The position numbers and the translations under genes are program-made. This document shows, in pieces, positions 1 to 64,000 of a DNA stretch of 64,000 bases. The notes beneath the pieces are model-generated. The model saw nothing but the letters and a program-made list of their open reading frames with translations, ran no database searches and had not been told where the DNA came from. Positions within the stretch are counted from its first letter, which is position 1. Every line of letters starts with the position of its first letter. This DNA comes from an uncultured Verrucomicrobiota bacterium (GTDB lineage Bacteria; Verrucomicrobiota; Verrucomicrobiia; Limisphaerales; UBA1319), in assembly GCA_903845125.1 (NCBI GenBank), contig CAIMWS010000405.1:1-64000 (forward strand). The letters are read 5' to 3'.

Positions 1-903
1 AGGAGTGGCGACTACCTCCGCGCCGAATCCTTCGATGGCCACGGATTAGAAGGCAGCCTGAGCCTTTATCACCGCTTCAATCCCGATTCTCAAATGCCCC
101 TGAATGGCATCCTGCGGGTCGGGCTGCAAAGCAGTTTTTATGACCGCGATAGCCACACTTCCACCGCTTTTATCCTGCCCGAAGACCAATCCACTTTTCA
201 CCTGCGCACCGGCCTCCGCTGGGGCGGCAAGGAACCCACCATCCTGCCGGACTTGGCTGGCGAATTGTCGGCCTGGTATGAAGGTCAATTCCGCGCTGAA
301 CCCGGCTATTATGGCCTGCTCAGAGACCGTTATCTGGAATCCGATTCCCATCTGTTCTGGGCCCGCGGTCTCCTGGCTTACACCCTGCCCCGCTGCCAGC
401 ACAATTTCAGCCTCAGCCTGACTCTTGGCACCTCTGCCAGTGCGGATCGCTTGAGTGCCTATCGCCTGGGCGGTATGATGCCCATGGCTTCGGAATTCCC
501 TTTGAACCTGCCCGGTTATTACTTCCAGGAACTCAGCACCTCACGGTTCGGATTGGTTGAAGGCCAATACCTGCTGCCTTTGGACCACGGCAAGCATTGG
601 TATCTCATGGCCAATGCCAGTTCTGCGTTAGTGGATTACCTGCCCGGCTTCGAACAGCCCGGCCACTGGAATTCCGGCGTGGGCGGAGGCATCTGCTACC
701 GCTCGCCTTCCAGAGTTTGGAAGGTGATGCTGGGCTATGGCTATGGCATCAACGCCATCCGCGGCCAGGACCGGGGCGCCAGCGAGCTTGGCTTCCTGGC
801 CCAATATGATCTGGAAGCACGCCATCGGTCCCGCCAGGAAGCGGAAAAACCAACCCTCGACCCTCTCAAATTGCGCGGTTTTAATCGACTCTTCCGCCGC
901 TGA
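1..903 (+). CDS. Outer-membrane beta-barrel-like protein, C-terminal part (5' end outside window)
   Basis: Frame 1 is open from base 1 (RSGDYLRAESFDGHGLEG...) into the 94..903 ORF; alternating aromatic/polar strands typical of barrels (GVGGGICYRSPSRVWKVMLGYGYGI). Confidence 0.6.
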   Translation, partial: RSGDYLRAESFDGHGLEGSLSLYHRFNPDSQMPLNGILRVGLQSSFYDRDSHTSTAFILPEDQSTFHLRTGLRWGGKEPTILPDLAGELSAWYEGQFRAEPGYYGLLRDRYLESDSHLFWARGLLAYTLPRCQHNFSLSLTLGTSASADRLSAYRLGGMMPMASEFPLNLPGYYFQELSTSRFGLVEGQYLLPLDHGKHWYLMANASSALVDYLPGFEQPGHWNSGVGGGICYRSPSRVWKVMLGYGYGINAIRGQDRGASELGFLAQYDLEARHRSRQEAEKPTLDPLKLRGFNRLFRR

Positions 904-914
904 CCACCCCTTTT

Positions 915-1958
915 ATGAACGCACCCAACCACCGTCGGCAATTTGCCAGTGACAATTACTCCGGGGTTTGCCCCGAAGCCTGGAGCGCCCTCGAAGAAGC
1001 CAACCTCGGCCACGCCCCCAGCTATGGCGATGATCCCTGGACCAGCCAGGCCGCCGACCTGATCCGCGAAACTTTTGAAACCCAGTGCGAGGTCTTCTTT
1101 GTGTTCAATGGCACCGCCGCCAACTCCCTGGCCCTCGCCTCTCTCTGCCAGTCTTACCACAGCATTCTTTGCCACGAAACCGCCCACGCTGAAACGGATG
1201 AATGCGGCGCGCCGGAATTTTTCAGCAATGGCACCAAGGTTTTGCTGCTTCCCGGCCCGGATGGCAAACTCGATCCCCTCGCCATCGACCGGATGGTCAA
1301 GCGCCGGAGCGATATCCATTATCCCAAGCCCAAGGTCCTGAGCCTCACCCAGGCTACCGAACTGGGCACGGTTTATTCCCGGGAAGAGTTGCAGACCATC
1401 CGCCATCAGGCGCAGCAATCAAACCTGCGCATCCATATGGATGGCGCCCGCTTCGCCAATGGCGTGGCCGCCTTGGGCGCGAAACCCCGCGAAACCAGCT
1501 GGGAGGCGGGAGTGGACGTCCTTTGCCTGGGCGGCACCAAGAATGGCTCGCTGGTGGGTGAAGCGGTGATTTTCTTCAACCTGGCGCTGGCGGACGAGTT
1601 CGATTACCGCTGCAAGCAAGCGGGCCAACTGGCGTCCAAAATGCGGTTTCTCGCCGCGCCTTGGGTTGGCCTGTTGAAAAATGGCGCCTGGCTCAAGTAT
1701 GCCGCTCATGCCAATCGCCTGGCCGCCAGCCTGGCGGAATCCATCCGGCAAATGCCCGAGTTAAAAATCCTGTTCCCCACCCAGGCCAATTCGGTCTTTG
1801 TGCAAATCCCCGAACGCGCCATCGCCCGCCTGCGCGGGAAAGGCTGGCTTTTCTACACCTTCATCGGCCAGGGCGGCTGCCGGTTCATGTGCTCCTGGGA
1901 TACCACTGAAGAGGATGTTCGCCAATTGGTGGCCGACCTCAAACAATGCCTCACTTGA
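915..1958 (+). CDS. Low-specificity threonine aldolase / beta-eliminating lyase family (PLP-dependent)
   Basis: FASDNYSGVCPEAWSAL, HETAHAETDECGAPEFFSNGTK, HMDGARFANG, LCLGGTKNG are characteristic of the threonine aldolase family. Confidence 0.9.
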   Translation: MNAPNHRRQFASDNYSGVCPEAWSALEEANLGHAPSYGDDPWTSQAADLIRETFETQCEVFFVFNGTAANSLALASLCQSYHSILCHETAHAETDECGAPEFFSNGTKVLLLPGPDGKLDPLAIDRMVKRRSDIHYPKPKVLSLTQATELGTVYSREELQTIRHQAQQSNLRIHMDGARFANGVAALGAKPRETSWEAGVDVLCLGGTKNGSLVGEAVIFFNLALADEFDYRCKQAGQLASKMRFLAAPWVGLLKNGAWLKYAAHANRLAASLAESIRQMPELKILFPTQANSVFVQIPERAIARLRGKGWLFYTFIGQGGCRFMCSWDTTEEDVRQLVADLKQCLT

Positions 1959-2028
1959 TTTTATTTGACGCCTGCCTTTAATGACGTTTAGTTCTACCCC
2001 TGTAATAAAAATCACAACTACGAACCTG

Positions 2029-2649
2029 ATGAAGACCATGAAAAATTTTTTTGCCGGCTTGATCGTCTATGCCGCTTTAAGCGTGCTGGGCATGGCTCAA
2101 TCTCAAACCACGAACACTGCCTCAGCCAAGCCACTGACTGGCAATCCCGCCGCCGATCCGAAAACCAAACTGACCGGTACCGCTGCGGCTAAAACCAACG
2201 CCGCCTCCAGCTTTACCGACTCGAAGGGCAAGTATTCCGGTTCCAGCACCCCGAAGGCCGGCGGTGGCGCCAATTTCACCGATTCCAAAGGCAAGTATTC
2301 CGGTTCGGCCACCCCCAAAGCCGGTGGCGGCTATAATTACACAGACTCCAAGGGGAAATACTCCGGCTCCAGCACTCCGAAAACTGGCGGTGGCGCCAAC
2401 TTCACCGATTCCAAAGGCAAGTATTCCGGTTCGGCCACCCCCAAAGCCGGTGGCGGCTTTAATTACACAGACTCCAAAGGGAAATACTCCGGCTCCAGTA
2501 CTCCGAAAACTGGCGGCGGCAACACCTACACGGATTCCAAAGGCAAGAATTCCGGCTCCTCCTCACTCAAAGGCGGTGTCGGGAATGCGGCTCCTGCCTC
2601 GAGCTTGAAAAACACCAACTCGACGGCAGTCAAGGCCACCAAGGAGTAG
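2029..2649 (+). CDS. Secreted tandem-repeat protein (21-aa repeat FTDSKGKYSGSSTPKAGGGAN)
   Basis: Signal peptide MKTMKNFFAGLIVYAALSVLGMAQ followed by about six 21-aa repeats; start at 2029 preferred to 1981. Confidence 0.75.
   Translation: MKTMKNFFAGLIVYAALSVLGMAQSQTTNTASAKPLTGNPAADPKTKLTGTAAAKTNAASSFTDSKGKYSGSSTPKAGGGANFTDSKGKYSGSATPKAGGGYNYTDSKGKYSGSSTPKTGGGANFTDSKGKYSGSATPKAGGGFNYTDSKGKYSGSSTPKTGGGNTYTDSKGKNSGSSSLKGGVGNAAPASSLKNTNSTAVKATKE
2212..2574 (+). repeat. 63-bp tandem repeats organised as 126-bp higher-order units
   Basis: TTTACCGAC...GGCAAGTATTCCGG... repeats every 63 bp; near-identical 126-bp units start at 2269 and 2395. Confidence 0.9.
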
Positions 2650-2671
2650 TCCTTCCAGCCGATAATTTAGA

Positions 2672-3700
2672 TCAGGTTAAGCGCTCGGCGATTTGCATAA
2701 AACATTTCGCCGGCGCGCTTGGGGGATCGGCACACACCACCGGGACTCCCTGGTCGCCCCCAATCCGGATCGCGGTGAAAATGGGGATTTCGCCCAGGAA
2801 TGGGATTTGTTGACGGGCAGCCTCCTCCCGGCCACCGCCGTGCCCGAATATCTCCACCCGCTGCCCCCCGGGAGCCTCGAAATAGCTCATGTTTTCCACC
2901 AGGCCCAGGATGGGCACATTCAGCTTGGTGAACATGTTGATCCCTTTCCGCACCACTCCCAGCGAAGCTTCCTGCGGAGTAGTCACCACTACTCCACCAT
3001 CCAGCGGCACCGTCTGGCAGAGCGTCAATTGAGCGTCCCCGGTTCCGGGCGGCAGATCCACCAGCAGATAATCCAATTCCCCCCAGGCCACTGAACCCAG
3101 AAACTGCTGGATGGCGTTGACAATCATCGGCCCGCGCCAGATCACCGGAGTATCGCCGTCCAGCAGGAATCCGATGCTCATCAGCTTTACCCCGTAATTG
3201 ACCAGGGGCACCATCTTCTCCTCCTCCGAAATCACGGGCCGCTGGTTCACTCCCATCATCAGCGGAATGCTGGGGCCGTAGATATCGCAATCCAGCAAGC
3301 CGGTTGCCTTGCCCAACCGGGCCAGGGCGCAGGCCAGATTCACCGATACGGTCGATTTCCCCACGCCCCCTTTGCCGCTGGCCACCGCGATGATTCGTTT
3401 CACCCCCGCCACCCGGTTTTGATTCGCCCAGGGATTGGGTCCCCGTGCGGTCTGCCCGGCGGCCGCCGGCGTTTCGATCCTCACCTCCGCCACCCCCGGC
3501 AGGGCCTTCAGCGCCGCCGTCGCTTCCTCCTGGATTTGCCGGATTGCTTCCGGTTTGGCGTTGGACAAATCCAAGGTAATCTCTGCTGTCCCCTCGCGAT
3601 ACTCCGCCTTCTTCAACAATCCAAAGGAAATAATGTCCCGGGAAAAACCGGGATACTTTACGGCCTTGAGCGCCTGCTTGATCGATTCTTCGGTAACCAT
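2672..3700 (-). CDS. mrp: Mrp/NBP35 (ApbC) family Fe-S carrier P-loop ATPase
   Basis: IIAVASGKGGVGKSTVSVNLACALA deviant Walker A, GLLDCDIYGPSIPLMMG, DYLLVDLPPGTGDAQLTL. Confidence 0.93.
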   Translation of the reverse strand: MVTEESIKQALKAVKYPGFSRDIISFGLLKKAEYREGTAEITLDLSNAKPEAIRQIQEEATAALKALPGVAEVRIETPAAAGQTARGPNPWANQNRVAGVKRIIAVASGKGGVGKSTVSVNLACALARLGKATGLLDCDIYGPSIPLMMGVNQRPVISEEEKMVPLVNYGVKLMSIGFLLDGDTPVIWRGPMIVNAIQQFLGSVAWGELDYLLVDLPPGTGDAQLTLCQTVPLDGGVVVTTPQEASLGVVRKGINMFTKLNVPILGLVENMSYFEAPGGQRVEIFGHGGGREEAARQQIPFLGEIPIFTAIRIGGDQGVPVVCADPPSAPAKCFMQIAERLT

Positions 3701-3966
3701 GTCTTTTTGTTTCTTTGCTGCATAAACCCATTCCAGGCAGCGGTCCTAATCTTGGTCTAAAATATCCGTTCGTCAAATCAGGAGCACTCCCCAGCCCCGG
3801 TTTGCCATTCTGCTCCTCCATCCCCCTGGCAGGCCCAGCGAGTCGAGGGCCAGCCCGATCAGGATAAATGGCAAACAGCAAAGGCTATACGCCAAAAACG
3901 CAGAACAAAAGGGCCGTCCCCATTTTGCCCCATTTTGCCAGCGCCCGGCTCAGGCACGGCCCAGAC

Positions 3967-3995
3967 TTGAATTTGCCGTCCATTTAAACTATGTT
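3967..3995 (+). promoter_or_regulatory. Candidate sigma-70-type promoter TTGAAT-N17-TATGTT
   Basis: 17-nt spacer; predicted TSS about 2 nt before the ATG at 4004. Confidence 0.35.
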
Positions 3996-4003
3996 GCCGG
4001 CAC

Positions 4004-6934
4004 ATGATTAAAATCACTTCTCTTTTCAAGCCCAGGTTGCTCAAACTTGGGATGGAACAGCCTGAAGGAACCCAGGCTGCACTACCATCAAAATCCGGAT
4101 CCCGCCTGCGCCTCGCCTCGCTGGGCCTGGCCTTATACTTTGGATGGGAGGGCATGCAGGCCCGGGTCTTGGGTGCCGATGCACCGCCCGCCCCCCAGGT
4201 GGCGCCCACACCCGCAGCCCCGACGGTGCCACCCCGTCCGCCGTCCAAATTCCGCGACTTCGCCGAGGTCACGAAGGACACCGAAAAGTACGGAGGCTAT
4301 TTCACCTTGTTCAGGACGAATGACGTCCTGTTTGGGCTGATCCGCGGCGGCCAGTTGAACCAGCCTTTCCTGATGCCGATCACCATTGCCCGGGGTGTTG
4401 AATCAGCCGGCAATCCCTTGAACTTTGGCGACGAATGGGTGATGATGTTCCAACGGGATGGCGATAAGATCTTATTGGTCCGCCGCAACATCCATTACCT
4501 GGTTCCGGAAGGCACCCCGCTGGGTAAGGCGGTGAAACAGAATTACACCGATTCCGTCCTCATGGCGTTGCCGATCGTCAGCCTGATGGGCAGCGACGCG
4601 CTGGTGGATTTCTCCATGATCTTCCTGAATGACTTCGCCGGTTTGCGCGTTGGCCAATTCGACCGCAACCGTTCCTCCTACTTCAAGATCAAAGCCTTTC
4701 CGAACAACGTGGAAATCCAGGTGCAGGCCACCTACATGCGCGCCCCCATGGGGATGAACATGTTTTCGACGGGTGACAGTGGGGTGGCGGATAGCCGGGC
4801 GGTGACCTTGGTGATCCACTACAGCCTCGCCAAGCTCCCCGAACCGGGCTACCGGCCGCGCTTCGCGGACAACCGGGTGGGCCACTTCCTGAGCGCCAAC
4901 AAGGATTTTGCCTCCACGAATCCGGATACCCAGTATGTGCGCCAGATCAACCGCTGGCGCCTCGAAAAAGCGGATCCCAAGGCCAAGTTGTCCCCGCCGA
5001 AAAAACAGCTGATCTGGTGGGTGGAGGACACCGTGCCCCACGAATTCCGACCCTATGTCCAGGAGGGCATCCTGGAGTGGAATAAAGCTTTTGAAAAAAT
5101 CGGTTTCCGCGACGCGATTGGCGTGCGCTGGCAAACCGACCGGGACGATTTCGATCCCGAGGACATCAATTACTGCACCTTCCGGTGGATCACCACCAGC
5201 AGCACTTTCGCCATGTCCGGCCTACGGGCCAATCCCCTCACCGGGGAAATGATCGATGGCGACGTCATTTTTGACGCCAGCTGGATCCGGGCCTTCAAGC
5301 AGGAATATGCCTTGCTGGTGGGTAAACCCATCAACGCGGATGGGCACATGGTGCCCGTGGGCATAGCCGAAATCATCAGCCCCATCCTGGCCGCCAAACA
5401 AGGGTATGGTTCCCCCATCCCCTTGCCCATCAAACCCTATAATGATTGGGTGTTGAACCAGCCAGACCTCAAAATGATCCCCGACTTGGTGCCCGCCTCC
5501 TGGAGCCCGCTCCAGATGGAATTGAGCCGCCGGATGAACAACCACTCCCATTGTGCCACTTGCCAGTATGTGACCGGCAAACAGCACGAATACAGCTTCG
5601 CCGCGATGGCGCTGGCGGCTGAAGGCAAGCTGGATCCGGAGGCCAGGCTGCCGGAGGAATTCCTCGCCCAAGCCATCAAGGAAGTGGTCATGCACGAAGT
5701 GGGCCATTCCCTCGGTTTGCGGCATAATTTCAAATCCAGCACCATGCTGGACTTGGACGAGATCAACGACACCTCCATCACCCACAGCCGGGGCATGGTG
5801 GGCAGCATCATGGATTACACCCCCATCAATATCGCTCCCAAAGGCAAAAAGCAGGGTGATTACGCGCCCACCACCATCGGGCCTTACGATTACTGGGCCA
5901 TTGAGTATGCCTACAAGCAGGTGGAGGGCGATGAAGCCGCCGAGCTTAAGAAAATTGCCGCCCGTTCGCCGGAGCATGATCTGGCCTATTCCACGGACGA
6001 AGATATGGTGATGAACGAAGATCCCTATGTGAACACCTACGATCTCGGCGCGGATCCGCTCAAATATGGGCAGCAGCGGGTGGCCATGGCCGAAAGCCTC
6101 CTGAAAAACCTGGATGAAACCATCATTAAAGACGGCGAATCCTGGGCCCGGTTGCGCTCCGCCTTTTCCGTCATGCTTTACCAGTATGGCAACGCGGCAG
6201 GCCTGGCCTCAGGTTACATTGGCGGCCAGGTGGTACTGCGCGACTTCAAAGGCAAGGAAGGCCGGGATCCCGTCACTCCCATAGCGGGCGATAAACAGCG
6301 CGAAGCCCTCAAATTCATGGTCAACAAAATCCTCAAGGGCGATGCCTATGAATTCCCACCCCGCCTGCTGCGCCGCCTGACCGCCGAGCATTGGTATCAC
6401 TGGGGCGAGGAAGGCATGTACGGCACCGTCGACTTCCCGCTCTTTGAGCGCATTTTGCGAATGCAGCAGATTGTCCTGGAACGCTGCCTGGACGGCGGTG
6501 TCCTGGGCCGCATCCAAAACCAGCAACTGCAAAGCGAGCCCGGCTCCAATCCGATCAAGATTTCGGAAATCTTCCAGAGCCTGACGGATGGCATCTGGCC
6601 GGAAACCGCTGCCAGCGACGAAAAAGCCGTGCCCGCCACGATCCACCGCAACTTGCAGCGGGATTACCTGCAACGGTTGTGTGGCATGGTTCTCGGCGGA
6701 CGCCGGGCCTCAGGCATTTCGTTCTCCTACGCGATGGTTGTGTCCAGTTCCGGCTCCGCGCCGGCGGACGCTAAAAACCTGGCCCGCGTCCAACTCGGCG
6801 ACATCGCCACCCGCATTCAGCATCAGCTGGATAATGACCAGGCTGGTTTGGACAAGGTGGTCGTGGCCCATTTGAAGGATTGCCTGCTGCAAATCGACAA
6901 GGTTCTTAAAGCCTCCTATACGATCAGCAACTGA
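4004..6934 (+). CDS. Zinc-dependent metalloprotease, DUF5117/DUF4953-type (metzincin-like)
   Basis: HEVGHSLGLRHNF (HExxHxxGxxH) with downstream SIMDY Met-turn; signal-like N-terminus. Confidence 0.88.
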   Translation: MIKITSLFKPRLLKLGMEQPEGTQAALPSKSGSRLRLASLGLALYFGWEGMQARVLGADAPPAPQVAPTPAAPTVPPRPPSKFRDFAEVTKDTEKYGGYFTLFRTNDVLFGLIRGGQLNQPFLMPITIARGVESAGNPLNFGDEWVMMFQRDGDKILLVRRNIHYLVPEGTPLGKAVKQNYTDSVLMALPIVSLMGSDALVDFSMIFLNDFAGLRVGQFDRNRSSYFKIKAFPNNVEIQVQATYMRAPMGMNMFSTGDSGVADSRAVTLVIHYSLAKLPEPGYRPRFADNRVGHFLSANKDFASTNPDTQYVRQINRWRLEKADPKAKLSPPKKQLIWWVEDTVPHEFRPYVQEGILEWNKAFEKIGFRDAIGVRWQTDRDDFDPEDINYCTFRWITTSSTFAMSGLRANPLTGEMIDGDVIFDASWIRAFKQEYALLVGKPINADGHMVPVGIAEIISPILAAKQGYGSPIPLPIKPYNDWVLNQPDLKMIPDLVPASWSPLQMELSRRMNNHSHCATCQYVTGKQHEYSFAAMALAAEGKLDPEARLPEEFLAQAIKEVVMHEVGHSLGLRHNFKSSTMLDLDEINDTSITHSRGMVGSIMDYTPINIAPKGKKQGDYAPTTIGPYDYWAIEYAYKQVEGDEAAELKKIAARSPEHDLAYSTDEDMVMNEDPYVNTYDLGADPLKYGQQRVAMAESLLKNLDETIIKDGESWARLRSAFSVMLYQYGNAAGLASGYIGGQVVLRDFKGKEGRDPVTPIAGDKQREALKFMVNKILKGDAYEFPPRLLRRLTAEHWYHWGEEGMYGTVDFPLFERILRMQQIVLERCLDGGVLGRIQNQQLQSEPGSNPIKISEIFQSLTDGIWPETAASDEKAVPATIHRNLQRDYLQRLCGMVLGGRRASGISFSYAMVVSSSGSAPADAKNLARVQLGDIATRIQHQLDNDQAGLDKVVVAHLKDCLLQIDKVLKASYTISN

Positions 6935-6968
6935 TCGAAACCGGTTTTCCTGCCCTCCAGGCCCGAAT

Positions 6969-6997
6969 GGCGGACTTCACGGTCCGCCGTTTTTTTT
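6969..6997 (+). terminator. Rho-independent terminator
   Basis: GGCGGAC-TTCACG-GTCCGCC perfect 7-bp stem followed by GTTTTTTTT, after the metalloprotease gene. Confidence 0.9.
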
Positions 6998-7053
6998 AAA
7001 TTGACACCCTGGCTTTTTCAGAGAAGCTAACGCCTGCTAAATTACAAACCGGC

Positions 7054-7773
7054 ATGGTTATGCTCAAAGATAAAAAAGTCGTCATCATCGGTGGAACCTC
7101 CGGCATGGGCTTGGAACTGGCCCGCCTCGTGCTTGATCTTCAAGGCTGCCCCACCGTCGTCGGCCGCAATGCGGAAAAGGTAAAAGACGCCCTGGCGCTC
7201 CTGAATCATCCGGCCAAGGGGTTCGCTGCCGATATCGCCGACCGCCAGGCCTTAAAGGCAATCTTCGAGCAAACGGGCGGCTTGGATCATCTCGTGATCA
7301 CCGCCGCCGATCTGGTTTTCAAGCCGTTCGGGGCGGTGACCCCCGAAGAAATCCAGCGGGCCATCAACAGTAAAATCCTGGGGCCCTACTTCGCCGCCCA
7401 ATTCGCCGCCCCCCGGTTGTCCCGGGAGGGCAGCATCACCTTCTTTTCCGGTCTGGCCGCCTACAAGCCATCGGCGGGGACTTCCGTCGTGGCCACCGTC
7501 AATGCCGCCTTGGAAGGTCTGGCCAAGTCCCTGGCGGTCGAATTATCCCCGGTGCGGGTGAACGCCATCTCCCCCGGAGTGGTGGATACCCCCATCTGGG
7601 AGCATTTGCCCGTGGCGGAACGCCAAGCCTTCTATGACGGTGTGGCCCGCAACCTGCCTGCCCGGCGCATCGGCACCTCCGCCGACCTTGCCCAAGCCAC
7701 CCTGTTCGTCATGACCAATCCCTTCGTCACCGGCACCGTCCTCCACGTGGATGGCGGCGGCCGCCTGAGTTGA
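7054..7773 (+). CDS. SDR-family oxidoreductase (noncanonical active site)
   Basis: VVIIGGTSGMGLELARL Rossmann motif; SPGVVDTPIW; VTGTVLHVDGG. Confidence 0.88.
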   Translation: MVMLKDKKVVIIGGTSGMGLELARLVLDLQGCPTVVGRNAEKVKDALALLNHPAKGFAADIADRQALKAIFEQTGGLDHLVITAADLVFKPFGAVTPEEIQRAINSKILGPYFAAQFAAPRLSREGSITFFSGLAAYKPSAGTSVVATVNAALEGLAKSLAVELSPVRVNAISPGVVDTPIWEHLPVAERQAFYDGVARNLPARRIGTSADLAQATLFVMTNPFVTGTVLHVDGGGRLS

Positions 7774-7784
7774 AAGCACCACTC

Positions 7785-9581
7785 ATGCAAAATATCCGCA
7801 GCTTGATATTTTTTGCGGCTGGCGGCCTGGCCTTGGTGGCCCAGGCCGCTGGCCCGGACACCCCTTCCCCGGCAATCCTGCTGCCCAAGCCGGCCCGGGA
7901 GGAGGGGGTGGTTCGCCGGTCTGAAGTGGATCCGCGGGTCCACCAATACCTTTTGCCCGCGCGGGTTCTATGGGTTTCCCCGGCGGATCAGGCCCGGGTT
8001 GAGAAGCCCGAAATCTTGCTGCAAGCCAGCAGCGGCCAGATCACGCTGGATAATCCCAAAGCCTGCATCCTGCGGCACCAGGGCAAAGCCCCGGGCGTTC
8101 TGCTGGATTTCGGGCGCGAGCTGCACGGGGGAATCCAGATCCTGGTCTCCGGCTCGCAAAACAACCAGCCCGTGCGCCTGCGGATACGTTTCGGCGAATC
8201 GGCCAGCGAAGCCATGAGCGAGCTGGGCGGCGGGGAAAACGCCACCAATGACCATGCCATCCGCGACCAAACCTGCCTCGTGCCCTGGCTGGGCACCCAC
8301 GAAATCGGCAATACCGGCTTCCGCTTCGTCCGGATCGACCTGGTCAGCTCCAATAGTTTTGTGCAGCTCAAGGGCGCCCGGGCGATTTTCGTTTACCGGG
8401 ATCTGGAGTATCAAGGGGCCTTCCGGTGCAGCGATGAGCGTCTCAACCAGATCTGGAACACCGGGGCCTACACGGTGCATCTCAACCTCCAGAACTATGT
8501 GTGGGACGGCATCAAGCGGGATCGCCTGGTCTGGATCGGTGATATGCACCCGGAAACCATGACCATCAACTCGGTCTTTGGCGCCCCAGCCGTGGTCCCG
8601 GCCAGCCTGGATTTGATCCGCGATGAAACCCCCCTGCCCAAATGGATGAATGGCATCAGTTCCTATTCCATGTGGTGGGTGTTGATCCACCATAGCTGGT
8701 TCCAATTCACCGGCGACTTGGGATACCTCCAACAGCAGCGTGATTACTTGAAAACATTATTGCCGGCCCTGGTGGCGCGCATCGGGCCCGACAGCCAGGA
8801 ACAGCTGCCTGAAGGCCGTTTCCTGGACTGGCCCTCCAGCGGAAACAAAAAGGCCATCCACGCCGGGCTGCATTCCCTGCTGATCCTTTGCCTGAACTCG
8901 GGTGCGGAACTCTGCCAGGCCTTGGCGGAAGACGATTTGCGGGCCCAGTGTTTGACCGCGGCCAACCGCCTGCGAAAGCATGTCCCCGACCACGGAAACA
9001 GCAAGCAGGCGGCGGCCTTGATGGCCCTGGCCGGCCTGGCCGACCCAGCCCTGCTTAACCGTGAAGTGATGGCTGTGGACGGAGCCCAGCGGATGTCCAC
9101 CTTTTACGGTTACTATGTACTGCAGGCCCGCGCGAAAGCGGGCGATTACCAGGGCTGCCTCGATGTCATCCGGACCTATTGGGGCGCCATGTTGGACTTG
9201 GGTGCCACCACTTTTTGGGAGGATTTTGATGTGAAGTGGACCGAAAACGCGGGCCGTATCGATGAGCTGGTTCCCCCCGGGAAAATCGATGTGCACGGCA
9301 AATATGGCAATTATTGCTACAAAGGTTTCCGGCATAGCCTCTGCCATGGCTGGGCTTCCGGCCCCACGGCCTGGTTGAGCGAGCACGTTTTAGGCGTGCA
9401 GGTGTTGGAGCCGGGATGCAAAACGATCCGCGTCCAGCCTCACCTGGGAGATCTGCAATGGGTGGAAGGCACCTTCCCCACCCCCCTGGGCGTGGTGCAA
9501 GTGCGCCATGAAAAGCAGGCCGATGGCACCATCCGCAGCCAGGTCAAAGCCCCGCCGGGCATCAAAATTGCCGGCCAGTAA
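7785..9581 (+). CDS. Alpha-L-rhamnosidase-like (GH78-type) secreted protein
   Basis: Signal peptide MQNIRSLIFFAAGGLALVAQA; GVLLDFGRELHGGIQI, YVWDGIKRDRLVWIGDMHPE, GWASGPTAWLSEHVLGVQ. Confidence 0.8.
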   Translation: MQNIRSLIFFAAGGLALVAQAAGPDTPSPAILLPKPAREEGVVRRSEVDPRVHQYLLPARVLWVSPADQARVEKPEILLQASSGQITLDNPKACILRHQGKAPGVLLDFGRELHGGIQILVSGSQNNQPVRLRIRFGESASEAMSELGGGENATNDHAIRDQTCLVPWLGTHEIGNTGFRFVRIDLVSSNSFVQLKGARAIFVYRDLEYQGAFRCSDERLNQIWNTGAYTVHLNLQNYVWDGIKRDRLVWIGDMHPETMTINSVFGAPAVVPASLDLIRDETPLPKWMNGISSYSMWWVLIHHSWFQFTGDLGYLQQQRDYLKTLLPALVARIGPDSQEQLPEGRFLDWPSSGNKKAIHAGLHSLLILCLNSGAELCQALAEDDLRAQCLTAANRLRKHVPDHGNSKQAAALMALAGLADPALLNREVMAVDGAQRMSTFYGYYVLQARAKAGDYQGCLDVIRTYWGAMLDLGATTFWEDFDVKWTENAGRIDELVPPGKIDVHGKYGNYCYKGFRHSLCHGWASGPTAWLSEHVLGVQVLEPGCKTIRVQPHLGDLQWVEGTFPTPLGVVQVRHEKQADGTIRSQVKAPPGIKIAGQ

Positions 9582-9595
9582 AACCCCGAAATCCG

Positions 9596-10420
9596 TCACG
9601 ACGCGAAAACAGGCCAGAATTCCTGCCAGGCCCGGCCTTGGATGAACTCCGGAAACCACCGCTCCGGCGGCGCTTGAAAAACGGCGTTTCCCTCCCCGGT
9701 TTGATACTGGATTCTTTGGGCGTGAAGCGCGTGGTTGGGCAGCAGCAAATCCCGCGCGATCGCGGAGGTGATCCGATCCTGGACCAACGCCAGGTAATGA
9801 TCTTCATCCGGTCCGTATAATTTATCCCCCACAATGGGGTGCCCCAAATGTGCCAGATGAATTCGTATCTGGTGCTTGCGCCCGGTGATCAGGCGTATCT
9901 TCAGCAGCGAAAACTGCCCCTCCGGCCGGCTGAAAACCTGCTCCACCCAGAACTCGGTTTGGGCCGCTGCCCCATCCAGCCGCACCCGGTCTTTGATGGC
10001 GACCGGGCTACGGTCGTCCCGGCCCAGAGGCGCATCCACCAGGCCATGCTCCTCGCGCATGGCTCCCTGGACAATGGCCTGGTATTCCTTGGTGACGCAG
10101 CGGCTTTCCCACAAGCGCCGCAACTCACGCGCTTTTTCCAGGTTTTTGGCAGCCAGGATGATCCCGCTGGTTTCGCGGTCCAGGCGGTTGACCAGGTGGG
10201 GCGCGGGAACACTGGCAGAGACGGTTGCCAGATAGAGCCGCAAGCGGCTGATGAGGCTGGAAAAAACATCCCCTTTGGTGGGGTGGCAGACCAATCCGGC
10301 CGGCTTGTTCACCACTAGTAAATCAGCATCCTCATGCACCACTTCGAACAACGGTTCCAAACCGCCCGGCCCGCGCCCAGCAGTGGGCCTCTCGAAATGC
10401 TGCGAATCGTTGCTTGTCAT
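9596..10420 (-). CDS. RluA-family RNA pseudouridine synthase
   Basis: LLVVNKPAGLVCHPT, HLVNRLDRETSGIILAAK, ITGRKHQIRIHLAHLGHPIVGDKLYG. Start set to the internal ATG at 10420. Confidence 0.92.
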   Translation of the reverse strand: MTSNDSQHFERPTAGRGPGGLEPLFEVVHEDADLLVVNKPAGLVCHPTKGDVFSSLISRLRLYLATVSASVPAPHLVNRLDRETSGIILAAKNLEKARELRRLWESRCVTKEYQAIVQGAMREEHGLVDAPLGRDDRSPVAIKDRVRLDGAAAQTEFWVEQVFSRPEGQFSLLKIRLITGRKHQIRIHLAHLGHPIVGDKLYGPDEDHYLALVQDRITSAIARDLLLPNHALHAQRIQYQTGEGNAVFQAPPERWFPEFIQGRAWQEFWPVFAS

Positions 10421-10450
10421 GACGGGGCGGGAGTGTATCATTAACCTCCG

Positions 10451-11074
10451 ATGAAAGCAAAAGGCAAGGGGTTGCCCTTGATTTTGATGCTGGTGTTCGC
10501 GCTGTCGCGCTGGCCGGGAGTGATGCCGGAAAATTTCAGCGCCGCTTACGCCTTGGCATTTTGCGCCGGGGTATTTTTCCCCGGCCATATGGCTTGGTGG
10601 CTGCCGTTGGCCGCTTTGCTTGGCACCGATTGCCTCATCACCCTCTATTACGCATCCAATGGCAGCGCCACGACGCAACTGACCCAGGCTTTGTTGTTGA
10701 TTCTGCCGAATTATCTGGCCTATGCCGCCCTGATTTTCCTGGGCCGGCGTTTCTCGGCCAAATCTTCATGGCTCCGTCTTTTGAGCGGGGGGTTGCTCGG
10801 GGCCTTGCTCTTTTATGTGGTCACCAACACCATCTCCTGGTTGGTTAATCCCCGATATGACAAAAGCGTTGCCGGGTGGATTCAAGCTTTGACGGTCGGG
10901 CTCCCCGAGTATCCCCCCACTTGGGAGTTTTTCCGGAATACCCTGTTTAGCGGCGGGTTGTTCACCGGGCTGTTTGCGGGGGCCATGAAAGTGGCTACCG
11001 CCATGGAACCTGAAGAAGAAGAGAAAGAAGCACCAGAGGCTGAAGAGGCCGAACCGGAAGAAGCTCCGGCTTGA
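10451..11074 (+). CDS. DUF6580-like integral membrane protein
   Basis: SRWPGVMPENFSAAYALAFCAGVFFPGHMAWWLPL...GTDCLITLYY; multiple TM segments; acidic C-terminal tail. Confidence 0.75.
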   Translation: MKAKGKGLPLILMLVFALSRWPGVMPENFSAAYALAFCAGVFFPGHMAWWLPLAALLGTDCLITLYYASNGSATTQLTQALLLILPNYLAYAALIFLGRRFSAKSSWLRLLSGGLLGALLFYVVTNTISWLVNPRYDKSVAGWIQALTVGLPEYPPTWEFFRNTLFSGGLFTGLFAGAMKVATAMEPEEEEKEAPEAEEAEPEEAPA

Positions 11075-11611
11075 CTAAATTTTCAATCGGCGGCCAGTCC
11101 GCTGGATCATCCGTTCATATTGAGGCGAAAGAAATGGTCGTGGTGCGTGCCACGCCATTTGGCGGTGCTGGCTTGCGCGGTGTTGTTGGCATGCAACAAC
11201 TTGCCGGTGCGGATTTGCGTATGCCCAAATCCCCATGCGGGAGTGGTCATCCGCGTGCCATCTTCCAATTTCCTGTTACAGGACTGTTTGGCCGACATAA
11301 ACTTCAATTTCTGATATTGCTTCAATGTTCCGGCTTTTATCAGGTTGACCTCAATTGGACTTTGGAATCCCACCCGAGTCAAACTTTAAATCATCAAGAC
11401 CATTAAAAATTTCACAACCAACGACTGGGATCATTAAGCGCGGAGCGATCATCGGCTTTGCCGGTGGGGGGGGCAAATCCCGAATTCTGTGAGCACAGCG
11501 TTGCCAACCCGGCCCAGTGATTTCCCCATGGCCGGGCATGGTAGGGTGGCGTCCAAGTAACTGTTGCGGAATGATCAAGGTCGGCTAGGATTTTAATGGT
11601 TGGTTTTGCGA

Positions 11612-12385
11612 ATGATGAATATGAAGAAATACTTGATGATCGCGGCTTATTGCGGATTGGCATTAGCGAGCGGGTTGGCCGCCAAGGCCGCCGGCACCCC
11701 TGATGCCCTGACCCGCCTGAGCCAGGCCGCCAAGGCCCTGGCGGAACTGCCAAATTATAGCTGGTCATTAAACATCATCATCGAGGGCATGCCTTTCAGC
11801 CCGGGAATAATCCACGGCAAGACACAAAAAGGCGGCTATGCCCATCTGAAAACCGAGGTCAACGGCCAAATCCTGGAAACAGCGATCAAGGATTATCGGA
11901 AAGCCATTACCACCCCCTCCGGTTGGGTGGCCGCCCGGGAATTCAAAACCCCGATGCCAAAGGATAACTCCAAGTCGGATCCGGCGGCCATGGTGGCTCA
12001 ACTGCTCCTGGACCTGCAAACCCCGGATTTGGAAACTGAAAAAATACTGGGCAAAATCAAAACCGTGAAACCAGGCAAGGATGGCTGCCTGGTGGCGGAA
12101 GTGGCAGAAGACGTGGCCAGGGAAGTCATGGCACCCAATCGCCAAATGCCCGGCATCAGCACCAAGCCGCCGCCGCCCAAAAGCGCCAAAAGCGTGATCC
12201 GGTTTTGGATCAAAGACGGTCTGCTGGTGAAAAGCGAGATCGAAGTCCAATTGATCGTGATCGGGCTACCCGGCAAAAAAGACCGCATCGAACGTAAAAT
12301 CACCAAGCATATTACCACCGAGCTCAAAGACATTGGCAAAACCATCGTCCTGGTGCCGGAGGATGCCAAGCGTCTGTTAAAATAA
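11612..12385 (+). CDS. Secreted hypothetical protein
   Basis: Signal peptide MMNMKKYLMIAAYCGLALASGLAAKA; single long ORF; start may be TTG at 11600. Confidence 0.7.
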   Translation: MMNMKKYLMIAAYCGLALASGLAAKAAGTPDALTRLSQAAKALAELPNYSWSLNIIIEGMPFSPGIIHGKTQKGGYAHLKTEVNGQILETAIKDYRKAITTPSGWVAAREFKTPMPKDNSKSDPAAMVAQLLLDLQTPDLETEKILGKIKTVKPGKDGCLVAEVAEDVAREVMAPNRQMPGISTKPPPPKSAKSVIRFWIKDGLLVKSEIEVQLIVIGLPGKKDRIERKITKHITTELKDIGKTIVLVPEDAKRLLK

Positions 12386-12513
12386 GGACTCCCGGGCTGG
12401 TTTGTCACACCTTAATCCGGTTCCTTTTTCCGCGAATTAAAGAAGGGGAAATTGAGGAATTGAACCGATGAATTGTTTGCATAAATAGCGCGGGCCTGTC
12501 AGGATTTGCCCTG

Positions 12514-13944
12514 ATGCCCATGAAAACTAATGCAAACCTGAATCGACGGTCCTTTTTAAAAACCTCCCTGGCCATCGGCGCCACTTACGGCCTCTCCCCG
12601 GTTTCCTGGTCGCGGGTAATTGGCGCCAACGACACCATCCAAGCCGCCGTGGTGGGCGTCAACGGGCGCGGTGGAGCTCATATCAGTGAGCTAAAGAGCC
12701 TTCCCGGCGTGCGCGTGGCGGCCTTGTGCGATGTGGATCGCCGGGTGTTGGCCGCCAAAACCAAAGGCCTGGACCCGGTGCGAACTTACCAGGACGTTCG
12801 GGAGTTGTTGGAAAACAAGGACATCGATGTGGTTACGATCGCCACCACCAATCATTGGCATTCGCTCATCACCATCTGGGCCTGTCAGGCGGGCAAGGAC
12901 GTTTACGTGGAAAAGCCCTGCAGCCACAATGTGTTTGAAGGACGCCAATGTGTGGCCGCCGCCCGCCAATACCAGCGCATCGTGCAACACGGCACCCAAA
13001 GCCGCTCCGGGAATTCCGGACAGTACGCCGCGCTGGTCCAAAGCGGCAAATACGGCAAACTGCTCGTAGCCAAAGGATATTGCTGCAAACCGCGCTGGAG
13101 CATCGGTTACAAGCCGATCTCCCAACCGCCCACGGATCTGGATTTCGACTTGTGGCTGGGTCCCGCACCCAAGCAACCCTACCATGCCAACCTGGTGCAT
13201 TATAATTGGCACTGGTTCTGGGATTTCGGTAATGGCGATGTCGGCAACCAGGGGGTTCATGAAATGGATATAGCTCGTTGGGGTTTGGGTGGCACCCTGC
13301 CCAAAAGCGTCGTCAGTCTGGGTTGCCGTTACGTGGACGAACCGGATTTCCGGGACCAGGGAGAAACCCCCAACCAACTGGTGACCGTCATGGATTTTGG
13401 CGGAACCTTATTGTTGTTCGAAACCCGGGGCCTGGTGGATAAGGTTGCCAGTTACCCACGCATTGTGGCCAACGAGTTTTACTTTGAAGGGGGCGTCATC
13501 AAACAGGATAAATTCTATCCCAAGGGCCAGGAAAAAAGCGAACCGCTGGCCAAAGTGGATTACCAAGTCCATCCCGGCGGGCATTTCGGCAACTTCATCA
13601 ATTGTGTGCGCAGCCGAAAACGGGAGGAATTGAACGCCGAGATCCTCGAAGGCCACCTTTCCAGCGCACTGTGCCACTTGGGCAATGCCTCCTACCGGCT
13701 GTCCTCCCGGCGGCCGTTTGAAAAGCCAAAGGATTTCAGCGACAACCAGGTGGTGGGCGACAGCGTCATGACTTTGTTGGCCAACACCAAGGCCATTGGG
13801 GTGGATCCGGAGAAAGCCGCCTTATGGGTTGGGCCAAAACTGGAATTTGACGCCCAAACGGAGAAATTTACCAGCCATCCCGAGGCCAACCAATTCATCA
13901 CGCGGGTTTACCGTCCGCCGTTTGTGGTGCCAGACAAGGTTTGA
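12514..13944 (+). CDS. Gfo/Idh/MocA-family oxidoreductase with TAT signal
   Basis: NRRSFLKTSLAIGATYG twin-arginine signal; IQAAVVGVNGRGGAH; CQAGKDVYVEKPCSHN. Confidence 0.92.
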   Translation: MPMKTNANLNRRSFLKTSLAIGATYGLSPVSWSRVIGANDTIQAAVVGVNGRGGAHISELKSLPGVRVAALCDVDRRVLAAKTKGLDPVRTYQDVRELLENKDIDVVTIATTNHWHSLITIWACQAGKDVYVEKPCSHNVFEGRQCVAAARQYQRIVQHGTQSRSGNSGQYAALVQSGKYGKLLVAKGYCCKPRWSIGYKPISQPPTDLDFDLWLGPAPKQPYHANLVHYNWHWFWDFGNGDVGNQGVHEMDIARWGLGGTLPKSVVSLGCRYVDEPDFRDQGETPNQLVTVMDFGGTLLLFETRGLVDKVASYPRIVANEFYFEGGVIKQDKFYPKGQEKSEPLAKVDYQVHPGGHFGNFINCVRSRKREELNAEILEGHLSSALCHLGNASYRLSSRRPFEKPKDFSDNQVVGDSVMTLLANTKAIGVDPEKAALWVGPKLEFDAQTEKFTSHPEANQFITRVYRPPFVVPDKV

Positions 13945-14011
13945 GGCCGGCTGATTAACCGACAGTTCATTTACAGAATATCAACCAAACGCAGTTTAAA
14001 AAAACATCTCT

Positions 14012-14017
14012 TATAAT
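14012..14017 (+). promoter_or_regulatory. Candidate -10 box TATAAT abutting the start codon (possible leaderless mRNA)
   Basis: Perfect TATAAT, 5 nt before the ATG at 14023; no convincing -35. Confidence 0.4.
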
Positions 14018-14022
14018 AACCC

Positions 14023-15864
14023 ATGAAATCAATGTTATGGTATGGCTTGGCTTTATCGTTGATGATCCAGCCCTCCCTGAGCCTCAAAGCTCAAACCACC
14101 AATGCACCAGTGGCAGCACGCCCGGCACCCTCCAGTCCGGAGGCGCAAAAAAATCAAACGCCTGAGAATCCTTTGGACCGCATCCGCGATGAGGGCCTGA
14201 ACCACTCCCAAGTCATGGATATCCTTTCGCACTTGACCGAAGTGATCGGCCCGCGCCTGACGGGCTCGCCCGCCCACAAACGGGCCAATGAATGGACGCG
14301 CGACCAGTTGGCTGGCTGGGGAATCACCAATGCCCACCTGGAATCCGCCGGGCTTTTTGGCCGCGGTTGGACGCTTAAAAAATTCTCGGCGCAACTGGTG
14401 GAGCCACAGGGCATCCCGCTGGTGGCCTGGCCCAAAGCCTGGTCCACCGGCCTGGAATGGCCGGTGGTGGGCGAGGTGGTTTACCTGGATGCCCGCAGCA
14501 CAGCGGATTTGGAAAAGTACAAAGGCAAACTGAAAGGAGCCATTGTGCTGATGGGCACTCCGCGTGAGGTCAAAGCCAGGTTTGAGCCTTACGCCACCCG
14601 TTTGACCGATGCGGATTTATTGAAGCTCGCCAATGCGGATCCCACCCGCCGGGGCGTCAGTGCCAGGCGATCCCCCGATGCGGCGCCCGCCAGGGCCACC
14701 AATGCGCCAACCTCCCGGAGAAGAGGCCAGGCCCAGGCAGCCCAAGACTCGCCATCCGCCGCCGCTCCGGGCCGCACCAACGAGGTTCAGAATCCCCGCC
14801 CCAGCCAGGGTTCCCCCTGGGGTTTCACCACTGAACTGGCCCGTTTCGCCGTCCGCGAAGGGGCAGCGGTCTTGGCCAGCCCCAGCTACAGCGGGGACGG
14901 GGGCACTGTTTTCAGCGGCGCCGCCTCGGTCATCCCCCTGGAATCCCCGGCCACGAACGCCCCGGCTTTCAGCCGCTTTTCGCCTTGGGCCACCAACGCG
15001 CCTGCGGGCCTGCCACAAATCTCGCTGGCCATTGAGGATTACAACCGCCTCGTCCGCATGGTGCAACGCGGGCAAAAATTGAAAATGGCGGTAGAGTTGC
15101 AAGTTCAATTCCAGGAGAATGATCCGTTCATTCACAACACCATCGCAGAAATACCCGGCTCAAGCCGCCAGCGGGAACTGGTCATGCTGGGGGCCCATTT
15201 GGATTCCTGGCACGTGGGCACCGGCGCCACGGATGATGCCGCCGGAGTCGCCGTCTGCATGGAAGCCATGCGTATCTTGAAAGGTATGAATTTCCAGCCC
15301 AAACGCTCCATCCGGGTTGGCCTTTGGACAGGGGAAGAACAAGGTTTCCTGGGTTCGCGTGCTTACGTGAACCAGCATTTCGGATACCTTACCAACCTGT
15401 CCAATTCTTCTTCCAGCAACACCCCCGAACGGCAGACCCCGGCAACCTCCTCCCGGGATTCCCGCCGCAAATTGGTGCGCAAATCCGAATATGACCAGCT
15501 GGCGGCTTATTTCAACCTCGACAATGGGGGCGGCAAAATCCGCGGCATCCATCTCCAGAGCAACGAGGCTGTCGGTCCCATTTTCCGCCGCTGGTTGGGC
15601 CCCTTCCAGGATTTGGGCGCCGAAACCATTTCGCTGAGCAATACTGGCGGCACCGATCACATCCCCTTTGATGCTGTGGGCCTGCCCGGCTTCCAATTCA
15701 TCCAGGATCCGCTGGATTACATGTCCCGAACTCACCATTCCACTGCCGATGTGCTGGACCGCATCCAGGCGGACGATCTAAAACAAGCGGCGGTGATCAT
15801 GGCAACATTTGTATATCAGGCCGCCATGGCGGAACAAAAACTGCCTCGCAAGCCGCTGAACTAA
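14023..15864 (+). CDS. M28-family (PA-domain) secreted peptidase
   Basis: ELVMLGAHLDSWHVGTGATDDAAGVAV, GLWTGEEQGFLGSRAY, GTDHIPFDAVGLPGFQFIQD. Confidence 0.9.
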   Translation: MKSMLWYGLALSLMIQPSLSLKAQTTNAPVAARPAPSSPEAQKNQTPENPLDRIRDEGLNHSQVMDILSHLTEVIGPRLTGSPAHKRANEWTRDQLAGWGITNAHLESAGLFGRGWTLKKFSAQLVEPQGIPLVAWPKAWSTGLEWPVVGEVVYLDARSTADLEKYKGKLKGAIVLMGTPREVKARFEPYATRLTDADLLKLANADPTRRGVSARRSPDAAPARATNAPTSRRRGQAQAAQDSPSAAAPGRTNEVQNPRPSQGSPWGFTTELARFAVREGAAVLASPSYSGDGGTVFSGAASVIPLESPATNAPAFSRFSPWATNAPAGLPQISLAIEDYNRLVRMVQRGQKLKMAVELQVQFQENDPFIHNTIAEIPGSSRQRELVMLGAHLDSWHVGTGATDDAAGVAVCMEAMRILKGMNFQPKRSIRVGLWTGEEQGFLGSRAYVNQHFGYLTNLSNSSSSNTPERQTPATSSRDSRRKLVRKSEYDQLAAYFNLDNGGGKIRGIHLQSNEAVGPIFRRWLGPFQDLGAETISLSNTGGTDHIPFDAVGLPGFQFIQDPLDYMSRTHHSTADVLDRIQADDLKQAAVIMATFVYQAAMAEQKLPRKPLN

Positions 15865-15887
15865 TTGGCGGGCTGGTATCGTCGCGG

Positions 15888-17588
15888 CTACAGTTTCAAA
15901 TCCCGGTTGATGGATTGGGAAATGAGGCTTTCGGATCCTTTGAACCGGTTGCGACGAGCCAGCCAGCCCAGCAGGAGGAAACCCAGGCAGATCATCGCCA
16001 TGCCAATCCTAAAGTAGCGGTTAAACCCGCCTCCACCGATTGCCGTTCCCAACTCGGTCTTGGCTTCTGGCTGGCTGCTCACCCCCTCCGCTGGTTGAGC
16101 AGGCTGGGGTGTTGGGTTGGTGCCCAATCCACCGCCCATGATCCCGCCCCCGGCAGGGCCGGACTCGGCAGAAATTATCGGAGTATGGTTGGATGCCATT
16201 GTGGAAACGGATCGCGCTGCCACATTGGAGGAATTCGTCAGCGATGCTGCACGTGAACCAATGTTTTCCGGTGTCGGGATTACTGCGGCGGGACTTACGG
16301 CGGATTTGTTGGATATACTCTCTACTGCCACAGTGGAGGTGGCAGCCAATGACCCTGCGGGCGGAGGATTGGCTAATCGGGCTGCAGCATTAGAGGGAGA
16401 CGGGGGCGCCGGATTGGTGACTGCAACCTCGATCCTGGCGGGGGGAGGGCTGGTTGCTGCCAACACTTGGTTTGTGGGCGAAGCGGCTGGGGCAACCACC
16501 ATTTCATTGGTTTTCACCTGTATCTCATTGGTAGCAGCCAGTATCGGCGGATTGGCTGCTATATTGGTGGATTGCAGGATTGGCACAGTGTTTGATCGAT
16601 TATCGGCGGATTGGACAGCAGTTTGGGCAACGAGGTTGGTGGCCACGGTGGAGGGGGGCGTTGCGGTTGCTACCTGCTCGGGTGCGGGGTTTTGAACTTC
16701 CACGGGAGCCATCATTTGATTCGTGGCGGCCTGAACATTGGTCTGTGGCGTGGATTTGGGTGCAGTCGCGTTGTTGGTCTGACGCGCCTGGGTGGTGGCC
16801 GTCACCGCCTTGGTGTTTTCAATCGAGACCGCTGGCTGGTTGGTTTCACGCGCCTGGAGATAAAGGGCGGCGCGTGCCTGCAAACCCGCATAATCGACCA
16901 ATTCGGGCACGCTACGGCGCAAATCCTCAAAGGCGATGGCAAGGTCTCCCGAACTCATGGAAAGCCCGGCAAATTGCCCACACAAAGAAGTCATCACAAC
17001 CACGAAGGGAGTTTTGGTGCGGCTGAGTTCTTTGCGATACCGGTTGAAGGCCGTATTGAGGCGTTCGTCAAAAGCGCTGCCTTTGATGGTTTCATTGCCA
17101 TCTGTGATCAGGATAAACGTCACCAGTGGCCAGGCTGCCACCAAGCGGTCGACTTCCGGCCAGAGATTCTCGAACCGGGCCCGTTTTTCGAGCTTTTGTG
17201 ATTGGTAAAACTTCAAGGCCGCCCGGCACAAAGCAGAATTCAGCGGCGCATCCCAGGTGATCAGCGGGGCCCGATTGGTGGTTAACTGGCCACCCACGGT
17301 CCAGAACGTGTAAACATCATTGGAACGTAGCTGGCCATGCAAGCCGGATATTATTGCGTTGGAAATTACCAACCGGGAGGCCTCGCCTATCTTGGCCATG
17401 CTGGCCGCGGTGTCCAACACCAGCACATAACGATGGGGAACGGGAACCGCCGCCGATTCCGCCCTTAACCGGCCAGCGGGGAGACACCAAAGCAGCAGCA
17501 ACCATAACCAGCAAGGCATCCAGTGCATAAATCTTGGAAGGTTGTTTTTCCGGGCAATCATGAAGCACCTAATTGAGTTGGAACCCAT
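15888..17588 (-). CDS. VWA-domain protein with long Asn/Thr/Ala/Pro-rich linker and C-terminal TM anchor
   Basis: N-terminal signal/TM, YVLVLDTAASMAKIG, VTFILITDGNET, low-complexity linker of roughly 300 aa, C-terminal IGMAMICLGFLLLGWLARRNRFKG. Start could be the internal ATG 27 nt downstream. Confidence 0.78.
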   Translation of the reverse strand: MGSNSIRCFMIARKNNLPRFMHWMPCWLWLLLLWCLPAGRLRAESAAVPVPHRYVLVLDTAASMAKIGEASRLVISNAIISGLHGQLRSNDVYTFWTVGGQLTTNRAPLITWDAPLNSALCRAALKFYQSQKLEKRARFENLWPEVDRLVAAWPLVTFILITDGNETIKGSAFDERLNTAFNRYRKELSRTKTPFVVVMTSLCGQFAGLSMSSGDLAIAFEDLRRSVPELVDYAGLQARAALYLQARETNQPAVSIENTKAVTATTQARQTNNATAPKSTPQTNVQAATNQMMAPVEVQNPAPEQVATATPPSTVATNLVAQTAVQSADNRSNTVPILQSTNIAANPPILAATNEIQVKTNEMVVAPAASPTNQVLAATSPPPARIEVAVTNPAPPSPSNAAARLANPPPAGSLAATSTVAVESISNKSAVSPAAVIPTPENIGSRAASLTNSSNVAARSVSTMASNHTPIISAESGPAGGGIMGGGLGTNPTPQPAQPAEGVSSQPEAKTELGTAIGGGGFNRYFRIGMAMICLGFLLLGWLARRNRFKGSESLISQSINRDLKL

Positions 17589-17927
17589 TCATTTTCGCGG
17601 CTTGGAAGATTGAGAACCTTCCGGTTTGGATTTGGTGGGTATCGGGCTGGCTTTGGATTTCCCAGCCAATTCGCGGGACCCATCAAAAGCCTGGTTGAAC
17701 AGGTGATGTTGCTCTTCCCGCACCCGCTTTCGCACGGCCCGGATATCGAGCAAAGCCACCACCATGGCCAGGCTGGTGAACCCAAAACACACCAGCCAAT
17801 AAATGAGGAAACCACCCCCGCGCAAAGAACTTTTTAGCACGGTTTGGCCCCAGATCAACATCCCCCCAGCCAGGACTATGAATAAAGCCCCGAACCAGCG
17901 GCGACGAGCATCTGCTGATGTCAACAT
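17589..17927 (-). CDS. Small two-TM membrane protein
   Basis: WFGALFIVLAGGMLIWGQTVL and GFLIYWLVCFGFTSLAMVVALLDIRAV; immediately upstream of the VWA gene on the same strand. Confidence 0.65.
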   Translation of the reverse strand: MLTSADARRRWFGALFIVLAGGMLIWGQTVLKSSLRGGGFLIYWLVCFGFTSLAMVVALLDIRAVRKRVREEQHHLFNQAFDGSRELAGKSKASPIPTKSKPEGSQSSKPRK

Positions 17928-18042
17928 GGCCTCAAGACTACCCGCTTATCCGCCAAAACCCAAGCTTAATTCAGAGAGTCCAGCCCGTTTGAAAAACACC
18001 TGATGTTTAACAGGAGCGAGACCGATCTATCAACCCTGGGCA

Positions 18043-18084
18043 TAAAAACACCCGGTAAATCGCCATCGGGCGGCTCACCGGGTG
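18043..18084 (-). terminator. Rho-independent terminator downstream of hcp
   Basis: Minus-strand CACCCGGT...ACCGGGTG 8-bp stem followed by TTTTTATG. Confidence 0.8.
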
Positions 18085-18114
18085 CCCACTACCAACTCAG
18101 CTAAACTGGAATTT

Positions 18115-19758
18115 TTAACCCAGGATCGCCTGCAAATCTTTGTCGGGCGTGGAAATCGGCATGAGGTTGAATTTATCAACCAGCACCTTCAGGACGGCGG
18201 GCGTCACAAACGCGGGCAAAGTGGGCCCCAACCGGATGTTCCGGATCCCCAGCGCCAGCAGGGTCAGCAGGATGCAAACCGCCTTTTGCTCATACCAGGA
18301 GAGCACCATCGAGAGCGGCAGATCATTCACCCCGCAATTAAAGGCCTTGGACAACGCCACCGCGATCTGGATGGCTGAGTAGGCATCGTTGCACTGGCCG
18401 ATATCCAGCAATCGCGGTATCCCGCCGATATTGCCGAACTCACGCTTATTGAACCGGAACTTGCCGCAGGCCAGGGTCAGGATCACACAATCCTGCGGAA
18501 CTTTTTCGGTGAAGTCGGTGTAATAATTCCGGCCGGGCCGGGCGCCGTCGCAACCACCGACCAGGAAGAAGCGCTTGATCGCCCCTTTCTTCACCGCCTC
18601 AACAACCTGTCCGGCTACCCCCATGACGGCATCGTGACCGAATCCCACCGTGATCTGTTGGTCTGGGCCATCCGAAACAAACCCGGGTGCAGCCAGGGCG
18701 GCTTCGATCACCGGGCTGAAATCGCGGTTGCGGATGTGTTGAACGCCCGGCCAGGCCACCAAGCCGGAGGTAAAAATGCGCCCTACGTAACCTTCCTGGG
18801 GTTCCTGTATGCAGTTGGTCGTCATCAGAATCGACCCCGGGAACGCGGCGAATTCATCTTTTTGATCCTGCCACGCACCACCGTAATTGCCCACCAGGTG
18901 CGGATAGGCCTTCAGCTTGGGATACCCATGCGCGGGCAGCATTTCGCCGTGGGTGTAGATATTGATGCCCTTGCCCTGGGTCTGTTTCAGCAACTCCTCC
19001 AAATCCTTCAAATCGTGGCCGGAAACCAGGATCGCCTTGCCTTTCACCGGTTCCACCCGGACTTGGGTGGGCCGTGGATGCCCATAAGTGGTGGTGTGGG
19101 CCTGGTCGAGCAGTGCCATCACCTTCAGGTTCACTTCGCCGCAGCGCAGATTCATCGCCAGCAAATCGTTCACAGCGGGCTGGGGATTCACAAGGAAGTT
19201 CAAGGCTTCGTGGAAATAACCGTAAACTTCGTCCGCCTCAAATCCCAGCACCAGCGCATGCTCCGCGTAGGCGGCCGTGCCTTTGACACCGTAGGTCAGC
19301 AGTTCCTGCAAACCGGCCACATCATCCCCGGACTGCGCTCGGCGGGATAAAATGCCAACTTCCTCGCCCTGCCGCGTCAATCCGTCGAGGGTGGAGGCGG
19401 GCTGCCAGGTTCCGGGCCCGGAAACGGTTTCCGGAGTCTGGCCCGCCTTGGTGCAGGCATCCACATACATTTGCCGCGCTTTATCGCGCATCCGCCCCGC
19501 CCGCACCAACATTTCCTCGATCCGCTGGGGGTCGAAATTCACGTTAGTCACTGTCGTAAACAAGGCTTCCACCACAAAAACATCGATCACCCGATCCTTG
19601 GCGCCCAGCAGGCGCGCCCGGTGGGCATATTGGGATATGCCCTTGGCGGCATAAACCAGCAGATCCTGCAGCGCCGCGGATTGCTCATCCTTGCCGCACA
19701 CCGAAAAATCGACACAACCACTGCCCTTCGAGGTTTGTTCGCATTGATAACAAAACAT
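18115..19758 (-). CDS. hcp: Hybrid cluster protein (hydroxylamine reductase)
   Basis: MFCYQCEQTSKGSGCVDFSVCG (C-x2-C-x8-C-x5-C); ILTLACGKFRFNK; IPRLLDIGQCNDAYSAI; 547 aa. Confidence 0.96.
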   Translation of the reverse strand: MFCYQCEQTSKGSGCVDFSVCGKDEQSAALQDLLVYAAKGISQYAHRARLLGAKDRVIDVFVVEALFTTVTNVNFDPQRIEEMLVRAGRMRDKARQMYVDACTKAGQTPETVSGPGTWQPASTLDGLTRQGEEVGILSRRAQSGDDVAGLQELLTYGVKGTAAYAEHALVLGFEADEVYGYFHEALNFLVNPQPAVNDLLAMNLRCGEVNLKVMALLDQAHTTTYGHPRPTQVRVEPVKGKAILVSGHDLKDLEELLKQTQGKGINIYTHGEMLPAHGYPKLKAYPHLVGNYGGAWQDQKDEFAAFPGSILMTTNCIQEPQEGYVGRIFTSGLVAWPGVQHIRNRDFSPVIEAALAAPGFVSDGPDQQITVGFGHDAVMGVAGQVVEAVKKGAIKRFFLVGGCDGARPGRNYYTDFTEKVPQDCVILTLACGKFRFNKREFGNIGGIPRLLDIGQCNDAYSAIQIAVALSKAFNCGVNDLPLSMVLSWYEQKAVCILLTLLALGIRNIRLGPTLPAFVTPAVLKVLVDKFNLMPISTPDKDLQAILG

Positions 19759-19870
19759 AATTTCCTTTTTTCACTGTTTATTCATTCTACATTCACCGGG
19801 TCGCCGGATTTTCCCCGGCCGGCCTCCCGTTCAATGACAACACTTATCGCATACCCGCGGTGCCAGCGCC

Positions 19871-19884
19871 TTGATGTGAGTCAA
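19871..19884 (-). promoter_or_regulatory. FNR/Dnr-like box upstream of hcp (TTGACTCACATCAA)
   Basis: TTGAC-N4-ATCAA on the minus strand; GATAAG hexamer at the -10 position expected for a class II (-41.5) site. Confidence 0.7.
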
Positions 19885-20032
19885 GTTCCCGTGGGAAAAT
19901 AAATCGGGGTGCACGGATCATCTACCCAATCACCTTACCATGAATCCGCCATTCTGCCATCGCAACCCGTTGAATTGTTACCAAAGGAAGATTTGCTGGA
20001 GCGCATGGAAACCGTTACCGTCAAACCATCGT

Positions 20033-20647
20033 ATGCAACGAATCTTTAACGGGGCCAAGAAAAGCCTGCTTCAAGGTCAAACCCTGAACTGGGTGGTGGG
20101 GATCGCCTCGGTAGCTTGGCTGGCCCTTTCAGGCGTGCCGGTGGTTGCGGCCACCGCTGAACCTCAACCCATTAAAACCGCCAACTCCTACCGCACCCTC
20201 GGTGCGGGCGATTACCAAAGCTTCATCAAAAACTGGGATCAGCAAAAATCCCCGGCGCTCCTCGCGGTCATCCAAACCCCGGCCCAGTGGGAGACCATCT
20301 TTCATCCCGCCCCAGTCATGGGCAACCGCCGTCCTTTCAGCCCGGATCCCAAGCTGTTTTCGCGGGATCTGCTGTTGGTGGTGGCACGCGTGGTTCCTTC
20401 CCCTGACCCAGGTGGCCATCCGGTATTCAAGGTGGAAAAAGTCGGCGCCAGCCAGGGTGAATTGACGTTTTCCTTCCGCTTCGCTGAACCCCCGAATGCG
20501 AAATCCTATACGGTCAAAGAGTTCCTGGGGGTATGGTTCCCCAAAGCGGATTTCAAAAAGGCGGTCTTCATCGAGAACGGCAAAGAGCTCGGTTTATTGG
20601 ACCTCGCCCAAGGCCAATGGTCAGTTCCCCCTGCCAGCAGTAATTGA
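20033..20647 (+). CDS. Secreted hypothetical protein
   Basis: Signal-like WVVGIASVAWLALSGVPVVAATA; ORF extends upstream to 19940, start uncertain. Confidence 0.6.
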   Translation: MQRIFNGAKKSLLQGQTLNWVVGIASVAWLALSGVPVVAATAEPQPIKTANSYRTLGAGDYQSFIKNWDQQKSPALLAVIQTPAQWETIFHPAPVMGNRRPFSPDPKLFSRDLLLVVARVVPSPDPGGHPVFKVEKVGASQGELTFSFRFAEPPNAKSYTVKEFLGVWFPKADFKKAVFIENGKELGLLDLAQGQWSVPPASSN

Positions 20648-21136
20648 AAGCCGGATACCCCACTTGAATCCCCCTCTTTATTTTGCCTGACCAAACCCGG
20701 TCTATCACCGCGAATTTCGCTCAATCGATGGATGAAAATTGAGAGTGCCCCTGGAAAAGCTGCCTGGCCAATCCCCAGCCAATAACCCTTGAGGGCGTGG
20801 CTGATGCCGCCGCCAGCTTGGGTGAAGGAGGCCCCGGGATGGGCCGTCTGGAGGATGCCGTCCTGCTTTTGCTTAAAATGACCAGGCGCGGAATTTGGAA
20901 GCCTTTATTTGCATCGCGCTGATGCACCTTGCAGACGGGGCTCAACTCAGCCAATGCGCTGGCCTGGCGGTATTGCAGGGAGGACAGCACCCTACAGGCC
21001 AGATAACGAATAAAAACGTGGGGACGCACCCGCCCGGCCAGCCAATGCCGGACTGGTGGACCATGCAATTTGACGGATCTCAGCCTGCCCTTTGGCCCTC
21101 AACCTCCTGAGGTAGTCTATAAATTCAGGGACGAAT

Positions 21137-21913
21137 TCAGGTAACGAGCGGGCCGGCAGACCATCGAACGGGCTGGCGGTTTAGAATTTCTCCCCGGATG
21201 CCGACTTGGATGAGTGTGACGGGGAGGTCAATGCCCGAGGCTTCCAGGGTTTCCTGAACCAAACGCACCAATCCGCCGCAGCACGGCACTTCCATATAGG
21301 CGATCTCAACGGATTGCAGGGCGTTTTGGGTGAAAATCTGCTCCAGTTTGGGGCGGTAAGCCGCCACGTTGTCCAGCTTGGGGCAGGCGATCAGCAGCAC
21401 ACGGTCCCGCAGCATTTGGCGGTGGAAATCCGGGAAAGCGAACGGCACGCAATCCGCCGCCAGGAGAAGCCGGGCCTGATTGAAATAAGGCGCGCGAACC
21501 GGCACGAGGTGCAGCTGCACCGGCCAATTCCGGAGCTGCGCAGTCGGGGCTGTGGCCGCAGCCGGAGCTTCCGGGGCCGTGCCCGGGGCGGTCTGGAACC
21601 GCGGCATGCGCGAACTGGGGCAGCCCTGGAACAGCGGTTCCAGGATGGGTATGGGCGGCCGGGCAGCCGACGCTTTGGCCAGATGCCGCTGGACGGCGGC
21701 CTCATCAAATTCCGCCGCCTCCCGCTCCACCATCGAGATGGCCCCCTGGGGGCATTCCCCCAGGCAGGCTCCCAAGCCATCGCAATAGGCCTCGCTCACC
21801 AACCGGGCCTTGCCCGCCACCACTTTGAGCGCACCCTCGGCGCAACCCGGCACACACTGGCCGCAGCCATCGCACTTCTCTTCGTCGATCTGGATTATTT
21901 TCCTTTTGGCCAT
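21137..21913 (-). CDS. 4Fe-4S ferredoxin-type protein (Hcp-associated type)
   Basis: CDGCGQCVPGCAEGAL plus variant CDGLGACLGECPQGAI; C-terminal LIACPKLDN...EVPCCGGLVRLV. Confidence 0.88.
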   Translation of the reverse strand: MAKRKIIQIDEEKCDGCGQCVPGCAEGALKVVAGKARLVSEAYCDGLGACLGECPQGAISMVEREAAEFDEAAVQRHLAKASAARPPIPILEPLFQGCPSSRMPRFQTAPGTAPEAPAAATAPTAQLRNWPVQLHLVPVRAPYFNQARLLLAADCVPFAFPDFHRQMLRDRVLLIACPKLDNVAAYRPKLEQIFTQNALQSVEIAYMEVPCCGGLVRLVQETLEASGIDLPVTLIQVGIRGEILNRQPVRWSAGPLVT

Positions 21914-21958
21914 AATTCAATCTTCAACTCACCCTACCCCGCTCAACCTGGCCCCGCA

Positions 21959-21972
21959 TTGATCCAGGTCAA
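21959..21972 (-). promoter_or_regulatory. FNR/Dnr-like box upstream of the 4Fe-4S gene (TTGACCTGGATCAA)
   Basis: TTGAC-N4-ATCAA on the minus strand, ending 46 nt upstream of the ATG; same half-sites as the hcp box. Confidence 0.65.
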
Positions 21973-22322
21973 ATTTCCACGGGGTGGCTGGGGCAGGAAA
22001 CGCTCCCCGCTAAACACGGTCCAATTCCAAAACATCGCCCAAGGCTTCCTGCCGGCTAAACAACGGCTCAATTTTGTTTTTTCCTGGGTGCGAGCCAGGC
22101 ACCTCTTTCACCCAACCGATCCACCAATCACCATCCTGCTTGATTAGGGCCGTATATCCGTTTTTCGCTTGCCAACTCTACGCTGGCGGCAAAGCTCCCG
22201 CCAGGAGCCTCCATTTCATGGGCGGTTCAGATCCCTCCTGCCAAACCGCACGGACTAGGTAGGGCCAGGAAGATCATACCATTGGTTACCAATGGTTTAA
22301 AATGTTAAATGCGGGAGCTGGA

Positions 22323-23264
22323 TTAATCTTCGCCGGCCGGTTTGGCCGCCGTCCAAAAAGCCATCATAATCCTGGCCAGGATCTGCTCGCCCGCCTCGTT
22401 GGCGTGGACCGCATCGCGATAGAACAGATGGGGATGCAGCTGTGTGGACCGGATATATTCGGCCCAAGGGGAAGTCATGTCGAGATAGGCGCAGCGCTCC
22501 TCGGCGGCGAGCACCTGCAAAGCCTGGCCATAAGCGCCGGTTCCGGAATGGGGGGCTTTGGCGAGCGCCTCGGCGTCGCGCGGATCGGTGGTACCAAAGG
22601 TGCCGGTGGCCAGCAGGATCTCCACCTCGGGCAATCTGGCGCGCAACTGCCGGATGACGTCGCGGATGCTGGCGGTATCCCGCTGGCTGATGCCACCGAT
22701 GTAAACCAGATTCGGCCGCCAGGGGAGGATGTATTTGGCCACCCGGTCGCCTTCTTTGTAATGCTGGCAGCCGCCGCCGCCACGCACATAAACCTTCGCT
22801 TCGATCCTGGCCTTTGGATAAGCCTCCCGCCACTGCGCCACCCAGCCGGAGCGCATCGTGTCGTTGACAATGCTGTCGCCCAGAGCGAGCAGCCGCAGTT
22901 CGCCGCCACCGGCCAGAATCCGGCGTGTGCGCGGGAACTGCCGCCAATCATTCACGGGCGGGGTGAATTTGCCAGGCGGCAGGGAGGCTTGGATTTCGGC
23001 GATCTGGGCCAGCGAGCGGCAGGGCGTGCTGAAAAGATAATAATCCTTCTCCACCGGTTCGTTGCTCACCGGCACATCGGGCGGGTATTTGGCGGGCAGC
23101 GCCCCTTGCCTGGGGAACTTCACCGGGGAATCCGCCAGCATGCCACCCGGCCGGACGGTGGTATTGACCGCGTTACGATCCGCCGGGGCGGCATTTTGAG
23201 CGTGCGACAGAGCCGCCGCCAGCAGGCTTACAACCAGGGCCAGAATGGATGCGTGGATATTCAT
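22323..23264 (-). CDS. SGNH/GDSL-type secreted hydrolase
   Basis: Signal MNIHASILALVVSLLAAALSHA; LRLLALGDSIVNDTM; AVHANEAGEQIL. Start at the internal ATG 23264. Confidence 0.8.
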   Translation of the reverse strand: MNIHASILALVVSLLAAALSHAQNAAPADRNAVNTTVRPGGMLADSPVKFPRQGALPAKYPPDVPVSNEPVEKDYYLFSTPCRSLAQIAEIQASLPPGKFTPPVNDWRQFPRTRRILAGGGELRLLALGDSIVNDTMRSGWVAQWREAYPKARIEAKVYVRGGGGCQHYKEGDRVAKYILPWRPNLVYIGGISQRDTASIRDVIRQLRARLPEVEILLATGTFGTTDPRDAEALAKAPHSGTGAYGQALQVLAAEERCAYLDMTSPWAEYIRSTQLHPHLFYRDAVHANEAGEQILARIMMAFWTAAKPAGED

Positions 23265-23475
23265 GGCGGCATTATCGGGGCGGCCTGCCTGGATATCCAG
23301 CAACTTTACAGGGGGATAGGGAGGAAGTGAAGATCGGCCAGCGCTGCTGATCCGCCGCGCACGGCCCGGCGGCCATCCCCGGCAGGCCTGGCTGTGTTCC
23401 TGCCCCCCGCCAGACTGAGGCGGGCCAATTAAAAAAGGCCTTGGCGGGCAGACGGGTGGCGCGGATGGATCCAGG

Positions 23476-23519
23476 GAAAAAAACGGGGGAGGAAAAGCGC
23501 TTCCGCACCTCCTCCCCCG
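23476..23519 (-). terminator. Rho-independent terminator downstream of the YVTN/cytochrome gene
   Basis: Minus-strand CGGGGGAGG...CCTCCCCCG stem followed by TTTTTTT. Confidence 0.8.
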
Positions 23520-23542
23520 CGGGGAAAACATCTGCTCCAGTC

Positions 23543-25384
23543 CTACTGGGATAGAACGTACTCGGCCAGATCGTTCAATTCCTGGGCGGTCAGATTGGAA
23601 GTGGTGCCGTGCTGGTCACCGATATTGTATTTCTGGAAAATCTCCTGGATCGTGGCCGCGCGTCCATCGTGCAGATAAGGGGCGGTGCGCCACACTTCCA
23701 CCAAGGTCGGCGTGTCCATGGCCATGTAGGCTTCACGGTCGCGGCCGGTGCCCACGTCGTATTGGTTCAAGTTGGTGAACAGCGGCGAAGGATGACAGGT
23801 GGTGCAGCCCGCCCCCCCCTCGAAGATCTTTTTGCCGCGTTCGGCGGCCTTGCTGAGCTGTCCGTTGACCAACCGGGGGCTGGGCACCGGCTGGAGCGAC
23901 TTCAGGAATTCATCAATGGCGACCGCATCGGCGTCCGGCCGCACGGCAAACTGAATGCTGCGGATGCCGGCGCGGACCGCGGTTTCGGCGGTGTCGCGCA
24001 CACCGAGGGACATCGCCGGAGGGGTCCGGTGCGCCAGGAGCATGTTCTTGGTATTCTTGGGATTGCCCAAACCATCGTTCAACAGATCCCAATTCAGGGC
24101 ATCCACGCGCACATCCGGATGGCAGGTGGCGCAGCTTTGCCAATGCTGGAAGCACAGGTCGGCATCGTGGAAGAACATCTCACCCTTGCGCACCAGGCTC
24201 AAGGGTAACTCCGGCCCCAGCGCGATCTTGCGGACCTGCTTGTAGCCTTCAGTATCCAAGTCCACAACGCTCATGGAGTCCGAAAAATATTCGACCGCGT
24301 AAACCTGCCGGCCAATGGCCGCCAAACCGCGGGGACCGTTGCCTGTCAGCTTGATGCGCTTACGCAGCGAATACATGAAGCTCAGGTCATTGGGCACATC
24401 GTCCGGCGTGGCGGAAACCTCGGTGACTTTTTCGCCCTTGGCCACCCGGTTCAGCTTGTCCAGCAGCGCGGCCTGGTCAATGACGCTCAATTCATGGGTG
24501 CCGGAGTGGATCACCAGCACATTGCGGCCATCGGCGGTGCAAGCCACGCCGGAGGGATTGGCAGCGCCGAGATCCACATCATCCAGCAGCGGGGTATTCA
24601 GCCGTTTTTTGGCGGCCACGTCGATGACCGTGAGGGCGGAGGTGTTCATCCATCCGCGCTCGAGCTGGGTGGTGGGCAACTGGTAACGGGAGAGGGTATG
24701 CACCACATAGGCGTAGCGGCCATCGCGCGACATGCAGACGCTCTGCAGGCTGGTGCTGCCGTTGGGCAACTGGATATTCGCGACCACCTTGGCGGTGGCC
24801 GTGTCGATCACGCTCACCACCGCCGCCACGTAATCCTGGTCAGCCGGCTGGGTGGGCAGGAGGTTGGCCACAAACAGGTATTTGCCATCCAGGGTCAATG
24901 CGGCGGCCACTGGCTCGCGAGCCACCGGCACCCGGGCCACTTCCTTCCGGGCAGTGAGATCGAAAATGGCGACCTGGTTGAGGAACCGATTGCAGACATA
25001 CAGCCGCTGGCCATCGGGGCTGGCCACCGGCGCCGTCGGCGAATGGCCGGTCTTCAGGGATCCCACCGATGTGCCATCGGATAACTGGAGGATCTCCACG
25101 CGGCCATCGGCCACACCGCAGGTCACAAAGAGGCGGCCGCCATCCGGGGCCAGCGCCAGGCCGGTGGGCTTGGCCGGGAGCTTCCAGGTTTGGGCCACCT
25201 TGCCCGCGGCTACATCAAACACAGCCACCTGCCCGGCCGTGGCTTCGGCAATGAATAATTGTTTGCCATCAGAGCTGGCCACGACGGCGGAGGGCGATAG
25301 ATAATTCTCCGCGGCCGCCGCGCTGGAAACCAGGCAGGCCAACAACAGACTCCAGTGTAGGTTGATATTTGTTTTCATATTCAT
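23543..25384 (-). CDS. YVTN-type beta-propeller fused to cytochrome c peroxidase-like diheme domain
   Basis: Signal peptide; repeated VFDVAAGKV/LSPDGKxLYV propeller motifs; CATCH and CTTCH heme motifs. Confidence 0.85.
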   Translation of the reverse strand: MNMKTNINLHWSLLLACLVSSAAAAENYLSPSAVVASSDGKQLFIAEATAGQVAVFDVAAGKVAQTWKLPAKPTGLALAPDGGRLFVTCGVADGRVEILQLSDGTSVGSLKTGHSPTAPVASPDGQRLYVCNRFLNQVAIFDLTARKEVARVPVAREPVAAALTLDGKYLFVANLLPTQPADQDYVAAVVSVIDTATAKVVANIQLPNGSTSLQSVCMSRDGRYAYVVHTLSRYQLPTTQLERGWMNTSALTVIDVAAKKRLNTPLLDDVDLGAANPSGVACTADGRNVLVIHSGTHELSVIDQAALLDKLNRVAKGEKVTEVSATPDDVPNDLSFMYSLRKRIKLTGNGPRGLAAIGRQVYAVEYFSDSMSVVDLDTEGYKQVRKIALGPELPLSLVRKGEMFFHDADLCFQHWQSCATCHPDVRVDALNWDLLNDGLGNPKNTKNMLLAHRTPPAMSLGVRDTAETAVRAGIRSIQFAVRPDADAVAIDEFLKSLQPVPSPRLVNGQLSKAAERGKKIFEGGAGCTTCHPSPLFTNLNQYDVGTGRDREAYMAMDTPTLVEVWRTAPYLHDGRAATIQEIFQKYNIGDQHGTTSNLTAQELNDLAEYVLSQ

Positions 25385-25396
25385 TTCGGTGTCCCA

Positions 25397-28003
25397 TCAT
25401 TCTGCATTATTCATTCGGTTCAGCAACGCCTGAATACCGCGTTGCTCTGCGCGCTCCAACTGCCGCCGTTTCTCCAGGAAATGCGCATATTTCCCGGCTT
25501 CCGCCGCCGACCAACCATTGGCCTCGGCGTAATCGCCGCAAAACGGCACCAGCAAATCAATCCAACAGGCCATTTTTTCGAGTTCTTCGCGGGAGAGTGT
25601 CACACCCTCATGGCCGTTGGCGAGCAAATTCATCAAGCGGCTGCGCGCCGCTCCCTGGAAATAAGGCGGGAGCATTTCCGGAACCGATTGCGCGCCGATC
25701 CAGTTGACCAATTCGCCCGCCTCCCCCGCCAGGTGGGGATTGTTGAAACGATCCGACAACCGCGCCTGTGACAAAGCCAGGTAGGAGGCACTCCACAAGC
25801 GGCGGGACAATTCCTCCCGCACCGGGACGTCCCGGAGGCTGAAAACCGAATTGGTCTGGATGGCCGGACGCACCGCAGGGGGCGATTGCAGGCCGGCACG
25901 CTGGAGCAGCAGTTCGTGGTTGTTGTGGCACTGGACGCAGTGGCGGTCCAGCACGGGCTGGATTTCCCGTGCGAAACTGAAGCCGCGGGGCGGACCGTAA
26001 AAGGGCTCGAGAGCCTGGGGGCCGGCTTTGAACGCCAGTGTTAACCCATCCAGGTTGGGCGGAGTAGCGTTCTTGGATTCGTGACAGCCCACGCAGGAGG
26101 ATTTCTCGCCGGGCTGCAAGGTGCTCCAACTGCGCATGGTCTGCACCACATAGCCGCGCTCGTCCAGCGCCTGGAAATAAACCGGGGTGCGGGCAGGCAC
26201 CTTAAAACAAGCCGAGCCATCGGGATAAATCCGGGCGCTGCCGAGCACCACCTTGACGTCCCAAGCGCCGTTGCCGATGGAGATGGGGGTGCTGGAGAGG
26301 GCCCCGCCAGCCGGACCGGAGCTGTAGTTGCACCCGATGCCCGCGGCGCGAAAATCCAGCGCCACCACGCGCAAGCGGGGAATGCTCCCCCGGGGAATAC
26401 CCCGCAATCCCGGCCCGCTGTAAATATCCTGCAGATAGTAAACCCCGGTGTCCTGCCGGTAATCGACCAGGCTCGGCCGCACGGGCGGCTCCACGCGGGG
26501 TGCCAGGGGAACCGGCTGGCTGCAGGAGGTGGCAGGATCCCAGGCCAGCAATTCGCGGCGGCCATCGGCCAGCACCAGGTAAATCCCAAAATGAGCGGGC
26601 GAACGCGCCCATCCATGGGGCGAGTAAGCGGCCAGGAAGGTTTGTTCGTCGAGCGGATAAGGGTATTGGAAAAGTTCCCCCTGCTGCCCGTAGGCGTCGA
26701 TTTTGTCGGCCGGGGTGGACCGTACCGGAGCGATCAACTGGGCACCCGCATTCTCCTGGCGGCCGCGGGCCGGGTCCAGGATGCCCAGCTTGCCGGTTTG
26801 CCGGGTGTGATGGCCGGCGAAGATGGCCACCACCTTTTGCGTGCCGGGAATGCCCCGGGCGTGCAACACCGACGTGGGGAACCAGGAATTGTTACCGTAG
26901 AATTCGGCCTGGGCGGTCCCGTCCGGATTCATTTGGAACAAGCCCTGCACATAGATCTGGCCGCGGTCATTGTATTCCCAGCGGGTGTAAATGATCCGCC
27001 CATCCGGCAGCACCGCCGGGTAGTTGTCGTGCACCTGGTCAAAGGTAAGCCGCCGCATAAACTGGCCGTTGGGATCACAGCGGTAAAGGTTGCTCACCTC
27101 GGTCCACCAGCAATCCACCGTCTGCACGCAACGCGTGGAGTTGAAAAGGATGTCACCCCCGGGCAGATAAGCGCCCTCATAATCGGCGCAGCCCAGGCCC
27201 GAGGTCAACTGCCTGGCCTGGCCGGTTTCGACCTGCCATTCATACAGATGGTAATCATCTTGTTGGTTCGATTTTTTCCAGGCGAAGAGGATGCGCCGGC
27301 CATCCCAGGAAACATCCGGGTCGCGCACCACCCCCCTGGCGTCGGCCAACAAGGTTTGGACCTTCCCGGAGGTCTCGGCAAGATCCAGAATGCAGAGGGC
27401 TGCCCCCGGATCAAATTGCCGCTCATTCTGGGCATCGGACTGGCCTTCAGTATAAGCGTAATGCGATCCGCCGAGAACCTGGTGTTTGGTGAATACTATC
27501 TTCGGCCACCGCGCCACCAAGGGCTGCAGCCTAGTCTTCCGGCGCAAACCGGCTGCCCGTTCGTAGAACGCCAGCCAGCGGGCATCCCCGGGCGCCACGG
27601 CAGCCAATTCCGCCAATTCGCTCCGCAGCGGTTCGCCCGCCGCCCCGGTCTCGGCCAGCACCCGCTCCAGAACGTGCAGGCTCAGCGGGGCGCTGCTTTC
27701 CAGCCAGGCGGGCAGGTTCTTGCCGAAATCCTGCATCACCCAATCCATCTGCCGGGGGAATTCAATTTCCAAGGAACGGGCCAGGGCCGTGCCAGCCTTT
27801 TGGCGGGCGGCCTGGTCGTTGCCGATCTGGACCAGGCTCTGGCGGCCACGAATTACAGCTCCTGGCCAGCCATCCGATTGAGCACCAAACGGCGAAGGCT
27901 CAGCACGGACCATCAACAACCCGAGACAAATCCAGGAGGCAAGGCCCGTCAGGCACCGGCTCCACGGGATTACGCCAGCGGCTGGTTTCACAATACGCGT
28001 CAT
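25397..28003 (-). CDS. HzsA-related (hydrazine synthase alpha-like) diheme beta-propeller protein, copy 1
   Basis: Signal MTRIVKPAAGVIPWSRCLTGLASWICLGLLMVRA; propeller blades RCDPNGQFMRRLTFDQVHDNYPAVLPDGRIIYTRWEYNDRGQIYVQ; CVGCH (26081-26095) and CVQCH (25925-25939). Confidence 0.8.
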   Translation of the reverse strand: MTRIVKPAAGVIPWSRCLTGLASWICLGLLMVRAEPSPFGAQSDGWPGAVIRGRQSLVQIGNDQAARQKAGTALARSLEIEFPRQMDWVMQDFGKNLPAWLESSAPLSLHVLERVLAETGAAGEPLRSELAELAAVAPGDARWLAFYERAAGLRRKTRLQPLVARWPKIVFTKHQVLGGSHYAYTEGQSDAQNERQFDPGAALCILDLAETSGKVQTLLADARGVVRDPDVSWDGRRILFAWKKSNQQDDYHLYEWQVETGQARQLTSGLGCADYEGAYLPGGDILFNSTRCVQTVDCWWTEVSNLYRCDPNGQFMRRLTFDQVHDNYPAVLPDGRIIYTRWEYNDRGQIYVQGLFQMNPDGTAQAEFYGNNSWFPTSVLHARGIPGTQKVVAIFAGHHTRQTGKLGILDPARGRQENAGAQLIAPVRSTPADKIDAYGQQGELFQYPYPLDEQTFLAAYSPHGWARSPAHFGIYLVLADGRRELLAWDPATSCSQPVPLAPRVEPPVRPSLVDYRQDTGVYYLQDIYSGPGLRGIPRGSIPRLRVVALDFRAAGIGCNYSSGPAGGALSSTPISIGNGAWDVKVVLGSARIYPDGSACFKVPARTPVYFQALDERGYVVQTMRSWSTLQPGEKSSCVGCHESKNATPPNLDGLTLAFKAGPQALEPFYGPPRGFSFAREIQPVLDRHCVQCHNNHELLLQRAGLQSPPAVRPAIQTNSVFSLRDVPVREELSRRLWSASYLALSQARLSDRFNNPHLAGEAGELVNWIGAQSVPEMLPPYFQGAARSRLMNLLANGHEGVTLSREELEKMACWIDLLVPFCGDYAEANGWSAAEAGKYAHFLEKRRQLERAEQRGIQALLNRMNNAE

Positions 28004-28010
28004 AAAGCGG

Positions 28011-30560
28011 CTACCGGATGGGACCCATCTCCATGCCCTGGTCATAGATTTTTTCGCCGGTGCGGATGGCCAGCCGGTTGCGCTGCTCGATTTCCTGGCG
28101 GGCCACATACTTGGCATCGCGCCAGCGGTCCATCTCGCAGGGCTGGAATTCATCGCGGTCAGCCTCCGGGTTCGCGGCCAACCGCTCGCGTCCGGCCCGG
28201 ATGATGGCCAGCGCCCCGGCGTAAGCGTCGGGGTTCTTTTCCTTCAAACCGGAAAGGCAGGAGCTTAGTTCCGGGCGGTCAAAACTGATTTGCGGTCCCC
28301 GATTCTGGTCGTGGCTCGCCAGGTTGGCCAAGGGTACCCCGGTCCATTTTTTCAGCTGTTCCAGTTCCGCGCCGGTCAACGGCGCCCGCCCGGCCAGGTG
28401 CCCCGGGAACGCGCTGGCATATGAAGGGTAATACGGGGCGTTGATGTCGATCCAGGTGACCACCCGGGCAAAATCCTCCGGGCTGAGCTTCACCCCGTGG
28501 TGCTCCCGGCGCAGCGTGGCCGCCAGCGGACTCCGGTGGGATCCCCAGCCAAAGGCTGGCAGGTTCTGGGCCGGGCCGGCCCCGACCGCCCGGATGTATT
28601 TCTTCTGCCACAGGTCTATATAGGAAGCATTGAAGACCAGGTCGCGATCGCCACTCAGGACCGGCTTGGCACCGTCCGGTTTGCCGTAATCATGGCAGCT
28701 CACGCAGTGGCGGTCGAACACCGGCTGAACCTCTTTGGCGTAATTGAAAAACCGCACCGGCCCATACCAGCCATCCAGGCTGGTGGGCGCCCGCTTGAGG
28801 GCCAGGGGCATGGCGGTGGCGGCGGGAGTTGGCGCGCGGCGGCGATCCTCGTGGCAGCCCACACAGCCCTGACGCTCGCCCGGTTGCACCTGGGCCCCGC
28901 TGCGCATGGACTGCACCATCATGCCATTTTCGTCCAGCAGCTGGAAATAGACAAATCGCTCGGCCGGCACCGTGAAATAAGCCGAGCCATCGGCCTCCAC
29001 GGGCACCGTGCCCAGGATCCGCTTGTTGTTGAAATCGTGCCAGTTCATCGCGGGAGCTTCCTGGCCCTGCCCGCCCCAGGCGGGATCGGTCCAGAACCGT
29101 TTCTCCGGGGATTCCACCACCCGCAGGAATTTCACTGAACCGCGCGCCACCCCGGCCATATGGGTACCTTCGTAAACATCCTGCACATAGAACGTACCCG
29201 CCGGTTCCTCGTAGTTGCGGCGGGCGGGGATCACCGGGGGCCGGGGCCGGGCCACCAGCGGCAGGGGGTCGAAACAACCGCGCTCGTCGTTGTGCACCAG
29301 AATTTCATTACCGAAAGTGTCCAGCAGATACATCCCCATCTGTTCGCCCTGGCCAGTCATGCGGGAGCATAGAAAGTATTTGCCGGCCGTCTGTGGCCGG
29401 GCCGGATCATACAGCGGGTACGGATCCTCGTAACGCAGGCGCACCCGCGTGAAGGTGTCGAAATCCCCCACCCCAATCAGGCTGCGGGCGCTGGCGGGCC
29501 AGATATGGATCACTGGATTGCCACCGTCCAAGCCCAGGCGTCGGTCCACAATGGCCAGCGCGCCCCAGGGCCGGTCGTGGCACGATCCGAAAACGCACAC
29601 GGCACGCTGCGTGCCGGGAATCATGCGGGCATCAATCACCGCCCCCGGGGAGGCGGTATTGTTGCCCCAGAAGACCGTGTGGGCCGTGCCGTCGGGGTTC
29701 ACCGTCCACAAAGCCTGGCCATCGCCGAAGTTGCGATCCACATACTCCCACCGGTCATACAGGATGCGGCCGTCGTCCATCACGCTGCCGTGGCCCTCGA
29801 AGAGCGTGCTCTTGCCGATCTGGTGGATGTTGGCCCCGTCCGGCTCCATGCGGTAAAGGTTGGCCATGATGTGCCGGTTGCACATGCAATATTTGGGTTC
29901 GCGGGTCGAGGTGAAGGCGATGTGATCGTCCGGCAGGAAAAACGGGTCAAAATCATCCACATCCGCCGCGGTGGTCAACTGTTTGAGCGCGGAGCCATCG
30001 CACTGTGCGGTGTAAATGTGATAGCTGTCCGCCGGAGTGCGCCGCAGGGCGAACACCATCCGGCGGCCGTCGAAATTCACCTCGGGATCGCGCACCATCC
30101 CCTGCGGGACATCCAGGATCGTGGCCACCCGCCGGGTGGCTCCCAGGTGCAGCACCTTCAACGCCCCGCCCGCCGTGAACGAACCGCTGTTATACTCCCC
30201 GCGGGCGTTGGGAAAAAACGTGGCGGTGTTGTGGTGGTCCGGTTTGTATTGGGGGCGGGACACATACAGGATCGGCTGGCCGGAAACGAGCGGATTGGCC
30301 AGCAGTGCCTCCTGGCGCAACTCCGACCACGCCTGGCGCAGGCGTTGGGTGTCCACCCCGCTGGTGGCTTCACTCTCCAGCGCCGCCAGGCGCTGCAGGT
30401 ATTGCGGGGCGCCGGGATAAGCCGGGCCATAGGTTGCGGCCAGATCCCGGATGGCGGCCCGGAACGCCGTAACCTCCTCCGGGGCGAGGGGTGTTTCAAC
30501 CGCCCTGCCTGCCGGACTGGCCAGCAGGAGCAGGCAAATGATCGTGTGCGTGGTTTTCAT
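28011..30560 (-). CDS. HzsA-related (hydrazine synthase alpha-like) diheme beta-propeller protein, copy 2
   Basis: Signal MKTTHTIICLLLLASPAGRA; YRMEPDGANIHQIGKS...DGRILYDRWEYVDR; CVGCH (28851-28865) and CVSCH (28692-28706); parallel organisation to copy 1. Confidence 0.8.
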   Translation of the reverse strand: MKTTHTIICLLLLASPAGRAVETPLAPEEVTAFRAAIRDLAATYGPAYPGAPQYLQRLAALESEATSGVDTQRLRQAWSELRQEALLANPLVSGQPILYVSRPQYKPDHHNTATFFPNARGEYNSGSFTAGGALKVLHLGATRRVATILDVPQGMVRDPEVNFDGRRMVFALRRTPADSYHIYTAQCDGSALKQLTTAADVDDFDPFFLPDDHIAFTSTREPKYCMCNRHIMANLYRMEPDGANIHQIGKSTLFEGHGSVMDDGRILYDRWEYVDRNFGDGQALWTVNPDGTAHTVFWGNNTASPGAVIDARMIPGTQRAVCVFGSCHDRPWGALAIVDRRLGLDGGNPVIHIWPASARSLIGVGDFDTFTRVRLRYEDPYPLYDPARPQTAGKYFLCSRMTGQGEQMGMYLLDTFGNEILVHNDERGCFDPLPLVARPRPPVIPARRNYEEPAGTFYVQDVYEGTHMAGVARGSVKFLRVVESPEKRFWTDPAWGGQGQEAPAMNWHDFNNKRILGTVPVEADGSAYFTVPAERFVYFQLLDENGMMVQSMRSGAQVQPGERQGCVGCHEDRRRAPTPAATAMPLALKRAPTSLDGWYGPVRFFNYAKEVQPVFDRHCVSCHDYGKPDGAKPVLSGDRDLVFNASYIDLWQKKYIRAVGAGPAQNLPAFGWGSHRSPLAATLRREHHGVKLSPEDFARVVTWIDINAPYYPSYASAFPGHLAGRAPLTGAELEQLKKWTGVPLANLASHDQNRGPQISFDRPELSSCLSGLKEKNPDAYAGALAIIRAGRERLAANPEADRDEFQPCEMDRWRDAKYVARQEIEQRNRLAIRTGEKIYDQGMEMGPIR

Positions 30561-30710
30561 CCAAACATTTCCTATTCGCAATCCAAGTCCGCCAAACCAC
30601 TGACCGGGACTGCGCCCGGTGGTCCGGGGAGCGGTTTGGTTGATCCTTTCTTCATGCATGAAACCGACGCTAACACGCGGCCCGGCTCCTGCCAAGCGGT
30701 ATTGCGCGGC

Positions 30711-30738
30711 TTGACTTATCGGGCCGAATGCCTATGCT
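30711..30738 (+). promoter_or_regulatory. Sigma-70-type promoter TTGACT-N16-TATGCT
   Basis: Upstream of 30764 ATG; AAGGA Shine-Dalgarno follows. Confidence 0.55.
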
Positions 30739-30763
30739 GTTCCCCAAAAAAGGAATCCATTAT

Positions 30764-31609
30764 ATGAAGTTTGGCATTAACACATTTTTGTTCACCTCGC
30801 CTTTCACCAATGAAAGCACCCGCTTGTTCAAGGATTTCAAGGCTTGGGGCTTTGACGCGGTGGAACTGGCCATCGAGGACGCCTCCCACATCGATCCCGC
30901 CTTCGTCAAGGCCGAGTTGGATAAATACGGCCTGGTGTGCAGCACGATGTGCGGCGCCTTCGGCCCGGATCGCGACCTGCGCGGCGATGCCCAGCAGCAG
31001 AAAGGCAGCTTCGATTACATTTTCAAGATGATTGATTACTGCCAGGTGCTGAACTGCCCCACCTTCGCCGGGCCTTTGTATTCCTCGGTGGGCCGCGCCG
31101 ACGCCGTGCCGGACAAGGAACGCAAGACCCAGTGGGCCACCGTGGTCCGCAACCTGAAGAAAGTCTGCGCCTACGCCGCCAAACGCAACGTCAAGATCGC
31201 CCTCGAACCGCTGAACCGGTTTGAGACCGATTTCATCAACACCGCCGACCAGGCCCTCCAGATGGTCAAAGATGTCGGCCATCCCGCCCTGCTGATCCAT
31301 CTGGACACCTTCCACATGAACATCGAGGAGAAATCCTCGCCCAAGGCCATCCGCAAGGTCGGCAAGCTGCTGGGCCATTTCCACGCCTGCGGCAGCGACC
31401 GCGGCACGCCGGGCGGCGACCATATCGACTGGCCCGGCATCGCGACAGCCTTGAAGCAGGTCGGCTACAAGCAATTCGCCGTGATTGAATCCTTCACGCC
31501 GGACGTGAAAGTGATCGCCAAGGCGGCCTCCATCTGGCGCATGATCGAAAAGAGCCAGAAAGAGATCGCCGTCAAGGGGCTGAAGTTCCTGCAAAAGGCC
31601 CTCGCCTGA
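30764..31609 (+). CDS. Sugar phosphate isomerase/epimerase (xylose isomerase-like TIM barrel)
   Basis: MKFGINTFLFTSPFTNEST...WGFDAVELAIE; IALEPLNRFETDFINTADQAL; HLDTFHMNIEE; HFHACGSDRGTPGGDHIDW. Confidence 0.9.
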   Translation: MKFGINTFLFTSPFTNESTRLFKDFKAWGFDAVELAIEDASHIDPAFVKAELDKYGLVCSTMCGAFGPDRDLRGDAQQQKGSFDYIFKMIDYCQVLNCPTFAGPLYSSVGRADAVPDKERKTQWATVVRNLKKVCAYAAKRNVKIALEPLNRFETDFINTADQALQMVKDVGHPALLIHLDTFHMNIEEKSSPKAIRKVGKLLGHFHACGSDRGTPGGDHIDWPGIATALKQVGYKQFAVIESFTPDVKVIAKAASIWRMIEKSQKEIAVKGLKFLQKALA

Positions 31610-31634
31610 TCGCATCAAGATCCTGATCCACGAA

Positions 31635-32189
31635 GTGGTGACGCGCAGCCGGGCCAACGGTCCCGGCTGTCGCTGGGTGCTTTGGGTCCAGGGCTGCTCA
31701 CTGCGGTGCCCTGGCTGTTTCAATCCCCAAACCCATCCTGTCAGCGGTGGCCGCCGCGTCGGCGTGGATGGTCTTTTCGGCCAAATCGCTGCTCTTGGCG
31801 GCGATATCGAAGGAGTAACCATCACCGGCGGCGAACCGCTGGAGCAATGCGCCGGCCTGCTGCCCCTGCTCCAGCGCATCCGGCGGGAAACTCCCTTAAG
31901 CGTCCTCGTTTTCACCGGTTTCACCTGGGAGGAACTCCAGGGCCGCCCGGCTTCGCTGCCGGGATTACGCCCGGAGATCCTTTCTTATGTCGATCTCCTG
32001 CTGGCTGGCCGGTTCACGGCTCGGCCTGCCTCCTCACCCGGCCCGCCCGGCTTGGAGCATAAATCCTGCCATTTCCTGTCCAGCCGTTACAGCGCCAAAG
32101 ATCTCACCGCGCTGGCACCCGCGGAGGCCTTCATCCGGCTGGACGGCACCATTCTGTATTCCGGTTTGCAGCCGCCCCGGACGGCCTAA
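31635..32189 (+). CDS. NrdG-like radical SAM 4Fe-4S activating enzyme
   Basis: RSRANGPGCRWVLWVQGCSLRCPGCFNPQTH (CxxxCxxC), GVTITGGEPLEQ. Frame is open upstream (RIKILIHEVVTRS), so the start is uncertain. Confidence 0.82.
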   Translation: MVTRSRANGPGCRWVLWVQGCSLRCPGCFNPQTHPVSGGRRVGVDGLFGQIAALGGDIEGVTITGGEPLEQCAGLLPLLQRIRRETPLSVLVFTGFTWEELQGRPASLPGLRPEILSYVDLLLAGRFTARPASSPGPPGLEHKSCHFLSSRYSAKDLTALAPAEAFIRLDGTILYSGLQPPRTA

Positions 32190-32266
32190 GGTGTTGGGCT
32201 GGCACCCCACCGGGATGGATAAGCCATTGCATTGTCCACGCTGTTGGGGCATGTAATCAGCCAGGC

Positions 32267-34516
32267 ATGGCGCGAAAATTACACAGCCAAGGCATGCGGC
32301 CGGCGGCCTGGTGGGGGCTGGGGCTGCTGGTCGTCCTGCCCGTGACCGTTTTGACCGGCTTGGGCATCGTGGCCTTGCGTCAGGACCGCCTGGCGGTCCA
32401 GCGCGAAGCCCGCGAGCGGGCCGATTACCTCGCCAGTGGCTTGGCGGACCAAGCCTGGCGCGCCCTGCAATCGGCGAGCCAGGAAGCCATCGCCTGGAGC
32501 CAGTCCCAGATCTCCAACCGGCTCGTGGCGGACGCCCTCCGCGGCGGACATCGCGGCCAGTGCTACGCTTTCCAATTGGACAGCCAGGGCCAGTTGGCGC
32601 ATCCCCAGCCCTTCCCCGCGGCCCCTCCGCCCCAGGATCCCGGCCGCACGGCACTGACACCCCGGCAGCTTCAGCTATGGGAAAATGCCCAAACCGCCGA
32701 ATATGTGGAACAGGACACCCCCAAAGCCATCGCCAGCCTCGAAGCTTTGCTGACCGCTGAAGAGCCGGCCCCATTCACCGTGCGAGCCCGCTATTTCCTG
32801 GGTGTCCTGCGGCTGAAACAAGCGGAATGGCCGGCCGGCCGGACTTTGTTGGAAGAAGTGTCCCATCGGCATCCCGACGTTTTGGCGGAAAGCGGTCTGC
32901 CCCTCAAAACCCTGGCCGATACCCACCTGGTGCGCCTGCTGCTCAAGCCAGGCGCCATGGCCGCCGGTAAATTGGCCGCCGGCCCGCCCGCGGATCAGCC
33001 CGCAGTAACACCGGCCACGACGTCTCCCAGCCTCCGGGCCTGGCTGCTGGAGGCCTGCGCCTACGCCCTGGAAAATCCCTCCCCAGCCTCCCGTCCACTG
33101 CTGGCCCTGGCCGAGGAAGCCTGGCCACTGGTTGCACCACCACCATCCACCCGCCCACTGGCCGCCCTGGCGCTTTGGGAAAGGGATGAAACCGTGCGGC
33201 TGCTCCACCGGGCTTGCGCAAAAACTCCGGCCGGGCGGGCCGTCATCGGCGCCAGCCTGGGCGCGGGTGGAGAAGGAGCCGTTGACCCGGCTCTACCCGA
33301 GTCGGGACGCCTGGCACTGGAAACTGGCGCCACCCAAATGGCCTGGGTGGAGGACCAAGGTTCCTGGCTGGCCAGCCGCACTCCAGGCTCCCGCTGGGTG
33401 GCCGCCCTGCCCGTGCTGGAGGTGCAAAACCTGCTGGCCCAATTGGTGGCGGCCAATTCCAATGCCATCCCGGGCTATTGCAGCGTCCGGTTTGAGGCCG
33501 CCGGACGCGCCTTGGCCAGCCCCCGCGCCGCCGGGCCATCGCCCGGCCAGGTGCTGGCCTCAGCCACCCGGTTGGGCGGGCAAATTAAAGTGGCCATCGC
33601 CCTGAGCCAGCCAGCGATCCTGTTCGCCCGGCAGCAGCAGCGCACCACCTGGTTTGGGATCCTGGTGGCCGCCTCCTCCCTCGGCACTCTGGCCGGCCTC
33701 GGCGCCACCGGGCTGGCCTACTGGCGGCAGCGCCACTTGAACCAGCTGAAAAGCAATTTCGTCTCCAGCGTTTCCCATGAGCTTCGCGCCCCCATCGCCT
33801 CCCTGCGGCTGATGGCTGAAAGCCTCGCGCAGGGGCGCGTTCCGGGGGAAGCCCGCCGCCAGGAATATTTCCAATGCATGATCCAGGAATGCCGGCGGCT
33901 GGGAGCGTTGATCGAGAACGCCCTGGATTTCGCCCGCATCGAGCAGGGCCGCTGCCAGTATGAATTCGAGCCCACCGACCTCGGCGAAGTGATCCACCAG
34001 ACCCTCGAGATCATGGAGCCTGCCGCCGCCGCCCGAAAAATCACCTTGCGGCGGGATCCCGGACCCGGCGGCGCAGTTCCCCCCGATCCAGCGGCCAATG
34101 CACCAGCGCAAGCCGGACTGGCCATGGTGGATGGCCGGGCCATCCAGCAGGCCCTGCTGAACCTCGTCGATAACGCCTTGAAGTATTCCCCAGCCGGCTC
34201 CGAAGTCAGGATCGGCCTGGCCATTCCCAGCCAGGGTCGATCCCCTTCCACCGGCCCGGGCTGGCTCGAGCTGTGGGTGCAAGACCAAGGTCCGGGGGTG
34301 CCCCCGGCCGAGCGGCGGCGCATTTTCGAGTGGTTTTACCGGGTGGGCAACGAACTGCGCCGCGAAACCCCGGGCGCCGGCATCGGCCTGGCGATCGTCC
34401 ACCACATCGTCCAGGCCCACCGCGGCCAGGTGTTTGTGGCCGACACGCCCAGCCCGGGCAGCCGGTTTGTCATGCGCCTGCCCGCAGCAGAAACTTTGCC
34501 ATGGAACGAATCCTGA
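32267..34516 (+). CDS. Sensor histidine kinase with large periplasmic region
   Basis: Two TM segments; SNFVSSVSHELRAPIASLRLM H-box; LNLVDNALKYSPAGSEV; GAGIGLAIVHHIVQAHRG. Confidence 0.92.
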   Translation: MARKLHSQGMRPAAWWGLGLLVVLPVTVLTGLGIVALRQDRLAVQREARERADYLASGLADQAWRALQSASQEAIAWSQSQISNRLVADALRGGHRGQCYAFQLDSQGQLAHPQPFPAAPPPQDPGRTALTPRQLQLWENAQTAEYVEQDTPKAIASLEALLTAEEPAPFTVRARYFLGVLRLKQAEWPAGRTLLEEVSHRHPDVLAESGLPLKTLADTHLVRLLLKPGAMAAGKLAAGPPADQPAVTPATTSPSLRAWLLEACAYALENPSPASRPLLALAEEAWPLVAPPPSTRPLAALALWERDETVRLLHRACAKTPAGRAVIGASLGAGGEGAVDPALPESGRLALETGATQMAWVEDQGSWLASRTPGSRWVAALPVLEVQNLLAQLVAANSNAIPGYCSVRFEAAGRALASPRAAGPSPGQVLASATRLGGQIKVAIALSQPAILFARQQQRTTWFGILVAASSLGTLAGLGATGLAYWRQRHLNQLKSNFVSSVSHELRAPIASLRLMAESLAQGRVPGEARRQEYFQCMIQECRRLGALIENALDFARIEQGRCQYEFEPTDLGEVIHQTLEIMEPAAAARKITLRRDPGPGGAVPPDPAANAPAQAGLAMVDGRAIQQALLNLVDNALKYSPAGSEVRIGLAIPSQGRSPSTGPGWLELWVQDQGPGVPPAERRRIFEWFYRVGNELRRETPGAGIGLAIVHHIVQAHRGQVFVADTPSPGSRFVMRLPAAETLPWNES

Positions 34517-35250
34517 TCATCGAAGACGAAGTCCCCATGCGGATGGCCCTCCAGGATTACCTGGCAGCCGAAGGCTACCGCGTTTTCGCCGAGGCCGATG
34601 GCGCCGCCGGCCTGGCCCGCGCACTGGAGGAAAAGCCGGACCTGCTCCTGCTCGATGTCATGCTGCCCAAGCTCGACGGCTTCGCCCTGTGCGCGGAACT
34701 GCGCCGGTGCGGCCGGGAACTGCCGGTGCTGATGCTCACCGCCAAAGGCCAGGTGGAGGACCGGGTAACCGGCCTGGATGCCGGGGCCGACGATTACCTG
34801 GTGAAGCCGTTCAGCACCCGCGAACTGCTGGCCCGGGTGCGCGCCTTGCTGCGCCGTTCCCACCGGGACCGCCCGGCGGCGGCCCCCCTGCGGCTGGGCG
34901 AGGTGTGCATCGATTTCCAACAACAGCGCGCCTGGCGCGGCCGGCAGGAGCTGCATTTGACGGCCAAGGAGATGGCCATGCTCAAGCTGATGGCCGAGTG
35001 CCCCGGCGAGCCCGTGTCGCGCGACCGGTTCCTGGATGTGGTATGGGGCTACGGCGCCTTCCCCACCACCCGCACGGTGGACAACCACCTGGCCGCCCTG
35101 CGCGCCAAAATCGAGCCCGATCCCAACCACCCGCGCTGGCTGAAAACGGTGCACGGCATCGGCTACCGCCTGGAGCGCGATCCCGAAAACACGAAAAACG
35201 GCGTGATTTTACAAAACCGTGACAACCACCCGCCCCCCTCCGGCCCATAA
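34501..35250 (+). CDS. OmpR/PhoB-family response regulator
   Basis: MERILIIEDEVPMRMALQDYL receiver; winged-helix C-terminus TVDNHLAALRAKIEPDPNHPRWLKTVHGIGYRL; overlaps the kinase gene by 16 nt. Confidence 0.93.
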   Translation: MERILIIEDEVPMRMALQDYLAAEGYRVFAEADGAAGLARALEEKPDLLLLDVMLPKLDGFALCAELRRCGRELPVLMLTAKGQVEDRVTGLDAGADDYLVKPFSTRELLARVRALLRRSHRDRPAAAPLRLGEVCIDFQQQRAWRGRQELHLTAKEMAMLKLMAECPGEPVSRDRFLDVVWGYGAFPTTRTVDNHLAALRAKIEPDPNHPRWLKTVHGIGYRLERDPENTKNGVILQNRDNHPPPSGP

Positions 35251-37826
35251 TGACCGCTATGAAAATGCTTAAGATCTTCTGCGCGTTGGCCCTGGCCTGC
35301 GGGACGCTGGCGGTCCCTGCCGCCACCGCCGATCACCTCACCGAAGCCCTTCAAAAAGGCCTGCTCGAGGAGGAGGCCAACCAGAACCTGGAGGCCGCCA
35401 TCGAGGCTTACCAATCCGTGATCCAGCAAAGCGCCGAGCAGCGCCGGATCATCGCCACCGCCCTCTACCGCCTGGGCGAATGCTACCGCAAACAAAGCAA
35501 AACCGCCCTCGCCACCGCCCAATATGAGCGGCTCCTGGCCGAATACACGGACCAAACCATTCTGGCTAATTTGTGCCGCCAAAACCTGGTGGCTCTGAAC
35601 GCCAGCACCAACCGGACTGAGCCGGGAAAGGATTTTAAGGAACGCATCGTGCTCGACACCGAAGCCGGGGAGGTCAAACGCATCCAGTTGCTGATCAAGG
35701 ACAGCCCCGACCTCATCAATGTCCCGGGTGCGGACGGCCTGACTCCCCTGGGCAAAGCGGCCCGGGACGGCCAGCAGATGGTGGCGAAATTCCTGCTCGA
35801 AAGCCACGCCGACCTCGAACTGAAAGGCAGCGGCAAGACGCCCTTGCATTGGGCGGCCCAATCCGGCCATAAGGCCATGGTTGATTTGCTCCTCCAGCAT
35901 GGCGCCAGCGTGAATGCCCGTGCGGATCAGACTGGCGCCACCGCCCTCCTGCTGGCCGCCAACAAAGGTTTCAAAACCATCGTCCAGGTCCTCCTGGACC
36001 AAAAGGCCGATATCCATATCCCCGCCTGCCTCTCCGGCCCGGCGGAGGCCAACGGCAACAGCACCGCCCTCCACTATGCGGCCGGCCAGGGCCTCAAGAC
36101 CGTGGCCGAGCTCCTACTGGACCATGGCGCCGACGTCAACGCCCTCAACCAGGGTAAGGTCACCCCGCTCTACAAGGCGGTGGCCGGGGGCCATCTCGCA
36201 TTGGCCGAACTCCTGGTGCAGCGCGACGCCGATGTCAACCGGGGGGATCATTCACCACTGTTCCTGGCGGTAGTCAATGGCTCGGAGGAAATGATCCGCT
36301 TCCTCCTGGAGAACCACGCCTCACCCCAGGTGAAGGAAACCTACAATAGTCAACATAACGGTACCACGCCGCTGCACGTGGCGGTAATCCAAAACAACCT
36401 GCCCCTGGCCGCCCTCCTCCTGAAGTTCAAGGCGGATCCCAACGCCACGGAACTGGGCCAGGCGACCCCGCTGCACCTGGCGGTGGCGCTGGGTGGAATC
36501 CCCCTCGCGGAACTCCTTTTAAAACAAGGCGCCGATCCCAACCGCTTGGCCCAAAACGTGAATGGAGGGGGTTGGAACGGCCTCGCTCCCTTGATGCTGG
36601 TGTTACCACCCGGGAATTTCAACCGGACCATGGCCGAACTTCTGGTGCGCCACGGCGCTAATGTCAATTTTACGATAATAAACGATGCGAACCGGACCTT
36701 GTTGCATCAAGCGGCATTGAAAGGACAGCGGGACGCCGTGGATTTCCTGGTCAACGCCGGTGCGGAGGTCAATGTGTTGGACGAATACGGATCAACCCCC
36801 TTGGATTATGCCAAGGGATCAACCGCGGGCACTCTGCCAAGACCGGGCGTACCAGGGTTTCTTCCTGGAGCTATGCCTCCGCCTCCTGGAATACCAGGAG
36901 CACCCATTCCTGCCCGGATCAATCGTCCCAGTCCAGGTGGCGAAGCCAATCCCGAGGATCCCACAAAAAACCAATCCAATATCCAGGCATTGCTCCGGGC
37001 TAAAGGGGCTATGGATGACCTGCAACGCCGCAACTTCATTTCGGCCAACCGCGGCAACGATGTGCAGCGGATGTTCAAGAAAACCCCGGAAGATTGGAAT
37101 CGCTACACCCTCTTCCAGTTGATGGCTCAAATCTACCAACCTGCCCAGATTCCATCCCATCAGCATCGGTATCGTTTTCCAGAGCTGTCCCAGATCACGA
37201 TCAAGCGCATCCGCAACCAGGCGGCCGATGCTCCAAACCTTCCGGAAAAACCAAGGCCGGCTCTATCTGAAACCAACCTACTGCTGAATCTTGAGGCCGC
37301 CTTGAAGATGAAGGACCAGACCAAGGATGTGCTGCTGGAGTGGGGTGACATCGTGGAAATCCCCGAGTCCGATCACCCGATCAACCAGCAATGGTCCGGC
37401 TTGGACCACAATCTGGCGGAAACACTAGCCGAATGCCTGAAGCGTGAAGTGCAGATCGTCGTCAAGGGGAAAACCAATCTAGTTTCGCTGTCACCATCCA
37501 TCATGATCGGCTCTGCGCCGTCAATAGCCTTCAACACCATGCCAACCATAGTTCCATATGCGGTAGGCGACTCCTCGGTGCCGCAACCCAAAAAAAATCT
37601 ATCCACCTTTGCGCTGTATGAGGTGGTCTTTGGCGCGGATGTGCTGCGCGCGTCTTCGGACATCACCCGCATTTCAGTCAAACGAGCCAGCCCCGGCCAG
37701 CCGAACAGCCGGGAGTGGACCTTCAACCTTGAAAAACGCGATCCGGCCAACACCTTTCTACTGCAGGATGGCGACCGCATCGAAATCCCGGAAAAAACCG
37801 CCGCCGCGGAGGCCGCCAAAGGCTGA
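35250..37826 (+). CDS. Secreted ankyrin-repeat protein with C-terminal SLBB-like segments
   Basis: Signal MKMLKIFCALALACGTLAVPAATA; many ANK repeats (TPLHWAAQSGHKAMVDLLLQHGASVNA); LLEWGDIVEIPESDH and LLQDGDRIEIPEK at C-terminus. ATG overlaps the preceding stop (TAATG). Confidence 0.88.
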   Translation: MTAMKMLKIFCALALACGTLAVPAATADHLTEALQKGLLEEEANQNLEAAIEAYQSVIQQSAEQRRIIATALYRLGECYRKQSKTALATAQYERLLAEYTDQTILANLCRQNLVALNASTNRTEPGKDFKERIVLDTEAGEVKRIQLLIKDSPDLINVPGADGLTPLGKAARDGQQMVAKFLLESHADLELKGSGKTPLHWAAQSGHKAMVDLLLQHGASVNARADQTGATALLLAANKGFKTIVQVLLDQKADIHIPACLSGPAEANGNSTALHYAAGQGLKTVAELLLDHGADVNALNQGKVTPLYKAVAGGHLALAELLVQRDADVNRGDHSPLFLAVVNGSEEMIRFLLENHASPQVKETYNSQHNGTTPLHVAVIQNNLPLAALLLKFKADPNATELGQATPLHLAVALGGIPLAELLLKQGADPNRLAQNVNGGGWNGLAPLMLVLPPGNFNRTMAELLVRHGANVNFTIINDANRTLLHQAALKGQRDAVDFLVNAGAEVNVLDEYGSTPLDYAKGSTAGTLPRPGVPGFLPGAMPPPPGIPGAPIPARINRPSPGGEANPEDPTKNQSNIQALLRAKGAMDDLQRRNFISANRGNDVQRMFKKTPEDWNRYTLFQLMAQIYQPAQIPSHQHRYRFPELSQITIKRIRNQAADAPNLPEKPRPALSETNLLLNLEAALKMKDQTKDVLLEWGDIVEIPESDHPINQQWSGLDHNLAETLAECLKREVQIVVKGKTNLVSLSPSIMIGSAPSIAFNTMPTIVPYAVGDSSVPQPKKNLSTFALYEVVFGADVLRASSDITRISVKRASPGQPNSREWTFNLEKRDPANTFLLQDGDRIEIPEKTAAAEAAKG

Positions 37827-37874
37827 AATCGGCCGCCCGATCCACCTTTCCCGGCGGCCAAGCGCCGGGGCAAC

Positions 37875-37919
37875 GCCACCCGGAATTGGGGATCCCACCC
37901 CTTCCAGGTGGCCATTTTT
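37875..37919 (+). terminator. Rho-independent terminator after HK-RR-ankyrin operon
   Basis: GCCACC-CGGAATTGGGG...CCCCTTCCA-GGTGGC stem followed by CATTTTTATT. Confidence 0.8.
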
Positions 37920-38052
37920 ATTAGTTTCTTAAGGCTTGCCAAGCATTTCCCGGATGTATATTCTCCAAAGCTGTCCGAATGCGAAGGGATTCCGCGGCGT
38001 CAAAAGTGTGCGGGACCATGCGGTTATGAACCCAGCAAATTGCATCAAGCTG

Positions 38053-38095
38053 TGCCAAAGTGGCAAAGGTTACACCTTAACCACTGATCATCAGT
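38053..38095 (+). ncRNA. Candidate structured leader: three consecutive 5-bp hairpins upstream of pncA
   Basis: TGCCA-AAG-TGGCA (38053-38065), GGTTA-CACCT-TAACC (38068-38082), ACTGA-TCA-TCAGT (38083-38095). Confidence 0.35.
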
Positions 38096-38160
38096 TATTT
38101 AGAACACCCATCACACCGGGCATGGCAGCCGTGAAACGCCCGCAGTGAAGCCTTTATCGT

Positions 38161-38808
38161 ATGCCAAAACCAGCCCACGATCACCCGCATCCGAGAACTT
38201 TGATCCTGGTGGATATCCAAAACGATTTTCTGCCGGAGGGCGCCTTGGCCGTGCCGGGGGGCAACGAAATCATCCAGGTCGCCAACCGGCTGCAAAACCG
38301 GTTCGACCTCCTGGTGGCAACCCAGGATTGGCACCCCGCCAACCATTCCAGCTTTGCCCGCAATCCCCCCCACCGCAAGCCGGGCGACATCGTCCAACTG
38401 GGCAAGGTGGAGCAGACGCTCTGGCCTGCCCATTGTGTCCAAGGCACTTTGGGGGCCGCGTTCCCACCCCGGCTGATCCAAAACCGGCTCGACCGGATCG
38501 TCAAAAAGGGCACCTCCACCGAGGTGGACAGCTATAGCGCCTTTTTCGACAATGCCCGCCTCAAGGCAACCGGTTTATTGGAATACCTCAAGGAAAAGCG
38601 GGTGGTGGAGGTCTATATCTGCGGCCTGGCCACGGATTACTGCGTGAAGCATACCGCCTTGGACGCCCTCTCCCTGGGCTTCAAAACCTGGGTGGTGGAG
38701 GATGCCTGCCGCGGCGTGAACCTTCAGCCCTACGATGCCCCCCATGCCCTCCAGGCGATGAACAAGGCAGGCATCAAAATTGTGAGCAGCCGTCACCTGC
38801 CGTTCTGA
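38161..38808 (+). CDS. pncA: Nicotinamidase/pyrazinamidase
   Basis: LILVDIQNDFLPEGALAVPGG; TQDWHPANHSSFA; WPAHCVQGT; ICGLATDYCVKHTALDA. Confidence 0.95.
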   Translation: MPKPAHDHPHPRTLILVDIQNDFLPEGALAVPGGNEIIQVANRLQNRFDLLVATQDWHPANHSSFARNPPHRKPGDIVQLGKVEQTLWPAHCVQGTLGAAFPPRLIQNRLDRIVKKGTSTEVDSYSAFFDNARLKATGLLEYLKEKRVVEVYICGLATDYCVKHTALDALSLGFKTWVVEDACRGVNLQPYDAPHALQAMNKAGIKIVSSRHLPF

Positions 38809-38823
38809 CCCCATGACGGGTCT

Positions 38824-39702
38824 TCACGGTTTGGATGCGGCGGCAAGCTTTTTCTCCAACTCGCTGATCCGCTGCTGGATCACGACGGGGTTGGTGGAAA
38901 CGGCCAGCAACTTGCGTAAATAGCCAATGGCAGCGCCCAGGTTCCCCTCCGCCTCCTCCAAGTGGGCGAGGTGGATGAGGATCTGCATCTCCAGCAAACG
39001 ATCGGGTTCTTTCTGGCCTGCCGCGCGCCGTTCCCACTCGCGCAGCGCCGCCTCCCAGATGTTGCGTGCCCGCACGGAATCCTGGCGGCTTTCATAAAGC
39101 ACCCGCCCCAACTCGAACAGTATGTCCGGATTGCGGGGATTATACTTCAGGCCCTCGCGCAAAAACCGCTCGGCCTGGTCGGGTTTGTGCAACCGGGTAC
39201 GAAGCCAGAAAGCGGCAATGGTGTAGGTTTTAACCTGGTAAGGATCCAGCCGCGCGGAAGCCAGCAACCACGGCAGCATTTCCCGCTCGTCGGCGGCTTT
39301 TTCCGGGTGGATGTGTTCGGTGAGGATGAAATTCCGTCCGAACCGATCGATCCAGTTGGCCGGTTTTTTGAGAAAATCCGGCAGGTCGTCATGCTCATCA
39401 TGGCCGCCTTTGCCCTCCTGGTGACCGTCCTCGGCGGCCATGGTCCCCTCTTCCATGTGCAGCCGTTTGGAGGCCGCCTGCTGGTCGAAAATGCTGGGGT
39501 AATACCCGCTATGGAAATAAACATCGGCTTTGATGAAAAAATGGTTGGCGAACATGCGGCGGCTGTCGCCGATCAATACGCTCAAGACATCCGTCTCCTC
39601 CATCCGGTTGCCGGCCCAGGAGAGAAACCAGCACTGCAGGACGGTGGCCAGGGTCATGCTCAAGCCCAGCAGCAGCACCAGGATGGATTGAGGGGATAAC
39701 AT
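38824..39702 (-). CDS. TPR-containing membrane-anchored protein
   Basis: N-terminal TM ILVLLLGLSMTLATVLQCWFLSWAG; TPR-like RFLREGLKYNPRNPDILFELGRVLYESRQDSVRARNIWEAAL. Confidence 0.78.
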   Translation of the reverse strand: MLSPQSILVLLLGLSMTLATVLQCWFLSWAGNRMEETDVLSVLIGDSRRMFANHFFIKADVYFHSGYYPSIFDQQAASKRLHMEEGTMAAEDGHQEGKGGHDEHDDLPDFLKKPANWIDRFGRNFILTEHIHPEKAADEREMLPWLLASARLDPYQVKTYTIAAFWLRTRLHKPDQAERFLREGLKYNPRNPDILFELGRVLYESRQDSVRARNIWEAALREWERRAAGQKEPDRLLEMQILIHLAHLEEAEGNLGAAIGYLRKLLAVSTNPVVIQQRISELEKKLAAASKP

Positions 39703-39708
39703 CGGTGT

Positions 39709-40485
39709 TCAGCAGATCGTCTGGCGACGAAAAATGAGCCAGCCACCCAGCAGGAAAAACGCGCTATAAACCATGGCGTAAGCCGTGGCTCCAGCCACCG
39801 CCCACCAAGGCACCTGGGCCACGTTATGGATCACCAAATCGCGCAAATCGAAAAACTCCAGGTGCGGGATGGCATAATAGATCGCGTACAACAGCGCCCG
39901 CCCAGGCTCAGGCATTTGATCGGCCACTTTGAACAGATGCCGCCCCAGCATCAGGATGCCCGCGATCGCGCAGAACAGGATCGTGACCGTAGAAGAGGGT
40001 GCCGCGAACACCACCGACCCGCAAACCGCCATGGCGACCACGATGGCCAGCATCCACCAGTGCAGCCACAGCGCCTGGAAATAGTTCGTCCACATCACCG
40101 TGTGTTCGCGCGAGGCGCTCACCAGGCAGAAAAAAGTGTAAAAAACCACCAGCGAAATGCCGGCGGCCAGCCAACAGCCCAGAAACTTGCCCAGCACCAC
40201 GTGCCCGCGCGTGACGGGTTTGGCCAGCAGCGGGAATATCGTACGGCTTTCCCGCTCGGCGGGGATCTGCCGGGCGGTGGTCACCAGGGCGATCACCAGC
40301 GCGGAGATCCAAATCAGCAGCAGGCAGATTTCCTTGAGGTAACGTACCACCCGGCCGTCGTCGAATATGTTCAGGGCGCCCATCAACAGGGTTACCAGCG
40401 CGGTGAGGAAAAACAGGACATAAAAATCCTTCCGGCGGTAAAGCTCTTTGATGACCACCCCAGCCAGTGCAAAAACGATTTTCAT
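39709..40485 (-). CDS. ABC-2 type transporter permease
   Basis: MKIVFALAGVVIKELYRRKDFYVLFF; ARQIPAERESRTIFPLLAKPVTRGHVVLGKFLG. Start at internal ATG 40485. Confidence 0.88.
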   Translation of the reverse strand: MKIVFALAGVVIKELYRRKDFYVLFFLTALVTLLMGALNIFDDGRVVRYLKEICLLLIWISALVIALVTTARQIPAERESRTIFPLLAKPVTRGHVVLGKFLGCWLAAGISLVVFYTFFCLVSASREHTVMWTNYFQALWLHWWMLAIVVAMAVCGSVVFAAPSSTVTILFCAIAGILMLGRHLFKVADQMPEPGRALLYAIYYAIPHLEFFDLRDLVIHNVAQVPWWAVAGATAYAMVYSAFFLLGGWLIFRRQTIC

Positions 40486-40505
40486 AAGGTCAGGCCCGGC
40501 ATCGG

Positions 40506-41255
40506 TTAAGCGGCGCCGGCAAAGCCGGCCAGTTTGAGGAATATTTGTTCCAGGTTGCACTGGTACTGGCGTACCAGATCATCGATGCGCCCCTCCACTT
40601 TCAGTTCGCCCTGGTGCAGCATGGCCACCCGGTCGCACACCGTTTCCACCTCCCCCAACTCGTGGGAGGAGAAGAACACCGTCTTGCCCTCCTGCTTCAG
40701 GCGCTGGATGATTTCGCGGACTTTCATGCGTCCGATGGGATCCAGCCCACTGGTGGGCTCGTCCAGGATCAGCAAGTCGGGCTGGTTGATCAGGGCCTGG
40801 GCCAGCCCGATGCGCTGCTGCATGCCTTTTGAGTAAGTCTTGATCTGCCGTTTGCGCGCCGGCTCCAGTTCCACCAACTTGAGCACCGCGTCGATGCGCC
40901 GGTCCGCTTCCGCCGGTGGGATGCCGAAAATGCGTGCGTAGAACCGCAGCAGTTCCTCCGCGTTGAGGAATTTGTAGTAATAGGTCAGCTCAGGCAGATA
41001 CCCAATGCGCTGGCGGGCGATCGGCTTGCGCACATCCACGCCAAACAGCCAGGCTGCCCCTTGGGTGGGGGGCACAAAGCCCAGCAGCACCTGAATCGTG
41101 GAAGTCTTGCCGGCTCCGTTCGGCCCCAGAAACCCCACGACCTCCCCCTGGCATACCTGTAAGTTCAGCCCGTTGACGGCCACCTTCACCGCCTGACCAA
41201 ATTCCCGGCTGCGATACTCGACCCTTAGATTTTCAATCTTTAGAATCGCGTCCAT
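40506..41255 (-). CDS. ABC transporter ATP-binding protein
   Basis: Walker A GPNGAGKTS; YSKGMQQRIGLAQALINQPDLLILDEPTSGLDP. Confidence 0.95.
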   Translation of the reverse strand: MDAILKIENLRVEYRSREFGQAVKVAVNGLNLQVCQGEVVGFLGPNGAGKTSTIQVLLGFVPPTQGAAWLFGVDVRKPIARQRIGYLPELTYYYKFLNAEELLRFYARIFGIPPAEADRRIDAVLKLVELEPARKRQIKTYSKGMQQRIGLAQALINQPDLLILDEPTSGLDPIGRMKVREIIQRLKQEGKTVFFSSHELGEVETVCDRVAMLHQGELKVEGRIDDLVRQYQCNLEQIFLKLAGFAGAA

Positions 41256-41300
41256 TATGATCCTACTGTAGCGGAGCGGACGCGGATTTGCCAGTGATTT

Positions 41301-42254
41301 CTAAAACCACGGCCGCTCGCGCTGATGGATCTTGTCGAGCGCGTTCCGGCAAATCTGGGCATCCTCCACCACCTGGAAATCGAACATCCCCACACACAGG
41401 AAATCTGCGCCGTTTTCAAACGCATACGCAAAGCCCTCGCGGGGATGGATGGCCCCCGCTCCCAGCACTTTGTAGGCGATCCATGGCCGGTCCACTTCCG
41501 CCATGAACGCCTTCGTCGCCTGCGGATTTTCCTCCCATAGATTATCCCGGCGTTCCTTGGGGCCGGCGGACCAATAGCTCTTGCTGTTGAAGGTTTTCAT
41601 ATAGAAATCCGGCTTCAGCCCCGCCTTCTCGCAGGCCATGGGCACCTCGATCAGGTGCCCGGCCAAGCCAGCCGTTACCCCGCTCTTTTTAATCACTTCC
41701 AGGGCCTGCCCCAGAATTTCCACCTGCCCGGCTTTCACCAGTTCGTCCCCCACCCCGCCATGGATGTAAACGCCCTCCGCCCCCGCGTCGATGGCCCGCT
41801 TGATTTCGGACCACCGGTCTTGCTCGGGCAGTTTCACCTGGGCGATCCATTGCAGCTTACCCCCGCGCTCCAGGCGGAAAGCCCGGATTACCCGCAGGGT
41901 GTCGTCATCCAATCGCAGAATCATCGTATTGATCCCCGATTTCTCGCACAGCGCCAGCGTCTCCAGGATTTTGGCATCCGAGAAATAGTGCTTCAGCAGG
42001 GGCGACACATAGATCAAATCCCGGCTGTGGGCGAATCCACTGATCAGGTTCCCGCCGCAGATCAGGCGCGTGACTGACAATTTGCCCAATTTCCCTCGCG
42101 GCAGGCTGGCGGCCGCCTGCCCGGCGTTGCCCGGGGCAGCAGCCGGTGCCGCCTGCGCCAGCAGCGCCTGCTCCTCGAAACTGATCACTACCGCCGCCGC
42201 CGAGGCCAGGGCGGACTGTTTCAAAAAACTGCGTCGGTTGACTTGTTCTCGCAT
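41301..42254 (-). CDS. TAT-signal aldo/keto reductase-like TIM-barrel protein
   Basis: MREQVNRRSFLKQSALASAAAVVISF; LPRGKLGKLSVTRLICGGNLISGFAHSRDL. Confidence 0.78.
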   Translation of the reverse strand: MREQVNRRSFLKQSALASAAAVVISFEEQALLAQAAPAAAPGNAGQAAASLPRGKLGKLSVTRLICGGNLISGFAHSRDLIYVSPLLKHYFSDAKILETLALCEKSGINTMILRLDDDTLRVIRAFRLERGGKLQWIAQVKLPEQDRWSEIKRAIDAGAEGVYIHGGVGDELVKAGQVEILGQALEVIKKSGVTAGLAGHLIEVPMACEKAGLKPDFYMKTFNSKSYWSAGPKERRDNLWEENPQATKAFMAEVDRPWIAYKVLGAGAIHPREGFAYAFENGADFLCVGMFDFQVVEDAQICRNALDKIHQRERPWF

Positions 42255-42404
42255 AACGTGCCTTTGGTCCAATTTGGTGAATCGCGATCTGATGTTCCAT
42301 AAACCGCAAGGCCACCGCAAGTCAAATGACAAACCTCAGCCTTCCCGGATCCGGATCCGGGCCTGCCCGCTACTCCCGAGCAAACTTTCCCCTGGGGAGA
42401 AAAG

Positions 42405-42435
42405 CCAAAGGGCCTCGAAAGCTCAAGGCCCTTGG
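42405..42435 (-). terminator. Probable terminator downstream of the CpxP/Spy-like gene
   Basis: Minus-strand CCAAGGGCC...GGCCCTTTGG stem followed by CTTTTCT. Confidence 0.6.
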
Positions 42436-42492
42436 ACGTGCCTCCGGAAGGCTGTTAAAATTCAGGTAAAAACCGCCGCCATCAGGCGCGCA

Positions 42493-42951
42493 CTATTGTT
42501 GCCCGCCACCGCCACCACCGCCGCCCCGGTTGCCACGGCCGCCGAAGCCTCCACCCATGCCGAACATGGACATGAAGCCCATGGGCGAGCTTTCCAGTTG
42601 GGATTTCTGATCGGCGGTGAGGTTGACTTTTTTCAGCGCCTTGAAGCGAACCATGGCCATTTCCGCCTGGATTTTATATACGGCTTCCACTTTGGCCTTC
42701 ACCGTGGCTTCACTGGCATCCGCCGCCAGAGCGGCTTTAACCGCCTCTTTTTGGGCTTCGTTGAGTTTTTCCCGCAGGGGGGTCATGTCGGCCTGAATAG
42801 CCTCGCGCAGTTGGGTGCTTTGGTCCTGGGTCAGGATCATCCCGCGGCCACCCTGGCCGCCACCGCTTTGTTGCGCAGCGGCCTGAAAAGTTAGAGCGCA
42901 AAACAAGCCAGCAACCAGGGCGGTGCATTTGAGAAACATTCTTGAGTTCAT
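42493..42951 (-). CDS. Spy/CpxP/ZraP-like periplasmic protein with Gly-rich tail
   Basis: Signal peptide; QLREAIQADMTPLREKLNEAQKEAVKAALA...AEMAMVRFKALKKVNLTADQKSQLES; GGGFGGRGNRGGGGGGGGQQ. Confidence 0.7.
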   Translation of the reverse strand: MNSRMFLKCTALVAGLFCALTFQAAAQQSGGGQGGRGMILTQDQSTQLREAIQADMTPLREKLNEAQKEAVKAALAADASEATVKAKVEAVYKIQAEMAMVRFKALKKVNLTADQKSQLESSPMGFMSMFGMGGGFGGRGNRGGGGGGGGQQ

Positions 42952-43126
42952 AGGATCCTTAGAGTTTTGTTATCAGTTGTGAACAGGCCAAACCAGCACA
43001 TAAGAGAGTCGGCCCGGCAATAACTTGCCCCAGCCACCCCCCTCGAGATCAGGATCTGGTCACTGATCATAGAGACGTCAAAGGGCATGCCGAGGTTACG
43101 GATTATTTGTTCTGGCCTTCGCCAAA

Positions 43127-43648
43127 TCATTCCGTTCGTCCAAGGGGGGGGACCATAGCCAGGCCGGGCCGGGAAAAGAAAAGAAAATCTGTGCTAGTGC
43201 CGGCCATACGCGCCAACCGCTGCTCCGCGGTTTCCCGCAACAGGGCAGCGATGACACTGAGCAGCTTGGGAAAATCGAGTGGTTTTTCCATCAAGGCACC
43301 CACGCCGGCACCCATGGCGGTGAAATTTTGATCGGGCCGGCCAGTTATAATGACCACCGCCATGCATGGATTGGCGGAGGTCAGCCGCTCAAAAACTTCC
43401 CAACCATTGAGCTCGGGCAGGCAGAGGTCCAAAAGCACCAGATCGATGACTTCCCCGGCAGCTATGGCGAGAGCTTGCACGCCATTGGCCGCGCTGAGCA
43501 CGCGATAATGCTGGTCGGCCAATACGTGGCCCAGCATTTGGCGAACCGAATAGTCGTCATCGATAATCAGGATGGTTTGAGTGGTGGCAGCCACTACGGC
43601 ATCCCCAGTGCAATTCATTTCAGTCATGGTTGATCCGGGAGCCGACAC
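43127..43648 (-). CDS. Stand-alone response-regulator receiver domain protein
   Basis: TILIIDDDYSVRQMLGHVLADQHY; DLVLLDLCLPELNGWEVFERL; MEKPLDFPKLL. Confidence 0.88.
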   Translation of the reverse strand: MSAPGSTMTEMNCTGDAVVAATTQTILIIDDDYSVRQMLGHVLADQHYRVLSAANGVQALAIAAGEVIDLVLLDLCLPELNGWEVFERLTSANPCMAVVIITGRPDQNFTAMGAGVGALMEKPLDFPKLLSVIAALLRETAEQRLARMAGTSTDFLFFSRPGLAMVPPLGRTE

Positions 43649-44090
43649 TTCATGAATTTAGTGATGGCACCGATTCTCCTGGCCGCAGTCTGCGGGCAGA
43701 CACTCGCAGGCAGACGCTGGACACTCGAGCCAGACTTATGGCACTGATCATCCCCTGAGCGTCTTACCACACCCAAAAAAATTCCCGGCGCACATCAACT
43801 AAATCCACTCCATGACGGCCCCCTATTTAAACCGATTGATTGGTCTTTAGGCGAAGCGGCGCGGCTGATTCACCTCCTTTGAATGCTAATTAGCAATCAG
43901 CTTTGCCGCAGCACCGGTTTTACCTAAGCGAAAATCATGCCAGGAGTTGCACAATTCCTGCTGGGGTGGATGCAGGTGACCTGAAACTTGTTTTTCCGGG
44001 CAAAGGACGCAAAACTGCCCTCCGAAAAGGGCTGAAAAGACAGGTTGGGTGGATAACCATTAGGCTGCGCGTATAGGAATTGACCACATC

Positions 44091-45452
44091 ATGATGAATT
44101 TGCGTGTCCAACTGCGAATCGTGGCGCTGGCAACCGCCATTGGGCTGCTGGGCCTGTCGATCGCCTTCCTGGCCTTCAAATCAGAGCGGCAGTTCGAGGA
44201 ACTACGAACCCGCTTAAAGCAGGTGGATTCGGAAAGCTACCGGATCGCGGACCAGTTCAAGGAATCGCTGAGCCAACTGAACAGCTCACTGGTTAGGTTC
44301 AGCAGCAACCATGACCCGACGGACCTGACCAACTTCCTCAAGGCCAGCCACGAGTTGGACGATTGGATTGACGACCAAAAACCCAAAATGACCAGTGACC
44401 TGGAAAAAGCCCTGGTGCAGCAATTGGATGTGGCTTACACCAATTATGTGCGGGAGTCCAAAACCGTAGTGGCCCGGCTGCAAACCTTGGGCAAACAAAA
44501 CGCAACCTTGGAGATGCTCACCCCGTTCCTGGCCCAAGCCCAAATCCTGTCTGACCTTGGCCAGGCCCTGGCGCGGGCCCATTTCGAATCCCGGACCACC
44601 TTGCTTTCCCACGTGAACCAAACCATCTCCGAATTCCGGGTCTGGCAGCTGATTTCCCTGGGCTGCCTGTTCCTTTTGGGTATCGCACTGGCCATTTTGG
44701 TTTACCGGGATTTGATTTCGCCTCTGCGCGCGCGACTGATTGAGGATCAAGCCCTGCTGGAGCGTCAGGAAAAACTCGCCGCGCTGGGATTACTCGCCGC
44801 CGGAGTCGCTCACGAAATCCGCAACCCACTCACCGCCATCAAGGCGGCGCTTTACGTCCAGATGAAAAAATTCCAGGCGGGCTCGCCCGAACTGGCCGAC
44901 GCCAGGGTCGTGGAACGTGAAATATCCCGCCTCGAAAAAATTGTGAGCGACTTCCTTCTTTTCGCACGTCCAGCCGAGCCGTGCCTGGCCGTCGCGGTCG
45001 CCGAAACGCCGCTGCAGGAGGTTCACAGCCTGTTGGGTCCACCATTGGCCAAGCGCGGCATCCGGCTGGATCTCGAGCCAGCGCCGGAGCTGAGGATTAA
45101 AGCGGACCTGGCCCAGCTAAAACAGGTATTGATCAACCTGGTGCAAAATGCCGCCGACGCAGCCGGCCGCGGCGGCTTGGTCACCTTGCGTCTCCGCAAG
45201 GACCGGAAGCGCATCGCCAGCCAGGACACCGCGGTTGCCATCTTCGAAGTCACCGACAGTGGCAAGGGTATTCCGCCGGATGCGCAAAAACGCCTGTTTG
45301 ATCCGTTCTTCACGACCAAAGAAAATGGGACCGGCCTGGGGTTGTCCATTGCGGCAGGCATCATTCAAAAGCACGGCGGCGCCCTCCAATACCAAACCCA
45401 GGTTGACTGCGGCACCACCTTTGGTATCATTCTGCCGTTAGTTACCGAATGA
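44091..45452 (+). CDS. Sensor histidine kinase (NtrB/ZraS type)
   Basis: LAALGLLAAGVAHEIRNPLTAIKAALYV; LINLVQNAADAAGRGG; FFTTKENGTGLGLSIAAGIIQKHGG. Confidence 0.93.
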   Translation: MMNLRVQLRIVALATAIGLLGLSIAFLAFKSERQFEELRTRLKQVDSESYRIADQFKESLSQLNSSLVRFSSNHDPTDLTNFLKASHELDDWIDDQKPKMTSDLEKALVQQLDVAYTNYVRESKTVVARLQTLGKQNATLEMLTPFLAQAQILSDLGQALARAHFESRTTLLSHVNQTISEFRVWQLISLGCLFLLGIALAILVYRDLISPLRARLIEDQALLERQEKLAALGLLAAGVAHEIRNPLTAIKAALYVQMKKFQAGSPELADARVVEREISRLEKIVSDFLLFARPAEPCLAVAVAETPLQEVHSLLGPPLAKRGIRLDLEPAPELRIKADLAQLKQVLINLVQNAADAAGRGGLVTLRLRKDRKRIASQDTAVAIFEVTDSGKGIPPDAQKRLFDPFFTTKENGTGLGLSIAAGIIQKHGGALQYQTQVDCGTTFGIILPLVTE

Positions 45453-46882
45453 TTCCTGGTGCCGCGATACTTTTAATTGAAGATGACCCTGGCATTGCCG
45501 ACACCTTGCAGCGGGTGTTGACCGAGGAGGGCCATCAGGTAGCCGTCGAATCCCGCGGCGATTCCGGCCTGGAGCGCGCCGCCCGGGAAGCTTTCCAAGT
45601 CGTGATCACCGATCTGAAAATGCCCGGCCTGGGCGGCTTGGACATCGTCCGCCGGCTACGCGCCACCCAACCGCGCCTGCCGGTCATCCTCATCACCGCT
45701 TTCGGCACCACCGAAACCGCCATCGAAGCGATGAAGATTGGCGCCTACGATTACCTTTTGAAACCTTTCGACATCGCCGTGATGATCGAGCTGGTGCGCC
45801 AGGCGGCCGACAGCAGCCGTTTCATGTCCGAACCGGTCAGCCTGGGCGAAACGGATCGGTCGCGCGATGCCCTGGTGGGCCGCAGCCTGGCCATGCAGCA
45901 CATCTACAAGGAGATCGGCCGCGTAGCGTCCAAGCCCGTGACAGTGCTGATCCGGGGCGAAACCGGGACCGGCAAAGAGCTGATCGCCCGTGCCATCTAC
46001 CAGCACAGCGACCGCGCCCAGGCCTCTTTTATCGCCATCAACTGCGCGGCGATTCCCGAGGCGTTGCTGGAGAGCGAGCTCTTCGGCCATGAGCGCGGCG
46101 CCTTCACGGGCGCGGACAACCGTCGGATCGGCCGCTTTGAACAGGCCGACCACGGCACTCTGTTCCTGGATGAAATCGGCGACCTGCCTCCCGGCACTCA
46201 AGTCAAGCTCCTGCGCGTGCTCCAGGAAAAAAACCTGGTGCGCCTGGGCGGCAAGGAAACCATCCCGGTCGATGTCCGCATCATCGCCGCCACCCACCGG
46301 GATCTGGAAACCGCCCTGCGGGAAAAGCAATTCCGGGAGGATCTTTACTACCGCCTCAACGTGGCTGTCATCACCCTGCCCCCCTTGCGCCAGCGCCGCG
46401 AAGACATCCCTGAACTCATCCGGTATTTCCTGGGCAAACATGGACCCGAGTTTGGCGCCGCCAGCCCTTCGATCCATCCCGAGGCGCTCAGCTTTCTGCA
46501 GGCGCAGCCATGGCCCGGCAACGTGCGCGAGCTGGAAAACGTGGTCCGCAAAGCCCTCCTGGCCGCCCAAGGCTACCCCATCACCCCGGATCATGTCCGC
46601 CCGGCCTTGAGCAAAGCCCGGCTCCCGGAGCATTCGGACCTGGAATCTTTTGGCGGGTTCATCGATGACCTGCTCGCCGCGGCCCGCCGCGAAGAGCTTA
46701 CGGATGTCCACGCCCGCGTCATCGAAACCGCCGAGCGCGAACTGCTCACACGCGCCATCAAGCAGGCCCAAGGCAACCAGGCCAAAGCCGCCCGCTGGCT
46801 GGGCATCACCCGCATGACGATGCGCGCCAAGCTCACCGAGTTTGGGCTTCATCCCGCGCAGGAACAGGACTCGCCCGTTTGA
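45449..46882 (+). CDS. Sigma-54-dependent NtrC-family response regulator
   Basis: Receiver domain; AAA+ with [74 protein letters not shown]. Overlaps kinase stop (ATGA). Confidence 0.96.
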
Positions 46883-47060
46883 GCCCATTGGCCGCCGGGC
46901 GCAGAGCCTTGCCATGCGCCACCGGGCCTTCGGTTCCAAGATTCCATTGCCGCCGCACCTCCTGCACTCACCCTGGTTGGCGATCGCGATGGCCGCGGGA
47001 TTCCTGCCGCACCGGAACCCAGTCCGCGATCATGCCGGAAGCGGCCCGCTGGGAAGCCCT

Positions 47061-47408
47061 TTATTTGGGGCCCAAAGTGCGGTCTCCCCGCTCCCCGGTT
47101 TTGATCCGCAAGGCGTCCAGCACCGGCAACACAAACACCTTGCCGTCACCCACATTCCCGGTATGTGCGGAGCGGTATATCGCCGCCAGGATGTCCTCCG
47201 CCTCCTCATCCCGGCAGGCGATTTCCAGGCGTAACTTGCGGGTCATTTCCAAGCCGATGTACTCGCGGTGGTCGGGATGCCGGGGATCGTGTTCCTGGCC
47301 GAAGCCCCTGGCCTCGGACACCGTCATACCCGGCACATGGTATTCAATGAGCGCATCCACCAAGCGGTGCAAGTGTTCGGGCGGAATGAAAGCGATGATG
47401 AATTTCAT
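47061..47408 (-). CDS. PII-family protein associated with an RND efflux operon (PII-NG-like)
   Basis: MKFIIAFIPPEHLHRLVDALIEYHVPGMTVSEARGFGQ and TGNVGDGKVFVLPVLDALRIKTGERG are PII signatures; directly downstream of the RND pump. Confidence 0.88.
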   Translation of the reverse strand: MKFIIAFIPPEHLHRLVDALIEYHVPGMTVSEARGFGQEHDPRHPDHREYIGLEMTRKLRLEIACRDEEAEDILAAIYRSAHTGNVGDGKVFVLPVLDALRIKTGERGDRTLGPK

Positions 47409-47410
47409 GG

Positions 47411-50400
47411 TCAATAGTCGGCTTTGGCGTCCTCGAACAACGGATAGAGGATCGGCAGAACGAACAAGGTCAGCAAGGTGGCAGTGCCCAACCCGCCGAT
47501 GATGACGACTGCGAAAGGCCGGGCCGTTTCCGCCCCCACTGCGGTGGAAAGCCCGGCCGGGAGCAGGCCCAAGGCGGCCATAAGGGCGGTCATGACCACC
47601 GGCCGCACGCGGCTGACGGCTCCTTCCATGATGGCTTCCGCCATCGCCAGGCCGGCCTGGCGAAGCTCCCGAATACGCTCCACGAGGATGACCCCGTTTT
47701 GGATGGAGAGGCCGAACAGGGCGATGAAGCCCACCAGAGCCGAAACGGACAAAGCCAGGCCGGACAGCGGCAGGGCCATTATCCCCCCCACGGCGGTGAA
47801 GGGCACATTCAGGAGGATGAGAATGGCCAGCTTGCCGGAATCAAACGCCGTAAACAGCAGGAAGAATATGGCCAGCAGGGTGATCGGTACCACCACCGCC
47901 AAGCGTTTGACGGCGCGCTGCTGGTTTTCGAAGGCACCCGTCCATTCCAGGTGATACCCGGCCGGCAGCCGCACCTGGGCCTCCACCTTTTTCTGGGCCT
48001 CCGCCACCAGCGAACCCAGGTCGCGGCCGCGCACCGAGAGCTTGACGGCGGTGCGGCGCTCATTCTCCTCCCGGTAAATCCGCGCGAAGCCGGGTTTCAG
48101 CTCGATGCTGGCCACTGTGCCGAGGTTGAGACGTTCGCCGTTGGAACCGAAGACGGGAATGTTGCGGATGGATTCCAGGTTGGACACGGCGCCAGGGGTC
48201 AAGCGGACTGCCAGGTTGAAGGTCCGCTCGCCATCCAGAACCTGGGTGGCCACGGCACCGCCCATAGCGGTTTCCACCACCGATTCCACATCGGATACTG
48301 AAAGCCCGAACCGGGCGATCGCCGCGCGGTCGATCTCAATCTGGATTTGGGGCTGGCCCAGCAACTCTTCGGTGCCGACATCCGCGGCCCCCGGCACGGT
48401 TTTGAGGATATCAACGGTCTGATCGGCCAGCGCCTGCAGCTTGAGCGGATCCTCCCCGTAGATCTTGATGCTCAGCTCGGCCTTGATGCCGGAGATGGCC
48501 TCGTTGACGTTATCCTCGATCATCTGGCTGAACTGGAATTCCACCCCGGGGATTTCCGCCAGCTTGCGCCCCATGGCAGCGGCCAGGCCGTTGCGGTCCC
48601 GGGCGGTAACCCACCGTTCGCGCGGGCTCAATTCCACGGAGCATTCGACGATATCGAAGCCGTTGATGTCGGTGCCATCGTCGGGCCGCCCCAACTGGGT
48701 TACCACCGATTGTGTTTCCGGAAAGGAGGCCAGGATGCCGCGCACTTTTTTCACCAGGCGGGCGGCCTCGGTGGGGGAAATCGTCTCCGGCATGAATCCC
48801 CGGACCCAAAGGGAGCCCTCGTCCAACTTGGGCAGGAACTCCGAACCGCTGAAATAGAGGGTGACCCCGGCCAGGACGAGGCTGGCCAGCGCGGCGGAAA
48901 ACACCACCCAGCGGGCCGCCAGCGCCCGTTGGAGCCAGGGGCGGTACCAGGCCACCAGCCTCCGGACAATCCAGGATTCATGCCCGGCGCCATGCGGTTT
49001 CACCGCGACGCTCGCGATGGCGGGCACCACCGTGAGCGCCAGGAGGGTGCCCACCACCAACGCGAAGGTCAGCGTCAACGCCATGGGCTGGAAGATCTTC
49101 CCTTCCACCCGCTGCATGGTGTAGAGCGGGATGAACGCGGTGAGGAGGATCGCCTTGGAAAAAAGGATGGGACGGCCCATTTGTCCAAAAGCCTCCACGA
49201 TCGCCGCGGTCAGGGAGCGCACTTTCTGTTTCCTTTCCTCCAGCAGGCGCAGCAGGTTTTCCATCACGACGACGGCAGAATCCACAATAATGCCGAAGTC
49301 GATGGCGCCCATCGAAATCAGGTTGGCCGGAATGCCGCGCAAGTCGAGCAGCAGAAAGGCCCCCAGCAGGGACAGCGGCACGACCGCGGCCACCACCAGG
49401 GCGGAGCGATAGTTCCCCAGCCCCAGGAATAAAATCAGCACCAGCAGCACCAGCGAGACCCCCTCCACCATGTTTTTGCGCACCGTATGCAAGGTGCGCC
49501 CGATCAGTTCGGTGCGGTCGTAGTGCATCACCATCCGCACCCCCTGGGGCAGGAATTTGGCGTTGATTTCGCGGACCTTGGCGCGCACGAGCTTGAGCAC
49601 CTCCAAGGCGTTCTCCCCTTTGCGCATGATCACGATGCCCTCCACCACGTCATCCTGATCCGGCTCGCCAGGAAGGATTTTGCCCACCCGGCCCAGGCGC
49701 AATTGGGAGCCGATGGAAACGGCCCCCAAGTCACGGATGCGGATGGGAGTGCCGTTGCGGGTTTCCACCGCGATGGCGGCGATGTCCTCCACGTTACGCA
49801 CAAACCCCAGCCCGCGCACGATGTACATCTCCGAGCCGTGCTCGATGTACGAACCGCCCGCATTGCGGTTGCCATTGGCGAGGGCGGTGAATACCTGCTG
49901 CAAGGAGATGCCGTAGGATTTGAGCCGCGCGGGATCAATCGATACCTGGTATTGCTTGGTTGGTCCCCCAAACCCCACCACATCGACGATGCCCGGTACT
50001 GTGCGCAGCTTACGCTCCACCACCCAATCCTGCAAGGCCCGCACTTCCTCGGGGGGGTGGCCGGCCGGGGCTTTCAGAGTGTAGCGGTAGATTTCGCCCA
50101 CCGGGGTGGAGTCCGGCGAAAGGCCCGCCTGGGCTCCCGCGGGCAGCGCCACGGTGGAAAGCAGCTGGTAGGCCTGGTTGCGGACATAAGCCCGGTCGGT
50201 TTGGTCCTCAAACACGATGGTGATTTGTGAAAGGCCGAACAGGGAGATCGACCGGATGGAAGAACGGCGGGGAATGCCGTTCATCACGTTTTCCAGGGGA
50301 ATGGTCACCAGGCGCTCCACTTCCTCGGCGGCGTGCCCCGGGAACAGGGTGATGATCTGGAAGCTCACATTCGTGACATCGGGATAGGCCTCCACCGGCA

Positions 50401-50500
50401 GCCGTTGGAAGGCGAAAATGCCCGCCACGATATAAATCAACAACAGGGCGGCGACGATCGGCCGATGGCGCAGGATGTACGATACCAACGTTGCCATCAC
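47411..50500 (-). CDS. Heavy-metal efflux RND pump (CzcA/CusA family)
   Basis: LPVEAYPDVTNVSFQIITLFPGHAAEEVERLVTIPLE; GAIDFGIIVDSAVVVMENLLR; about 1029 aa. Confidence 0.95.
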   Translation of the reverse strand: MMATLVSYILRHRPIVAALLLIYIVAGIFAFQRLPVEAYPDVTNVSFQIITLFPGHAAEEVERLVTIPLENVMNGIPRRSSIRSISLFGLSQITIVFEDQTDRAYVRNQAYQLLSTVALPAGAQAGLSPDSTPVGEIYRYTLKAPAGHPPEEVRALQDWVVERKLRTVPGIVDVVGFGGPTKQYQVSIDPARLKSYGISLQQVFTALANGNRNAGGSYIEHGSEMYIVRGLGFVRNVEDIAAIAVETRNGTPIRIRDLGAVSIGSQLRLGRVGKILPGEPDQDDVVEGIVIMRKGENALEVLKLVRAKVREINAKFLPQGVRMVMHYDRTELIGRTLHTVRKNMVEGVSLVLLVLILFLGLGNYRSALVVAAVVPLSLLGAFLLLDLRGIPANLISMGAIDFGIIVDSAVVVMENLLRLLEERKQKVRSLTAAIVEAFGQMGRPILFSKAILLTAFIPLYTMQRVEGKIFQPMALTLTFALVVGTLLALTVVPAIASVAVKPHGAGHESWIVRRLVAWYRPWLQRALAARWVVFSAALASLVLAGVTLYFSGSEFLPKLDEGSLWVRGFMPETISPTEAARLVKKVRGILASFPETQSVVTQLGRPDDGTDINGFDIVECSVELSPRERWVTARDRNGLAAAMGRKLAEIPGVEFQFSQMIEDNVNEAISGIKAELSIKIYGEDPLKLQALADQTVDILKTVPGAADVGTEELLGQPQIQIEIDRAAIARFGLSVSDVESVVETAMGGAVATQVLDGERTFNLAVRLTPGAVSNLESIRNIPVFGSNGERLNLGTVASIELKPGFARIYREENERRTAVKLSVRGRDLGSLVAEAQKKVEAQVRLPAGYHLEWTGAFENQQRAVKRLAVVVPITLLAIFFLLFTAFDSGKLAILILLNVPFTAVGGIMALPLSGLALSVSALVGFIALFGLSIQNGVILVERIRELRQAGLAMAEAIMEGAVSRVRPVVMTALMAALGLLPAGLSTAVGAETARPFAVVIIGGLGTATLLTLFVLPILYPLFEDAKADY

Positions 50501-51648
50501 AGCTTGCCTCCGGATTCCATCACCGTCTGCAGCAGCAGGCAGCCTTCCGTCACGATTCGCTGGGCTTCACGGAGCCCGTTCAGCACCCCGATTTTGCCGT
50601 CATTTTCCAGGCCGAGCACCACTGCTTTGCGTTCGTAGCTGCCGGGGGAATTCTCCACAAAGACAAACGCCTTGCTCTCCTTGTGGAAAACCGCCTTCGC
50701 GGGGATTTCGATGGTGGCCGAAGCATCACTGTAGATTTCCGCTGTCACATACATCTCCGCTTTGAGCAGTTTTTCAGGATTCGGCACCGAGGCCCGCACC
50801 TTGACCGCGCGGGTGGCCGGATCCAGCGCATCGCCGATCAATTCAATCCGGCCCTCGAACCGGCGGCCCGGATAGGCCTGGCTGCGCAGCTGAAGGGTCT
50901 GGCCGGGCTTCAGCTTGGGCAAATCCAACTCGGTGGCGTCCAGGAGGAGCCAGAGCCGGGTGGGATCGGAAATGACAAATTGCGGGGAAAAAACCTGCGG
51001 CACGTTGCCCAGCATCTGGTCCGGCCGGACTTCCTGCCCGGGATTGAGGTTTTTCTCCACCACCACCCCGCCGATGGGGGCTTTGAGGGAATAGATCTGG
51101 TCAACGATGTCCGCGCCCCCTCCGTAAAGGGCCAACCGGGCCGCAGCCCGCTCCCGCTCGGACAGCGCGGAAACGTAGGCGTCCTCGGCGGCTTCAACCT
51201 CCTTTTGAGCGGTGGCGCCATGCTCCAGCAAGGTCTTGAGCCGGGCCAAATTCCGCTGCGCCAGTTGAAGGTCCGCCGTGCTCTTGCGCACATCCGACTG
51301 AGCCTGTCCAAAATCCGGCGATACGATCCTGGCCAGCACGTCCCCCGCCGCCACCACCTGGCCTTGGTTGACCGCCAAGGTGTCAACCCGTCCGCCCACG
51401 GGCGAAAAAATCCGAACGGTGACTTCGTCGTTCCAAACGAGCCGGCCGGTCAACAGGATCGTGTTGGTGCGGCGCAAGGCCACTTCCTCCACTGCCAGCG
51501 AATTCATCTGCGCGGAGCCGGACGGCAGGACAATTCGGTCGCCATCCACTTGCGTGCCAGCCGCGCCGGGGGCGGCTTTTTTTTCGCCGTGGCATCCGGC
51601 CCCTAACAGGAAACCAAATAATATTGGAATGAATTGGGGGTATTTCAT
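50497..51648 (-). CDS. RND efflux periplasmic adaptor (membrane fusion protein)
   Basis: Lipoprotein-like signal FLLGAGCHG; GGRVDTLAVNQGQVVAAGDVLARI; SLKAPIGGVVVEKNLNPGQEV. Confidence 0.93.
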   Translation of the reverse strand: MKYPQFIPILFGFLLGAGCHGEKKAAPGAAGTQVDGDRIVLPSGSAQMNSLAVEEVALRRTNTILLTGRLVWNDEVTVRIFSPVGGRVDTLAVNQGQVVAAGDVLARIVSPDFGQAQSDVRKSTADLQLAQRNLARLKTLLEHGATAQKEVEAAEDAYVSALSERERAAARLALYGGGADIVDQIYSLKAPIGGVVVEKNLNPGQEVRPDQMLGNVPQVFSPQFVISDPTRLWLLLDATELDLPKLKPGQTLQLRSQAYPGRRFEGRIELIGDALDPATRAVKVRASVPNPEKLLKAEMYVTAEIYSDASATIEIPAKAVFHKESKAFVFVENSPGSYERKAVVLGLENDGKIGVLNGLREAQRIVTEGCLLLQTVMESGGKL

Positions 51649-53018
51649 CGTGGGTCCATTTTGTTTTCCAATCCGCCGGCTTCAGATTGGGCAGCCTGTA
51701 GGGCGGCCAGGGCGGCGGCCGCGGCGGCCGCCGATTGCACCGCCGCCAGGCGCACCTCGTTGTCATTACGCTGGGCCGAAAGCAGGTCCAGCACCGAGGC
51801 TCCGCCTTTTTGATACGCGAACGAAATTGCTTCCAAAATGCTGGCGGACCTGGCTTTGATTTCCCGCTGGTAATGATCATACCGGGCGGCGGCATCCTGA
51901 TAGGCCGATCGGGCGGTGGCGATGTCCGCGGCAATCTGCGCCCGCACCTTGTCTTCCTGGACCGCCGCCTGGTCGCGGGCGGCTTCAGCGGCCTTGATCG
52001 CGCCCCGGTTATGGTTCCACAGCGGCAGCGGAAACGAAAGCCCCAGGCCAATGGTGTGATTGGCATCCGGCGGGTTGTGCTCATACATCATCAGGACCGT
52101 CGGATCGGGAATACGCAAGGCTTTTTGCAGCCGCAAATCCGCCTCGGCTTTTTTGCGCAAGGCTTCCGCCGCCACCAGATCTGAACGCCGCGGGATGGGA
52201 TTTTGTTCGTTGCGGGCGGGCGGCTCGCCCAGCAGGCTCTCCAGGTTGTCCGTGGCCTTCCAGGCACCGGTGGGCTGGCTGGAGCCAATCAGGTTTTCCA
52301 AGCCAAGGCGTTGTTGGAGCGCGCTGGCTTCCGCGGCCCGGGCATCCACTTCAAAGCGCATGGCCAGGATTTCAATCTGGCTCTTGTCCGCCGTCGAGAT
52401 GTCCCCGGCTTGGAAGCGGATCGAGGCGATATCGGCCTCCCGCCGCAAGGCGGCCGCCGAATTGCGCAGGGTTTGCACGGTCAACTCGGCTTGCACCACG
52501 GCGATGTAGGCCTGCGTCACCCCGAGGTCAAGCAGGCGCCGGGCATTCTCCATCCGGGCCTTGGAGGCCGCGAAACCATGGTCCGCCGACTGCTGGCGAC
52601 TGCGCCTTTTGCCCCCGATTTCCAGCAGCTGATTGACGGAGGAAACCGTGTCATAGCTGCGGTCCCAGATCGAATTCCCGTAACTCGTGGAAGCTGGCTG
52701 CCCATTGACTGGCACTTTGCTGGTCGTCCACGAAAAGGTGGGGTTGGGGAATTCCCGGGCCATGATTTTCTGGGCCATGGCGATATCCACATCGCTTTTG
52801 GCAGCCAGGAGATCCCAGTTACGCTCCAAAGCCAACCGCTTGGCCTCCCCCAGCGAAAGCAACTCCGGGGTGCCCATGGCTGGGGCCTGGCGGGCGGGCG
52901 GGCGGGCGCCCGTTTCTGCCCCCACCCCGCAAACCCCGCCCGACAGTGACGCGGCAAGAATCCATCGGAACCATGTTCCCCGCATCATCCTCAACCTTTT
53001 TGCCATAGGGAGATACAA
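51645..53018 (-). CDS. TolC-family outer membrane efflux protein
   Basis: LSLGEAKRLALERNWDLLAAKSDVDIAMAQK; SAYQDAAARYDHYQREIKARS; start may be downstream of 53018. Confidence 0.92.
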   Translation of the reverse strand: MYLPMAKRLRMMRGTWFRWILAASLSGGVCGVGAETGARPPARQAPAMGTPELLSLGEAKRLALERNWDLLAAKSDVDIAMAQKIMAREFPNPTFSWTTSKVPVNGQPASTSYGNSIWDRSYDTVSSVNQLLEIGGKRRSRQQSADHGFAASKARMENARRLLDLGVTQAYIAVVQAELTVQTLRNSAAALRREADIASIRFQAGDISTADKSQIEILAMRFEVDARAAEASALQQRLGLENLIGSSQPTGAWKATDNLESLLGEPPARNEQNPIPRRSDLVAAEALRKKAEADLRLQKALRIPDPTVLMMYEHNPPDANHTIGLGLSFPLPLWNHNRGAIKAAEAARDQAAVQEDKVRAQIAADIATARSAYQDAAARYDHYQREIKARSASILEAISFAYQKGGASVLDLLSAQRNDNEVRLAAVQSAAAAAAALAALQAAQSEAGGLENKMDPR

Positions 53019-53042
53019 ACCCCTTTTCTGGAGGTCGTTTTG

Positions 53043-53399
53043 CTACTTTGAATCGACAATGATCCGCCGGGCAAGACCCTTGGAGGCGTCACACCATACC
53101 TTGACATGCATACCGGGCCTGATCCCCGATTGGGCCATGGGCATCCCTCGGGAGCGCAAATCGAACGCGCTCCAGACCCGCGTTTCCCCATTCCAAACCA
53201 GGGTGTCCACTTGGTTCCCCATTTCTTTCAAGCGAAACACCTTTTTTCCAGGTGCGATTTCAACCATCACCCCTTCTTTATAAGCAATCCAATGGCGTGT
53301 GTTACCAAAAGCGTTTTGACTGATTAAGAACACCGCCAAGGGCAGGAGTCCCTTGAGGCAGGTGGCCCATCTTGACCTGTTTTTACTTGTGTGATTCAT
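53043..53399 (-). CDS. Small secreted hypothetical protein, first gene of the efflux operon
   Basis: Signal WATCLKGLLPLAVFLISQNAFG; SGIRPGMHVKVWCDASKGLARRIIVDSK; about 25 nt upstream of the tolC-like ORF. Confidence 0.65.
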   Translation of the reverse strand: MNHTSKNRSRWATCLKGLLPLAVFLISQNAFGNTRHWIAYKEGVMVEIAPGKKVFRLKEMGNQVDTLVWNGETRVWSAFDLRSRGMPMAQSGIRPGMHVKVWCDASKGLARRIIVDSK

Positions 53400-53427
53400 G
53401 TAAATTCCAAATCCTGCTACGGGGTGA

Positions 53428-53443
53428 TGCAGCCTTCATGCCA
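53428..53443 (-). promoter_or_regulatory. Sigma-54 promoter (-24/-12) TGGCATG-AAGG-CTGCA
   Basis: 10 of 12 defined consensus positions (TGGCACG-N4-TTGCW), GG-N10-GC spacing intact, ending about 29 nt upstream of the ATG at 53399. Confidence 0.7.
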
Positions 53444-53786
53444 ACTATTTTATCATAACCCATCTAGTTCATATTCAACCACATATGAGAATTACCCCCA
53501 GACCGGAAACTTCCCCACTGGCCAGCCATTAACCAACCATGGCCAGCCACTGGCCACGGACCGCCGCTTCCCGGTGATGCGCCCAGCCAAACCCACCGGT
53601 GGGCGGAATGGCGCAGGATGCCATTGAATTTTGCGGCCTTCGGCCGCACACTCGATGCGGCCCTTATGGAAAAGCCCATTAGCAGACAAGCGCGGCGACG
53701 GTGGATCAGCGAGAGCGATGCGGCCAGGGGAAATGGCACCTCCACCAGAACCATGAACAATTCCAGGAACGACGCCTGACCACCCC

Positions 53787-54476
53787 ATGCAACTTCCCAA
53801 AGCCCGGCATCGTTGGAGTGTGAGCGCCCGGCAGGCGATCGCCATCCAGCGGCGGCTCGCGCAAGCGGTGGTGATTGAAAAACCGGCTTCACCCATCGCC
53901 CGGGTGGCCGGGGTGGATTGCGCCTTCAGCCGCGATGGCCGCCACTGCCTGGCGGCGGTGGTGGTTTGGGATCTCGCTGAAAACCGGGTGTGTGAGGAAC
54001 GGGTGGCCCGGTGCCAGCTCCGTTTCCCTTACGTCCCTGGATTATTGTCCTTCCGGGAAGCGCCAGCCATTCTGGCCGCCCTGCGTTTGCTGCGGCAGAC
54101 CCCGGATGCGCTCCTGTGTGATGGGCAGGGATTGGCCCATCCGCGCCGTTTCGGCCTCGCCTGCCACTTGGGAATCCTGACCGGTTTGCCCGCCTTGGGC
54201 TGCGCCAAGAGCCGGCTGATCGGCGAGGCACCGGAACCTGAACCGCGCCGCGGATCGCAAACGGAACTGCGCATTGGCGGGGAAACCGTTGGCCTGGTTC
54301 TCCGCACCCAGGACCGCGTGAAACCGGTCTATTTGAGCGTGGGCCACCGACTGGATCTGGGCACGGCGGTGGACCTGGTGCTGCGCTGCGCCCTCCGCTG
54401 CCGCTTGCCCGAACCAACCCGGCTGGCCGATCGGCTCGTGGCCGCGTATAAACGGGAATTGGAAACCGGGCACTGA
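53787..54476 (+). CDS. nfi: Endonuclease V (deoxyinosine 3'-endonuclease)
   Basis: VAGVDCAFSRDGRHCLAAVVVWD; FPYVPGLLSFREAPAIL; LLCDGQGLAHPRRFGLACHLGI. Confidence 0.93.
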   Translation: MQLPKARHRWSVSARQAIAIQRRLAQAVVIEKPASPIARVAGVDCAFSRDGRHCLAAVVVWDLAENRVCEERVARCQLRFPYVPGLLSFREAPAILAALRLLRQTPDALLCDGQGLAHPRRFGLACHLGILTGLPALGCAKSRLIGEAPEPEPRRGSQTELRIGGETVGLVLRTQDRVKPVYLSVGHRLDLGTAVDLVLRCALRCRLPEPTRLADRLVAAYKRELETGH

Positions 54477-54505
54477 CCATCCGGGCCGACTAACCCCGGC
54501 CTTGT

Positions 54506-56602
54506 TTAATATTCAAAAACCACCGCCGTATGGCAGCTGAATTTGGGAACCTTGACGGCGGCGGTCCCCCGGCTCCGCCGGATGGCCAGCGATTGTTTGC
54601 CGGGCACCGAATAAGCCCTTTTGATCGCTTCCGGCACGCGGATTTCCACGGCCACGTTTTCCACCGCCGGGAGGTCTTCGATCACCAGGCAGCGGCCCCG
54701 CTGCAAGGGCGGACCGTAGAGCAAATGAGCCACATACCGTTTGGCCTGCGGCTGGTGCAGCAAGCTGACCCGGCCGGCACTCGGCAGGCGGTCCACCTGG
54801 AGCATGGGATGCCGGTAAACCAGGGCGAGGGCATTGGCAAAAAGCTGCCGGTGCAGGCGCGCCCCGTTTTTATAATAGATTTCCCCCAGCCGGTGCGGCA
54901 GGAAAACCACCGACCCAAAGCGGATGGCCCCCGGGTGCGCCGCCTGCCCGAGCTGATAAGGCGTGTTCTGATGGGAGCAGTAATGGGCATAGGTTCGGTC
55001 GAAATAAGGCTCCTGCAAACGGGCCAGGATTTCCGTGCCCGGGCGCAGCTCCACCCGCAGGGCAGCCTGGTAATTCAGGAAGGGGGTGGAAACCATTTCC
55101 CGCGCCAGGGCCGGCCCCACCACCAGGTAATCCTCCTGGTATTTGGCCGGGCCCAGGTAGGTGGCGCCCACGTCAAGCAGGAATCCCTTTTTGTCAGCAT
55201 CCAGGGCACTCTCGCCCAGGACCAGCAAACTGCCACCCTGCCGGACATAGCCCGCCAGTTTGTCCGCCAGATCCCGGGTCAATCCGGCGGCGCCAGTCAG
55301 GATAATGGTCTCGAGACCCGACCAATCGCGGGCAGGATCAGCCACCACATAATCCTGGTGGATCTCCATCAGCATGGTGGAAACCCCTTCGTCATCCGGA
55401 GCTGAGCCAGTGCGCAGCAGGCCCAGGCGCGAGACCGGCCGCCCCCCGATGCCATAGGCTTCGATCTGCTCCACATATTCGTAGGCGTAACCGAGGTTCC
55501 GGTAGGTCTCCAAGTCCATCTCGCCGGAGGGGTGCAACTGGTCGCCAAAATTGCAGGCGGCCCCGAAAGCGATCATGGCCGCGGCCTCATACCGGATGGC
55601 ATCCCGGTGCTTGAAACCGCCGAATTCCCCCCAGGACGTGTGGAATTTGCCGCTCATGGCCACGATCGGCTTGCCCGTGTTATGGAAGAACTTGGCCCGC
55701 AGGGGCAGCTTGTCATAACCGCCCCAGGTGGTGGGCAGATCCTCCAGTTGCTGCTCCGTGTTGCGGGCGGCCATATCCCATTGCAGATCCTCCGGGATCA
55801 GCTTGGTGGTGCCGTTGAAAAACACGGTGGCCAGCGGGCGATACTTGGTGATGACCCGTCGCGCCTCCTGGAAAAAACGTTTCCATTTGCGGGCGTTGTA
55901 TTCCGCCACCGCCCGGTCATCGTCGATGGCAATGCCCGCCGCCTGCATGCCCTGGCGGCAGGTGGCGCAGTAGCACGGAGGACTGACGTTGCAGATGTCG
56001 AAGAAAAAGCCGTCGACGAGGTAACGGATGCAAATCTCTTCCACCTGGCTCAGCATCAGGTGCAGGTATTGGCCGCTGGGGCAGAGGAATTTCCAGGAAT
56101 TGGCCGGCCGCGGATCCCCCGGCTGGGCTGCGCCATCCCAGTTGCGGGCGGCGATGGACCCATCCTGGTTGCGCACGCACCATTCCGGGTGTTGTTCCGC
56201 CTCCGCAGCCGACCAGCCCACTGTGTAATAGATGGGGCACTTGATCCCCAGCTCGTGGCAGGCGGCGATCTGCTGGCCGAGCAGATCGATCTGCAGGCTG
56301 GGATGCTTCTGCCCGATTTTGGTGGGATAATAGCTCCAGCTATGGTGGCATTTGGCGAAAATGTTGATCCAATTCACATGCCCCAGTCGGAGGGCCTCCT
56401 GCCACTGCCGCGGGTCAAACCGGGCCCCCACGCCGGGGATATCCGGCGAGGTGTGGAAATCCAGGTGCACCTGCCGGGCTGGCAGAACAACCTCCGGCAT
56501 CGGCCCGGAGGCGGACTGCAAATTGAGCGCCTGGCTGGCCAGCACCAGCAGCCAGCCGGTCCGCAGGACTGGCCATAATCGATTGGAACGGCATCGCATC
56601 AT
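54506..56602 (-). CDS. GHL6-like (alpha-amylase-superfamily) secreted glycosidase-like protein
   Basis: VHLDFHTSPDIPGVGARFDPRQW...FAKCHHSWSYYPTKIGQKHP; C-terminal GH42 trimerization-like region GGSLLVLGESALDADKKGFLLDVGA. Start at MMRCRSN preferred. Confidence 0.75.
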   Translation of the reverse strand: MMRCRSNRLWPVLRTGWLLVLASQALNLQSASGPMPEVVLPARQVHLDFHTSPDIPGVGARFDPRQWQEALRLGHVNWINIFAKCHHSWSYYPTKIGQKHPSLQIDLLGQQIAACHELGIKCPIYYTVGWSAAEAEQHPEWCVRNQDGSIAARNWDGAAQPGDPRPANSWKFLCPSGQYLHLMLSQVEEICIRYLVDGFFFDICNVSPPCYCATCRQGMQAAGIAIDDDRAVAEYNARKWKRFFQEARRVITKYRPLATVFFNGTTKLIPEDLQWDMAARNTEQQLEDLPTTWGGYDKLPLRAKFFHNTGKPIVAMSGKFHTSWGEFGGFKHRDAIRYEAAAMIAFGAACNFGDQLHPSGEMDLETYRNLGYAYEYVEQIEAYGIGGRPVSRLGLLRTGSAPDDEGVSTMLMEIHQDYVVADPARDWSGLETIILTGAAGLTRDLADKLAGYVRQGGSLLVLGESALDADKKGFLLDVGATYLGPAKYQEDYLVVGPALAREMVSTPFLNYQAALRVELRPGTEILARLQEPYFDRTYAHYCSHQNTPYQLGQAAHPGAIRFGSVVFLPHRLGEIYYKNGARLHRQLFANALALVYRHPMLQVDRLPSAGRVSLLHQPQAKRYVAHLLYGPPLQRGRCLVIEDLPAVENVAVEIRVPEAIKRAYSVPGKQSLAIRRSRGTAAVKVPKFSCHTAVVFEY

Positions 56603-56694
56603 AACCTCGGCAGCGTGCCACAAGCGCTAAAACCGCGCAAGCCGGTCATCCTTTCGTTCTTTCCAGTTCCTCCGGCGTAACCTAATCTTGATGC

Positions 56695-59600
56695 ATGACT
56701 ACTGCCGCCATCCCCCAGGGATCGAAGCGCAAGGGAACTTGCCTTCACAAATATCATTCCAGCCAGGAGGAAATCCATTCCGCAGCGGCCCGCCCGGCCC
56801 GTCGGCCGGCCTGGGCACACCTGCTGCTTTTGGGCTGGCTGGCCTTGAAAATGAGCGGACTGCCCAGCCAGGCCGCCGATTATTTTGTATCGCCCCAGGG
56901 CCGGGATGACCAACCCGGCACCCGGGACCAGCCTTTTGCCAGCCTGAAACGGGCCCAGCAGGCGGCCCGCCTGGCTGCGGGCCGCGAACCCGTCACCGTT
57001 TTTCTCCGGGCCGGCACATATTATCTAACCGAACCGGTGGTGTTCACCCCCGAGGATTCCGGTACCCGGGAAGCGCCGGTCAAATACCAGGCCTGGGGAG
57101 AGGAGCCCGTAGTGATCAGCGGCGGCACGCGTTTGAATGGTTTGAAGTGGGAGGCCTGGCGGGATGGGATCCTGCAGGCGGAGGTTCCCGCCGGTCTGGA
57201 AACGGACCAACTGTTTGTGAATGGCGAACGCCAGCACATGGCCCGCTATCCCAATTTCAACGCCAGCGAGCGTATTTACAATGGCTACGCCGCGGACGCC
57301 ATCAGCCCGGAACGGGTCCAGCGCTGGGCCGATCCGCGCGGCGGCTACCTCCACGCCATGCACGAAGCGATGTGGGGGGGATTCCACTACCGCATCACCG
57401 GCAAGGATGCCGGGGGCAAAGCAGTCTATGAAGGGGGCTGGCAGAACAACCGCCCCGCCCGCATGCACGCCCGCTACCGGTTCGTGGAGAAAATTTTGGA
57501 GGAACTGGACGCCCCGGGTGAATGGTTCCTCGACAGCCCGCGCCACAAGCTCTTGTTTTTCCCGCCCGTGGGCCTTGATCTGTCCGCCGCCACCATCGAA
57601 ACCGTCCGCTTGCGCCGTTTGTTCGAGCTGCGGGGCACGCCGCAAAAGCCGGTGCGATTCCTGGCCCTCAAAGGGCTGGTGCTCCGCCACACGGCCCGCA
57701 CCTTCATGGACAACCGGGAGCCGCTGGTCCGCAGCGACTGGACCACCTACCGGGGCGGCACGATCTTCATCACCGGCAGCGAAGATTGCGTGGTGGAGGA
57801 TTGTTTCCTGGACCAGGTGGGAGGCAATGCCATTTTCGTGAACGAATACAACCGCCGGCTGACGGTACGTGGCTGCCACATCGCCAAGGCGGGCGCCAAC
57901 GGCGTCGCTTTCGTGGGGGATCGCAACGCGGCCCGTGTTCCGCGCGATTGGCAGGATCGTTCCCAAAGTTTCGCCACGCTGGACCGCACCCCGGGACCCA
58001 AAACGGATAATTACCCGGCCGATTGCCTCGTGGAGGATTGCCTGATTTATCTCAGTGGGCGGGTGGAAAAACAAACCTCGCCCGTGCAGATCGAGCTGGC
58101 CGAAGGCATCACGGTCCGCCATTGCTCGCTCTACCAGGTGCCGCGGGCGGGCATCAACATCGGCGACGGCTGCTGGGGCGGCCACGTGATCGAGTTCTGC
58201 GATATCTTCGACACCGTGCTCGAAACCGGCGATCACGGCTCTTTCAACTCCTGGGGCCGGGACCGTTTTTGGAACCTCAGCGGGCTGGACCTCAATGACG
58301 ACCGCACCTGGGAGCGGGAAAAGGAAACACCGCTGCTGGATGCCAGAAAAACGGTGATCCTGCGCAACAACCGGTGGCGCTGCGACCATGGGTGGGATAT
58401 CGACCTGGATGATGGCTCCACCAATTACCGGATCTATAACAACCTGTGCCTGAATGGCGGCCTCAAAAACCGGGAGGGCTTTTACCGGGTGGTGGAGAAC
58501 AACATCATCGTGAACAACGGATTTCATCCGCATGTCTGGTATAAGCACAGCCAGGACATCGTCCGCCGCAACCTCATGCTGACCGACCATTATCTGCCGG
58601 CGGGCGGCATGCCCTCCACGCCCTGGGGCGGGGAAATGGATTACAACCTGGTGCACCGGCCGGGCGTCAATCCGCCGCAGCCGGCCGCCAGGCTGGCGCA
58701 ACAATCCCAACGGGATGCCCACTCCGTCATCGCTGATGCCGGATTTATCAATCCCGCCCAAGGGGACTTCCGGGTGCGGGAGGATTCGCCCGCGTTGAAG
58801 CTAGGGTTTGTGAATTTCCCGATGGACCAATTCGGCGTGCGCAAACCGGCGTTGAAAGCCATCGCCCGCACCCCGCAAATCCCCACTCTCGTGATCCCCG
58901 GCGCCGAAGCAGACCGGCCCGCCCGCCCGCGGCGCAATCACCTTTGGCAAGCGCAGGTGCGGAATATCACCGGCCTGGGGGATCGCTCAGCCTACGGATT
59001 GCCCGATGAAAGCGGCGTGCTGCTGGTGAATGTTCCCGCGGGCACCCCGGCCGCCAAAGCCGGTCTGCGGAAGGACGATGTGATCCTGGCGTGCCAGGGC
59101 AAGCCGGTGCGCACCGTGCAGGATGTGCTGGCGCGCCAGAGCGCAGCAGCCGGAAGCAAGCTGTCGCTCGAGGTCCGGCGTCAGCAGCAGAACGTTACCC
59201 TGGAGGTTGCGGATTACGCCTATTTCATCACTGAACTGCGGGACGATGCCGCTTTCACAACCATCCCGATGCTGCCTTCCGCCGCCGTTTTGCCGGTCAA
59301 AGCCAGCGCCAGTGAACCCGCCACCGTGAATGAGCCGCTGGCCACCCTGGCGGATGGCCAGTTGGCCCGCAATTACGGCCCGGTGTTCCCCAACGGGATC
59401 AGCGGCGGGCTTTATAAGCTCGACCTGGGCAGCGTGAAGAACATCGCCCGCGTGAACAGTTTCTCTTTCAACGAGGGTGGCGGGCGGGGACGGCAGCGCT
59501 TCAGCCTCTACGGCAGCCAGGCGGACTCGGATCCAGGCTGGAATGTGGAGGATTCGCGGAGCTTCACCCCGATTGGGGAGGTGGACATGGCGGACGCGCC

Positions 59601-62600
59601 CAAGACCGGCTTCGCGGCCACCAGCCTCCGCCGCAGCGGCGGCCAGGCGCTGGGCGCCTTCCGCTGGCTGGTCTGGCGGGTGCTGCCGGTCACCACCGCG
59701 GGCGGCGGGGAAAACACCTCGTTCCAGGAATTCCAGGTGATTCCCCAGCCGGCCGGGCCCCGGAGCTGGAACCGAACCGGGCCGCTGGGCGAAACACCGT
59801 CACGCGCCAATGATGCCTATCCCCTCTCGGACCAGTCAAACCGCGCGGGCTGGAGGAAGTTCGAGCCGATGTGGGATGAGTTCGAGGGTCCGGCGCTCAA
59901 CACGAACCGCTGGCAGCTCAACATGAGCTGGTGGAAAGGCCGCCAGCCGGCCTTGTTCAGCGAGCACAATGTCACCGTCAGCAACCGCCAGTTGCATTTG
60001 ACCATGCGCCAGGCAACGCTGCCGGAAAGCGCGGCGCGCCAGGGATACACCAACTACACTTCAGCCGCCCTGCATACCCGGGCCAGGACCGCCTACGGTT
60101 ATTTCGAAGTCCGGGCCAGGCCGATGAATTCGGCGGGCTCCAGCTCGTTCTGGTTCCAGCAGGATGAGGCCCCCGGCTGGGGCACGGAAATCGATGTGTT
60201 CGAGATCGGCGGCAAGGCCAAGGGCTTTGAGCGGAAATACAATATGAACGCCCACGTGTTCCGCACCCCCACTGAAACCCGCCATTGGAGCGCGGGGGGG
60301 GAATGGCTGGCCCCCTGGCCGCTAGCCGCCGATTACCACGTGTACGGCTTGGAATGGGATGCGAAGGAGCTAAAGTATTTTGTCGATGGCGTGCTGGTCC
60401 GCACCGTGGAAAACACCCACTGGCACCAGCCCTTGTATCTCATCTTCGACAGCGAAACCATGCCCGGCTGGTTCGGCATGCCGGAGGACGCGGATCTGCC
60501 TTCCACCTTCAGCATCGACTACGTGCACGCGTGGAAAAAGGAGGGCAACCTCGTGGCCAACGGCGGATTCGAAAACGGGCTGGCGGACTGGCGGCCGTTT
60601 TGGAGCCGGCAGGCCGGGGCCGGTTCCGCGGTGATCGACCAGGCCGAAACCCACAGCGGCACGGCCGCGGCACGCATCGACCACCGCGGCCATGATGATT
60701 GGGCCTTGGAGCCCAATCTGCGCCTGCCGGTGCAAAGCGGCCAGGAATTCGAGCTGGCCGCGTGGATCCGGCTCCAGGGCGCCGGATCCGCCACCTTATG
60801 TGTATCCACCTGGGGGCAGGATGGCCGAAACCTCGACTGGTCGTACGCCGAGCGCACAACCGCGGCGACACCGGATTGGGTCCGCCTGCAAACCCGCTTT
60901 TACATCCCCCCGGGCGTGAGCCAGATCCAGCCGCGGCTGATCGGCTACGAGGCCGCCAAAGTCTGGGTGGACGATGTTTCCCTCGTCCAGCAAGTCGGCC
61001 TCAAGCTCGAGCGCCCGCCGGATTTGCCGGCCCAGTTGGCCCAGACCAACGAGTTCCTGGAGCTGCGGGTCCAAACCGCGGAAGGCACTTGGTCCGTCCT
61101 GGACCGCCGCTCCGGCCGGCTCTGGGGGCAAGCCGCGGCCCAAAAGGAACTGGTGGTAGCCGGCGGCCGGACCCGGAACGGGGAAATTGAACTCGACCTG
61201 ATCCACCTGACCTCCGGCCTCAAGTTGCGGGCCGTTCTCCAGCTGGATCCTATGCGCCCGGAACTCACGGTGCGCCTGGCCGCCGAGGGGGAAATGCGAA
61301 CCCCGCTGAAATATCCCCATCCGTTTGCCAGCGAACCGGGCGACCGCCTGGTGGTACCGATGAACGAGGGAATATCTTATCCGGTGGAAGACCGCTCGGT
61401 GGAGCCTTTCCGGCTGATCGCTTACGGCGGCCATGGCATCTGCATGGCTTTCTGGGGCGTGACCGGCGACCGCCCGGGATACTCGGCGATCATCGAGACC
61501 CCGGATGACGCCGCCATTCGGATCCAACGGCTGGCGGATCGCCTGGCCATCGCGCCGGAGTGGGATCCGCAAAAGGGCCGGTTCGGTTATGCGCGGCGGT
61601 TGCGTTATGTCTTTCACGACGGCGGCGGCCACGTGGCCATCGCCAAGCGCTACCGGGAACATGCCCGGCAAAACGGCCTCCTGAAAACCCTGGCCGAAAA
61701 ACGGAAGGAGAATCCGGAGGTTGATCTCCTTATCGGCGCGGCCAACATCTGGAATTGGGACGCCGACCCGGCGGCCCTCGTGCGGGAGATGAAGGAAGCG
61801 GGCCTCGAACGGATCCTCTGGAGCCGGGGTGGCTCCCCGGAGGCGGTGCGCGCCTTGAACGATTTGCAGGTCCTGACCAGCCGCTACGACATCTACCAGG
61901 ACGTGATGGACCCCGCGAATTTCCCATTCCTCCATGGTATCCACGGCGATTGGACCACCGCTGCCTGGCCCCAGGACCTCATCCGCCGCCAGGATGGCAG
62001 CTGGCAGCACGGCTGGGGCGTGCAGGGCAAAAAAGGCGAGTGGTTTTATTGCGGGGTCACCTGCGACCGCCAAGCCCTGGCCTACGCCCGCCAGCGCATT
62101 CCCGCCGACCTGGCCAGCCGCCCCTACAAATGCCGGTTTATCGACACCACCACAGCCTCTCCCTGGAACGAGTGCTGGCACACGAATCATCCCCTCACGC
62201 GATCCGAAAGCCGGGAATGGAAAATGAAGCTCCTGGATTATGTTTCCAAGGATATGAAACTGGTGACCGGCTGCGAGACGGGCCACGACGCGGCCGTGCC
62301 GTTCCTCCATTATTTCGAGGGCATGCTCAGCCTCGGCCCCTACCGGGTGCCCGACGCGGGGCGCGACATGCAACGGATCTGGACCGAGGTGCCCGAACCG
62401 GTGGCCAAATTCCAGCTCGGCCAGGCCTATCGCCTGCCGCTTTGGGAGCTGGTTTACCACGACTGCGTGGTAGCCCAGTGGTATTGGGGCGACTATAATA
62501 ACAAGCTGCCCGCCTTGTGGGAAAAACGCGACCTTTTCAACCTCCTCTACGGCACGCCCCCCATGTACATGTTCAACCGCAAGCTTTGGCAAGCCGAGCG

Positions 62601-62826
62601 CGGGCATTTTGCGCGCAGCTATCAGAATATCTGCCCGGCCGTGCGCGCCACTGGCTATGCGGAGATGACCAACCACCTTTTTCTGACGCCGGACCGCAAT
62701 GTCCAGCAGAGCACCTTCGCCAATGGCGTCACCGTCACCGTGAATTTCGGTGCCTCCGCCTATCAGCTCGCGTCCGGCGAAAGCGTGCCGCCCATGGGCT
62801 TCCGCGTGGCAGGCATGCCCCGATAA
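56695..62826 (+). CDS. 2043-aa secreted multidomain protein: beta-helix + PDZ + discoidin-like + GH16 + CBM-like + C-terminal glycosidase-like
   Basis: Single uninterrupted ORF. YFVSPQGRDDQPGTRDQPFASLKRAQ beta-helix start; PDZ VLLVNVPAGTPAAKAGLRKDDVILACQGKPV; GH16 GWGTEIDVFEIGG; NLVANGGFENGLADWRPFW CBM4/9-like; C-terminal TIM-barrel-like region. Confidence 0.85.
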   Translation: MTTAAIPQGSKRKGTCLHKYHSSQEEIHSAAARPARRPAWAHLLLLGWLALKMSGLPSQAADYFVSPQGRDDQPGTRDQPFASLKRAQQAARLAAGREPVTVFLRAGTYYLTEPVVFTPEDSGTREAPVKYQAWGEEPVVISGGTRLNGLKWEAWRDGILQAEVPAGLETDQLFVNGERQHMARYPNFNASERIYNGYAADAISPERVQRWADPRGGYLHAMHEAMWGGFHYRITGKDAGGKAVYEGGWQNNRPARMHARYRFVEKILEELDAPGEWFLDSPRHKLLFFPPVGLDLSAATIETVRLRRLFELRGTPQKPVRFLALKGLVLRHTARTFMDNREPLVRSDWTTYRGGTIFITGSEDCVVEDCFLDQVGGNAIFVNEYNRRLTVRGCHIAKAGANGVAFVGDRNAARVPRDWQDRSQSFATLDRTPGPKTDNYPADCLVEDCLIYLSGRVEKQTSPVQIELAEGITVRHCSLYQVPRAGINIGDGCWGGHVIEFCDIFDTVLETGDHGSFNSWGRDRFWNLSGLDLNDDRTWEREKETPLLDARKTVILRNNRWRCDHGWDIDLDDGSTNYRIYNNLCLNGGLKNREGFYRVVENNIIVNNGFHPHVWYKHSQDIVRRNLMLTDHYLPAGGMPSTPWGGEMDYNLVHRPGVNPPQPAARLAQQSQRDAHSVIADAGFINPAQGDFRVREDSPALKLGFVNFPMDQFGVRKPALKAIARTPQIPTLVIPGAEADRPARPRRNHLWQAQVRNITGLGDRSAYGLPDESGVLLVNVPAGTPAAKAGLRKDDVILACQGKPVRTVQDVLARQSAAAGSKLSLEVRRQQQNVTLEVADYAYFITELRDDAAFTTIPMLPSAAVLPVKASASEPATVNEPLATLADGQLARNYGPVFPNGISGGLYKLDLGSVKNIARVNSFSFNEGGGRGRQRFSLYGSQADSDPGWNVEDSRSFTPIGEVDMADAPKTGFAATSLRRSGGQALGAFRWLVWRVLPVTTAGGGENTSFQEFQVIPQPAGPRSWNRTGPLGETPSRANDAYPLSDQSNRAGWRKFEPMWDEFEGPALNTNRWQLNMSWWKGRQPALFSEHNVTVSNRQLHLTMRQATLPESAARQGYTNYTSAALHTRARTAYGYFEVRARPMNSAGSSSFWFQQDEAPGWGTEIDVFEIGGKAKGFERKYNMNAHVFRTPTETRHWSAGGEWLAPWPLAADYHVYGLEWDAKELKYFVDGVLVRTVENTHWHQPLYLIFDSETMPGWFGMPEDADLPSTFSIDYVHAWKKEGNLVANGGFENGLADWRPFWSRQAGAGSAVIDQAETHSGTAAARIDHRGHDDWALEPNLRLPVQSGQEFELAAWIRLQGAGSATLCVSTWGQDGRNLDWSYAERTTAATPDWVRLQTRFYIPPGVSQIQPRLIGYEAAKVWVDDVSLVQQVGLKLERPPDLPAQLAQTNEFLELRVQTAEGTWSVLDRRSGRLWGQAAAQKELVVAGGRTRNGEIELDLIHLTSGLKLRAVLQLDPMRPELTVRLAAEGEMRTPLKYPHPFASEPGDRLVVPMNEGISYPVEDRSVEPFRLIAYGGHGICMAFWGVTGDRPGYSAIIETPDDAAIRIQRLADRLAIAPEWDPQKGRFGYARRLRYVFHDGGGHVAIAKRYREHARQNGLLKTLAEKRKENPEVDLLIGAANIWNWDADPAALVREMKEAGLERILWSRGGSPEAVRALNDLQVLTSRYDIYQDVMDPANFPFLHGIHGDWTTAAWPQDLIRRQDGSWQHGWGVQGKKGEWFYCGVTCDRQALAYARQRIPADLASRPYKCRFIDTTTASPWNECWHTNHPLTRSESREWKMKLLDYVSKDMKLVTGCETGHDAAVPFLHYFEGMLSLGPYRVPDAGRDMQRIWTEVPEPVAKFQLGQAYRLPLWELVYHDCVVAQWYWGDYNNKLPALWEKRDLFNLLYGTPPMYMFNRKLWQAERGHFARSYQNICPAVRATGYAEMTNHLFLTPDRNVQQSTFANGVTVTVNFGASAYQLASGESVPPMGFRVAGMPR

Positions 62827-62919
62827 AAACCGGTCGGGCCACTTTCCGGGTTTTCCAAAACCCCCGGATTTCCTTCAAATGACAAACCGCCCGGCTCCCT
62901 ACCGCCGGATCACTCAGAA

Positions 62920-64000
62920 TCAAGGCTTGGCGGCCAGCGACACGCAAACCATCTCGTGGTCGTTGCGGGCGTAAACACTGCGGTTGGCAAAGGCCGGATG
63001 CGACCAGATCACCTTGCGCCCGCCGCCGGAGGAAGCCATGTCCGGGTCCAGGATGTGGGCCCGGCTGATCTCCTCATATCCTTTGGCGGAAAGCCGGCAG
63101 AGGATCAGATCGCCCAGCTCGTTGAAAATGATTACGCGATCGCGATGCGTCACCATGAAAACGGTGCACCAGCGTTCCTTGGGTTTCGTTCCCCCGCTGG
63201 TGGGGGCCAGGGTGGTCCAGAGGCGCGCCCCGTTTTGGCCGTCCAGGCAGCAAAATTCACCATAAAGTGAAACCCCATACAGGCAATTATCCCGCAGCAG
63301 CACGGTGCTCAGGGTGGTGTTGAATCCGGCTTTCTTCCATTCCTTCTCCGGGGCGCCGCCGGTTGAAGCCTTCCACAGGATTTCAGGCTCCGCCACGCCG
63401 GGCTTGAATTGCAGCATCAGGGCCCCTTCATACTGGCTGCAGACTGCCAGGCGGTCGCCCTCGATAGTAGGCGTGGTGATGGCCAGGCCGACGTAGGTGG
63501 GATGCGCCACAGACCACCGGAGTTGGCCCGTCTCCGGAACCAATCCCGCCAGGCCGCCCCCGTGCCAGACGATCAGCTGGCGCTGCCCGGCCAGGGTATG
63601 GATCAGAGGTGCGCTGTAGCCCGGCTCGGCGGCATCCAGCGCCTTCCAAAGCTCCCGGCCAGTGTGGCGGTCAAACGCCACCACCGCCTGCCCGGCCCCG
63701 CCCACCAGCAGGATCAGCTGGTCCCCCTCCACCAGCGGCTGTATGGCAAACCCGTACTGCGGCACTTTTGCGCCATATTCCTGGACCAGGTTTTTCTGCC
63801 AAACCGGTTGGCCCGTGGCGGCGGCCAGACAGCGGAGGTCGCCCATGGTGCCCAGGGTGTAAACGCGATCGCCCCGCACGGTGGGTGTGGCCCGCGGCCC
63901 GGAGCCGTAAGCGGCGGAATATTTGCACGGGTAGGCGTGTATCCAGAGTATCTTCCCGGTGGCTTCGTCCACTCCCAAAACGCGCTCCAAGCCCGTGGTC
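62920..64000 (-). CDS. PQQ-like beta-propeller protein, C-terminal part (5' end outside window)
   Basis: Repeated GVDEATGKILWIH, LAAATGQPVWQKNL, FDRHTGRELWKAL; frame remains open to base 64000. Confidence 0.85.
   Translation of the reverse strand, partial: TTGLERVLGVDEATGKILWIHAYPCKYSAAYGSGPRATPTVRGDRVYTLGTMGDLRCLAAATGQPVWQKNLVQEYGAKVPQYGFAIQPLVEGDQLILLVGGAGQAVVAFDRHTGRELWKALDAAEPGYSAPLIHTLAGQRQLIVWHGGGLAGLVPETGQLRWSVAHPTYVGLAITTPTIEGDRLAVCSQYEGALMLQFKPGVAEPEILWKASTGGAPEKEWKKAGFNTTLSTVLLRDNCLYGVSLYGEFCCLDGQNGARLWTTLAPTSGGTKPKERWCTVFMVTHRDRVIIFNELGDLILCRLSAKGYEEISRAHILDPDMASSGGGRKVIWSHPAFANRSVYARNDHEMVCVSLAAKP

Follow-up and report, generated by a model that had tools for sequence, protein, structure and literature searches.

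The stretch of DNA analysed here (the window, 64,000 nucleotides of contig C405 in an 8.5-Mb draft genome that is 93% complete) carries a minus-strand operon which we consider quite probably to be a sigma-54-dependent HME-RND efflux operon, controlled by the local NtrC-type regulator through two upstream dyads, belonging to a module that includes a receiver-only protein, and equipped with a PII protein that may adjust the pump. The sigma-54 promoter and the metal-efflux/PII operon reported in the preliminary description are both confirmed. As we envisage it, sigma-54 polymerase would wait at the promoter at 53443-53428 until the regulator (45449-46882), phosphorylated by a kinase with a predicted four-helix-bundle sensor (44091-45452), binds the dyads at 53519-53557, loops across approximately 75 bp and opens the promoter, from which a Zn/Co/Cd-type HME-RND operon would be transcribed. 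The same regulator would also fire a second sigma-54 promoter (43942) leading to the receiver-only protein, which probably acts as a phosphate sink or feedback element, and the PII encoded at the end of the operon would act as a sensor of cytoplasmic metal and/or the adenylate state via a rebuilt T-loop. The locus as a whole would then represent one copy of an order-wide module composed of a kinase, a regulator, a divergent sigma-54 promoter, a receiver and, often, a pump.

Efflux operon, pump and sensor kinase

The operon extends from 53399 to 47061 in the order small secreted protein, TolC, MFP, HME-RND pump and PII, and its five genes are as tightly packed as first described, with 24 nt between the small secreted gene and TolC and with the MFP, RND and PII genes each overlapping the preceding stop by 4 nt. 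The leading gene (53043-53399) encodes a small secreted OB/DUF5666-like protein for which a Pfam profile search returned no match, and whose homologs lead TolC-MFP-RND operons at two other loci (L036 and L037); a single-sequence AlphaFold model of the protein (pLDDT 38) was discarded. Exported proteins that resemble it, with three OB/DUF5666-like repeats, are encoded near sigma-54 sites in the operons opposite the kinase at L178 and L188. There follow a TolC/OEP-type outer-membrane channel (51645-53018, PF02321, with a TTG start and a possible ATG at 53004), a membrane-fusion protein (50497-51648, HlyD_D23 and TIGR01730), the pump (47411-50500) and PII (47061-47414), all on the minus strand. 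The plus-strand kinase and regulator genes (44091-46882) are convergent with the operon and have no promoter in common with it. Beyond the other end of the operon, an endonuclease V gene (53787-54476; PF04493, 238 bits) is divergent from it, and positions 56695-62826 encode a 2043-aa fusion protein with beta-helix, PDZ, GH16, CBM4/9 and GH129-like domains.

The pump matches TIGR00914 over its full length with 954.6 bits (cut-off 701) and contains the DFGxxxD motif (DFGIIVDSAVVVMEN); homologous pumps are 81% (L240) and 76% (L040) identical to it. Relative to the metal-site residues of ZneA and CusA, whose numbering we take to be as given here, the pump keeps equivalents of ZneA E136, D172, D602, E610 and D654 and has E at the equivalent of D658, and its positions aligned with the methionine path of the Cu/Ag branch (CusA) are R, V and E, with no methionines. 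Because ZneA is the closest solved relative (807 bits over the full length, as compared with 563 bits for CusA), the acidic residues are kept and the CusA methionines are missing, the substrate is likely to be a divalent cation. The likeness to ZneCAB/CzcCBA (ZneA, PDB 4k0e) thus lies in the full-length RND match and the retained acidic metal path, whereas the regulation and the PII partner are different in the window.

The kinase (HisKA/HATPase) has a periplasmic domain that is predicted to form a four-helix bundle (model pLDDT 82), and the predicted fold resembles the LytS-N, MCP2201, PcaY, QseE and KinB sensors. TolC-MFP-HME-RND operons lie opposite the family kinase at L036, L040, L177, L180, L181, L183 and L184, and kinase and regulator together are directly opposite a TolC-MFP-RND operon at, for example, L036 (where the gene order is small protein, receiver, TolC, MFP and RND), L174, L177, L180, L181 and L183. 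The family kinase/regulator pairs at L150, L159, L160 and L161 stand opposite MdtABC-like MFP-RND-RND operons. As L150 is the closest relative of the local pair (regulator approximately 80% identical, kinase 57%), the signal received by the kinase may be broader than metal. We place somewhat short of an even chance on a module that senses envelope or multidrug stress instead of metal, with the metal pump as one of several outputs across species; the loci L150, L159 and L160 favour such a role, as does a sensor modelled as a generic four-helix bundle, but the many family kinases that face TolC-MFP-HME-RND operons argue for a link to metal.

The terminal PII protein

The last gene of the operon encodes a protein that matches PF00543 with 76.1 bits (cut-off 25), a match under which there is also a weak one to DUF3240 (PF11582; 24.3, cut-off 21), and its start is more likely ATG 47408 than 47414. 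A PII gene is found directly 3' of the RND gene in six genomes of the order, namely in the window and at L040 (the G144 copy), L238, L239, L240 and L241; the nearest named relative with such an RND-PII operon is an uncultured Pedosphaera (L040), whose PII is 67% identical to that of the window (L240, 64%). A phylum-wide sample of PII proteins held no other close match (next best 105 bits versus 244), and a plasmid search for close relatives gave matches that were all below 60% identity.

In all six genomes the canonical T-loop GFGRQKGHTELYRGAEY has been replaced by GFGQEHDxxHPx(H/Y)RE, which in the window reads GFGQEHDxxHPxHRE. The position of E. coli GlnB glutamine 39, which we take to be a 2-oxoglutarate-binding residue (the roles of the PII residues discussed here are likewise presumed), is occupied by E, and the nucleotide/ATP site is largely kept (GDGK and the R101 equivalent). 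The motif suggests that the T-loop may serve as a metal sensing site, and the operon position together with the conserved histidine-rich loop makes it plausible that PII tunes the pump. At L238 and L239 the same TolC-MFP-RND-PII operon is located behind a NarL/LuxR-type kinase-regulator pair and is without a sigma-54 site; the pump-PII unit is thus the stable part, and the regulator is the part that has been exchanged.

That PII could instead be a passenger engaged in nitrogen/carbon signalling, without action on the pump, seems unlikely to us. In its favour are the canonical ATP-site residues, which are largely kept, and the operons at L036 and L037, which are without PII; yet the gene comes right after RND in the window, L040 and L238-L241 even under a different regulator, glutamine 39 has been replaced and the T-loop rewritten, and the genome has three ordinary PII genes elsewhere.

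A PII-family (PII-NG) gene in an operon with CzcABC has been described in Geobacter sulfurreducens (GSU2134-2137; PMC7726332), and the same combination of a PII-family gene and a CzcABC-type pump in one operon is seen here; an operon with heavy-metal RND genes, a feature of the PII-NG group, is present in the window and five other genomes. In Geobacter the PII gene is first and the operon is Fur-linked (PMC7726332), whereas in the window PII is last, its T-loop carries the histidine motif and the operon would be driven by sigma-54.

Sigma-54 promoters, upstream dyads and the regulator

A near-consensus -24/-12 element had been placed about 29 nt before the first ATG, and we find it there: TGGCATGAAGGCTGCA (53428-53443, minus strand) lies 28 nt before ATG 53399, and elements of the same class occur in kinase-family loci and homologous operons. 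The genome has one copy of rpoN. The strict consensus pattern TGGCAYGNNNNYTGCW (TGGCAY-N5-type) has 11 matches in the 8.5-Mb genome, with 7 for the reversed control, and the chance that one falls in the 100 bp preceding a given start is approximately 6e-5; since this pattern was picked after the site had been seen, the comparative tests carry the weight, and since it is rare yet barely above its control, conservation was tested. Of the 293 genomes of the order, 96 encode a kinase with such a sensor, and the comparison set comprised 40 kinase neighbourhoods together with L036 and L040, from which near-duplicates and the window were dropped (n=36). The pattern applied, TGGCAY-N7-GCW, was fixed once the window and the loci L036, L037 and L040 had been inspected, and the 36 loci include two of them. 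It lies upstream of the kinase and is directed away from it at 26/36 loci, and toward it at 1/36 (reversed pattern 0; Markov shuffles mean 0.5, maximum 5), in a set of loci that are of common ancestry and hence not fully independent. These 26 sites precede the kinase start by 104-544 bp, 13 of them by 104-117 bp. Among the orthologous operons, where conservation of the GG-N10-GC motif had been proposed as a check, the motif is kept at L036, L037, L040 and L240 and is absent at the two loci whose regulator is of a changed type, L238 and L239.

A palindromic upstream activator (UAS) motif was learned from 19 kinase-family promoters with the window left out. It approximates GGnnA-N6-TnnCC and occurs as paired 18-bp dyads 20-22 bp apart, which lie 72-74 bp before the -24 in 15 of the 19 training promoters and 62-63 or 95 bp before it in the other four, spacings that are near whole helical turns from the norm. 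Upstream of the efflux operon, a predicted promoter-proximal dyad TGGCCAGCCATTAACCAA (53519-53536) and a promoter-distal dyad TGGCCAGCCACTGGCCAC (53540-53557), 21 bp apart and with a pair score of 14.5, stand 75 bp before the -24; the pair ranks 2 of 191,886 positions in the 64-kb window and is the top pair among 85 promoter-like sites in the part of its own genome that was examined (exact-slot chance approximately 5e-5). The homologous operon of L240, which was outside the training set, has a dyad pair of score 24.6 at a gap of 75, and at L040 the divergent kinase, dyads and -24/-12 are all present. The combined pattern TGGCCA-N60-90-TGGCAY-N7-GCW has 16 matches in the window's own genome (0 and 2 in controls), and the other matches examined had no dyad pair near the window's score at the right distance. 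Sigma-54 control of the efflux operon is thus well supported at the sequence level by a conserved -24/-12 element and a UAS match at a conserved distance. At L190 (G000:C525), -24/-12-like sites at ~293 and 1262-1273 have moderate dyad pairs (12-13.5) and are near another activator gene. An EM motif search on the window's regulator subgroup alone, whose recognition helix has RAKL/KAKL in place of REKL, yielded coding sequence for the kinase N-terminus and no UAS, and was set aside.

A second -24/-12 element, TGGCATGATTTTCGCT (43927-43942, minus strand), which the preliminary description had missed, is divergent from the kinase and heads the gene of the receiver-only protein (43127-43648, minus strand, ATG 43627; PF00072). 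Beside the kinase start there is a weak UAS pair, TGGATAACCATTAGGCTG / CGTATAGGAATTGACCAC (44050-44087; rank 52 of 191,886), positioned relative to that start as in relatives and with a gap of 107 to the second -24. The receiver-only protein is a conserved partner of the kinase family, and in many relatives its gene likewise lies opposite that of the kinase; the conserved core is ITARPNQ...GALLEKPLDFPKLL, and the phospho-acceptor residues are intact in most members, the window's included. The small exported glycine-rich protein encoded 3' of it (42493-42951, minus strand) matches LTXXQ weakly (Spy-like; 13.9 bits, under the cut-off of 24.3), and its gene is possibly a further member of the receiver transcript.

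The regulator belongs to the NtrC family, with a receiver (PF00072, 99 bits), an AAA+ domain bearing GAFTGA (PF00158, 248 bits) and a Fis HTH (PF02954, 43 bits) that all score above cut-off, and the initial reading of 44091-46882 as a kinase with a GAFTGA-bearing sigma-54 regulator accordingly stands. The promoters with -24/-12 elements and upstream dyads are its candidate targets. Among the 14 strong sigma-54 activator matches in the genome, it alone has the family-type HTH and recognition helix, and the next-best regulator is 46% identical, versus 56-80% for family members elsewhere. As the only family member in a genome with a family-specific UAS before the operon, it is well supported by comparison as the regulator that drives the operon, as had been proposed, and it would presumably do so by binding the dyads; we hold this with caution, mainly because the subgroup helix residue has changed. 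Further points against control by the local regulator are that its subgroup yielded no UAS of its own, that the kinase-side dyads are weak, that L238 and L239 have NarL-type control, that a search of 18 kb next to the kinase at L040 found no regulator gene, and that 13 other activators are present. The other activators, the helix difference and the weak kinase-side dyads would also suit an arrangement that we regard as rather improbable, in which the sigma-54 promoter is real but another activator drives the operon and the local pair serves its own receiver gene only; L240, moreover, has no kinase on its contig, and its operon must be controlled from an unlinked locus. That arrangement is opposed by the family's own UAS motif and by the lack of the family HTH and the low identity of the other activators found. 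A chance -24/-12 match, with the operon using an unrecognised housekeeping or ECF promoter, is very improbable: the strict consensus is only slightly above control genome-wide, but the UAS pair stands at the conserved distance, the element is conserved in homologous operons and kinase loci, and no sigma-70-like promoter is listed upstream of the operon.

Known systems and an order-wide module

In ZraPSR of E. coli and Salmonella, a kinase and an NtrC-type regulator are accompanied by a divergent sigma-54 partner gene and linked to heavy metals. The analogy drawn earlier to ZraSR holds for the layout, as the window has such a pair, a partner gene behind a divergent sigma-54 promoter and a heavy-metal link; it does not extend to family membership, as the proteins fall far below the NCBIfam cut-offs (ZraS 188.9/479 and ZraR 390.9/760 bits), nor to the sensor, which is predicted to be an all-helical four-helix bundle. 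Here, moreover, the partner is a receiver-only protein and the UAS is also found at a tripartite pump operon; the candidate for a ZraP-type protein, the product of 42493-42951, has the weak LTXXQ match given above. GlrKR/QseEF likewise pair a kinase with a sigma-54 activator, and the local kinase, with its predicted four-helix-bundle sensor, and its activator resemble them; the regulator is below the cut-off of the GlrR model (349.7/763), however, and has other targets. The locus is a variation on an NtrC-type two-component/efflux theme.

In the literature searched, neither a sigma-54 enhancer-binding regulon for this order nor sigma-54 activators in Verrucomicrobia are described. We would tentatively suggest, as a reading that we hold to be less likely than not, that a sigma-54 two-component module found across the order, made up of a kinase, an NtrC-type regulator, a receiver-only protein under joint control and tandem dyads (~21 bp apart and ~74 bp from the -24), has been plugged onto different RND pumps, and that in this branch the pump brings its own cytoplasmic metal sensor, a PII in which the conserved His/Asp residues of the T-loop would bind metal. 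For this large and mostly uncultured order, the analysis provides predictions of a UAS, a promoter, a regulator and a target, together with a case of a pump operon that has kept its PII while the transcriptional regulator was swapped. Through the T-loop motif, the role of PII in the company of metal pumps can be put to a direct test on a single small protein.
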